A stretch of 31,079 nt of DNA from a virus. Made by a program: the position numbers and the translations under genes. Below, piece by piece: positions 1 to 31,079 of this stretch. How positions within the stretch are numbered: the stretch's first letter is position 1; each line of letters opens with the position of its first letter. The notes below the pieces were generated by a model, which saw nothing but the letters and a program-made list of their open reading frames with translations, did no database searches and was not told where the DNA came from. Where the stretch lies: positions 1-31,079 of the IMG/VR virus record IMGVR_UViG_3300041402_000484, one strand, 5' to 3'.

Positions 1-641
1 CAGCAGAACTTTTAGTTGTCCACAAAAGTTCATACTTCTTCCAGTGCTCGATGAACTTAATCCATTCATCGTCACACCAACTTGGAGTCCATCCACCCGA
101 TCTGCATATGAATACAAACTCAAATCTGTCTGGAAGATCTGGAATTTCATAATGCATGGTACAGGGAAACTTTGGTTTCTCTTCTGGTTTCTCTTTTCTC
201 CAAGGTGGATAGATCACATGATATTCACTTAGGCGACCATCTTCGTGTAGGTAGTGTGCCCAATTATCACAATTTAATTTCTCCATGCCATAACCGGCAT
301 CGTGATGTTGGTCGAAATTCCATATTTCAAAACTTGGTCTATCAAGAGGGTCTGAGAAAAAGAAGTCAAGAGTTGTTACAATGTCTTTGTGACTCTCGGT
401 AATTGTTAAATTTATGTACGGTTCTCTAGGAGACACTTTCTCCCAAAAACCGCACAGACGAGACTTATCTGGTTTGACTGTATCTTTAGCCAACGCTCCA
501 GTTTTCAGGTGTTGATTACCGTATCTGATATACCAGAGATACTCTAAGAACATCATACTCTCCTCTTTCTGACTCCAGTCATACCAGAACGTATCAGGAA
601 AAAAGTAGTCCCAGTCAACGCTAAGGATTCTCAGTTGCATG
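1..641 (-). CDS. Arginase-fold (UPF0489-like) protein, C-terminus off the left edge
   Basis: This open frame starts at the ATG at 641 and runs off the window at base 1 without a stop (about 213 codons visible). The N-terminus reads LSVDWDYFFP (residues 6-15). A second acidic motif, NFDQHHDAGYG, lies at 108-118, and SGGWTPSWCDD at 181-191. Paired Asp-x-Asp and D-x-H-x-D motifs are the metal ligands of the arginase/deacetylase fold, and the W-T-P motif near the end recalls UPF0489 proteins, the family that includes RiPP peptide arginases (Arg to ornithine). This is recognition from memory, not a search. It is the last visible gene of the accessory minus-strand string, 10 bases after the 652-1053 gene. 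An uncharacterised metal hydrolase with another substrate is equally possible. Confidence 0.55.
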
Positions 642-651
642 GTAAACTCCT

Positions 652-1053
652 CTAAAGGTCTATGACAATATATGGCATATCGCCTGGAAATATGTGCCAC
701 ATCTCTCTTGGTAGGGTGTACTTAGCTAAACCCAATGCTATACCAAGACAGAACAGTTGCTCCATTGTTTGGTGGAGACCTGTCCACTGTTCTCCATCTT
801 TTGTATTACAAGCATTTAGAAATGACCACCCTCCCCCTCCAGACTTCTTAAATTCATCAGGTAGTTGATCAAGATAATTAGTAACTTCCTCACGATGATT
901 TTCAACTCGATGTTTGTTAAGACCAAAGCTATTTATTATACCTTTAACCTCAACCATACTATCCTCATCTATAGGAAAACCACTTCCATTAAGTTCCTCT
1001 TTTGCATACAAGCAATCCTTAAACATAAAGTCTACTCGTCCTGCATCAATCAT
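652..1053 (-). CDS. Conserved protein of unknown function, 133 aa
   Basis: I chose the ATG at 1053 because AAGGAGAAGG lies just upstream. The longer open frame reaching 1230 would cover the previous gene and lacks a ribosome site. The start is embedded in the last codons of the upstream gene (8-base overlap), so translation is probably coupled. The protein has a Gly-rich block, KKSGGGGWSFLNAC, followed by WTGLHQTMEQL, and ends PREMWHIFPGDMPYIVIDL. This pattern resembles, from memory, a widespread uncharacterised bacterial and phage family with a GGGxSFLxAC core and a C-terminal PGxMPY motif. No catalytic function is known to me and none is assigned. Confidence 0.75.
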   Translation of the reverse strand: MIDAGRVDFMFKDCLYAKEELNGSGFPIDEDSMVEVKGIINSFGLNKHRVENHREEVTNYLDQLPDEFKKSGGGGWSFLNACNTKDGEQWTGLHQTMEQLFCLGIALGLAKYTLPREMWHIFPGDMPYIVIDL

Positions 1054-1258
1054 CTTTTTCCTTCTCCTTGAATCTTGGATCATTGATAAGTTGTCTGGTG
1101 GCAATATCCATGAAGTCTGCTGTATCACACTCTGGACACTGAGGAATTTTTTCATTTGGTTGCACTCCCCATATGTGCATATTTGGAGGGAGGACCGTAT
1201 TGTACTCTCTTGGATCATATTCATACCCACATCGAAAACATTTAATTACCTCTGACAT
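1046..1258 (-). CDS. Small zinc-ribbon protein, 70 aa
   Basis: The start at 1258 (MSEVIKCFRCGYEYDPRE) is set by GGAGGGAGACG immediately upstream. An earlier in-frame ATG at 1321 would lie deep inside the upstream gene. Two CxxC pairs, CFRC near the N-terminus and CPEC about 30 residues later (PQCPECDTADF), form a rubredoxin-like or zinc-ribbon knuckle that probably binds one zinc or iron. The C-terminus is charged (RFKEKEKDD). It overlaps the upstream gene by 17 bases and the downstream gene by 8, so it is part of the tightly coupled string. Such short ribbons often mediate protein or nucleic-acid contact; no specific role is visible. Confidence 0.7.
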   Translation of the reverse strand: MSEVIKCFRCGYEYDPREYNTVLPPNMHIWGVQPNEKIPQCPECDTADFMDIATRQLINDPRFKEKEKDD

Positions 1259-1529
1259 CGTCTCCCTCCATCCTTGTAACTGTCCATGTAATTTTTGGAG
1301 CATCCTCTGATTTATTATCAAGCACCTCTCTGAGCACTTTAAGTATTAACTCGACTTCCGAACTATGTTTTTTGCTCAAGAAGGATTCTGGACAAAGGTC
1401 ACATCTAAAGGATTCAAACCCCTCTAGTATTTGTTCATTGCCTCTATAACTAAACTCTAAAGGATCAAAAGTTATTATCAACTTTCCCTTACTACACGCA
1501 GGACATAGCATTCCATGTCTGTATTCCAT
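1242..1529 (-). CDS. Small protein with MqsA/YgiT-like zinc finger, 95 aa
   Basis: The N-terminus carries CPAC (residues 9-12), then GKLIITFDPLEFSYRG, and about 35 residues on a second pair, FRCDLCPESF. That spacing, and the order C-x-x-C, G-K-L, beta strands, F-x-C-x-x-C, resemble the zinc-binding half of YgiT/MqsA-type proteins. The MqsA DNA-binding helix-turn-helix half is not obvious; the remainder is an acidic helical tail with VELILKVLREVL. No toxin partner is recognised next to it. TGAGGT lies ahead of the ATG, and the gene follows the 1866-1534 gene by 4 bases. It could be a phage regulator or simply a structural zinc protein. Confidence 0.65.
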   Translation of the reverse strand: MEYRHGMLCPACSKGKLIITFDPLEFSYRGNEQILEGFESFRCDLCPESFLSKKHSSEVELILKVLREVLDNKSEDAPKITWTVTRMEGDDVRGN

Positions 1530-1533
1530 AATT

Positions 1534-1866
1534 TTACCTCAAGGATTCATGGTACCAGATGTGAAATTTAGGACCTTCGTGCCCCTTTCTAAGACAATAA
1601 TCAAAAACTTTTCCTGCAGCATCATAGTTTTCATCTCCAAAGATAAGATTGTGACTTCCCTTACTCAGCGGGAATCCGTAACTTCTATTCAGAGAATCAA
1701 TTATCTGCTGTTGTGAGTATTTAAAGTCGTAACTTATCATCTGGGCAAGCAAGTCGCCCATCCATAAATGTTTCACAAATTCATCTGCAGTCAAAATATC
1801 AACGCGAACATCAATCATGTAAGACGTCGATGAACTATTAGTCACGAAATCTGCTTTCACTTTCAT
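1534..1866 (-). CDS. FVTNSSS-family protein 1, 110 aa
   Basis: This is one of five proteins in this block that begin with the motif K-x-K-x-D-F-V/I-T-N-S-S-S. Here the N-terminus is MKVKADFVTNSSSTSYMID. The ATG at 1866 has GGAAAT upstream and lies within the end of the membrane-protein gene (29-base overlap). The rest (DEFVKHLWMGDLLAQM, then an aromatic C-terminus ending FHIWYHESLR) shows no domain I recognise. There is no hydrophobic signal peptide. From memory, the same opening motif occurs on many otherwise dissimilar bacterial hypothetical proteins, where its purpose is unknown; a recognition or leader signal is a possible reading. Confidence 0.75.
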   Translation of the reverse strand: MKVKADFVTNSSSTSYMIDVRVDILTADEFVKHLWMGDLLAQMISYDFKYSQQQIIDSLNRSYGFPLSKGSHNLIFGDENYDAAGKVFDYCLRKGHEGPKFHIWYHESLR

Positions 1867-2233
1867 TTATTTCCATTACCCCCAAGTCCATGAGAAATAC
1901 CAACGCACGTTTAAACCTAAGGCAGATCCAGAGAGCTACAGTATTGGCAAATACGTCACCATGCATTGAAGCAATGACAGCTAGAAATGTATTAAGAATA
2001 ACCACGTTAGTTGTAATGTTAATATGTGTTGATTCATAGGGTGGTCGATACACAGTTAATGATATTGCAAAATAGAAAAACCAAAGCAGAAAGTATGCAT
2101 ATTGACCTTTGAACATTAATGGATAAAGAAAAAGTACACTGATGCTAACTAAGTATAATGGCGTATTTTTCACAAAAGCTGTCGCCACATCTACATGATC
2201 TACAACATCCCACCAATACTTTTTAAGAGTCAC
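1838..2233 (-). CDS. Small integral membrane protein, 131 aa
   Basis: I place the start at the GTG at 2233 because GGAGGGAGGTGATCTA precedes it. The in-frame extension to 2320 would run through the structured terminator-like element at 2255-2341 and is unlikely to be translated. The protein has three or four hydrophobic segments: LYLVSISVLFLYPLMF, FLLWFFYFAISLTVY, VVILNTFLAVIA and a less clear last one around ALWICLRF. The tail is charged (ESESRFRD). No holin hallmark such as a charged C-terminus with short paired segments is decisive, and it is not next to a lysis enzyme. The sequence element before it could attenuate its expression. Confidence 0.7.
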   Translation of the reverse strand: MTLKKYWWDVVDHVDVATAFVKNTPLYLVSISVLFLYPLMFKGQYAYFLLWFFYFAISLTVYRPPYESTHINITTNVVILNTFLAVIASMHGDVFANTVALWICLRFKRALVFLMDLGVMEINESESRFRD

Positions 2234-2254
2234 TAGATCACCTCCCTCCTTTAG

Positions 2255-2341
2255 AAAAAAAATTGTGCCCGAAGTGAAATGACCAGATTTCCGTCCTCTT
2301 TTGGAGGTTGGGGTCTGCAAGTCAAATCAACTCCGGGCACA
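2255..2341 (-). terminator. Structured RNA ending in a rho-independent terminator tail
   Basis: On the minus strand, bases 2341-2330 (TGTGCCCGGAGT) pair with 2275-2264 (ACTTCGGGCACA) as a 12-base-pair stem with one G-U pair, and eight T residues follow at 2262-2255. The enclosed 54-base loop is larger than in a normal terminator and holds a second hairpin (CCTC/GAGG, 2307-2295) plus possible GACC/GGTC pairing. The T-run ends about ten bases before the Shine-Dalgarno sequence of the membrane-protein gene. It probably terminates the transcript after the OmpA gene. An attenuator or riboswitch-like role is possible. Confidence 0.7.
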
Positions 2342-2370
2342 CTGTCAACTACCTCCTGGTAGTCTTTTAC

Positions 2371-3078
2371 TTATTCGTACACAATGATTTCAACTCGACG
2401 ATTTTTCTGTCGATTGAAGGGGTTGTCTCTTCCATCCACCCTATTGGGAACAACGGGGAAGAGTTTGCCTTGGGCCTTGATTGAATGAACCTGGGAAGGA
2501 TCTATACCCTTCTCAATGAGATACCTCACGGCTGAATCGGCACGCCTCTTTGAGAGACTGTTGTTATACTCGTCTGTACCAATCGAGTCAGTATTACCAA
2601 TGATAACAACTTTGGTACCGGGAGTGAGCATCATGTCCTCGGCCACATTGTCCAGAACCTCTGCTGCATCTGGTCTGATGTTGGACTTGTCGAAGTCAAA
2701 CAAAGCATGATCCCAACTAAGTACGATGGGGGCGGCCTCTTCAACAACAACAACAGCATCACAACAAGCCTCTTGTGCCTTGGCGAGAGCTTGCTTAAGC
2801 ATGTCAAATGCCTCTGCACTGCGACATTCTACCCATGCGTTATAAGCATCACCCTTCAACTTCTGCGCCTCGTTATAGACGTCGGGACAGTTTGTCAGAC
2901 CACGTTCACACTCCTTCAACTTCGCCTCAACCTCCATTAAACCATTGGTAAAACCCTGGTTCTCCATCTCAGTTGAGTAAACCTGAAGCGGCTGTTCTGG
3001 GGCCTTTACCTGCTTGGCACACGCCAATGGCATAATCAGTACGAGTGCCAGTAAAATTATTGATAATTTCCTCACCAT
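2371..3078 (-). CDS. OmpA-family peptidoglycan-binding lipoprotein, 235 aa
   Basis: Residues 1-20 form a signal peptide (MVRKLSIILLALVLIMPLAC) whose last residue is a candidate lipidated Cys; PLAC is an imperfect lipobox. A Cys-containing helical spacer spans about 30-115. The OmpA C-terminal domain follows (about 124-235) with FDFDKSNIRP, GNTDSIGTDEYN, LSKRRADSAVRYL and NRRVEIIV. These are the residues that bind diaminopimelate-type peptidoglycan in Pal and OmpA proteins, including an Asp of the N-T-D motif and Arg of the R-R-A motif. The ATG is preceded by AAAGGAGGAAGAGG. OmpA lipoproteins are common in Gram-negative cells but unusual on phage genomes. It may act at the envelope during infection or lysis, or be captured host cargo. 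Confidence 0.9.
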   Translation of the reverse strand: MVRKLSIILLALVLIMPLACAKQVKAPEQPLQVYSTEMENQGFTNGLMEVEAKLKECERGLTNCPDVYNEAQKLKGDAYNAWVECRSAEAFDMLKQALAKAQEACCDAVVVVEEAAPIVLSWDHALFDFDKSNIRPDAAEVLDNVAEDMMLTPGTKVVIIGNTDSIGTDEYNNSLSKRRADSAVRYLIEKGIDPSQVHSIKAQGKLFPVVPNRVDGRDNPFNRQKNRRVEIIVYE

Positions 3079-3097
3079 GTCCTCTTCCTCCTTTCAA

Positions 3098-4225
3098 TTA
3101 CTTGTTTTCACCAAACAAGAACCTGAACTTGACCTCTCCTGTTACTTTAAGGTTTAGATCAACCCTTCTGTCCACGGTGTTGAGAATTTTAGCAATTGCT
3201 TCAGTCGCTTGCTTGGCTATTTCCCCAACTCCCTCCCTGACCTCTTTTTCCAACTCCTTTAGTGATTGATCAATGTCATCTGCCTCAACCTTTGCCTCAG
3301 GTTCTACTTCAGGTGCTGCCGCTACAATTGGTTCTACTTTCTTATCGAATTTCGGACCACGTTTGTAGAACTCTTCAACAAATTGCTCAGTATTCTCAAA
3401 GCGGACGAATTTCATATTAAGTCTGCGTCTGTACTTCTTTTGTTTTCCAACTCCGATGTTTTCGATGATCATTAGATCGTGCATCCGGGAATCAATTCTT
3501 GAAACTAAACCTGCTGCTGAATGAAGAGTGATACCAAGAGCTTCGGCTACATCTGAGGACTCAACCCAGCCCTCATCACCTTCTACATTACCCTTTGCAT
3601 AGAGGAACCTTAAAGCTCTCTGCATTGCATCTCTTGCTTTGGTTGGTTTTGGTGTTGGTTTTGGTGTGACCACCTTCTCCTTTGCTTTCCTCTTGTCTCG
3701 ACGATAGTACTCTTCGACGAACTCCCTTGCACTGTCAAGTGGACAGTCATCAGTTACTCGTCTTAAGATTTTCTTGTCATCGAAGGAGTCTTCAATAAGA
3801 TCCCTCATCTTCCCGATAATAGCTGCCATTACTGAAGATGCTGAACTCTTAGGAATCTCAAGGTGCTCAGCAAGTTCTGCTGTACCTATCAGTTTCCCAG
3901 TTCTGTACGTCTCATCGAAGAGGAAAGCTAAACCTCTTACTGTCCTTTCGGATCTTCTTATTTTTACCATGTTTAACATCCTCTCGAACTCAATATCGTT
4001 AATTTCATCTTGGCTTAAAAGTCTAACTGGTCCGTGTTTACCCCTCCTTTCTGTTCTTTTTATGTATTTAGCTTTTATGTGCTTCTTGACACCCTTGTTA
4101 ATAACTTGCAGATCTTCTTTGATTGATTCTCTTATTTCGGCACAAACTATAGGCAGGTTGTTTGGGTCAAGTTGCACGCCATCTAAAGTAATACCCTTCA
4201 AATTTGGAGTAGTATTTCGTTTCAT
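3098..4225 (-). CDS. Protein with two winged-helix-like repeats, 375 aa
   Basis: The protein contains an internal duplication. Repeat 1 (about 96-176) has TAELAEHLEIPKSSASSVMA and ends REFVEEYYRRDK; repeat 2 (about 202-290) has SSDVAEALGITLHSAAGLVS and ends EQFVEEFYKRG. Each has the spacing of a helix-turn-helix within a winged-helix fold. A Lys/Pro-rich linker (TPKPTPKPTK) separates them. A predicted coiled-coil at about 318-350 and a short beta-like end (VDLNLKVTGEVKFRFLF) complete the chain. The N-terminal 90 residues are basic. DNA binding is inferred from the repeats; a transcription regulator is the likeliest role. The ATG follows AGAGGAGAGCAGGG, and a 237-base noncoding stretch with a nine-C tract lies directly upstream. 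Confidence 0.75.
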   Translation of the reverse strand: MKRNTTPNLKGITLDGVQLDPNNLPIVCAEIRESIKEDLQVINKGVKKHIKAKYIKRTERRGKHGPVRLLSQDEINDIEFERMLNMVKIRRSERTVRGLAFLFDETYRTGKLIGTAELAEHLEIPKSSASSVMAAIIGKMRDLIEDSFDDKKILRRVTDDCPLDSAREFVEEYYRRDKRKAKEKVVTPKPTPKPTKARDAMQRALRFLYAKGNVEGDEGWVESSDVAEALGITLHSAAGLVSRIDSRMHDLMIIENIGVGKQKKYRRRLNMKFVRFENTEQFVEEFYKRGPKFDKKVEPIVAAAPEVEPEAKVEADDIDQSLKELEKEVREGVGEIAKQATEAIAKILNTVDRRVDLNLKVTGEVKFRFLFGENK

Positions 4226-4462
4226 CCCTGCTCTCCTCTAATAGGGGGGGGGAAGAAAAGGGGTTACAATCCTTATTTCCAAGGCGTGGACCCCCGGCCA
4301 CAACTATCCTTATCATGCACCTATTTTAAGACTAGATCTGCAAAGATTTTCCGGCACGACCAGATCGAAGTCTTCCCACAGGATTGTAGGCAGGTTCAGA
4401 GGAGCTTCGTGCCAACCACCTAAGGTGAGATTTAACAAGGTGGCTACTGGGGAGATAAACTG
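4226..4462 (-). other. 237-base noncoding leader with several stems and a C9 tract
   Basis: No credible gene lies here. On the minus strand there are several possible stems: CCACCT/AGGTGG near the upstream end, GGCACGA/TCGTGCC enclosing about 47 bases, and GTGG/CCAC around CCGGGGGT (4302-4287). Close to the gene at 4225 is a pyrimidine run that includes nine consecutive C (G on the plus strand, 4245-4253). It is the longest gap inside the accessory string and probably a 5' untranslated leader of the winged-helix gene or a separate small RNA. I found no tRNA fold and no known riboswitch signature. Confidence 0.4.
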
Positions 4463-5254
4463 TTAGTCAAGAAAAGTTACGCCGGCATTCCAACGTCCCT
4501 CAAATTCTCGATTCATTATAACAAGGTGCCAGTCTCGGAGTTTAACAGTTTTGTGATCTGGATGGGTTATGGAACCCCTTGCGTAAACACTATTCACTCT
4601 GACCATCTCTTGCATAATCTTGCTGCCATCTTTATTTAAACGACCTGTTTCAACGAGAGCTGTACTTGAACCTGTTGTCCTTACAATCTCTGAGACCATA
4701 TGGGGTGTACCACCCATTCGACCACGGACCATCCTGACTAAAGGTTCATTGTTGTGAATGAAATAATTTTGCTTGTCAAAATCTGGTTGAGGAATAAAGT
4801 ACCATTCTCCCTGTCTTATAACTTTTGTACCCCTCCTTTCTGCTTCTCTGACAGGATTTCTTTTTAAGCTCTCGATAGCTTGCTCAACGGTCGTTATTTG
4901 AGCATCGCTTGGTAAGCTAGCGACAAAATACTCCCTCTCATCATGACCACAAAGGAGACGATCAATGATACCTGGTTCGTTCTCAATCCCAAGTACAACA
5001 TGACGAGTCTCAGGTCGGTACGAGAGAATCTTTATACGCTCGTGATTATCAATGAAAAGAATAAACTTTTCAACCCTTTTCTTGTGATCACGAAGAACAT
5101 CCATGGTAAAAGATGGATCTGGTTCTCTAGTAAAACTCCTTATCCTTCGATTCCAGGCATTCTCAGCCTCACCTCTATCATTACGAATATCAATTTCGAG
5201 GTTGCACCGTTTAAAGTGTTTCTCCAACACTTTCTTCCAGTGGTCGTATTGCAT
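4463..5254 (-). CDS. Conserved phage/bacterial protein of unknown function, 263 aa
   Basis: The ATG at 5254 (MQYDHWKKVLEK) is preferred because GGAAGGGATTTCAG precedes it. A longer frame to 5326 lacks a ribosome site and overlaps the upstream gene by 116 bases rather than 44. The N-terminal third is helical and charged. The C-terminal part contains GEWYFIPQPDF, HMVSEIV, then VYARGSITHPDHKTVKLRDWHLVIMNRE. The pattern R-G-x-x-x-H-P-D-H-x-T-x-x-L-x-x-W-H-x-x-x-x-N recalls an uncharacterised family seen in phages and actinobacteria (memory only). The conserved His and Asp residues could bind metal, but no function is known to me. Confidence 0.75.
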   Translation of the reverse strand: MQYDHWKKVLEKHFKRCNLEIDIRNDRGEAENAWNRRIRSFTREPDPSFTMDVLRDHKKRVEKFILFIDNHERIKILSYRPETRHVVLGIENEPGIIDRLLCGHDEREYFVASLPSDAQITTVEQAIESLKRNPVREAERRGTKVIRQGEWYFIPQPDFDKQNYFIHNNEPLVRMVRGRMGGTPHMVSEIVRTTGSSTALVETGRLNKDGSKIMQEMVRVNSVYARGSITHPDHKTVKLRDWHLVIMNREFEGRWNAGVTFLD

Positions 5255-5636
5255 CTGAAATCCCTTCCATTTGTTTTTCGCTAAATTTGGCCAATCTTTC
5301 TCTGATCTTATCAATGTGTGCTTCAATGTTTACGATTACATATGGAGCACCAGCAGGAGTATCGACTTTCTGCACGATTACTTTTAACTCACTAAGAATT
5401 CTTAGAGTGTAGTCAAATGCTCGTGGACAATCATCGTACACATCTGAACTTATACTCCCATCCATCATAAGTATATTAAATGACTCGATAACATCATCTA
5501 TGTGAACTTCTGAACTATCGAGGATATTAGCATGTTCACGTATACTGAGGTAATTCTCAATCTTAAAATCACTTGGTAGAATAACTATGTAATTGACGGA
5601 CGAACTATTCGTCACAAAATCAGATTTGAATTTCAA
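5211..5636 (-). CDS. FVTNSSS-family protein 2, 141 aa
   Basis: The start is a TTG at 5636, set by GGAGGGAAAG just upstream and by alignment to its paralogues; the N-terminus is M-KFKSDFVTNSSSVNYIVIL. It is the closest relative of the 6659-7081 protein: both continue with L-P-x-D-F-x-I, a helical middle, an E-L-K/N-x-I-V strand followed by D-x-P, and an I-D/L-x-R-x-K/R-E tail. The body beyond the motif is therefore also homologous between these two. It overlaps the next gene by 44 bases. No enzyme signature, membrane segment or Cys pair was seen. Confidence 0.75.
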   Translation of the reverse strand: MKFKSDFVTNSSSVNYIVILPSDFKIENYLSIREHANILDSSEVHIDDVIESFNILMMDGSISSDVYDDCPRAFDYTLRILSELKVIVQKVDTPAGAPYVIVNIEAHIDKIRERLAKFSEKQMEGISDAIRPLEESVGETL

Positions 5637-5647
5637 CTTTCCCTCCG

Positions 5648-6016
5648 TTACTGGGTGGATATTGATTCAAATTTAACACTCTTAAGTTTCTGTAAAAAGA
5701 AATGTGACAAATCTGGTCTAACATTAATATGTTCTAAAACTATATGTTTCATATAGTATGGAACATTGTCGTAGTCATTGAACATTGAGGTAGAATCTTC
5801 CAACTTGAAGTTTCTATCATTGAGCATTATAATCGTAGGTTGAAAGAATCTCATATGCTTAAAATCATTTCGGTAGCTGTAAGTCCTCATTAGACTCTCC
5901 ATGTACTCCCCAAAGAGATCGAAGAAACTATCGAGGGTAAAATCCTCTGTCATCTCCAGATAGAGATAGAAATTTGCAGAGCTACTGTTGGTTACAAAAT
6001 CACTTTTTATTTTCAT
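5648..6016 (-). CDS. FVTNSSS-family protein 3, 122 aa
   Basis: The ATG at 6016 begins MKIKSDFVTNSSSANFYLYL and is preceded by AAGAGATT; it overlaps the upstream zinc-protein gene by 17 bases. After the shared motif the sequence diverges: an acidic helical region (EDFTLDSFFDLFGEYMESL), many aromatic residues (FKHMRFFQP, VPYYMKHIVLEH), and a basic end. It has no detectable similarity to the bodies of the other family members, so the shared N-terminus is the only common element. There is no signal peptide or transmembrane segment. Confidence 0.7.
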   Translation of the reverse strand: MKIKSDFVTNSSSANFYLYLEMTEDFTLDSFFDLFGEYMESLMRTYSYRNDFKHMRFFQPTIIMLNDRNFKLEDSTSMFNDYDNVPYYMKHIVLEHINVRPDLSHFFLQKLKSVKFESISTQ

Positions 6017-6311
6017 AATCTCTTATCCACTCGTCACCCTTCTCATCCCGAATTCTTGTGAATATGTGGGCACACCTTCTGCACTTAATAAGGGTTGCTG
6101 AACTCAAAAATATTATTGATCTAATAGCTTCCCCCCCACAGTCAGGACATATTTTCATGTCTGTTATCAGATAAGTAAGTTTGTCATGGTTCATTTCAAG
6201 TTTATCACATGGACTAGAACAGTTGGCATAAACTATGCACTCGGAACATGGAAATCCATTTGGTATTACCAATTCAATCGGAAGATTCATCTTATAGGTG
6301 AGGGAACTCAT
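6000..6311 (-). CDS. Zinc-binding small protein, 103 aa
   Basis: I set the start at the ATG at 6311 (MSSLTYKMNLP) because AAGGAGTGTGGAG lies upstream. The open frame extends to 6389 but that part lies inside the previous gene. Cys clusters are FPCSECIVYANCSSPCDKL (C-x2-C-x5-C-x3-C) in the first half, and CPDC plus IKCRRC in the second half, the latter a zinc ribbon. The first cluster resembles a C-x2-C-I-V motif common in short phage proteins. It overlaps the upstream gene by 20 bases and the downstream one by 17. A structural or nucleic-acid-contact role is plausible but unproven. Confidence 0.65.
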   Translation of the reverse strand: MSSLTYKMNLPIELVIPNGFPCSECIVYANCSSPCDKLEMNHDKLTYLITDMKICPDCGGEAIRSIIFLSSATLIKCRRCAHIFTRIRDEKGDEWIRDYENKK

Positions 6312-6693
6312 CTCCACACTCCTTATAGTAGCTATCATCATTGTAACTGTGCGGAAACATTCTGTCATCCATATCAGAAACGGATTCATCTCTCAATACC
6401 CACACTACCCATCTGTGTTCTGTCTCTTTAACATAATGGAGGACGTGTGAATATAGTTGTGATTGATAATCTTCTTCCGCAACCCGATCTTTAGTATGCA
6501 CAATGGCATCTATGTAGCCATGTATTGCTGCCCTGATGTGATCTGTATTATCCCACTCTCTACCATAGGACTCCAGATATGCCTGGGCCTCTTCCTTTGT
6601 GTATATGGTATCTGGATCTTTGTAATACTTCTTCCAGTTGATAATAAAGGCAGTAGAGCTACTGTTGGTCACGAAGTCTTGTTTTATCTTCAA
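6292..6693 (-). CDS. FVTNSSS-family protein 4, 133 aa
   Basis: The start is best placed at TTG 6693: it has GGAGG five bases upstream and gives M-KIKQDFVTNSSSTAFIINW, matching the family register exactly. A TTG four codons earlier (6705) would use part of the ribosome site as coding sequence. The body is acidic and aromatic, with YTKEEAQAYLESYGREW, a His-rich middle and WVVWVLRDESVSDMDDRM. No known domain is apparent. It overlaps the next-upstream family member (6659-7081) by 35 bases, so the two are adjacent and coupled. Confidence 0.7.
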   Translation of the reverse strand: MKIKQDFVTNSSSTAFIINWKKYYKDPDTIYTKEEAQAYLESYGREWDNTDHIRAAIHGYIDAIVHTKDRVAEEDYQSQLYSHVLHYVKETEHRWVVWVLRDESVSDMDDRMFPHSYNDDSYYKECGDEFPHL

Positions 6694-7081
6694 CGAGTCC
6701 TCCAATCTCCTTTACTCTATCAAGGATTTTAGGTACACCAACATTGAGTATACTGTTATTACCCTCATGAGGTATGTCGTAGTCTGTTACTATAAGGTTG
6801 AGTTCTTTACAAATATCTATCACAATAAATATGTAGACTCCACCGTCCTCCCACATGCCCTCAAGTATGCTCCCTTGTTCAAGAAGTACTTCAAAGAAAT
6901 GCTCTATTTTGTCAAGTTCTATTTCACTAACTCCACCACCACCAATATACCCTTCAAACTGATTGAAGATCCCACCTTTCTCTAGCATTGATAGGTTGTC
7001 TTGTATCTGAAAATCCTTTGGTAGCATAATAATATAGGAGTGGGAAGAACTATTGGTTATGAAATCTGCTTTGATCTTCAC
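6659..7081 (-). CDS. FVTNSSS-family protein 5, 140 aa
   Basis: Translation starts at GTG 7081, which overlaps the stop of the acetyltransferase gene (GTGA) and has AGGAGGAGAA upstream. The N-terminus is M-KIKADFITNSSSHSYIIML. The body resembles protein 2 (5211-5636): L-P-K-D-F-Q-I, helical middle with HFFEVLLEQGSI, ELNLIVTDYDIP, and an I-L-D-R-V-K-E-I tail. A GGGG run interrupts the middle. Overlapping start and stop codons with a GNAT gene suggest both are made together. No function is known; the pair 2 and 5 looks like an old duplication. Confidence 0.75.
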   Translation of the reverse strand: MKIKADFITNSSSHSYIIMLPKDFQIQDNLSMLEKGGIFNQFEGYIGGGGVSEIELDKIEHFFEVLLEQGSILEGMWEDGGVYIFIVIDICKELNLIVTDYDIPHEGNNSILNVGVPKILDRVKEIGGLVEDKTRLRDQQ

Positions 7082-7452
7082 TTCTCCTCCTTTGGAAATC
7101 TAACAACTACGTGATCTGTTACTTCGACGAATCCATATTTCCCAAACCACACTTTCAACTCCTCTAAATTCATTCTTCCATAGGGGTTTATTGAATTGAG
7201 AATTGCAATGCCCCTTTCGTCACAAATTTCAATTAAGCGTTTCATTAAAATCGTACCGTGACCCCTTCCTTCTTTTCTTGATTTTATTCTATGAAAGAAG
7301 AATAGGGGATATGGACACTCCATTTCATGTCCTAACAAAAACTCTTTGTTTGTCTCCATGCCAAATATTGAGAGTTCACAAATTGCCATTTCGTTAGTTG
7401 TTAAGCAAATAACTTCGTCGTTAATTATTTCGCGTTCTATCTCCGGTTCCAT
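7078..7452 (-). CDS. GNAT-family N-acetyltransferase, 124 aa
   Basis: GNAT enzymes transfer acetyl from acetyl-CoA to an amine. The acetyl-CoA-binding motif A is visible as RKEGRGHGTILMKRLIE (R-x-x-G-x-G, residues 59-64). It is followed by a beta strand (GIAILNSINPYG) and the typical C-terminal KVWFGKYGFVEV motif in which the aromatic and Gly-F residues close the fold. The protein is short but complete for a single GNAT domain. The ATG at 7452 has AAGGAGTCAAAACT upstream. The substrate is unknown. Its GTGA overlap with an FVTNSSS-family gene makes that family a candidate partner, though a host or other phage target is equally possible. Confidence 0.85.
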   Translation of the reverse strand: MEPEIEREIINDEVICLTTNEMAICELSIFGMETNKEFLLGHEMECPYPLFFFHRIKSRKEGRGHGTILMKRLIEICDERGIAILNSINPYGRMNLEELKVWFGKYGFVEVTDHVVVRFPKEEK

Positions 7453-7464
7453 AGTTTTGACTCC

Positions 7465-8466
7465 TTAAAAATCAAATGGACACCTTTCTTTGTTCTCCTC
7501 CAACATGAGTCTAGTTTGCACAAATGCATGACTTTGTTTCCATGCATCCTCAATTGATATATTTTCAAGAGATATTCCATACTTGTCCTTATCTGCAAAT
7601 GAACATGGCATAAATATCATGTCTGGACTTATATAGCATGACATACGAGCAGCCTCACAAGTATCAAGAAATATCTCCTCCAACTTAGTTAAAGTCGTGG
7701 TCTGTGAAAGTTTATTGACTAGGCATGAGTCCATACCAATTTTGAAATTTGTCTTTCCTTCCAATCTCAGGTCCATAAACTCCTTCAAGTCTTTGTTTGT
7801 CAAGATCCAGTCTTTTAGTTCTCTCCCCCTTCCCTGAGGTTTGAACAGTAAGAAAATGACAGCATTTAATCTGTCTATATCAATCTTTCCATCCCAAACA
7901 TCCTTGCCTTTGAAGATATTTACTGCTTTCTCTAGAGATTTTTTAGACAAAAGGAAATGTAGATTTGTCTTTATATCAGAATCCATCAACCTCTGTAAAG
8001 CAGAATATGAAAAATCTTGACTATAATCTGACACAGCAACGGCCCCGCACATCTTTGATATTTCAATGTGATCGCTTGTCAATCCTAAACCAGATGTTGT
8101 GTAGTTGGGAACAACAATGTTTTCCCGAGCATACTCAACAATATCTCCAAAGTTTTCATGTAGGTTTGGGTCCCCCCTTCCACCTAGAGCTACCTGGTTT
8201 GTATAGGTTTTAGATTCATCTATTATCCTCCTGAAGTCCTCAAGTTTCATGTTTGGTTGTTCTTGACCACCTTGATAGCAAAATTTACACTTGTTTAGAC
8301 AATGACCCATAATCCCAATATCAATTAGATTTGGATAGTCCAGCATGAAAGGATCAGGAAAACCAGATTTCCCAAAGGTGATCTCTTTACCATTTGCTAC
8401 ATTAAAAATAATTACATACCGATCCGTCTCGATAATCTTCTTTGTTCCAACCCTTCGTGCAACCAT
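7465..8466 (-). CDS. Radical SAM enzyme with Cys-rich C-terminal extension, 333 aa
   Basis: The iron-sulfur motif C-x3-C-x2-C is at residues 56-63 (CLNKCKFC), followed by Y-Q-G-G and a G-G-x-G-D-P motif (ALGGRGDPNLHENF), as expected for the SAM-binding part of the barrel. The C-terminal third carries further Cys residues (DTCEAARMSC, MPCSFADK, ERCPF) with the N-I-S-I-E-D-A-W pattern typical of SPASM or twitch extensions that hold auxiliary clusters in peptide- and protein-modifying enzymes. The ATG follows TTAGGAGGGAAG. The neighbouring acetyltransferase, FVTNSSS proteins and arginase-like gene make peptide or protein modification a reasonable guess; the actual substrate is unknown. Anaerobic or microaerobic host metabolism would suit it. 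Confidence 0.88.
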   Translation of the reverse strand: MVARRVGTKKIIETDRYVIIFNVANGKEITFGKSGFPDPFMLDYPNLIDIGIMGHCLNKCKFCYQGGQEQPNMKLEDFRRIIDESKTYTNQVALGGRGDPNLHENFGDIVEYARENIVVPNYTTSGLGLTSDHIEISKMCGAVAVSDYSQDFSYSALQRLMDSDIKTNLHFLLSKKSLEKAVNIFKGKDVWDGKIDIDRLNAVIFLLFKPQGRGRELKDWILTNKDLKEFMDLRLEGKTNFKIGMDSCLVNKLSQTTTLTKLEEIFLDTCEAARMSCYISPDMIFMPCSFADKDKYGISLENISIEDAWKQSHAFVQTRLMLEENKERCPFDF

Positions 8467-8474
8467 CTTCCCTC

Positions 8475-8672
8475 CTAATAAAATATATCTGTGGTCAATA
8501 CCAACAAAATAAATCCCCCCGCTGAAATAAAAACGATACCGACTAAGTAGGCTGCTCTTTCAAGAGTCTTCCTGTAAGCCCTAACTACTAAGTAGAATCC
8601 AAGCCAAACTCCACAGATTGATATTAGGAAGAGGAGACATCTGATAACAAGCCAAAGATCAACGTCGTACAT
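8475..8672 (-). CDS. Two-span small membrane protein, 65 aa
   Basis: The start at ATG 8672 (MYDVDLWLVIR) has AGGAGGGGAATC upstream; an earlier in-frame start would overlap the previous gene. Two hydrophobic segments, VIRCLLFLISICGVWLGFYL and LVGIVFISAGGFILLVL, are separated by a short basic loop (VRAYRKTLERAA). The N-terminus is acidic. Size and topology would fit a small holin-like or spanin-like helper, but no lysis enzyme is adjacent and the operon is accessory, so function is left open. It lies 8 bases before the radical SAM gene. Confidence 0.65.
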   Translation of the reverse strand: MYDVDLWLVIRCLLFLISICGVWLGFYLVVRAYRKTLERAAYLVGIVFISAGGFILLVLTTDIFY

Positions 8673-8682
8673 GATTCCCCTC

Positions 8683-8901
8683 CTAGTGTGTTGACTTTTC
8701 TCCCTCCCCATTTTTCCATGATACACTAGCCCCTAATTCTTCAAGAAACATGATACTTGTAATAATTTGCTTCTTCGCTACAACTCTTAATTCCTCCGTA
8801 TCTTTTAGATTTTTAGTAATTAGTATTTCACACAACTTTTCAACTGCTTCACGTGGGACTTCTGGGAAAATATTATCCGTAATACTATTAACATCATTCA
8901 T
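8683..8901 (-). CDS. Small helical protein of unknown function, 72 aa
   Basis: This is the first gene of the minus-strand accessory string. The ATG at 8901 is preceded by AGGAGATCTAA. The sequence is mostly helical and charged (REAVEKLCEILITKNLKDTE, then KKQIITSIMFLEEL) and ends GEGEKSTH. There is no Cys pair, membrane segment or recognised domain. It follows the terminator-ended RNA at 8937-9041 by about 35 bases, so transcription reaching it may depend on read-through of that element. Confidence 0.65.
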   Translation of the reverse strand: MNDVNSITDNIFPEVPREAVEKLCEILITKNLKDTEELRVVAKKQIITSIMFLEELGASVSWKNGEGEKSTH

Positions 8902-8936
8902 TTAGATCTCCTATCAGTTTTTTGTTCCATAGTCCT

Positions 8937-9041
8937 AAAAAAATTCCCGGCTCTTGACAAGGAGGTTAACTGAGGTTCGTACCGTTCAAACAGCACAGTC
9001 CTCACGTTTTTGAGATAGGGCCAATCTCAAAGAGCCGGGAA
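8937..9041 (-). ncRNA. Terminator-ended structured RNA upstream of the accessory operon
   Basis: On the minus strand, bases 9041-9031 (TTCCCGGCTCT) pair perfectly with 8954-8944 (AGAGCCGGGAA), and seven T follow at 8943-8937. The enclosed stretch of about 76 bases holds an adjacent hairpin, TTGAGAT/ATCTCAA (9030-9010). That gives a compact RNA of about 105 bases with a terminator end. A TATAAG box (minus strand, about 9049-9044) sits just before the first stem base; that is too close for a standard -10 box unless the RNA starts inside the stem. The element could be an independent small RNA or an attenuator controlling genes from 8901 on. The element at 2255-2341 shares its design and a CCCGG core. 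Confidence 0.55.
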
Positions 9042-9169
9042 ACTTATAAACAATTAAAACTACAACCACATCACTTTAAAATTAATATATATAGTTATTC
9101 AACTTATTAATGAATCTGACCCTCCCATTTATTACATAGCAAAGAACAAATAATAAATGCCAACTATCC
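9042..9169. promoter_or_regulatory. Divergent intergenic control region
   Basis: This AT-rich stretch separates the leftward accessory string from the rightward structural string, so promoters for both directions should lie in or next to it. The plus strand has TATATATA at 9086-9093, about 77 bases before the first rightward gene. A similar TATATATATT lies at 24718-24727 ahead of the other plus-strand island. Neither has a clear -35 box, so a phage-specific or late-type promoter is possible but unproven. No other structure was seen between 9094 and 9169. Confidence 0.3.
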
Positions 9170-9889
9170 ATGGAGATAGCGCGAATGATGTTAAGAAGAG
9201 TTATCGAGCAACTGACTGCTGGCGGCCCAAGAGCAGGGGTCGGCAAAACAGATGCTTGTACCTGTGAAAATAAGACATGCGAGTTATTTGGGAAACCAGT
9301 TTCTCGACAAGAAAGCATACCATGTTCGGTGATGAAGTGTACATCATGTGGTCTCTCGTTGGTAAATATTGAGGATGTTGGAAGTAGATATGAGCAAAAG
9401 ATTTTAAATAAAATAATATCCAAAATTAAAGAGTATGAATCTATTTTCCCTATGGACTGGCCTTATGAAAAGAAAAAGAAAAAGGTCCTTCGTGTTCCTT
9501 ATCCGAATGAGCAGACTGTTATGAGAAAGAAGAGAGTTCTTGTTGATTTGGATAAAACTCTTCACCAGTATTCTAAGGGTTGGTCTGATGGAACAGTTTA
9601 TGATCCACCCATAGCAGGGGCACGAGAAGCAATGAATGAGTTAAAAGAAAGGGGATACGAAATTGTAATTTTTTCGGCAAGGACAGGAAAGTCTAAGCCC
9701 GACTGGAAAGAACAAGAGCGAATGGTGAGAGAATGGCTTATCAAATATGATATTCCATTCGATATGATAACCAGTGAAAAGTTACCAGCTGAATTTTATA
9801 TTGATGATAGAGCAGTCAGATTTGAAGGGAACTGGGCTGCGACTTTACAGGTAATAAAACAATTAGAATCAATGATACAGGTTGACTAA
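9170..9889 (+). CDS. HAD-family phosphatase with N-terminal zinc-ribbon domain, 239 aa
   Basis: The C-terminal half is a HAD phosphatase: motif I RVLVDLDKTLHQY has nucleophile Asp126 and Asp128, FSARTGK (168-174) gives the motif II Ser, and YIDDRAVRF (210-218) the motif IV acidic pair. This layout resembles the phosphatase half of phage polynucleotide kinases and small DNA or sugar phosphatases. Residues 24-64 contain a Cys-rich ribbon (DACTCENKTC, then PCSVMKCTSC). The fusion of a ribbon to HAD is unusual. The ATG at 9170 lacks a good ribosome site; ATGs at 9185 and 9188 are alternatives. It is the first gene of the rightward string, ahead of the tail tube gene, and could act in nucleic acid end processing. 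Confidence 0.75.
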   Translation: MEIARMMLRRVIEQLTAGGPRAGVGKTDACTCENKTCELFGKPVSRQESIPCSVMKCTSCGLSLVNIEDVGSRYEQKILNKIISKIKEYESIFPMDWPYEKKKKKVLRVPYPNEQTVMRKKRVLVDLDKTLHQYSKGWSDGTVYDPPIAGAREAMNELKERGYEIVIFSARTGKSKPDWKEQERMVREWLIKYDIPFDMITSEKLPAEFYIDDRAVRFEGNWAATLQVIKQLESMIQVD

Positions 9890-9900
9890 GGAGGATTTTC

Positions 9901-10626
9901 ATGAAATATTCGTTTGCAGAACTGGGACAAAATGTGCTCACCAGGCGTTTTGGCGGGACGACAGTTGGTGTCGCTGATCCTTACGTCACTGGGTACCATT
10001 TTGTTTGGTTTGATAAGCTCCCACCCAATCTACCAAATTATACTACTGAGATGAATAGCGGACTGGAGAATCTGAATGATATTAGGTATGTATTAGCAGC
10101 CTCATGTCTGTCAGTTACTCCTCCAGGTGGGACTTTGGCAAAGGTGGAGTTCACCGGTCTAGGTGGAGTCAAATGGGCAGTTCCTGGTAACATTGACTAT
10201 GGAAACACAGTTTCAATTAAGTTTCTTGAGTTCAATAAAACTCCAATCCTAGATATTTTTCACGGTTGGACGAAGTTAATTCGTGACTACAGAACTGGTG
10301 TTACTGAACTAGAAGATGGTCAAGATGGTGCTGGTTACACCAAAGCTACTTATGCTGGTTTGATCTATTACTGGACTACAGCTCCAGACGCAAAGACAGT
10401 TGAATATTTTGCATGCTTCGATGGATGCTTCCCAGCAAAAGATCCACAAGATCTGTACACCAGTGACGTTGAGACTGTTGGAAAACTCGAAGTTGAGATT
10501 GAGTTTAACGTTGACTATCAATGGCATGAACCATGGGTCAAAGATAAGATCGTTAGTACCTTTATCCCAACTATCGCTCAGAGTAAAATCACAGTTGATG
10601 CATATGGTGAAAAGCAATCCGGATAA
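9901..10626 (+). CDS. Probable tail tube protein (T4 gp19-like), 241 aa
   Basis: The sequence shows the pattern of contractile-tail tube subunits: early variable part, LAASCLSVTPPGG, a beta-rich core with GLGGVKWAVPGNIDYGNTVS and FHGWTKLIRDYRTG, then a C-terminal strand region (VGKLEVEIEFNVDYQWHEPW). T4 gp19 is about 163 residues, so this one carries an insertion (about 125-185), as tube proteins of large phages often do. CTAAGGAGGATTTTC precedes the ATG. Polymerised rings would surround the tape measure encoded at 19430-22111. A tube-like baseplate component cannot be ruled out. No sheath gene is visible in the window. Confidence 0.6.
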   Translation: MKYSFAELGQNVLTRRFGGTTVGVADPYVTGYHFVWFDKLPPNLPNYTTEMNSGLENLNDIRYVLAASCLSVTPPGGTLAKVEFTGLGGVKWAVPGNIDYGNTVSIKFLEFNKTPILDIFHGWTKLIRDYRTGVTELEDGQDGAGYTKATYAGLIYYWTTAPDAKTVEYFACFDGCFPAKDPQDLYTSDVETVGKLEVEIEFNVDYQWHEPWVKDKIVSTFIPTIAQSKITVDAYGEKQSG

Positions 10627-10641
10627 GTTAGGAGGATAATT

Positions 10642-11844
10642 ATGTTTGTTGAGACAACAAATGTTCAGAACTCTATACTTTTCCTCGGTACTGCAAGGGA
10701 AACTCTTTCAAATTTGATTGAGCAAACTGAGCTAGAGGAAAAGGAAAGTCTGAAGAATCATATTATGAACGAGGCCTCAGACTTTGAAATTCTTCATGCC
10801 ATTGTGTATGAAGAATTTCCGGCCCTAGATGTTAAGTATGATGTTTTCGATGAAATGGTTCTTATGAGTGAGTTTAAGAATCTAATTCTCGAAGACTATT
10901 TTGGCATCTGTAGTGTAGTAAATGAGGATATTATAAATGAGTTTATACACACTGTGGATACAGTTACCCCTTATGGTCTCTCGACTGCTCTTCCAATAAT
11001 TGAACACACAACCAAGACACATTTTTCATTTGATGAAGTGAAATTTTGGACGAGACTTGAAGAGCACTATACTACAGTTTTGGCTGAACAAGCAGAAGAT
11101 CCATTTGCTGCGGCTAAAGGGATAGACCCTGCTAAGATAAAGGCGGCCATTGCTGCTGTCGGTGCAAAAATTGCTACAGGAAAAGAAGACATTAAGAAGC
11201 TTGCAGTTGCCGCAACAAAGAGGAAAGAGGCTCTAAAAGTGGCCTTGGCAGACAAGGATAAAGTACAGATAACCAAACTTCAAGGTGCTTTACAGAAGTC
11301 TAATCAGAATTTTCGGGGTGCTGTACAAACAAATAAGGATCTGATAGCCAGACAAAGTAGCCTCAAACATAGTCTAAGACTAGCATACCAGAAAGCTAGA
11401 GCAGGAGCTGGTGCTACTGCTGCTGCTGCTGGTGCAAAGACTGTGGCTGCCTTGCAGGCAGTTGGGGCAAAGACTGGTGCTACTGCTGTGGCCACAAAGG
11501 TTGCTGCTGCTGGTGGTTATACACTAACACCTGCTGCTGCCGCTGCTGGCGGTGGGGCTGCTGTTATAATTGGTGGTGCTGCTCTTGCTGCTTTACTAGG
11601 TTATGCTTCAGTTAAGACTTACAAGAGACTGTTTGGCAAATGGGCAAAGATGTGTGCTGGCAAGAAGGGTGCAGAGAAAACTGCCTGTATGAAGGAAGCT
11701 AGATCCAAAGCACTGCAGGCACAAGTTGCTGATCTCCAAGCAGCGTTGAAAGTATGTGCTGATTCGAAAGATCCGAAAAAGTGTTCCAAGGGAGTTGCTG
11801 GAAAACTTGGAAAGTTAAAGGCAAAATTAGTAAAAATCAAGTAG
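10642..11844 (+). CDS. Virion-associated protein with Ala/Gly-rich hydrophobic segment, 400 aa
   Basis: The first half is acidic and helical. Residues about 155-345 are Ala/Lys-rich, with long Ala-Gly runs and a clear membrane-like stretch (GGGAAVIIGGAALAALLGYA). The C-terminal part has two Cys pairs in a repeated layout, KMCAGKKGAEKTACM and KVCADSKDPKKCSKG, likely disulfides or metal sites. This composition is common in phage proteins ejected with DNA or embedded in the host envelope, but I cannot name a family. It lies between tail tube and hub genes with TTAGGAGGATAATT ahead of its ATG. The low-complexity GCT runs in the DNA are coding. Confidence 0.7.
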   Translation: MFVETTNVQNSILFLGTARETLSNLIEQTELEEKESLKNHIMNEASDFEILHAIVYEEFPALDVKYDVFDEMVLMSEFKNLILEDYFGICSVVNEDIINEFIHTVDTVTPYGLSTALPIIEHTTKTHFSFDEVKFWTRLEEHYTTVLAEQAEDPFAAAKGIDPAKIKAAIAAVGAKIATGKEDIKKLAVAATKRKEALKVALADKDKVQITKLQGALQKSNQNFRGAVQTNKDLIARQSSLKHSLRLAYQKARAGAGATAAAAGAKTVAALQAVGAKTGATAVATKVAAAGGYTLTPAAAAAGGGAAVIIGGAALAALLGYASVKTYKRLFGKWAKMCAGKKGAEKTACMKEARSKALQAQVADLQAALKVCADSKDPKKCSKGVAGKLGKLKAKLVKIK

Positions 11845-11875
11845 AATCTATAGAGATTAAGAAAGGAGATCAAAG

Positions 11876-12658
11876 ATGCCGTTTAAGGGATTTGGTGTGG
11901 CGTATCCTGAATACGAGGTTGTCACACCTCAAACGAAACTGTCATTTCATGTGAAGTCACTGAATGTCTCGGAAGAAGAAAGACTTAAAGGAAGTCTAGT
12001 CACACCACAGAAAGTTACAGAACATTTAAACAGATGTCTTTTTGACTCGATTGTCAAGAAGCCTGAAAAAGTCAAAAATTTCAAGTCCTTTCTGACAAGT
12101 GTGACACTGAAAGATAGAGATGCAATTTTATATGGTCTCTATCACATTACTTATGAAGAAATAAGAAATTATGATGTTAGATGTCTTGCTTGTAGAAAGA
12201 TGTTTCCGGTTACAGTTCAGGCTTCTAGTACATTTAGTATTAATATGTATCCGGACAATGACGTATTAACGAAAAGAGTTAAAGTTCCACTTCCAGTGAC
12301 TACAGGCGTCTCAGCAGTTATCAAACAACCAACACTACAAGATGAACAAAACTTAATGAGAGAACTTGCTGGAATTAGTCTCGATATAATTACTGAAATG
12401 CTAATTCTCGACAAATTTGAGCAAGACTTCGTAGAGGCCAAAGAGCCTAAAGTCTATAGTGAACCTCAAGATATAAGAGATGCATATATGTCTCTTCCAG
12501 CAAAAGATAAAAGGGCTATCCATGACAGCTACTTGGAAGAATTCGGTCAATATGGTGTTGAACTAAAAATGAGAGCTATGTGTACATTCTGTGGCCAAGA
12601 TGAAATAGTTGATGTTGATCTCGTTGACAGCTTTTTTCGTATGGTATTCGGAGCATGA
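11876..12658 (+). CDS. T4 gp26-type baseplate hub/tail assembly chaperone, 260 aa
   Basis: The order N-terminal basic strand, V-S-E-E-E-R-L motif (31-37), DRDAILYGLYHITYEEI (80-96), a first CxxC (Cys103, Cys106) and a second near the end (Cys236, Cys239) matches T4 gp26-type baseplate proteins, which help build the central hub. AGAAAGGAGATCAAAG precedes the ATG. Its last codons contain the T6 run at 12632-12637, and a second open frame continues in the +1 register, so part of the ribosomes probably make a longer form. That arrangement is typical of tail assembly chaperones, which bind the tape measure. Direct neighbours are gp25-like and tail tube genes. Confidence 0.7.
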   Translation: MPFKGFGVAYPEYEVVTPQTKLSFHVKSLNVSEEERLKGSLVTPQKVTEHLNRCLFDSIVKKPEKVKNFKSFLTSVTLKDRDAILYGLYHITYEEIRNYDVRCLACRKMFPVTVQASSTFSINMYPDNDVLTKRVKVPLPVTTGVSAVIKQPTLQDEQNLMRELAGISLDIITEMLILDKFEQDFVEAKEPKVYSEPQDIRDAYMSLPAKDKRAIHDSYLEEFGQYGVELKMRAMCTFCGQDEIVDVDLVDSFFRMVFGA

Positions 12659-12845
12659 CCAAATCGCAGAGTATCGTAAAACTCTAGCCAATAACATCTA
12701 CGCTTGTATGGAAATGAGCGGGATGTCATACTCCGAAGTCGCTGCCATGCCCGTAAAGAAACTTTTTGACTACCTCAAATGGAAGTCAGACCTTGAGGAA
12801 GAAAAAAGAAAGTTAATGAAAGAGGAGGTCAAGAAACTAAAGTAG
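12609..12845 (+). CDS. Frameshift extension of the gp26-type protein (T4 gp51-like position)
   Basis: The frame is open from a TTG at 12609, but a separate start there is unlikely: no Shine-Dalgarno sequence is present, and the conserved-looking part begins only after the T-run (VWYSEHDQIAEYRKTL). The expected fusion is about 322 residues, joining the 260-residue protein near residue 254 to about 68 extra residues. The extension is helical and highly charged, ending in EEEKRKLMKEEVKKLK. In T4 the hub assembly protein gp51 is encoded near gp26; in other myophages the chaperone is made as short and long forms. The next gene begins 10 bases later. Confidence 0.6.
   Translation: MMLISLTAFFVWYSEHDQIAEYRKTLANNIYACMEMSGMSYSEVAAMPVKKLFDYLKWKSDLEEEKRKLMKEEVKKLK
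12632..12638 (+). other. Probable +1 (or -2) programmed frameshift site
   Basis: The zero frame reads AGC TTT TTT CGT and stops at 12658. The overlapping frame, open to 12845, is in the +1 register and reads F-V-W-Y-S-E-H-D from the T-run. Phe-tRNA on TTT can re-pair after slipping forward within six T. It is not the classic X-XXY-YYZ heptamer for -1 shifting. The downstream frame has no ATG until about 12709 and no ribosome site, which supports frameshifting over independent initiation. Confidence 0.6.
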
Positions 12846-12855
12846 AGGGAATTAG

Positions 12856-13290
12856 ATGTCCACATTAATGGAAAAGTTTCAAAAGTCTGTAATTGGTTCA
12901 GGAGGAAAGATAGCAGACTATACGGCTAAGATAGCTCCATTTGGAGACTTCTACCGTGTCGAAGACTTACAAACTATTCTAACATCTTGGAATAACATAC
13001 TACTCACTCCAACTCGGACATATACATATGACCCTGAGTTCGGTAGTGATTTATATAGATATGTATTTGACCCACAAGATGATGATACAAGGCAAGAGAT
13101 CCGAGATGAAATTCTGTACAAACTGAGACGTTATGACGACAGAGCACAAATCGTTGATTTAAAGATTGAATATTTAACAGGTCAAAAAGGTTTTACAGTT
13201 AGTATTGTCGTTGAGTACGAAGGAGAAAGAGGTGGAGTATCATTTGAAATTGACGAGTCCTTATACTTCAACATTACTGGGATTGAATAA
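12856..13290 (+). CDS. Baseplate wedge protein, T4 gp25-like, 144 aa
   Basis: The core, LLTPTRTYTYDPEFGSDLYR (50-69) followed by VFDPQDDDTRQEIRDEI, is the signature of the gp25/gpW-type wedge family: a P-x-R-x-x-x-x-P-x-F-G-S-x-L segment that connects the inner baseplate to the sheath. T4 gp25 is 132 residues, so length is right. A conserved Y-D-D-R-A-Q-I-V-D-L strand and C-terminal beta sheet follow. AGAGGGAATTAG precedes the ATG. Its stop overlaps the next start (TAATG), so the two are coupled. It belongs in the wedge together with the gp6-like product of 14513-17113. Confidence 0.9.
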   Translation: MSTLMEKFQKSVIGSGGKIADYTAKIAPFGDFYRVEDLQTILTSWNNILLTPTRTYTYDPEFGSDLYRYVFDPQDDDTRQEIRDEILYKLRRYDDRAQIVDLKIEYLTGQKGFTVSIVVEYEGERGGVSFEIDESLYFNITGIE

Positions 13291-13814
13291 TGAGACTATA
13301 CTATCACGTTTATAAAAATTACAAGGGATTATTCAAAAAGAAACATAAAGGTAATACCCAGATGTTTACTATTCCCCATATCCCTTCTAATCAATACTTT
13401 ACTCATGGAGTTATAGTCGGAAGAATGAACGCACCAGGTGAGGAGTATGATGGTGCTCTCACTTTTATGACTATAACAATGGCCGAGATGTCAAAGATGA
13501 AGCAGTTTGTTGATGGGCTACAAATGGAGTTAGGAAAGAGTTATGAATTAGTTGAAGTTACTCCGGTTAATGTAACTGATCAAGGTGACTTGAACTACCT
13601 AGTGAAGGTTTTAAAGAAGGGGCCACATATTAAGTCAGACCTTGACATTATGTATGCTGATCATGCAACTAAGAAACTAGGACGAAAAATGTTTCTGATT
13701 AAGGGGGTCATTGATCTCTATACTGATAAGGTCAAAACTAATCAGTTGGGTATGGTTGCAATGAAAAAGATGGCTTTTCTTAGACGACCAAAAGTTGGAA
13801 TGCCGAGGGCATAA
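13290..13814 (+). CDS. Baseplate-cluster protein of unknown function, 174 aa
   Basis: The gene is linked by TAATG overlaps on both sides, to gp25-like and to the next gene, so its product is probably made at a similar level and belongs to the baseplate. The N-terminus is basic (VYKNYKGLFKKKHKGN); the middle is beta-rich (FTHGVIVGRMNAPGEEYDG) with a Met-rich helix (MTITMAEMSKMKQF); the end is basic again (RRPKVGMPRA). No named family is recognised. Only a weak ribosome site (TGGGAT) is seen, in keeping with coupled re-initiation. Confidence 0.75.
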   Translation: MRLYYHVYKNYKGLFKKKHKGNTQMFTIPHIPSNQYFTHGVIVGRMNAPGEEYDGALTFMTITMAEMSKMKQFVDGLQMELGKSYELVEVTPVNVTDQGDLNYLVKVLKKGPHIKSDLDIMYADHATKKLGRKMFLIKGVIDLYTDKVKTNQLGMVAMKKMAFLRRPKVGMPRA

Positions 13815-14497
13815 TGACAGACTACTTACAAAACTATCAGAGATTGTACGAGTACATCCACGAGTATCAGAGCCTCGTATATGATATTTATAGTAAGCAT
13901 GCCCCCAGATTTCTTATAACTTACTATAACATAAATAGAGAGACTACAATTTGGGAAGACGAATATGTCTTCGGTGGGTCTTACGAAAGAATTGGTGAAT
14001 TAACTGGAACGAGGTGGGACAAATATCTTCTTCTTCCAATATACTGGACCGATGAAGTAGCGACAGCATTTTCAGGTGAAGATATAGGTTACATAAAGGA
14101 AGGAGAAACATATATTACACTTCCAAACACCTACAACATTACACCATATCCTGGAGATTTGGTTAAACTTGAGCAGGAATACTTAAGGCCAGTCAATGAT
14201 GTCTACCCTCTTTTTATAGTCACAAATGCCGAAGTATCGGCAAACACAGATAGGAGATATTGGAAACTAAAAATTGAAGTTAGAGAAAGTGAGACAACTA
14301 CAAATGCTGACGAGCAAGTTTCTCGAATACTTGCATTTTTTGAATACACGAAGAAGATCTATGAGATTTCTGATGCTGCCTTTCTAACAAAAATGCTTAC
14401 CAAAAATGAAACACTTAGAGGAAGACTAAGAAGTCTCTTCGATGAAAATAGTGGTTTCTATTTCGTCGGAGATGGAGCAAATCCAGGAGACTGCTAA
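13814..14497 (+). CDS. Baseplate-cluster protein of unknown function, possible wedge component, 227 aa
   Basis: This protein lies between gp25-like and gp6-like genes, the place where T4-type phages often encode another wedge part such as gp53, but I see no decisive signature. The sequence is Tyr-rich at the N-terminus (YLQNYQRLYEYIHEYQSL) and has a beta-rich middle with PYPGDLVKLEQEYLRP and VYPLFIVTNAEVS. A long helical end follows. The start overlaps the previous stop. Candidate gp53 equivalence rests only on position and size (T4 gp53 is 196 residues). Confidence 0.7.
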   Translation: MTDYLQNYQRLYEYIHEYQSLVYDIYSKHAPRFLITYYNINRETTIWEDEYVFGGSYERIGELTGTRWDKYLLLPIYWTDEVATAFSGEDIGYIKEGETYITLPNTYNITPYPGDLVKLEQEYLRPVNDVYPLFIVTNAEVSANTDRRYWKLKIEVRESETTTNADEQVSRILAFFEYTKKIYEISDAAFLTKMLTKNETLRGRLRSLFDENSGFYFVGDGANPGDC

Positions 14498-14512
14498 GGG
14501 GATAAATTAAAT

Positions 14513-17113
14513 ATGGCTAATGATACAGTTTCTTCTACCGGTGCTTCAGAAACTACAATTTCTAGTCAAGTATACCTTTCGAGAGATAATACAAGAGAAC
14601 AGATTGCAAATCACTTGAAAACATACTTAGAATTAGAAAATGTTGATCTGACCAAATCGTCCTTCCTTTCTTTTATTGTGAATATAATATCTACCCTAAC
14701 TGGTAATATGATGTTTTACCAGATTTCCGCATATAGAGAATTCTTTCTAACCTCTGCCCAACTAGATGAATCTATTTTCAACCTCTCAGCATTTCTAGGT
14801 TACAATACTAAAGAGGCTATTTATTCAGTAGCTAATGTTTTAATCACAATGCCTTTTGGTTTTCCAGACGCCACTACTACATTTACAATTCCAGAAAACT
14901 TTGTATTTAAAGCACAAGAGATAGAATTTCTTGCATACTATAGAACCGATATTACAGTATTAAATAATCAAAACGTTGGAGTAAAAGTAACAGAGGGAAG
15001 TAACATTTTTAACCTCCCGGTCAATGTCGATACAACCGCCAATTTTAACTTCAGCTTCGTCCTTCCACTTAGGCAGTTCAAAGTTACCGTTCAAGAATTT
15101 CAGGTTGATGAAGATCTGAAAACCTACCAGTTTTCCACAATTGACGTACCTATTGATGGAAAAGTTGCTGGACAAATTGTAGAAGTTAGAGATCCAGGAA
15201 GTTCAGGTTGGGACTTGTGGGAAGAGTTTGAAAGTTTGTACCTAATGAGTTCGACAGATAAGGGGTACGTTTCAAGGAGAACTGGATTCGGGAGACGACT
15301 ATTTTTTGGCAATGGTTTGATGGGAGTACAACCTATACCTGGTTCTACAGTAAGAGTTACTGTACAGGAGACCGAAGGTGCAGATGGAAATGTTATAGCT
15401 GGTTCGATTAAGTCAGGAGAGAGAATTTATAACGTAACCGATGCGGGTGTACAACAGATAGTCAATTACTCTGTCATAAATCCAAGCCCAGCAACGGGCG
15501 GTGAAGATGAAGAAGATATTGAAGATATCAGAAGTAATGCAATTGCTAATATAAAATCTCTTGGACGACTTGTAACTTATGATGACTACGCCCATACTGA
15601 TGTTGTACTAACAAGTACAGACGAGGACCTTGTTTCTCCAATCGCACCAAATTCATTAGCAATTCTAAAGAGATCAGACATTAAAGTCAATGAAATAATG
15701 CTATTTACTACCCTCTTATATGGCACAGAAAATGGTACAACTGAAGATGATACACTAACAGTAGTTGATCAACTAGTTCCAATGAGAAATGCTTGGTTTA
15801 CAGTTGACTCCACTGCTCCAATAACTACCGTCTATATAGAGAGAGGAACTGTCATACCACTTGATGGAGTAGACTACTATACTCTATTCGATATATCCAC
15901 TGACAACATTTATAATAAAGCTGCTTACTATCACTATATTATGGATCAGATTTCTCAAAATCCACTTCTTGTAACTGGTTATGGAGTTGAGTACAATCTA
16001 GTTGCAACAACTTTATCTGTTCAAAGGTCTGGTAGCCAGGCAATATTCAGACTCCTATACTCTACAACTGAAGTCGATTATGCTACAACTACCTGCGAAA
16101 TGAAGATCCTTCAAGACTCTTCAACATATGCAATGGTTAACGATTCAGTCAATGAATACTATGAAGTTATTATTGATCCATATACTGATCTACCAGAGGA
16201 CACTCTTACAATACAATTTACTCTTAGTACAGTAACTGAAACCTTTGCAAGATATGAAAATGAGTTGGTCTTTAGGCAATCTCTAGATGACTTTATGATA
16301 TCTAATCTAACAGCAAATGATGCTACTTCACCTACTCAAATTACAATCTATGATGTCCCGGTTATTCAAGCTGAATATTATGATGGAATTAACCAGGCAA
16401 ACTTTGAATTAATAGTCCTACAAAATATGCTAGCCACAATGGACTTCGTAGACTATAGGATGCTGACAGACTTCACCAACCTTAAATTTGCTCACACAAC
16501 TGGAACCATGAGCGGTATGCAACGAAATGAGGTCTCTAGGTTTCCAGTAATTGATATTGGACTAACGACTGTGCCCGTTGCGCCATCATTAGGTGATAGA
16601 TATATTGTCAGTGGATTTGAAGATGGGGCGTGGGAAGGACATAAGGATGACATAGCTGAGTGTTCCGATGCTACTTCTGTTACTTGGATTTTCACAGAGC
16701 CCATTACAGATGATATAGTATATGTAACAAATAAGGGCGTGAAATACATTTATACAGGTGTTGGTGGTTGGGTTGTTCCAATATATGAAATTCCACTACA
16801 GTTAGAAATGGAGGTACACCGAGATCCTCTTTATCCAGATTCAGCAACAAAGTTATCAAACGATATTAAGGCAGCATTAATTGCAGCATTCACTGATAGG
16901 TTTGGGGTTAATGCGACAATCTACCGATCTGAAATTATAGATATAGTTCAGGAAATTTTTGGAGTAAATCACGTTGCTCTCCTCAAACCTGAGTCAAATA
17001 TCTTCTTTGTGTTCGATCCCTATAAGGATTTTACACAACAAGAATTACTTGAGTATGGGCCAGAGTATATATTCTTTACAGAAGATGACATTTCAATTGC
17101 TATATACGGTTAG
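14513..17113 (+). CDS. Baseplate wedge protein, T4 gp6-like, with inserted DUF2793-like domain, 866 aa
   Basis: The N-terminus (VYLSRDNTREQIANHLKTYL, then LTGNMMFYQISAYREFFLTS and SAFLGYNTKEA) is typical of gp6/baseplate J-like proteins, which dimerise into the ring joining six wedges. A RRTGFGRRLFFGNGLMGVQP segment and TGGEDEEDIEDIRSNAI are the usual J-domain landmarks. T4 gp6 is 660 residues. The extra length is partly explained by residues about 683-755, which read as a DUF2793-like module (SLGDRYIVSGF, GAWEGH, W-I-F-T-E-P, KYIYTGVGGW) normally found on tail fibres. The C-terminus returns to a wedge-type fold (LSNDIKAALIAAFTDRFGV). AAGGGGAT lies ahead of the ATG. Confidence 0.85.
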   Translation: MANDTVSSTGASETTISSQVYLSRDNTREQIANHLKTYLELENVDLTKSSFLSFIVNIISTLTGNMMFYQISAYREFFLTSAQLDESIFNLSAFLGYNTKEAIYSVANVLITMPFGFPDATTTFTIPENFVFKAQEIEFLAYYRTDITVLNNQNVGVKVTEGSNIFNLPVNVDTTANFNFSFVLPLRQFKVTVQEFQVDEDLKTYQFSTIDVPIDGKVAGQIVEVRDPGSSGWDLWEEFESLYLMSSTDKGYVSRRTGFGRRLFFGNGLMGVQPIPGSTVRVTVQETEGADGNVIAGSIKSGERIYNVTDAGVQQIVNYSVINPSPATGGEDEEDIEDIRSNAIANIKSLGRLVTYDDYAHTDVVLTSTDEDLVSPIAPNSLAILKRSDIKVNEIMLFTTLLYGTENGTTEDDTLTVVDQLVPMRNAWFTVDSTAPITTVYIERGTVIPLDGVDYYTLFDISTDNIYNKAAYYHYIMDQISQNPLLVTGYGVEYNLVATTLSVQRSGSQAIFRLLYSTTEVDYATTTCEMKILQDSSTYAMVNDSVNEYYEVIIDPYTDLPEDTLTIQFTLSTVTETFARYENELVFRQSLDDFMISNLTANDATSPTQITIYDVPVIQAEYYDGINQANFELIVLQNMLATMDFVDYRMLTDFTNLKFAHTTGTMSGMQRNEVSRFPVIDIGLTTVPVAPSLGDRYIVSGFEDGAWEGHKDDIAECSDATSVTWIFTEPITDDIVYVTNKGVKYIYTGVGGWVVPIYEIPLQLEMEVHRDPLYPDSATKLSNDIKAALIAAFTDRFGVNATIYRSEIIDIVQEIFGVNHVALLKPESNIFFVFDPYKDFTQQELLEYGPEYIFFTEDDISIAIYG

Positions 17114-17118
17114 GAGAT

Positions 17119-18231
17119 ATGGAAACATTATACCAAAAGTCAAAAATTAATATTCCAAGACTTAAAAGGTACATGCTACGTACTGTCGGAGATGAGCTGA
17201 GTAAGTTGGTTGAACCTTGTCACTACCCTGCAGTCAAGAAACATTTTTATGAAATACTTAGTATGGTTGGGCTGAAGGAGAGAGACATAAAAGAATTTAG
17301 AAATAGATTTTATGTTGGGATAGGACCAAAGGCTGGATTACTAGTTAAAGAGATTCAAACAAACTTACTCATATTTACTATGTACGCTGCTTTAAAGAAA
17401 AGAGACAAACTACTATTTCAGACAGTATTAACTTATATGGGAATTAGATATTACTCAAACTTAATGCATAGACAAATTCCATATTGTAATCCCGATCTCT
17501 TTAAATATGCTCTTGAACATTTAACAAAGACTCATCTCTTTGCTCGTGAGAAAACTATTCCTAGTGCTGTCATGTTCCTATCAAAAGAGATGGCTAAGAA
17601 ACACATACCACCTATTCAGGAGGCAAATCCTGATAAAATAGCTGACTTTATATTAGCCTATCGACACAGATTATCTCAGAGCATAAGAAGTTTTGCATCG
17701 TTATATTACTATGCTGCAAAAGAGGGAGTCGCAATAAAGAAACCATACGAACCTGAAGAAGGTATGGAAGATCCTGCTGAATTACAGAAGATGGAAAAGG
17801 CTGGAAAAGTAATTGATCAAATCGTTAAAAAGATAACAGTTTACAAAACCGTAGATAAGAAAGCAGTTGACGAAGCTAAAAAACTAACAAAAGTAAGTTC
17901 CGTATTGGCCCAGCAAATTGCGAAAACTGTGATTGATTTGAAATACTCAGATGATATTAAGATGATACTACAACTCTATCTCAAAAATGTGAAAAGTGTA
18001 AAACAAATTTGTGGCAAGGATTACTACAATTACGTAAAGAAGTTAATGGCTGTGAAAAGACTTGGGAATCGTGTGAGTTTCAAACAGGTGGTTGGTGATA
18101 CTTTAATGAAGATAGCCGTTGACTTGAACTATGTTGATAGGTATGATAGGTTTACTACTCAAACTAAGTTTGTTATCAATTTATATCTCGCCTACTACAT
18201 CACCATGGTCCTAAGAAATTCCGTCTGTTAG
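17119..18231 (+). CDS. Helical, basic structural-cluster protein of unknown function, 370 aa
   Basis: The protein is almost entirely helical, Lys- and Tyr-rich, with no Cys-motif or signal peptide. Recognisable stretches are YALEHLTKTHLFAREKT, FASLYYYAAKEG and VKKITVYKTVDKKAVDEAKK. It follows the gp6-like gene by 5 bases with TTAGGAGAT before the ATG, so it is probably a virion or assembly protein. The last base pairs of its stop overlap the stop of the convergent tail gene (TTAG at 18228-18231). I do not recognise the family. Confidence 0.7.
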   Translation: METLYQKSKINIPRLKRYMLRTVGDELSKLVEPCHYPAVKKHFYEILSMVGLKERDIKEFRNRFYVGIGPKAGLLVKEIQTNLLIFTMYAALKKRDKLLFQTVLTYMGIRYYSNLMHRQIPYCNPDLFKYALEHLTKTHLFAREKTIPSAVMFLSKEMAKKHIPPIQEANPDKIADFILAYRHRLSQSIRSFASLYYYAAKEGVAIKKPYEPEEGMEDPAELQKMEKAGKVIDQIVKKITVYKTVDKKAVDEAKKLTKVSSVLAQQIAKTVIDLKYSDDIKMILQLYLKNVKSVKQICGKDYYNYVKKLMAVKRLGNRVSFKQVVGDTLMKIAVDLNYVDRYDRFTTQTKFVINLYLAYYITMVLRNSVC

Positions 18232-19418
18232 AAACCAAGAAAATCCCTAGCTCTATCTATTAAACTATCATAAGTATCTTCAGCTGCCTGTGAAACTCTT
18301 GGTGTAGGTGTAGTAGTTGGTTCTTCCCTAGTAGGAGCTCGTTGTACTGTAGTTGGAGTAGGTTCTGTGACTGGAGTAGGTGTATAACCCACTGGAGTCT
18401 TGTAGACTTTTTCTGTGGATCCTACATCAATCATATTTTTAGCATAGTCTGCGAGTGTAGGTCTATTACCTTCTGATATATTTGTTTTACCTGCAACCAT
18501 ACTATTATACAGACTACCAATATCCAACCTCACATCTACAATACCCATTCTCTGATTATAAGCAAATGATTGTTGATCCCCCCCTTTTATAACTGCCACA
18601 TTTCCTATGAATGATGGATCCACTTTAAATATTCCAGGACAATCAATTGCTTGTAAGAAGGGCCAACTGTAAGTCTGACCATCCTGTGTCTGGGGGACTG
18701 CAAGAAGTAGGAGAGCAATTATTGGTCCTACGATATATTTCTGAGTGGCCCTTTTATCACCTGGTTTGGGATTGTAGAGCCTTATTGTCAATTGATATGA
18801 TGGTGTAAAACCACTATTCTTCCATACTTGAGGAAAGTCGACTCTTGCACCAGCCATCATTCTATTGATAAGACCTATGGCTCTTGCTCCACCCGCACCC
18901 AACTCATCAGATTTTGCAAGTTCACTCAGTGCTGCTGTAGTTTTTCCCACTCCACCAACAATACCACCACCAACTCTCTCAAGCATTGCCCCAGCACCGC
19001 CACCCATTTTTGCACCAATTGTTTGTAAAGTTTTCGCAGCTTGCGAAAGGGCCTGAGTACCAGTACGAGCACCCAACACTTGAGCTAATTCTCCTGCACC
19101 CTGACTAGCAATATCAGTAATCTTATTTATAAAACTTTCTCCATATTCATTTTGAAAACTGTCTGTTGGAAAGTTGTCGGCCAGGAATGCTATCTTGATA
19201 GAATCTCTTTCAAGTTTAAACCCATGATAATTTAGCAATTCATTATACGGCTTCCATGCCTTCTTAGCTGTATATAGAGACAAACCCAAGGAGAATACCG
19301 GAACTTGAGGATATATAGTAGCAACAGGCATTGTATTCTTAATCATATTGTTGCTAACAAAAGTATCGGGCGGAAGTCCCCAAGTTGGAGCTAACGTGAT
19401 TAAACTTTTATCTCCCAT
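18228..19418 (-). CDS. Probable tail tube cap/baseplate protein, T4 gp48/gp54-like, 396 aa
   Basis: Location supports the call: in T4 the gp48 and gp54 genes directly follow the tape measure, and this gene follows it by 11 bases on the same strand. The sequence has VDFPQVWKNSGFTPSYQLTI, a Y-I-V-G-P-I-I-A-L-L-L-L-A-V-P segment and a late VDVRLDIGSLYNSMVAG, a pattern I associate with tube-initiator proteins. An Ala/Gly-rich helical insertion (about 105-190) separates the N-terminal part. A Thr/Pro-rich low-complexity linker (TPTPVTEPTPTTVQ) precedes the C-terminus. AAGGAGAGTTTAA is ahead of the ATG. The assignment is by resemblance and context; gp54 versus gp48 cannot be decided. Confidence 0.55.
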   Translation of the reverse strand: MGDKSLITLAPTWGLPPDTFVSNNMIKNTMPVATIYPQVPVFSLGLSLYTAKKAWKPYNELLNYHGFKLERDSIKIAFLADNFPTDSFQNEYGESFINKITDIASQGAGELAQVLGARTGTQALSQAAKTLQTIGAKMGGGAGAMLERVGGGIVGGVGKTTAALSELAKSDELGAGGARAIGLINRMMAGARVDFPQVWKNSGFTPSYQLTIRLYNPKPGDKRATQKYIVGPIIALLLLAVPQTQDGQTYSWPFLQAIDCPGIFKVDPSFIGNVAVIKGGDQQSFAYNQRMGIVDVRLDIGSLYNSMVAGKTNISEGNRPTLADYAKNMIDVGSTEKVYKTPVGYTPTPVTEPTPTTVQRAPTREEPTTTPTPRVSQAAEDTYDSLIDRARDFLGF

Positions 19419-19429
19419 TTAAACTCTCC

Positions 19430-22111
19430 TTATAAACCTCTAACTACATCATCCATGTGGGGGTCATGATCCCCCCTTTGCTGTCCACCACCACCTTGTG
19501 TAATAGCAGTTTGTTGACTACTTATCTGAGTACTGGAGCTGAGATTTGTCACTACGGCTGCAGTTTGATCAGCAGTCTCTTTCATTTCTTTAAGAGTTTT
19601 CTTGCCCATCTCAACTATAGGTTCAGTCTGCATAATGAAGTCCATCGCAGCACCACGAGCAAGTGCTACTTTATCTGTAGTAACTCCTCTAGCTTTCTCC
19701 ATAGCAGCTTGACCAGCTAGAACTGCTTTGTCTAATGCATCTTTGCTCTTAACAGTTCCGGCCAGAGCCTCAAGACCAACAGGTTTAAATTGTGACTTAA
19801 GGAAACCTAAGAAACGTTTTTCCCTTTCGGTCCCGTATTTGCTTGGATCAGTAAGTGGCATCTTCTTTCCAGCTACCTTTCCAAATTCAATTCTAGCCCT
19901 TGAAACTTGATCGAAACCATATGGAATATACTCACCAATGTGTTGTTCCATAAACTTTTGTTGAGCAGCCTGTATAACCATCCAAGACTCGCTTCCACCT
20001 ACGCCACCAAAATAATACCTCTTTCTTATTTCTTCCGCTGTTCCGCCAAGAGTTGTCCTCATCCTAGCTCCGTGTACTGCTTCAACTCTTTCTCGACCAC
20101 GACCACCGGAAGCCTCTTTAGTTCTTCTCATTCCTTCTTCAACTTTTTGCCAATCTGCTGAAATCTGCTCCTGAAACCTTTTTGAACGTTTTTCCATATA
20201 TGGTTCAACTAGAAATTTGTTTATCGCAGTTCCAATAATAGCTCCAGCAGCACCTCCAAGTATGACAGCTAAGGCTGGCCCACTAAATATTGCTCCTATT
20301 ATGGCGGGCAGTACCCGCGTTATTAGCAAAGGTATTGCCCGAGCCAATAATGGAATAAGAGTTCTACTCAGAAACCTCAGCCCTATACCACCTATACCAC
20401 CAATGAGACTTTTAACAAAACCGAAGGCCAACATAATCCATTTTAGTATACCACGACCCATGCCTCTAATCCTTCTACGAACACGATCCATTGAATCTTT
20501 TACTTTATCTATCCCTCGAACGAACTTCTTTTGTAAACCTCTCTGATCTTCTAGCAGCAAAGTTTGATCTTGTTGTATCTGTATACCCTCTTCTCTCCAC
20601 ATTGCCCACTTATCTAATCTATTGTAGAGATGATCAACAATATACTCTATCTTTTGCATAGTAGTCAATGGAAGTACCTTGGTTTCTTCTTTTTTCTCAA
20701 ACAATTTTTTAAATGGGGCTGTTAGAAGCTCTGTAAACCCTCGCTTCTTAGTCCAAAATTCCTTCGTTTCTTCACTAGTCTTTGCACTTCTCTGAACTGC
20801 CCATTCAATAGGACCAGTAATAGCTCTTAGCGACTTACCTGCAATAGACCATCTTCGCCTTTCAACTTCTTCAATTTGTTTGTAATCTCTGCCGGTTATT
20901 ACACCTGATATATCTTGTAGAGCTTCAGACGATGCTCTAGCATGAGCAATTACTTTGTCAGACTGATACATCATTCCAGTATAGGTTGTTCCAGCAATAC
21001 TAACTAAATTTTCAAATGGATTTTTTCCAGTTTTTGGAAGATCGGCCTCATATCCACCCCTTTTTTTGAATAAAATAGTACCGGGTAGTGCGAACACTTT
21101 ACCGATCACGCCTACACTCCAGAGGAAGTTTCTTATAAGAGGATTCTCATAAAGCATAGTTGACATGGCAATTCTAAATCTATTACCAATACCAATGAGA
21201 CCAAAGACAAGTCTTCTCTGAAGTCTTATCATTTGCTGTTGCCAAGGTAATTGATATTCTTCAAACGTATCAGCATAAGCGCTTAGGAATGATCTTATCA
21301 TTCCCTTTCTCTCTTGTGGACCACGTCGAAGGGTATATGTCTCAATACTGTGTTGACGTTTTGACATAGTAGCTAAAAGACGATTAAATATTTTTATTGG
21401 TTTAGCAGCAATTTGGACTGCCTCTTCAGCTGGTGCTTTTAACTCATCTATCTTCTTCAGCAAGGCATCAATCGGCATTATAACTTCTGCCTTATGTACT
21501 TCCGCTAACCCTCCCTTGCCAATTACACCACCTGCTTGGAGTTTAGGTATTGCCTCCGCTTCCGCTCTTTTCCCTTTACCAAATATACCTTTAACTCTCT
21601 CAAAACCTGTAGTGAAAAGACCCTTAAACTTTCCACCAACCGAAGAGATGGCATCACCAAGTGTAGTCTTGATTCTTTGTGCAGCAGATTTGAAGACGTC
21701 AGTTTCCATGAATTTGGATGCGAAATATCCAAATATTGGGGAAGCTCGTGCAAGACCCATTGCGACAATGTTTTCTTTCTTAAAACTTATATCTTCACTT
21801 ATTGCTTTTCCATATTGTCCAATGGCTTCTTTTGTTGCTAGAGCAGTTCCAATGGTGATCTTTCTCGTCCCCACTGCAACCTCTCTAACAACTGCGCTAA
21901 GACTTCGAAGGACAGAACTGGTTGCTTTAGAAACTTGTTCAATTCCTTCTTGTGTGCCTATATCTTTTATCTCATCAATTCTTTGTTCAATGCCCGCTTG
22001 CATTTTTGCAGCAGCGGCGCTAACTCCACCAATATTCTTTAACCTCTCTTCATACTCTTGCTCGGCAGTTTTCTTTAACTCCTCAGTGGAATCAAATTCA
22101 TCATCCGGCAT
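19430..22111 (-). CDS. Tail tape measure protein, 893 aa
   Basis: Length, helical content and central hydrophobic stretches (about 560-640: LKWIMLAFGFVKSLIGGIGG and AVILGGAAGAIIGTAI) are typical of tape measure proteins, which set tail length and later leave the tail with the DNA. The motif LQAGGVIGKGGLAEVHKAEV with I-M-P (191-213) is a familiar tape measure signature. With the usual rule of about 1.5 angstroms per residue, 893 residues predict a tail near 130 nm. The C-terminus is Gln/Thr/Gly-rich. AAGGAGATCTAA is ahead of the ATG. It follows the HExxH gene by 13 bases. Confidence 0.85.
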   Translation of the reverse strand: MPDDEFDSTEELKKTAEQEYEERLKNIGGVSAAAAKMQAGIEQRIDEIKDIGTQEGIEQVSKATSSVLRSLSAVVREVAVGTRKITIGTALATKEAIGQYGKAISEDISFKKENIVAMGLARASPIFGYFASKFMETDVFKSAAQRIKTTLGDAISSVGGKFKGLFTTGFERVKGIFGKGKRAEAEAIPKLQAGGVIGKGGLAEVHKAEVIMPIDALLKKIDELKAPAEEAVQIAAKPIKIFNRLLATMSKRQHSIETYTLRRGPQERKGMIRSFLSAYADTFEEYQLPWQQQMIRLQRRLVFGLIGIGNRFRIAMSTMLYENPLIRNFLWSVGVIGKVFALPGTILFKKRGGYEADLPKTGKNPFENLVSIAGTTYTGMMYQSDKVIAHARASSEALQDISGVITGRDYKQIEEVERRRWSIAGKSLRAITGPIEWAVQRSAKTSEETKEFWTKKRGFTELLTAPFKKLFEKKEETKVLPLTTMQKIEYIVDHLYNRLDKWAMWREEGIQIQQDQTLLLEDQRGLQKKFVRGIDKVKDSMDRVRRRIRGMGRGILKWIMLAFGFVKSLIGGIGGIGLRFLSRTLIPLLARAIPLLITRVLPAIIGAIFSGPALAVILGGAAGAIIGTAINKFLVEPYMEKRSKRFQEQISADWQKVEEGMRRTKEASGGRGRERVEAVHGARMRTTLGGTAEEIRKRYYFGGVGGSESWMVIQAAQQKFMEQHIGEYIPYGFDQVSRARIEFGKVAGKKMPLTDPSKYGTEREKRFLGFLKSQFKPVGLEALAGTVKSKDALDKAVLAGQAAMEKARGVTTDKVALARGAAMDFIMQTEPIVEMGKKTLKEMKETADQTAAVVTNLSSSTQISSQQTAITQGGGGQQRGDHDPHMDDVVRGL

Positions 22112-22124
22112 TTAGATCTCCTTT

Positions 22125-23009
22125 TTACTTAAACATTTTATATATACTTGACCTCATCTTTATTTCACTAGATACAGAAATAACCTCAGAGACTACAAAT
22201 AACTCTTGAATTGGTATAGTGTCACTTACCCCTCCAAATGTAGATTGATATGCCTTCTGGAGAGGATTAAGAATATGTGTATATTTGCTCCTTGCACTCA
22301 AGAACATACGAACACTTTTAGAATAAAATTTCAGAATAGTAATATAATCCATCAACCTTTTATCAAACTCTTTACCTTTTAGGCCAGAATATTTTCTTAA
22401 ATGTTTATTTAAGTAATTGTAATATCGTTTGAGAAGAGCATTAGATAATCCCACTCCAGCAACTCTCTTTTCAATGGAAGCAATGAATCTTACAATGTTT
22501 TCCATTTCTTTAACTGGTTTTCCACCGAACTCAAAAATTTCATTGAAGTATGCATAGTAGAACTTATTTAATTCTTTCTTAAAAGCGGAGTAAAATTTAG
22601 TTGGTTTTTTGTCTGCAAACATATGAATACATTCGTGAATAGTAATTTCAGATAAGACCTTATTAGAAGCAAAACCCCACTTGTTTATATGATTATCAAC
22701 TAAGATAATAACCTTCTTGGAACTAGGATCATAAAAACCAGCAATATGTCTTATTGCACCTTTCTCATTAATCACAAACTTTCTAATTTTTCTTACCCCT
22801 TTTGTCATCCAACAAGGAATAACTGTTTTCTCCTTAATTAGTTTTCTTATATCATCCGCAACAGGTTTAGTAATTGAAACTTTTGATATTGACTGCAAGA
22901 ACATAAAATTCAGAGTCTTTGATCCATATAGAGGCTCACCATCTATGCGTGCTACAACATGAGGCGCAACGGGAAGTGCAAAAAATTCTTGCTGAATAAC
23001 ATCGCTCAT
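22125..23009 (-). CDS. HExxH-containing protein, possible zinc metallopeptidase, 294 aa
   Basis: Residues 125-129 read HECIH within a helix (EITIHECIHMFADKK), the classical HExxH zinc site, where two His bind zinc and the Glu is catalytic. The third ligand is not certain; the acidic YFNEIFEFGG region downstream is a candidate. The rest is helical and basic. Position between terminase large subunit and tape measure suggests a virion or assembly role, such as maturation cleavage or envelope/peptidoglycan penetration, but it does not look like a known prohead protease. TTAGGAGCAAAAGT is ahead of the ATG. An incidental HExxH is possible. Confidence 0.65.
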   Translation of the reverse strand: MSDVIQQEFFALPVAPHVVARIDGEPLYGSKTLNFMFLQSISKVSITKPVADDIRKLIKEKTVIPCWMTKGVRKIRKFVINEKGAIRHIAGFYDPSSKKVIILVDNHINKWGFASNKVLSEITIHECIHMFADKKPTKFYSAFKKELNKFYYAYFNEIFEFGGKPVKEMENIVRFIASIEKRVAGVGLSNALLKRYYNYLNKHLRKYSGLKGKEFDKRLMDYITILKFYSKSVRMFLSARSKYTHILNPLQKAYQSTFGGVSDTIPIQELFVVSEVISVSSEIKMRSSIYKMFK

Positions 23010-23019
23010 ACTTTTGCTC

Positions 23020-24648
23020 CTAACTCATGTATGTACCTACTATATCAACAAATGGATCATCAATCTCCCCTTCGATAATTCTCTTTCGTACATCATCTAA
23101 AATTTTCTGATTCCTAAATGGAACAGCACTATCCCTATAATTAAGATTCATTATAGCTTCTAGGGAACTTTCCTGTACTCCTGGCATATCAATCATCATT
23201 GGTGGATCATATTTACGAACGTAATATGCACACGCAGCAGCGAGTGATAAGTCATCATTACAACCACTATCGGCCTCGACTCTGCCACTTGGTTTACTTA
23301 TCAAACCAATCAACTCAAGGATCAATCTTTTTGATTTGATACACTCAGGAAATTCACTTATGTAAGAATAAAGAGAATCAATCATTAGTGGCCTTGTCCT
23401 TGAGTTTGTATTCAAACCAGGTACAATTTGATCCTTCCCTTTTTTCTCTTTGTACATCATCATCGAGAGGTCAGTATTATTAATTGCTTCAGCAACCTGA
23501 TTTCCATATGAATTGTTTTCAATAACTATGCAACCAGGATATTGAATACCGGCCATTTTAACAACTTCTGTAAAGTCAGTTACTGAACATTTTCCTTGAA
23601 ATTCCCAAACCTGTTCAAGAGTTTCATAGTCAAATACTTCAACAGCTGATTTATCACTGCCAAACTCAGGAGCAGTATCAACTCCTGCAATATAAAATCT
23701 TCCGGGAATTGGGTCTGAAAACTTCCATATCTCTCCATTGTATAACTTCATAATGTTAATTGGTTCAACCTTTATATCCTGCAGATTCTCAATTATATCA
23801 GCATCAAAGAATGAACCTGTCGACGCAATGAACTTAAGTTCCAGCTCCTGTTGAATTTTTCTCTTATCGTGGCCCCAAAGTTCACACTGGGTTTTATACC
23901 AGTCTGGATCAGCTGCCAACTGTGGTATATCCCCCCAGTGAATCTGTACTGGTTTAAAAATATCATCTTTACTAACAGCTCTTTGATACCGCTCGTAAAA
24001 CCACTTACCAACTCCTTGAGTCTTATTTGGAGTAGAAAGTATTACAGTACCAAAGGGGACCTTCTTCTCCCTCGCATTTTTCTGATTCGTCGATAACGCC
24101 GGAACCATGCCAGTCCACGCGTCGTCGATAAATTTAATAAATGCTGCTTCATCAATAACGAGGAAAGTGACGGATTTACCACGTAAAGTCTTCTCAGGAG
24201 CATTCGGGGCAACCGGCGATGCGAAACATTTACAGCCATTACTTAGTATGAATGTCCTTTCTGTTCTTTTAGTAAACTTAGGAGCCATCCATCTGGGCAA
24301 CTTATCAATCATGCTCATAATGTGACGAGCGAAATCAGTTGCCTCAGGTGCATCTTTTGAGATGATTCCAATGACTACGTTCTTATAAAATACTACTAAC
24401 CAACATATCAATGCTTGAATTATAGTTGAAATTCCTATCTGTCTAGATTTTAGAACGAAAATGAAATGTTTCCGGATAATTTCCTTTATCAGTTTTTCTT
24501 GCGCGTTGTAGGGAATAAGAGGTACATCTCCCCCAGGCAATTCAATCTTTACATACTTTTTGCAGAAGTAGATAAAATCTTTTTTGCACTTTAAGTACTC
24601 GGAGACATACTTCTGAGCGTGGTCTTCGAGTTTCTGTGGATCTATCAT
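23020..24648 (-). CDS. terL: Terminase large subunit (T4 gp17-like ATPase-nuclease), 542 aa
   Basis: The packaging motor subunit. The ATPase domain has a Walker A variant LKSRQIGIST (66-75), Walker B VTFLVIDEAAF with Asp166-Glu167, and coupling motif VILSTPNKT (202-210). The nuclease domain has AGVDTAPEFGSD (Asp324), CIVIENNSYGN (Glu377) and CNDDLSLAAACAYYV (Asp465/466), the three acidic positions expected of an RNase H-like fold. T4 gp17 is 610 residues, so this is complete. AAGGAGAATAG is ahead of the ATG. No small subunit is recognised next to it. Its direction is opposite to the main baseplate string. Confidence 0.95.
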   Translation of the reverse strand: MIDPQKLEDHAQKYVSEYLKCKKDFIYFCKKYVKIELPGGDVPLIPYNAQEKLIKEIIRKHFIFVLKSRQIGISTIIQALICWLVVFYKNVVIGIISKDAPEATDFARHIMSMIDKLPRWMAPKFTKRTERTFILSNGCKCFASPVAPNAPEKTLRGKSVTFLVIDEAAFIKFIDDAWTGMVPALSTNQKNAREKKVPFGTVILSTPNKTQGVGKWFYERYQRAVSKDDIFKPVQIHWGDIPQLAADPDWYKTQCELWGHDKRKIQQELELKFIASTGSFFDADIIENLQDIKVEPINIMKLYNGEIWKFSDPIPGRFYIAGVDTAPEFGSDKSAVEVFDYETLEQVWEFQGKCSVTDFTEVVKMAGIQYPGCIVIENNSYGNQVAEAINNTDLSMMMYKEKKGKDQIVPGLNTNSRTRPLMIDSLYSYISEFPECIKSKRLILELIGLISKPSGRVEADSGCNDDLSLAAACAYYVRKYDPPMMIDMPGVQESSLEAIMNLNYRDSAVPFRNQKILDDVRKRIIEGEIDDPFVDIVGTYMS

Positions 24649-24943
24649 CTATTCTCCTTAACGTAGTCGCATCCTACCTTTTTTATTTGTTCTCATTTTT
24701 GGGATGAGAAAACTTGCTATATATATTACTTACTAGTAGAGGATTGTTGTAGTTTTTTTAGTTCGGCCAAACCTTAACAGTTCTCCTCGTTGGTCATAAT
24801 CCTCGCCCAACGAGGAGAAAAAAAAGAAAGAAGGAAAGGAGGTTGTGTAGGTAGAAGCAGAGATTGATTATTTTTTTATTTAGAGGATGTTACCTGAAAG
24901 GGGGTTTGAAAAAACCTGGAAGAAGAAGAGAGAGGAAGACTGA
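24649..24943. other. 295-base intergenic region with a 13-bp hairpin
   Basis: This gap lies between two outward-facing genes: terminase leftward and the small zinc-ribbon gene rightward, so it should hold promoters for both. A perfect 13-base-pair hairpin (24781-24793 with 24807-24819, loop of 13) is followed on the plus strand by a long purine tract that includes AAGGAAAGGAGG (24831-24842). The T-runs are on the wrong side for a terminator in either direction. TATATATATT is at 24718-24727. The AGGAGG has no convincing open frame directly after it. Confidence 0.45.
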
Positions 24944-25213
24944 ATGAACTTGGCAAGGAAACTGGGGTCTGCTTATGACAAAGGATTTACCATCAGTGGA
25001 AGGAATGCACATAATCCCGTATTGGAACTCGAAAACTTTGTTTACGAGGAATCAGTGCCCTGCCCTGTTTGTGACAGAGGTATCATCGTGATGCCGCCGA
25101 GTACAGAAAAACACACTCTTCCCCTTGAGGGACTATACTGCATGTTGTGTGGCCAACAGTACGAGGTCGCTAGTGTCAACCACATCCACAAAAGAAGGAG
25201 GTGGAAATGTTGA
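24944..25213 (+). CDS. Small zinc-ribbon protein on the opposed strand, 89 aa
   Basis: The ATG at 24944 has AGAGGAAGACTGA upstream. Two pairs of Cys, CPVC (about residues 40-43) and CMLC (about 66-69), separated by 22 residues, form a zinc ribbon; the region between includes IIVMPPS and LPLEGLY. The C-terminus is basic (NHIHKRRRWKC). The layout (C-P-V-C, G-I-I, L-P-L-E-G-L-Y-C-x-x-C-G) is like that of the zinc-binding protein at 1242-1529. This gene and the next form a two-gene plus-strand island between leftward structural genes, with a terminator at 25379-25416. Confidence 0.6.
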   Translation: MNLARKLGSAYDKGFTISGRNAHNPVLELENFVYEESVPCPVCDRGIIVMPPSTEKHTLPLEGLYCMLCGQQYEVASVNHIHKRRRWKC

Positions 25214-25356
25214 GTGTCTTGAAAGGAGAACTCAGCAGTATAGGTAAACACGGCGAGGAATCGCCCGACGAAGACTCAAACATAGTTAATAGAAAGGTGG
25301 TGGTAAAAGTATTGCCCATATATTTTAGTTTTACGAGGATGTTATTTTCTTTGTAA
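25207..25356 (+). CDS. Small protein of 49 aa with a strong ribosome site
   Basis: A short frame starts at ATG 25207, seven bases before the end of the zinc-ribbon gene (overlapping its stop), with AAGAAGGAGGTGGAA directly upstream, one of the best ribosome sites in the window. The product begins MLSVLKGELSSIGKHGEESP, has a charged middle and a hydrophobic end (VLPIYFSF, then RMLFSL). It ends with TAA at 25356, shortly before the terminator. No family is recognised. The ribosome site and coupling argue that it is real despite its length. Confidence 0.5.
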   Translation: MLSVLKGELSSIGKHGEESPDEDSNIVNRKVVVKVLPIYFSFTRMLFSL

Positions 25357-25378
25357 TAAAGTTATGTTTTCCCATATG

Positions 25379-25416
25379 GGTGTGGGGGCTGTAAGCCTCC
25401 TAACACCATTCTTTTT
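25379..25416 (+). terminator. Rho-independent terminator of the plus-strand island
   Basis: GGTGT (25379-25383) pairs with ACACC (25403-25407), and GGGGGCT (25384-25390) pairs with AGCCTCC (25394-25400) with one G-U pair around a GTA loop; ATTCTTTTT follows. It stops plus-strand transcription just before the 3' end of the convergent gp27-like gene. Confidence 0.75.
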
Positions 25417-25420
25417 GTAT

Positions 25421-26653
25421 CTACAGAGTTGGATTAGTTCTCATTAATCGAATAGTTGCTACTGCCTGCCATTCACCTTCTCTGTTAAAACTCAAGTCAG
25501 AAGATCTAAGTATATAATTTCCACTTGCGTCAATATTTTCTGATACTTTGACATTCAAGTTTACAGGCTGACCAACATCTACTAGATTTAAAATACGGAG
25601 ATTTCTCTCTAAAGAAAATCTAAGAGTAGAGAGATTTCTAATTGGTCGAGTAGCACTTGAGATCGCAAATGTATTGTCAGTATCATAACCAGTATGGTCT
25701 ACATGGAACCTGGATCTAGATAATATGGGACTGTGAAATATTTGAGTGCCTCTCTTAGATATTAAACCATAATCCTTACATACCTCTTCTAAGTCCAAGT
25801 TGACAGTGTTATATAAAGTATCTCTAGGTTTTACAATGTAGTTTATATGCCTGGCCTCACTAGCAAACCTAGTATTAGCTGCATAATCGCTTCGCATAAG
25901 TTCATAAGTATAGAAGCGTTTCCCATCATTACATTCCTCAATCACCTTACTATTATCATCTCCAGAAACAAGTTGGTACACTATAAATACGTTAGCCTTA
26001 TTCATTCTTTTATTTAAGTTATAAATATATAATCTATCCCCTCTAAAATTCCAACCCATTGTTCCTTTATAAAATCCGAATGTGTAATCCAAATATTCAA
26101 TAGCTCTATTCAAACTCACTGGGGGAATAATTACTTGATCAATAGGTTCAGTGTTTAAGTTCTCTTGATCAATCTCTAAAGATGAAAATGTTTCTTTAGT
26201 TAAATCTTCCATTATCTCCTGTAGCGTTTTTGCATAGTAAATATTATTTACAAGACCTGATAACGAAAACATCTCTTTCTCTGGAATAGTCATTATACTA
26301 AAGTTAGTTCTATCTGGCTGATCGGTTTGGGAGGTTGATCGCTGTAAGGGAAGGGTAAAACCAGACTTAAAATGTACAAGGGTATAGTCTATCTGCTCCT
26401 TTGGGAGCTCAGGCTGTGTCTGACCGAGATAACGTATACTCATCTTAATTGGATCTTGTCCATAAATGTAATCTAAAATTATATCTCTCGGGTCGAGAAA
26501 CATATCAATGGAAATCATTTGAAATGGTCGATCTAGCGAGTTGATGATACGAACTCTAGACACATCCATAGAGAAGTCTTTGTTCTTTATCCTCACCTGA
26601 ATATCATAACTTCTCGAAGGAACATATGGTCTTTTACCCGGTTCATCTGGCAT
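25421..26653 (-). CDS. Baseplate hub protein, T4 gp27/gpD-like, 410 aa
   Basis: The sequence has the pattern of hub proteins related to T4 gp27, phage P2 gpD and the VgrG N-terminus: beta-rich start with mention of basic strands (SYDIQVRIKNKDFSMDV), a central segment LVNNIYYAKTLQEIMEDLTK, IPPVSLNRAIEYLDYTFGFY followed by GTMGWNFRGDRLYIYNL, and a long beta-rich C-terminus (VGQPVNLNVKV). The Y-K-G-x-x-G-W-x-F-x-x-x-R-L-Y-I motif is typical of the domain that seats the spike. T4 gp27 is 391 residues. GGAGATCGAGT precedes the ATG. The central spike gene is not visible nearby. Confidence 0.65.
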   Translation of the reverse strand: MPDEPGKRPYVPSRSYDIQVRIKNKDFSMDVSRVRIINSLDRPFQMISIDMFLDPRDIILDYIYGQDPIKMSIRYLGQTQPELPKEQIDYTLVHFKSGFTLPLQRSTSQTDQPDRTNFSIMTIPEKEMFSLSGLVNNIYYAKTLQEIMEDLTKETFSSLEIDQENLNTEPIDQVIIPPVSLNRAIEYLDYTFGFYKGTMGWNFRGDRLYIYNLNKRMNKANVFIVYQLVSGDDNSKVIEECNDGKRFYTYELMRSDYAANTRFASEARHINYIVKPRDTLYNTVNLDLEEVCKDYGLISKRGTQIFHSPILSRSRFHVDHTGYDTDNTFAISSATRPIRNLSTLRFSLERNLRILNLVDVGQPVNLNVKVSENIDASGNYILRSSDLSFNREGEWQAVATIRLMRTNPTL

Positions 26654-26707
26654 ACTCGATCTCCATGATATTTTTTAAATTTGTTCCGGCAGAAAGACAA
26701 AAAAATA

Positions 26708-26736
26708 GACCTGGCGTAAACCAGGCCATTTTTTTT
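26708..26736. terminator. Bidirectional-looking rho-independent terminator
   Basis: GACCTGG (26708-26714) and CCAGGCC (26721-26727) form a stem with a six-base loop. T8 follows on the plus strand (26729-26736) and a run of T follows on the minus strand (26706-26699). It mainly ends the transcript of the minus-strand DUF932-like gene, 10 bases downstream of its stop. The gp27-like gene that follows therefore needs read-through or its own promoter. Confidence 0.85.
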
Positions 26737-26746
26737 GGATTTGTAA

Positions 26747-27643
26747 CTATGCTGCTTGTCTAGCTGCTTCTAATGTGGCAACTGCTTCAAACATTTGTGA
26801 AGGAATAGTTAAAACACTTTCAGCCACATCCTCCATTAGTATCCTTGCGTTCAGGTTTTTCTCAATGGAGCTAAACCTACAAATGGAGTGAAACAGATTC
26901 CAGGAAGTGATATTGTCTGCACCAATCTCTTCTAGGTACATGGAAAGAGAATTCCTACGTCTCTTGCCAACTGAGTTTTCAATTACGTCAAGAACAGCAA
27001 GCATATTTTCCTCAGAGACTCTTTGGTTGAAGTTTTCCTCAATAAGACTGATAATGTTCTGAGAAAAAATGTCAATATATGCTCCAACAGCAGTTGACAT
27101 TCTTGACCTAGAATGCTGATAGTGAACTTGTCTCATTTGGCCAAATGTTTGAAATCCGAAACCGACGCGCGGGTTGCCTTCAGACTCACTGATAGAAATA
27201 CCAAATGTGATTCGAACAGCCCTTGAACCATTATAGCTATTCGTGACGATGATGTTTGGATATATGTCTCCTACTTCCGGGTGATTTGTAACATTCTGAA
27301 TCAACATCTCATTGAGCATCATCGTATAGAACTCATTCATAAATGTATGCTCAGTGAAGATTGGTGATCCCACCTCAGAAATTGAATCTCTAATTGAACT
27401 GAGGACGGCATCATTTCCAACAAATTGATACCCATCTGATACATATCCAACGTATGCCCATTGCTCTGCATCCTCATTCTCGCGTGGGGTCCTGCGAGTA
27501 AACACTCCTAGCAATGGTACTGAAAAATTGGTATTTGTTTTGAGCTCTTGGTACATCACAGAACTATGACGATCAATGTACTGGTATACTCCCTCACTGT
27601 GAACAGTTAACCCCATGTCTAACGCTCGGTCCCTAAATGCCAT
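26747..27643 (-). CDS. DUF932-like phage/plasmid protein, 298 aa
   Basis: The central segments WAYVGYVSDGYQFVGNDAVL, VTNSYNGSRAVRITFGISI, the His-containing QVHYQHSRSRM, and the C-terminal ITSWNLFHSICRFSS are consistent, from memory, with the DUF932 group found on phages and plasmids, where the last part often reads T/N-S-W-x-x-x-x-A-x-T-R. Length (about 300) fits. Molecular function is not established. GAAGGAGGCAGA is ahead of the ATG, and a strong terminator follows the stop. It follows the PD-(D/E)XK-like gene after a 15-bp perfect hairpin. Confidence 0.55.
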   Translation of the reverse strand: MAFRDRALDMGLTVHSEGVYQYIDRHSSVMYQELKTNTNFSVPLLGVFTRRTPRENEDAEQWAYVGYVSDGYQFVGNDAVLSSIRDSISEVGSPIFTEHTFMNEFYTMMLNEMLIQNVTNHPEVGDIYPNIIVTNSYNGSRAVRITFGISISESEGNPRVGFGFQTFGQMRQVHYQHSRSRMSTAVGAYIDIFSQNIISLIEENFNQRVSEENMLAVLDVIENSVGKRRRNSLSMYLEEIGADNITSWNLFHSICRFSSIEKNLNARILMEDVAESVLTIPSQMFEAVATLEAARQAA

Positions 27644-27661
27644 TCTGCCTCCTTCTGCTAA

Positions 27662-27694
27662 GCATAGACCATCCTAGATTAGGATGGTCTATGC
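27662..27694. repeat. Perfect 15-bp inverted repeat with 3-base loop
   Basis: GCATAGACCATCCTA (27662-27676) pairs with TAGGATGGTCTATGC (27680-27694). It lies between two minus-strand genes, after the stop of the 27698-28627 gene and before the ribosome site of the DUF932-like gene. No T-run follows on the minus strand, so it is not a standard terminator. It may be an RNA-processing or stability stem, or a protein-binding site. Confidence 0.85.
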
Positions 27695-27697
27695 AGT

Positions 27698-28627
27698 TTA
27701 AAAAATATTTTGTATAATGGGATCTACAATATTATAAAGGTCCAGAAAGTTTTTCTGAAGTTCAGAAATTACCTGCCCCCATTTCTCTGGATTACGAACT
27801 CCTCCCGTTTTACAGTCATAAGTAATTCCTCTCTCTTGAACACCGCCCTCTCTCCAATTTAAACTTCCATTAAATGTACTTTCTATTATATCTTTATGTT
27901 CTTTTAATTCTTCGTATCTTCTAAAATTTAATTCTCCATCCTTCTTATGAATAAACCATATACCAGCATGGCAAAGAGTTTTTGTTACAGCAATTTGATA
28001 TGCCATACCTATTTTAATATATTTTTTAAGATATATAGTACTTGGATCACAATCACTAAATAAGGAATTCTCTCCATCTATTGAGTTTTTAAATAGATAT
28101 AGAAATTTATGAGCCTCTTTATAATCCCTACTTTCTGTCCTCTGAAGTTCTCCCCTTTGTTTCTCTTCAATTGTAGGTCCAAATATTATGTTAAATTCTG
28201 GAGTAATTGATCCATTATCTTTTTCCTGTATAGTCAGCTGGCACACGTAGTAATTTCTGTGTGGTATGAAAGTATTTAACTCTTCAAGAACTTTAATAAA
28301 CTCTGGTCTAAATCTTTCGCACACCCATATTGAGCCTACAGCACCTTCAAGTGCGGGATAGGTGATAGCCTTACTATTATGATCATGGTCCATCAAACCA
28401 AACTGAGCTTCGAGTACCCACTTACCACCTTCTTCATCCATCATAAGTATGTCTTCCCAAAAAGCGCCAATAGGTTTTTCTCTATCAATTAAAGTAAATT
28501 GTCTACCAAAAGGGAGAGTTAAGTAATCAAGGCGGTTGCTAAGCCAGCGAGTAAAATTTCTCTCATTACCAAAAACCTTTTCAGCTTTGAGGTAACCAAC
28601 AACCTTATCAAATTGGACGTTTTTCAT
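27698..28627 (-). CDS. DUF4268-type PD-(D/E)XK-like protein, 309 aa
   Basis: The N-terminal part matches, from memory, the group of proteins with a nuclease-like fold and a C-terminal DUF4268: NFTRWLSNRLDYLTLPFGRQ, GAFWEDILMMDEEGGKWVLE (D59, E73), A-Q-F-G, DHDHNSKAITYPALEG, IWVCERFRPEF, and LEELNTFI. The usual text in the family is E-N-Q-L-x-x-T-D-H-x-H-L-G-x-x-L-T-Y; here the Q and D-H-x-H are retained. The catalytic D-E-x-Q pattern is kept, suggesting an active nuclease-like site. These proteins are frequent in defence islands. The start overlaps the previous stop (ATGA). Its purpose on a phage is unknown. Confidence 0.7.
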   Translation of the reverse strand: MKNVQFDKVVGYLKAEKVFGNERNFTRWLSNRLDYLTLPFGRQFTLIDREKPIGAFWEDILMMDEEGGKWVLEAQFGLMDHDHNSKAITYPALEGAVGSIWVCERFRPEFIKVLEELNTFIPHRNYYVCQLTIQEKDNGSITPEFNIIFGPTIEEKQRGELQRTESRDYKEAHKFLYLFKNSIDGENSLFSDCDPSTIYLKKYIKIGMAYQIAVTKTLCHAGIWFIHKKDGELNFRRYEELKEHKDIIESTFNGSLNWREGGVQERGITYDCKTGGVRNPEKWGQVISELQKNFLDLYNIVDPIIQNIF

Positions 28628-29226
28628 AAAGTCTCAACCCTTTCTGCAAAAACGCGCATATATATCTCCCTTCCATCAAAACGAAACGTTGAGTCTATGT
28701 CAGTAACCTTAAACCTACCTTCCAACTCAAAATAATGTATCGCCCTCTCGGGAGTCCAGACACTAGCGTGTGGATCGTCTGGTTCATTAACAATTTCAGA
28801 AGTAAGGAGAATATCGTGAGCTTCCCAATTCGAATTTCTTAGATCTTCATCTATTAGCATCCTTGCTAGTACTTGATAGTTTGGGATGATACAATCAATC
28901 ATACCTCCCATTTCCATTATATTAGCAAGAAGGTAAATAAAGAAAGATAAATCTGCTCTACGAACATGCTCCATAAATCTGTAGACTACAACTCTATCAA
29001 ACCTCTTTGAGTACCTTTGAAGAAAGTCAAAGATGTCTGCATTACAATGAATATTTTGATATCCCGGCGTAGCTAACCACTCGTCGTGAATCTGTTCAAC
29101 CTCACTTATCTCCTTTCCGTGGTAGTACACCTTATCTACATTGATTAGCAAGAAATCTCTTTCAATCTTATCTAAGTCCAAAGGCAGAACTTTGCCCGCT
29201 GCCACATTCAGAATAGCCGTTTTCAT
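28624..29226 (-). CDS. Class I SAM-dependent methyltransferase-like protein, 200 aa
   Basis: I chose the ATG at 29226 (MKTAILNVAAGK), with GAGGAGGTGATGAGG upstream, over an extension to 29268 that overlaps the previous gene. The N-terminus A-I-L-N-V-A-A-G-K has the Gly-rich SAM loop pattern; LLINVDKVYY is the expected acidic strand end, NADIFDFL the next, FDRVVVYRFMEHV a motif IV-like region, and MEMGGMIDCIIPNYQVLARM resembles the post-motif strand. The catalytic type (DNA, RNA, protein or small molecule) is not visible. The stop overlaps the next gene by ATGA. I am fairly sure of the fold, not of the substrate. Confidence 0.6.
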   Translation of the reverse strand: MKTAILNVAAGKVLPLDLDKIERDFLLINVDKVYYHGKEISEVEQIHDEWLATPGYQNIHCNADIFDFLQRYSKRFDRVVVYRFMEHVRRADLSFFIYLLANIMEMGGMIDCIIPNYQVLARMLIDEDLRNSNWEAHDILLTSEIVNEPDDPHASVWTPERAIHYFELEGRFKVTDIDSTFRFDGREIYMRVFAERVETL

Positions 29227-29231
29227 CCTCA

Positions 29232-29483
29232 TCACCTCCTCGGCGGTTTCTGATCGCTCATCACACATTCATATTCCCCTTTCACTTTGTTATAGAAGCA
29301 TTCAGTACAATAGTGTGGTGTTCCCCTAAGGTCAAAGCATACTCTCAATTTCTTACCTTTGATCTTCTCATAATTCTTTCTATCTCTAGGGGTCATTATC
29401 TCTAACATCTCTTTTTCATCTGCTCCATTCATAAGGCAATTATACATTGCCCACACTGACATCTCGTGCGGTTCTATCCACAA
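29232..29483 (-). CDS. Small Cys- and Trp-containing protein, 83 aa
   Basis: The N-terminus W-I-E-P-H-E-M-S-V-W-A-M-Y-N-C resembles the starts of the next two genes upstream (WIDPDEMFKDIHRDC and WLTPKKISQWAYQRC), suggesting a common family: W-x-x-P-x-x-x-x-x-x-x-x-x-x-C. The middle is charged, and the C-terminus has CTECFY and a later Cys, a possible zinc site. There is no signal peptide. The gap to the previous stop is 18 bases, and a ribosome site of the GGAGG type lies ahead of the ATG (GAGGGTCAACC). Function is unknown. Confidence 0.6.
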   Translation of the reverse strand: MWIEPHEMSVWAMYNCLMNGADEKEMLEIMTPRDRKNYEKIKGKKLRVCFDLRGTPHYCTECFYNKVKGEYECVMSDQKPPRR

Positions 29484-29501
29484 TGGTTGACCCTCCTGTG
29501 C

Positions 29502-29801
29502 CTATAACATAGTACCCCGGTGACGTTTAATGTACTCATATACCCTCCACCAGTATGGGTCTTTTTTAATCTTCAGTCTAACAAAAGGTAGGTCTCTGAC
29601 TTCTGTGCAGTAATCACACGCGTTTGCAGGGTTCTCTATGTAACATGATAGGTATTGATATTTGATGGTGTCAGGGAACATTTTTGCCATACTAGAGCAG
29701 AAGGCCAGGATCAATTCCTCATCAGCCTTACCCCTCTTACAATCCCTATGTATATCTTTAAACATTTCGTCTGGATCTATCCAGGTTGGAGTTAACAACA
29801 T
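29502..29801 (-). CDS. Small Cys/Trp repeat-family protein, 99 aa
   Basis: This gene starts LLTPTWIDPDEMFKDIHRD and continues with helical, Cys-containing segments (IKYQYLSCYIENPANACDYC), ending WWRVYEYIKRHRGTML. The pattern of short helical repeats with W/Y-x-Y-C resembles the upstream gene. The ATG at 29801 overlaps the end of the 29792-30181 gene by 10 bases; GGAGG lies 12 bases ahead, rather far, so coupling is likely. No fold or function is recognised. Confidence 0.6.
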   Translation of the reverse strand: MLLTPTWIDPDEMFKDIHRDCKRGKADEELILAFCSSMAKMFPDTIKYQYLSCYIENPANACDYCTEVRDLPFVRLKIKKDPYWWRVYEYIKRHRGTML

Positions 29802-30181
29802 GAGCTGCTATAACCTCCATTATATACTGTGCCAGGGTCAGAGGCTGAAGTCATATAACGTGGAGACCACCTGGCATACAAAAGGATAACCGCATACACT
29901 TCTCTCCACTCATCATTGTTAAGAAGTTGTGGCATTGTCTCCAGAAATTTACAATATGGTCCCGCCCACATTGGTTCAGTAATTCTAATAGCAACCTCTG
30001 GTCTATTTGCAACAGTCTTACAATATAGGTATGCCCAATGGGGATCAGTTATCATATCTCTTATTTCTGGAGTATCTTCTCCATCAGCACATCTTTGATA
30101 TGCCCATTGAGAGATTTTCTTTGGAGTTAACCATTTAGCCCCCTCTATTTCTGTAGAGTACCTCTGTTTTAAATCCTTCAT
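29792..30181 (-). CDS. Protein with short helical W/Y-C repeats, 129 aa
   Basis: The start at ATG 30181 (MKDLKQRYS) has AGAGGAACACT upstream; a TTG at 30202 gives a longer frame but has no ribosome site. Two adjacent repeats are visible: ITDPHWAYLYCKTVANRPEV (44-63) and ITEPMWAGPYCKFLETMPQL (67-86). Such 20-23-residue repeats with D/E-P-x-W-A-x-x-Y-C suggest a solenoid of helical hairpins. The C-terminus is Ser/Gly/Tyr-rich, ending in two Cys. It overlaps the upstream gene by 47 bases. Phage proteins with similar repeats are known to me only as hypothetical. Confidence 0.65.
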   Translation of the reverse strand: MKDLKQRYSTEIEGAKWLTPKKISQWAYQRCADGEDTPEIRDMITDPHWAYLYCKTVANRPEVAIRITEPMWAGPYCKFLETMPQLLNNDEWREVYAVILLYARWSPRYMTSASDPGTVYNGGYSSSCC

Positions 30182-30920
30182 AGTGTTCCTCTGTAAATTC
30201 AACTATCACTGATTCAATAAATGGCCACATATAATGATCAAAATATCTTATCCTCTCAATATCATTTGTATCAAGAAGTTTTGTTGTCGTCTTTGATATC
30301 TCAACTTCTCCATAACCTTTCAGAAAAACATTAAATTTATCTTCCGTTGTTGGGATACAAAATAATAGAGGACTTTTTGACTCCATTATTCTATCGTGTA
30401 TTTCTCTCATTCTCTGAAAGAGTGTATCTGGTTTAGGGTTGGTTAGTTGCTTTGCTAAAATTTTATAAATCTTATCCATTTCCGGGTATCGGTAAGGCAC
30501 CCCCTTGATTGCCAATTCGTCCTTTCCCGCACTATAAGCAATATACTTTTTTCGGTCGAAAGACAGTAAGATAAAATCATATCTCACTCTTTGTGGAAGA
30601 GGAATATAATTTTCTGTCTCCCTAAGAAATTGAGAAGTTATCAAACCATCGTACTGACGGACAATGATATTCTCCTCAGAGATTTCATTTAAAAGTATAT
30701 ATTCATCAATTGTTGAAATTGTGATATTTCGTAAAAACTTTCCTAATTCCTTATTATCTCGGATCCATAATCCGATCTGTATGTTCCTCTGTTTCTTATC
30801 CTCTCTATCTAGTTTTGATAAATCAAAACCAAATCTTTCGAGGATGGTATAATGACAGGCAGATATATCATGGAGAAAAACATTACTGATGTAGAGTTTA
30901 CACTCTTGATTTATGTCCAC
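30135..30920 (-). CDS. Protein with possible family B DNA polymerase palm motifs, 261 aa
   Basis: Three stretches resemble polymerase-B palm motifs: FLHDISACHYTIL (motif A, Asp18), IIVRQYDGLIT (motif C-like, Asp91), and SFDRKKYIAYSAGKDELAIK with G-V (K-K-x-Y and I-K-G; 120-141). They occur in the expected order and spacing for a very compact palm, with no visible motif B (K-x3-N-S-x-Y-G). The start is GTG at 30920, overlapping the previous gene by 10 bases, with only a weak GAG site. It could be a degenerate or split polymerase, or an unrelated protein with chance resemblance. No other function is visible. Confidence 0.45.
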   Translation of the reverse strand: MDINQECKLYISNVFLHDISACHYTILERFGFDLSKLDREDKKQRNIQIGLWIRDNKELGKFLRNITISTIDEYILLNEISEENIIVRQYDGLITSQFLRETENYIPLPQRVRYDFILLSFDRKKYIAYSAGKDELAIKGVPYRYPEMDKIYKILAKQLTNPKPDTLFQRMREIHDRIMESKSPLLFCIPTTEDKFNVFLKGYGEVEISKTTTKLLDTNDIERIRYFDHYMWPFIESVIVEFTEEHYEGFKTEVLYRNRGG

Positions 30921-31079
30921 TTTATGATCTCATTTTTGTTTATGTTCCACACATAGGATGTTTGTATCCCGGTCTCTGGATGAGTAAATACAAACTGAAT
31001 TTCTTCTTTTTCTGTAACACTGGGCATATACTTATTCCTCTCACAATAGACTTTTGATCCCCTTACTAACTCTTCTACG
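30911..31079 (-). CDS. C-terminal end of a gene cut by the right edge
   Basis: The frame is open from the window edge to TAA at 30911 and reads as 55 codons: VEELVRGSKVYCERNKYM, then SVTEKEEIQFVFTHPE and a final NKNEIIKWT. It overlaps the GTG start of the next gene by 10 bases, so the two are coupled. Too little is present to assign a family. If the next gene is a polymerase palm, this could be its upstream partner, but nothing in the visible part shows that. Confidence 0.6.
   Translation of the reverse strand, partial: VEELVRGSKVYCERNKYMPSVTEKEEIQFVFTHPETGIQTSYVWNINKNEIIKWT

Follow-up and report, generated by a model that had tools for sequence, protein, structure and literature searches.

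A short N-terminal block on unrelated proteins of large phages is linked to a SPASM/Twitch-like radical SAM enzyme and may serve as its substrate tag

Dozens of unrelated proteins in many large phages, and in a few archaea and spirochaetes, begin with the same 16-18 residues, and genomes with such proteins nearly always encode, in addition, one particular radical SAM enzyme whose C-terminus is SPASM/Twitch-like. With a probability of roughly three in four, and in the absence of any biochemistry, we infer that this N-terminal block is a substrate tag and that the dedicated radical SAM enzyme modifies its residues N10-S11-S12. That the tag is a substrate, that the modified residue lies within N-S-S and that the tagged proteins have a host-takeover or accessory role are all three inferences, the last being a mere guess that rests on the presence of these proteins in large phages.

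The window, i.e. the whole stretch of DNA that was analysed, is a viral contig of 31,079 bases from IMG/VR and represents part of a contractile-tail phage, a terminase and baseplate wedge proteins being encoded. The five open reading frames of a preliminary description are all present on the minus strand with the starts given there, and they open with MKxKxDF(V/I)TNSSS. Block protein 1 (110 aa, 1534..1866) has an ATG start and its block MKVKADFVTNSSSTSYMI (1813..1866) is supported by the reading frame, the DNA pattern, a codon check and AlphaFold; its body belongs to family 7, which has 25 members in phages of either block type (Ser or Thr at residue 9, see below). The blocks of the other four proteins rest on DNA pattern and codons. 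Block protein 2 (141 aa, 5211..5636, block at 5583..5636, body family 5) starts with TTG, as does block protein 4 (133 aa, 6292..6693, block at 6640..6693, body family 16), both with a GGAGG 5 nt upstream, while block protein 3 (122 aa, 5648..6016, block at 5963..6016, body family 8) starts with ATG. Block protein 5 (140 aa, 6659..7081, block at 7028..7081) is again a member of body family 5, matches phrog_7397 at its N-terminus and has a GTG start that overlaps the stop of the upstream gene, and the end of its own gene is overlapped by the start of the gene for block protein 4. As GGAGG is located 4-5 nt upstream of all three non-ATG starts (5636, 6693 and 7081), the block is the real N-terminus. 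The D-F-V/I-T-N DNA pattern has five matches in the window, all in the five block genes, versus 0.02 expected from shuffling, and the FVTNSSS pattern has no match in the 31-kb record beyond these genes.

The genes had been described as five adjacent ones, but the gene at 1866 sits 3.3 kb from the other four. Equally, the bodies were said to mostly diverge, and they fall indeed into four families, although those of the genes at 5636 and 7081 are of one family and thus paralogues. The enzyme and five block genes are likewise present on contigs of 224-277 kb related to the window. Two further minus-strand reading frames, a small GNAT-like one between the radical SAM gene and block protein 5 (7078..7452, weak Acetyltransf_1 match of 14.7 bits, below cut-off) and a cysteine-rich one within the block-gene run (6000..6389), were dropped as candidates for general partners since they are confined to close relatives of the window, where they are found in 7 and 8 loci, respectively.

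A total of 635 distinct block proteins was assembled from annotated phages, from a collection anchored on the enzyme and from two scans of viral contigs by pattern; 631 of them have Phe at residue 7. The core of the block as originally described is present, but the block extends further, to M-K-x-[RK]-x-[GD]-F-V-[ST]-N-S-S-S-[ST]-S-[FY]-[IV]-[IV], with I/V as the consensus at the third position (M-K-[I/V]-[R/K]-x-[G/D]-F-V-[S/T]-N-S-S-S-[S/T]-S-[F/Y]-[I/V]-[I/V]), and conservation ends after it. Conserved cysteines are absent from positions 1-18, the conserved tag containing neither Cys nor Trp. The serine codons in the window are as first given (AGTTCATCG, AGTTCGTCC, twice AGTAGCTCT, and AGTTCTTCC), and the conclusion drawn from them, conservation at the level of the protein, is borne out by 629 proteins, across which each serine position of the block has both AGY and TCN codons, with 336 AGY versus 293 TCN codons at Ser12.

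The set of 635 proteins was picked by the motif itself, and therefore an independent search was conducted with body profiles that exclude the block. The block is present in 449 of the 458 homologues found by body profile alone, and of the 447 homologues from this sample that were aligned none departs from N10, S11 and S12, while positions 7, 9 and 13-15 vary (for example GFVGNSSS, DFATNSSS and CHVSNSST). Lack of conservation in related phages, which would have refuted the initial interpretation, is thus not observed, as homologues in these phages keep the block. The isolated block has no match in Pfam and NCBIfam, and a whole block protein searched by tblastn against phage records gave only chance matches to staphylococcal lysins.

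The preliminary description had proposed to look for a co-occurring enzyme family, and neighbour statistics reveal one. When the other open reading frames of 121 block loci were clustered, a radical SAM cluster was found in 56 of the 121 loci, with the next cluster in 12. In the opposite direction, a search by the enzyme alone recovered strict block genes in 53/80 window-like viral loci, 70/80 viral loci of a second clade and 7/9 cellular loci, versus zero strict block genes in a reversed-sequence control of 2.7 Mb; relaxed or variant block motifs add four loci (L333, L343, L318 and L319). Against the link, 27 of 80 window-like enzyme loci show no block within the stretch searched; most of the contigs are fragments. 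Among block-bearing contigs of at least 83 kb the enzyme is found at E < 1e-100 in 35 of 41, and in none of nine control contigs, some of which are shorter than the block-bearing ones; one contig (G065, locus L105) that was a control at first carries two block genes and was counted as block-bearing. Equally against the link, six of the 41 large contigs lack a full-length enzyme, one of these possessing a fragment. Block genes are often in tandem, they share the strand of the enzyme in each of the 110 viral loci for which both were scored, and up to ten tagged proteins are encoded alongside one enzyme per genome.

The pairing is also found outside of phages. On spirochaete chromosomes, an isolated operon of two to three genes, lying amid housekeeping genes, is made up of the enzyme with either one or two block genes; one spirochaete genome of 2.6 Mb has only two pattern matches, both directly behind the enzyme, and no phage genes were recognised beside the spirochaete enzyme-block pairs that were inspected. 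In Asgard genomes, the enzyme-block pair recurs within about 1.5 kb.

The enzyme of the window (333 aa, 7465..8466, minus strand), located directly upstream of the block genes, is assigned on the basis of Pfam, phrog_7293, Foldseek and the neighbour statistics. It meets the cut-off of the Pfam family Radical_SAM (PF04055; 29.5 bits, cut-off 29.5) and matches phrog_7293 with an E of 8.8e-31, while none of the NCBIfam radical SAM equivalogs fits (best 40.7 bits versus a cut-off of 500). C56, C60 and C63 of the CX3CX2C [4Fe-4S] motif are invariant across 85 aligned enzymes, some relatives having a longer first spacer in the motif, and so are C248, C270, C288 and C329 in the C-terminal part, of which C270 and C288 align with cysteines of SkfB and SuiB. 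The cut-off for Pfam SPASM (PF13186) is not met (15.2 versus 21.5 bits), and some relatives have an extended cysteine-rich tail while the window enzyme stops earlier; this earlier end together with the SPASM score below cut-off fits Twitch and not full SPASM. Judged from the sequences, a second auxiliary cluster seems to be optional, as only some relatives have the longer cysteine-rich tail. The structural model of the enzyme (pLDDT 95) has its best Foldseek match in SuiB (5v1t, E 4e-13, TM 0.72), followed by SkfB (6efn), with further matches to CteB, PqqE, EpeE, anSMEcpe and viperin. Residues 2-32 of the model form four beta strands and no helices, so that an RRE-like winged helix is absent at the N-terminus of the model, which does not exclude an RRE acting in trans.

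Residue 9 of the block varies with the enzyme. With enzymes of the CYQ clade, which possess CYQ after the cluster motif, T9 blocks are found in 142/142 proteins, and with those of the CYK clade S9 blocks in 379/379, copies not being de-duplicated in either count. Each of the ten largest body families has both S9 and T9 members, and in every case this type matches the enzyme of its own locus; an exception to the rule is locus L360, where an enzyme of a third clade has CYK and yet the block is of T9 type. The CYQ and CYK clades split only once on the enzyme tree, so the match represents one deep split across many gene families and not many independent switches. That about ten unrelated families track one enzyme is, as we infer, best explained by shared selection from this enzyme.

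Behind the block, the proteins have little in common. With the block removed, BLAST clustering divides 620 bodies into 142 groups, of which 97 have a single member, and almost none of the bodies is recognised by Pfam; a block protein of Lokiarchaeota is a leucine-rich-repeat protein. The proteins are mostly 80-270 aa long, with a maximum of 423 aa. The proposal that the block is carried by different cargo proteins is supported by the 26 largest body families, among which comparison of profiles with one another brought a single weak pair above 60% probability; full-length homology among all five bodies of the window, which would have spoken against it, is absent. Only one block protein has been modelled, the one starting at 1866, for which AlphaFold gives pLDDT < 50 for residues 1-10 and predicts an alpha/beta body with confidence from residue 13 onwards; in this single protein the block is thus predicted to be a flexible tag ahead of a folded protein. 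A fold search of the modelled body against the PDB gave no match.

With these observations, a mechanism can be proposed in which phages would translate two to ten unrelated small tagged proteins, usually from a co-oriented run of genes beside the enzyme gene. The enzyme would bind the flexible tag, recognition occurring via [RK]4, [GD]6, F7, V8, [ST]9 and [FY]16, and would perform a radical modification at the invariant N10-S11-S12, at the junction of tag and folded body, whereby a common tag would allow one enzyme to serve many unrelated accessory proteins. As one enzyme faces up to ten proteins with the tag as their sole common sequence, the modified site should lie in the tag, and the invariance of N-S-S points to this stretch. 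The early suggestion of a recognition, processing or modification signal is substantiated as far as a shared protein-level tag with a linked enzyme is concerned, while a choice between modification, cleavage and mere binding of the tag can only be inferred. Oxidation, an ether or C-C crosslink, epimerisation and backbone cleavage are candidate chemistries, among which the choice is open; a thioether in the tag, which requires a cysteine, would be unlikely because the tag sequence has no conserved one. Enzymes of the anSME type oxidise Ser or Cys. Among enzymes of similar fold, the known reactions are C-C, thioether or ether crosslinking and the epimerisation of residues (PMC8326336).

The tag need not be the site of reaction. 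It could be recognised in the manner of a leader only, with the enzyme docking there and modifying the differing bodies as in leader-dependent RiPPs. Its position at the extreme N-terminus is leader-like, the maturation of streptide is strictly leader-dependent and in CteB the leader is bound by the RRE and not by the active site (PMC8326336). However, no common motif is detectable among the bodies, which are predicted or likely to be folded, and the invariant N-S-S, small, polar and at the junction, resembles a reaction site more than a docking helix or strand, such that we consider docking without modification of the tag unlikely. Still less credence is given to the block as a localisation or interaction signal, for virion packaging, import into the phage nucleus or binding of a host protein, with the enzyme linked for another reason. 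A sorting signal would indeed look like this, a conserved and flexible N-terminus common to many cargoes that are otherwise unrelated, and large phages are the majority of carriers, but the pair also occurs in the isolated spirochaete operons, with no phage genes recognised beside those inspected, and together in Asgard archaea, and residue 9 of the tag co-varies with the enzyme clade.

The absence of an RRE-like N-terminus from the enzyme model leaves room for the block proteins to be partners and not substrates, the tag inserting into the enzyme and thereby activating it or bringing it to other substrates, as PqqE requires the separate PqqD as an RRE in trans (PMC8326336). Up to ten tagged proteins per enzyme suit many substrates better than many adaptors, though, and adaptors would be expected to retain a common fold, which renders a partner role highly improbable. 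Ordinary paralogy, with the common N-terminus as the remnant of duplication in a multigene family, draws on the frequent tandem arrangement and on the paralogous pair at 5636 and 7081. It can practically be discarded, as the block is near-constant while the bodies have no common sequence, the profile comparison of the 26 largest families left one weak pair, the serine codon classes are mixed and one body is a leucine-rich-repeat protein.

Compared with known systems, the modification of a tag by the linked enzyme comes closest to the SPASM/Twitch RiPP maturases SuiB, SkfB, CteB, PqqE and EpeE, which are the nearest solved folds and share with the enzyme the radical SAM domain, C-terminal auxiliary cysteines and co-encoded putative substrate(s). 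RiPP systems, in contrast, have a short leader-core precursor from which the leader is removed, while block proteins are about 80-420 aa long with unrelated bodies; the N-terminal RRE of RiPP maturases is not seen in the enzyme model, and the cysteine donor on the substrate in sactipeptide or thioether maturation has no conserved counterpart in the block. The anSMEs, with anSMEcpe among the fold matches, are equally SPASM radical SAM enzymes that act on Ser/Cys in proteins of folded size, but their substrate motif C/S-x-P/A-x-R is absent from the block consensus, and an anSME serves one protein family where the block-linked enzyme would serve many. Viperin (pVip) resembles the enzyme in the radical SAM core, with a weak PADLOC match of 25 bits and Foldseek matches, but SuiB and SkfB match better, and the nucleotide chemistry of viperin is a poor fit to the C-terminal auxiliary cysteines and to the linkage with tagged proteins. 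The system thus appears to work like SPASM/Twitch peptide maturation, but fails membership in the RiPPs on precursor form and RRE; whether the modification is new is left open.

Phage members of the enzyme are already grouped in phrog_7293 and some block proteins in phrog_7397 (22 of 60 representatives), both listed as of unknown function and without a connection being drawn between them. No description of the motif or of the block-enzyme pairing was found in the families and open-access papers searched, preprints excluded, nor did the literature searched hold an earlier description of phage radical SAM maturases with their substrates; FVSNSSS and SNSSSSSF occur in no full text searched, and the sole paper with FVTNSSS concerns hemp peptides. 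That we are dealing with an undescribed protein-tagging system, in which a radical SAM enzyme would put a new post-translational modification on the invariant Asn-Ser-Ser of a tag shared by well over 100 unrelated families, mainly in large phages, where it would arm many accessory proteins together, and as a minimal two-gene unit in spirochaetes and Asgard archaea, is to us an evenly balanced proposition. It would bring 'hypothetical proteins' of large phages, unrelated and numbering in the hundreds, under a single system whose enzyme and residue stretch are both named. A short tag that can be placed on any protein and there attracts a radical enzyme would also be of use as a tool in biochemistry, and if the modification controls phage accessory proteins, deletion of one gene would silence many of them together.

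In the Straboviridae, the enzyme is found in 172 records and two tag genes in 175 and 174, with a near-identical breakdown of enzyme and tag records by host genus and the genes about 20 kb apart. As the Straboviridae are one clade, co-occurrence there counts as one event. Their enzymes, with no block gene nearby, were considered as counter-examples, which was rejected when the Straboviridae-type records searched in full turned out to have the two tag genes about 20 kb off; that enzyme and tag genes are not adjacent in this family nevertheless belongs to the evidence against the enzyme-tag model. Buttiauxella phage GuL6, a candidate for natural loss of the tag, has both tags and the enzyme intact, the match having merely been trimmed. 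Cultured carriers include the phages KP15, KP27, RB43, RB16 and Lw1.

An intein-like insertion of about 400 amino acids interrupts the ORFs of the radical SAM enzyme, the proposed modifier of the N-terminal block, in two phages (loci L046, 3795-6128, and L093, 3162-5519), where it follows GKLFQCL or GKMFQCL and so splits a conserved part of the enzyme. A third enzyme clade, with CYR, or CYK with different flanks, after the cluster motif, is present in Asgard and spirochaete genomes (L368, position 1132; L360, position 1560), and DFVT-type block genes adjoin these enzymes also.

Directly behind another enzyme gene, a Lokiarchaeota gene (L342, 2640-3911) encodes a leucine-rich-repeat protein of 423 amino acids that possesses the block. 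In a homologue of body family 7, the body class of the block protein encoded at window 1534-1866 (minus strand), the tag has decayed to VKIINNSTFII (L315, plus strand, about position 11250) and is possibly a pseudo-tag.

In Slopekvirus and Pseudotevenvirus, a von Willebrand A/MIDAS protein of about 740 amino acids sits between the two tagged genes (L357, 1327-3543, KP15_100; L351, 2612-4858), and vWA-like genes are found near block genes in L013, L034, L051 and L116 as well. A functional link between vWA-like and block proteins is possible.

Immediately downstream of the block gene at 1534-1866, the window has a small ORF (1242-1529, minus strand), the Pfam match of which to the MqsA antitoxin scores barely over the cut-off. 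The OmpA-like protein with a lipoprotein-type start (2371-3078, minus strand; phrog_7897) is unusual phage cargo.
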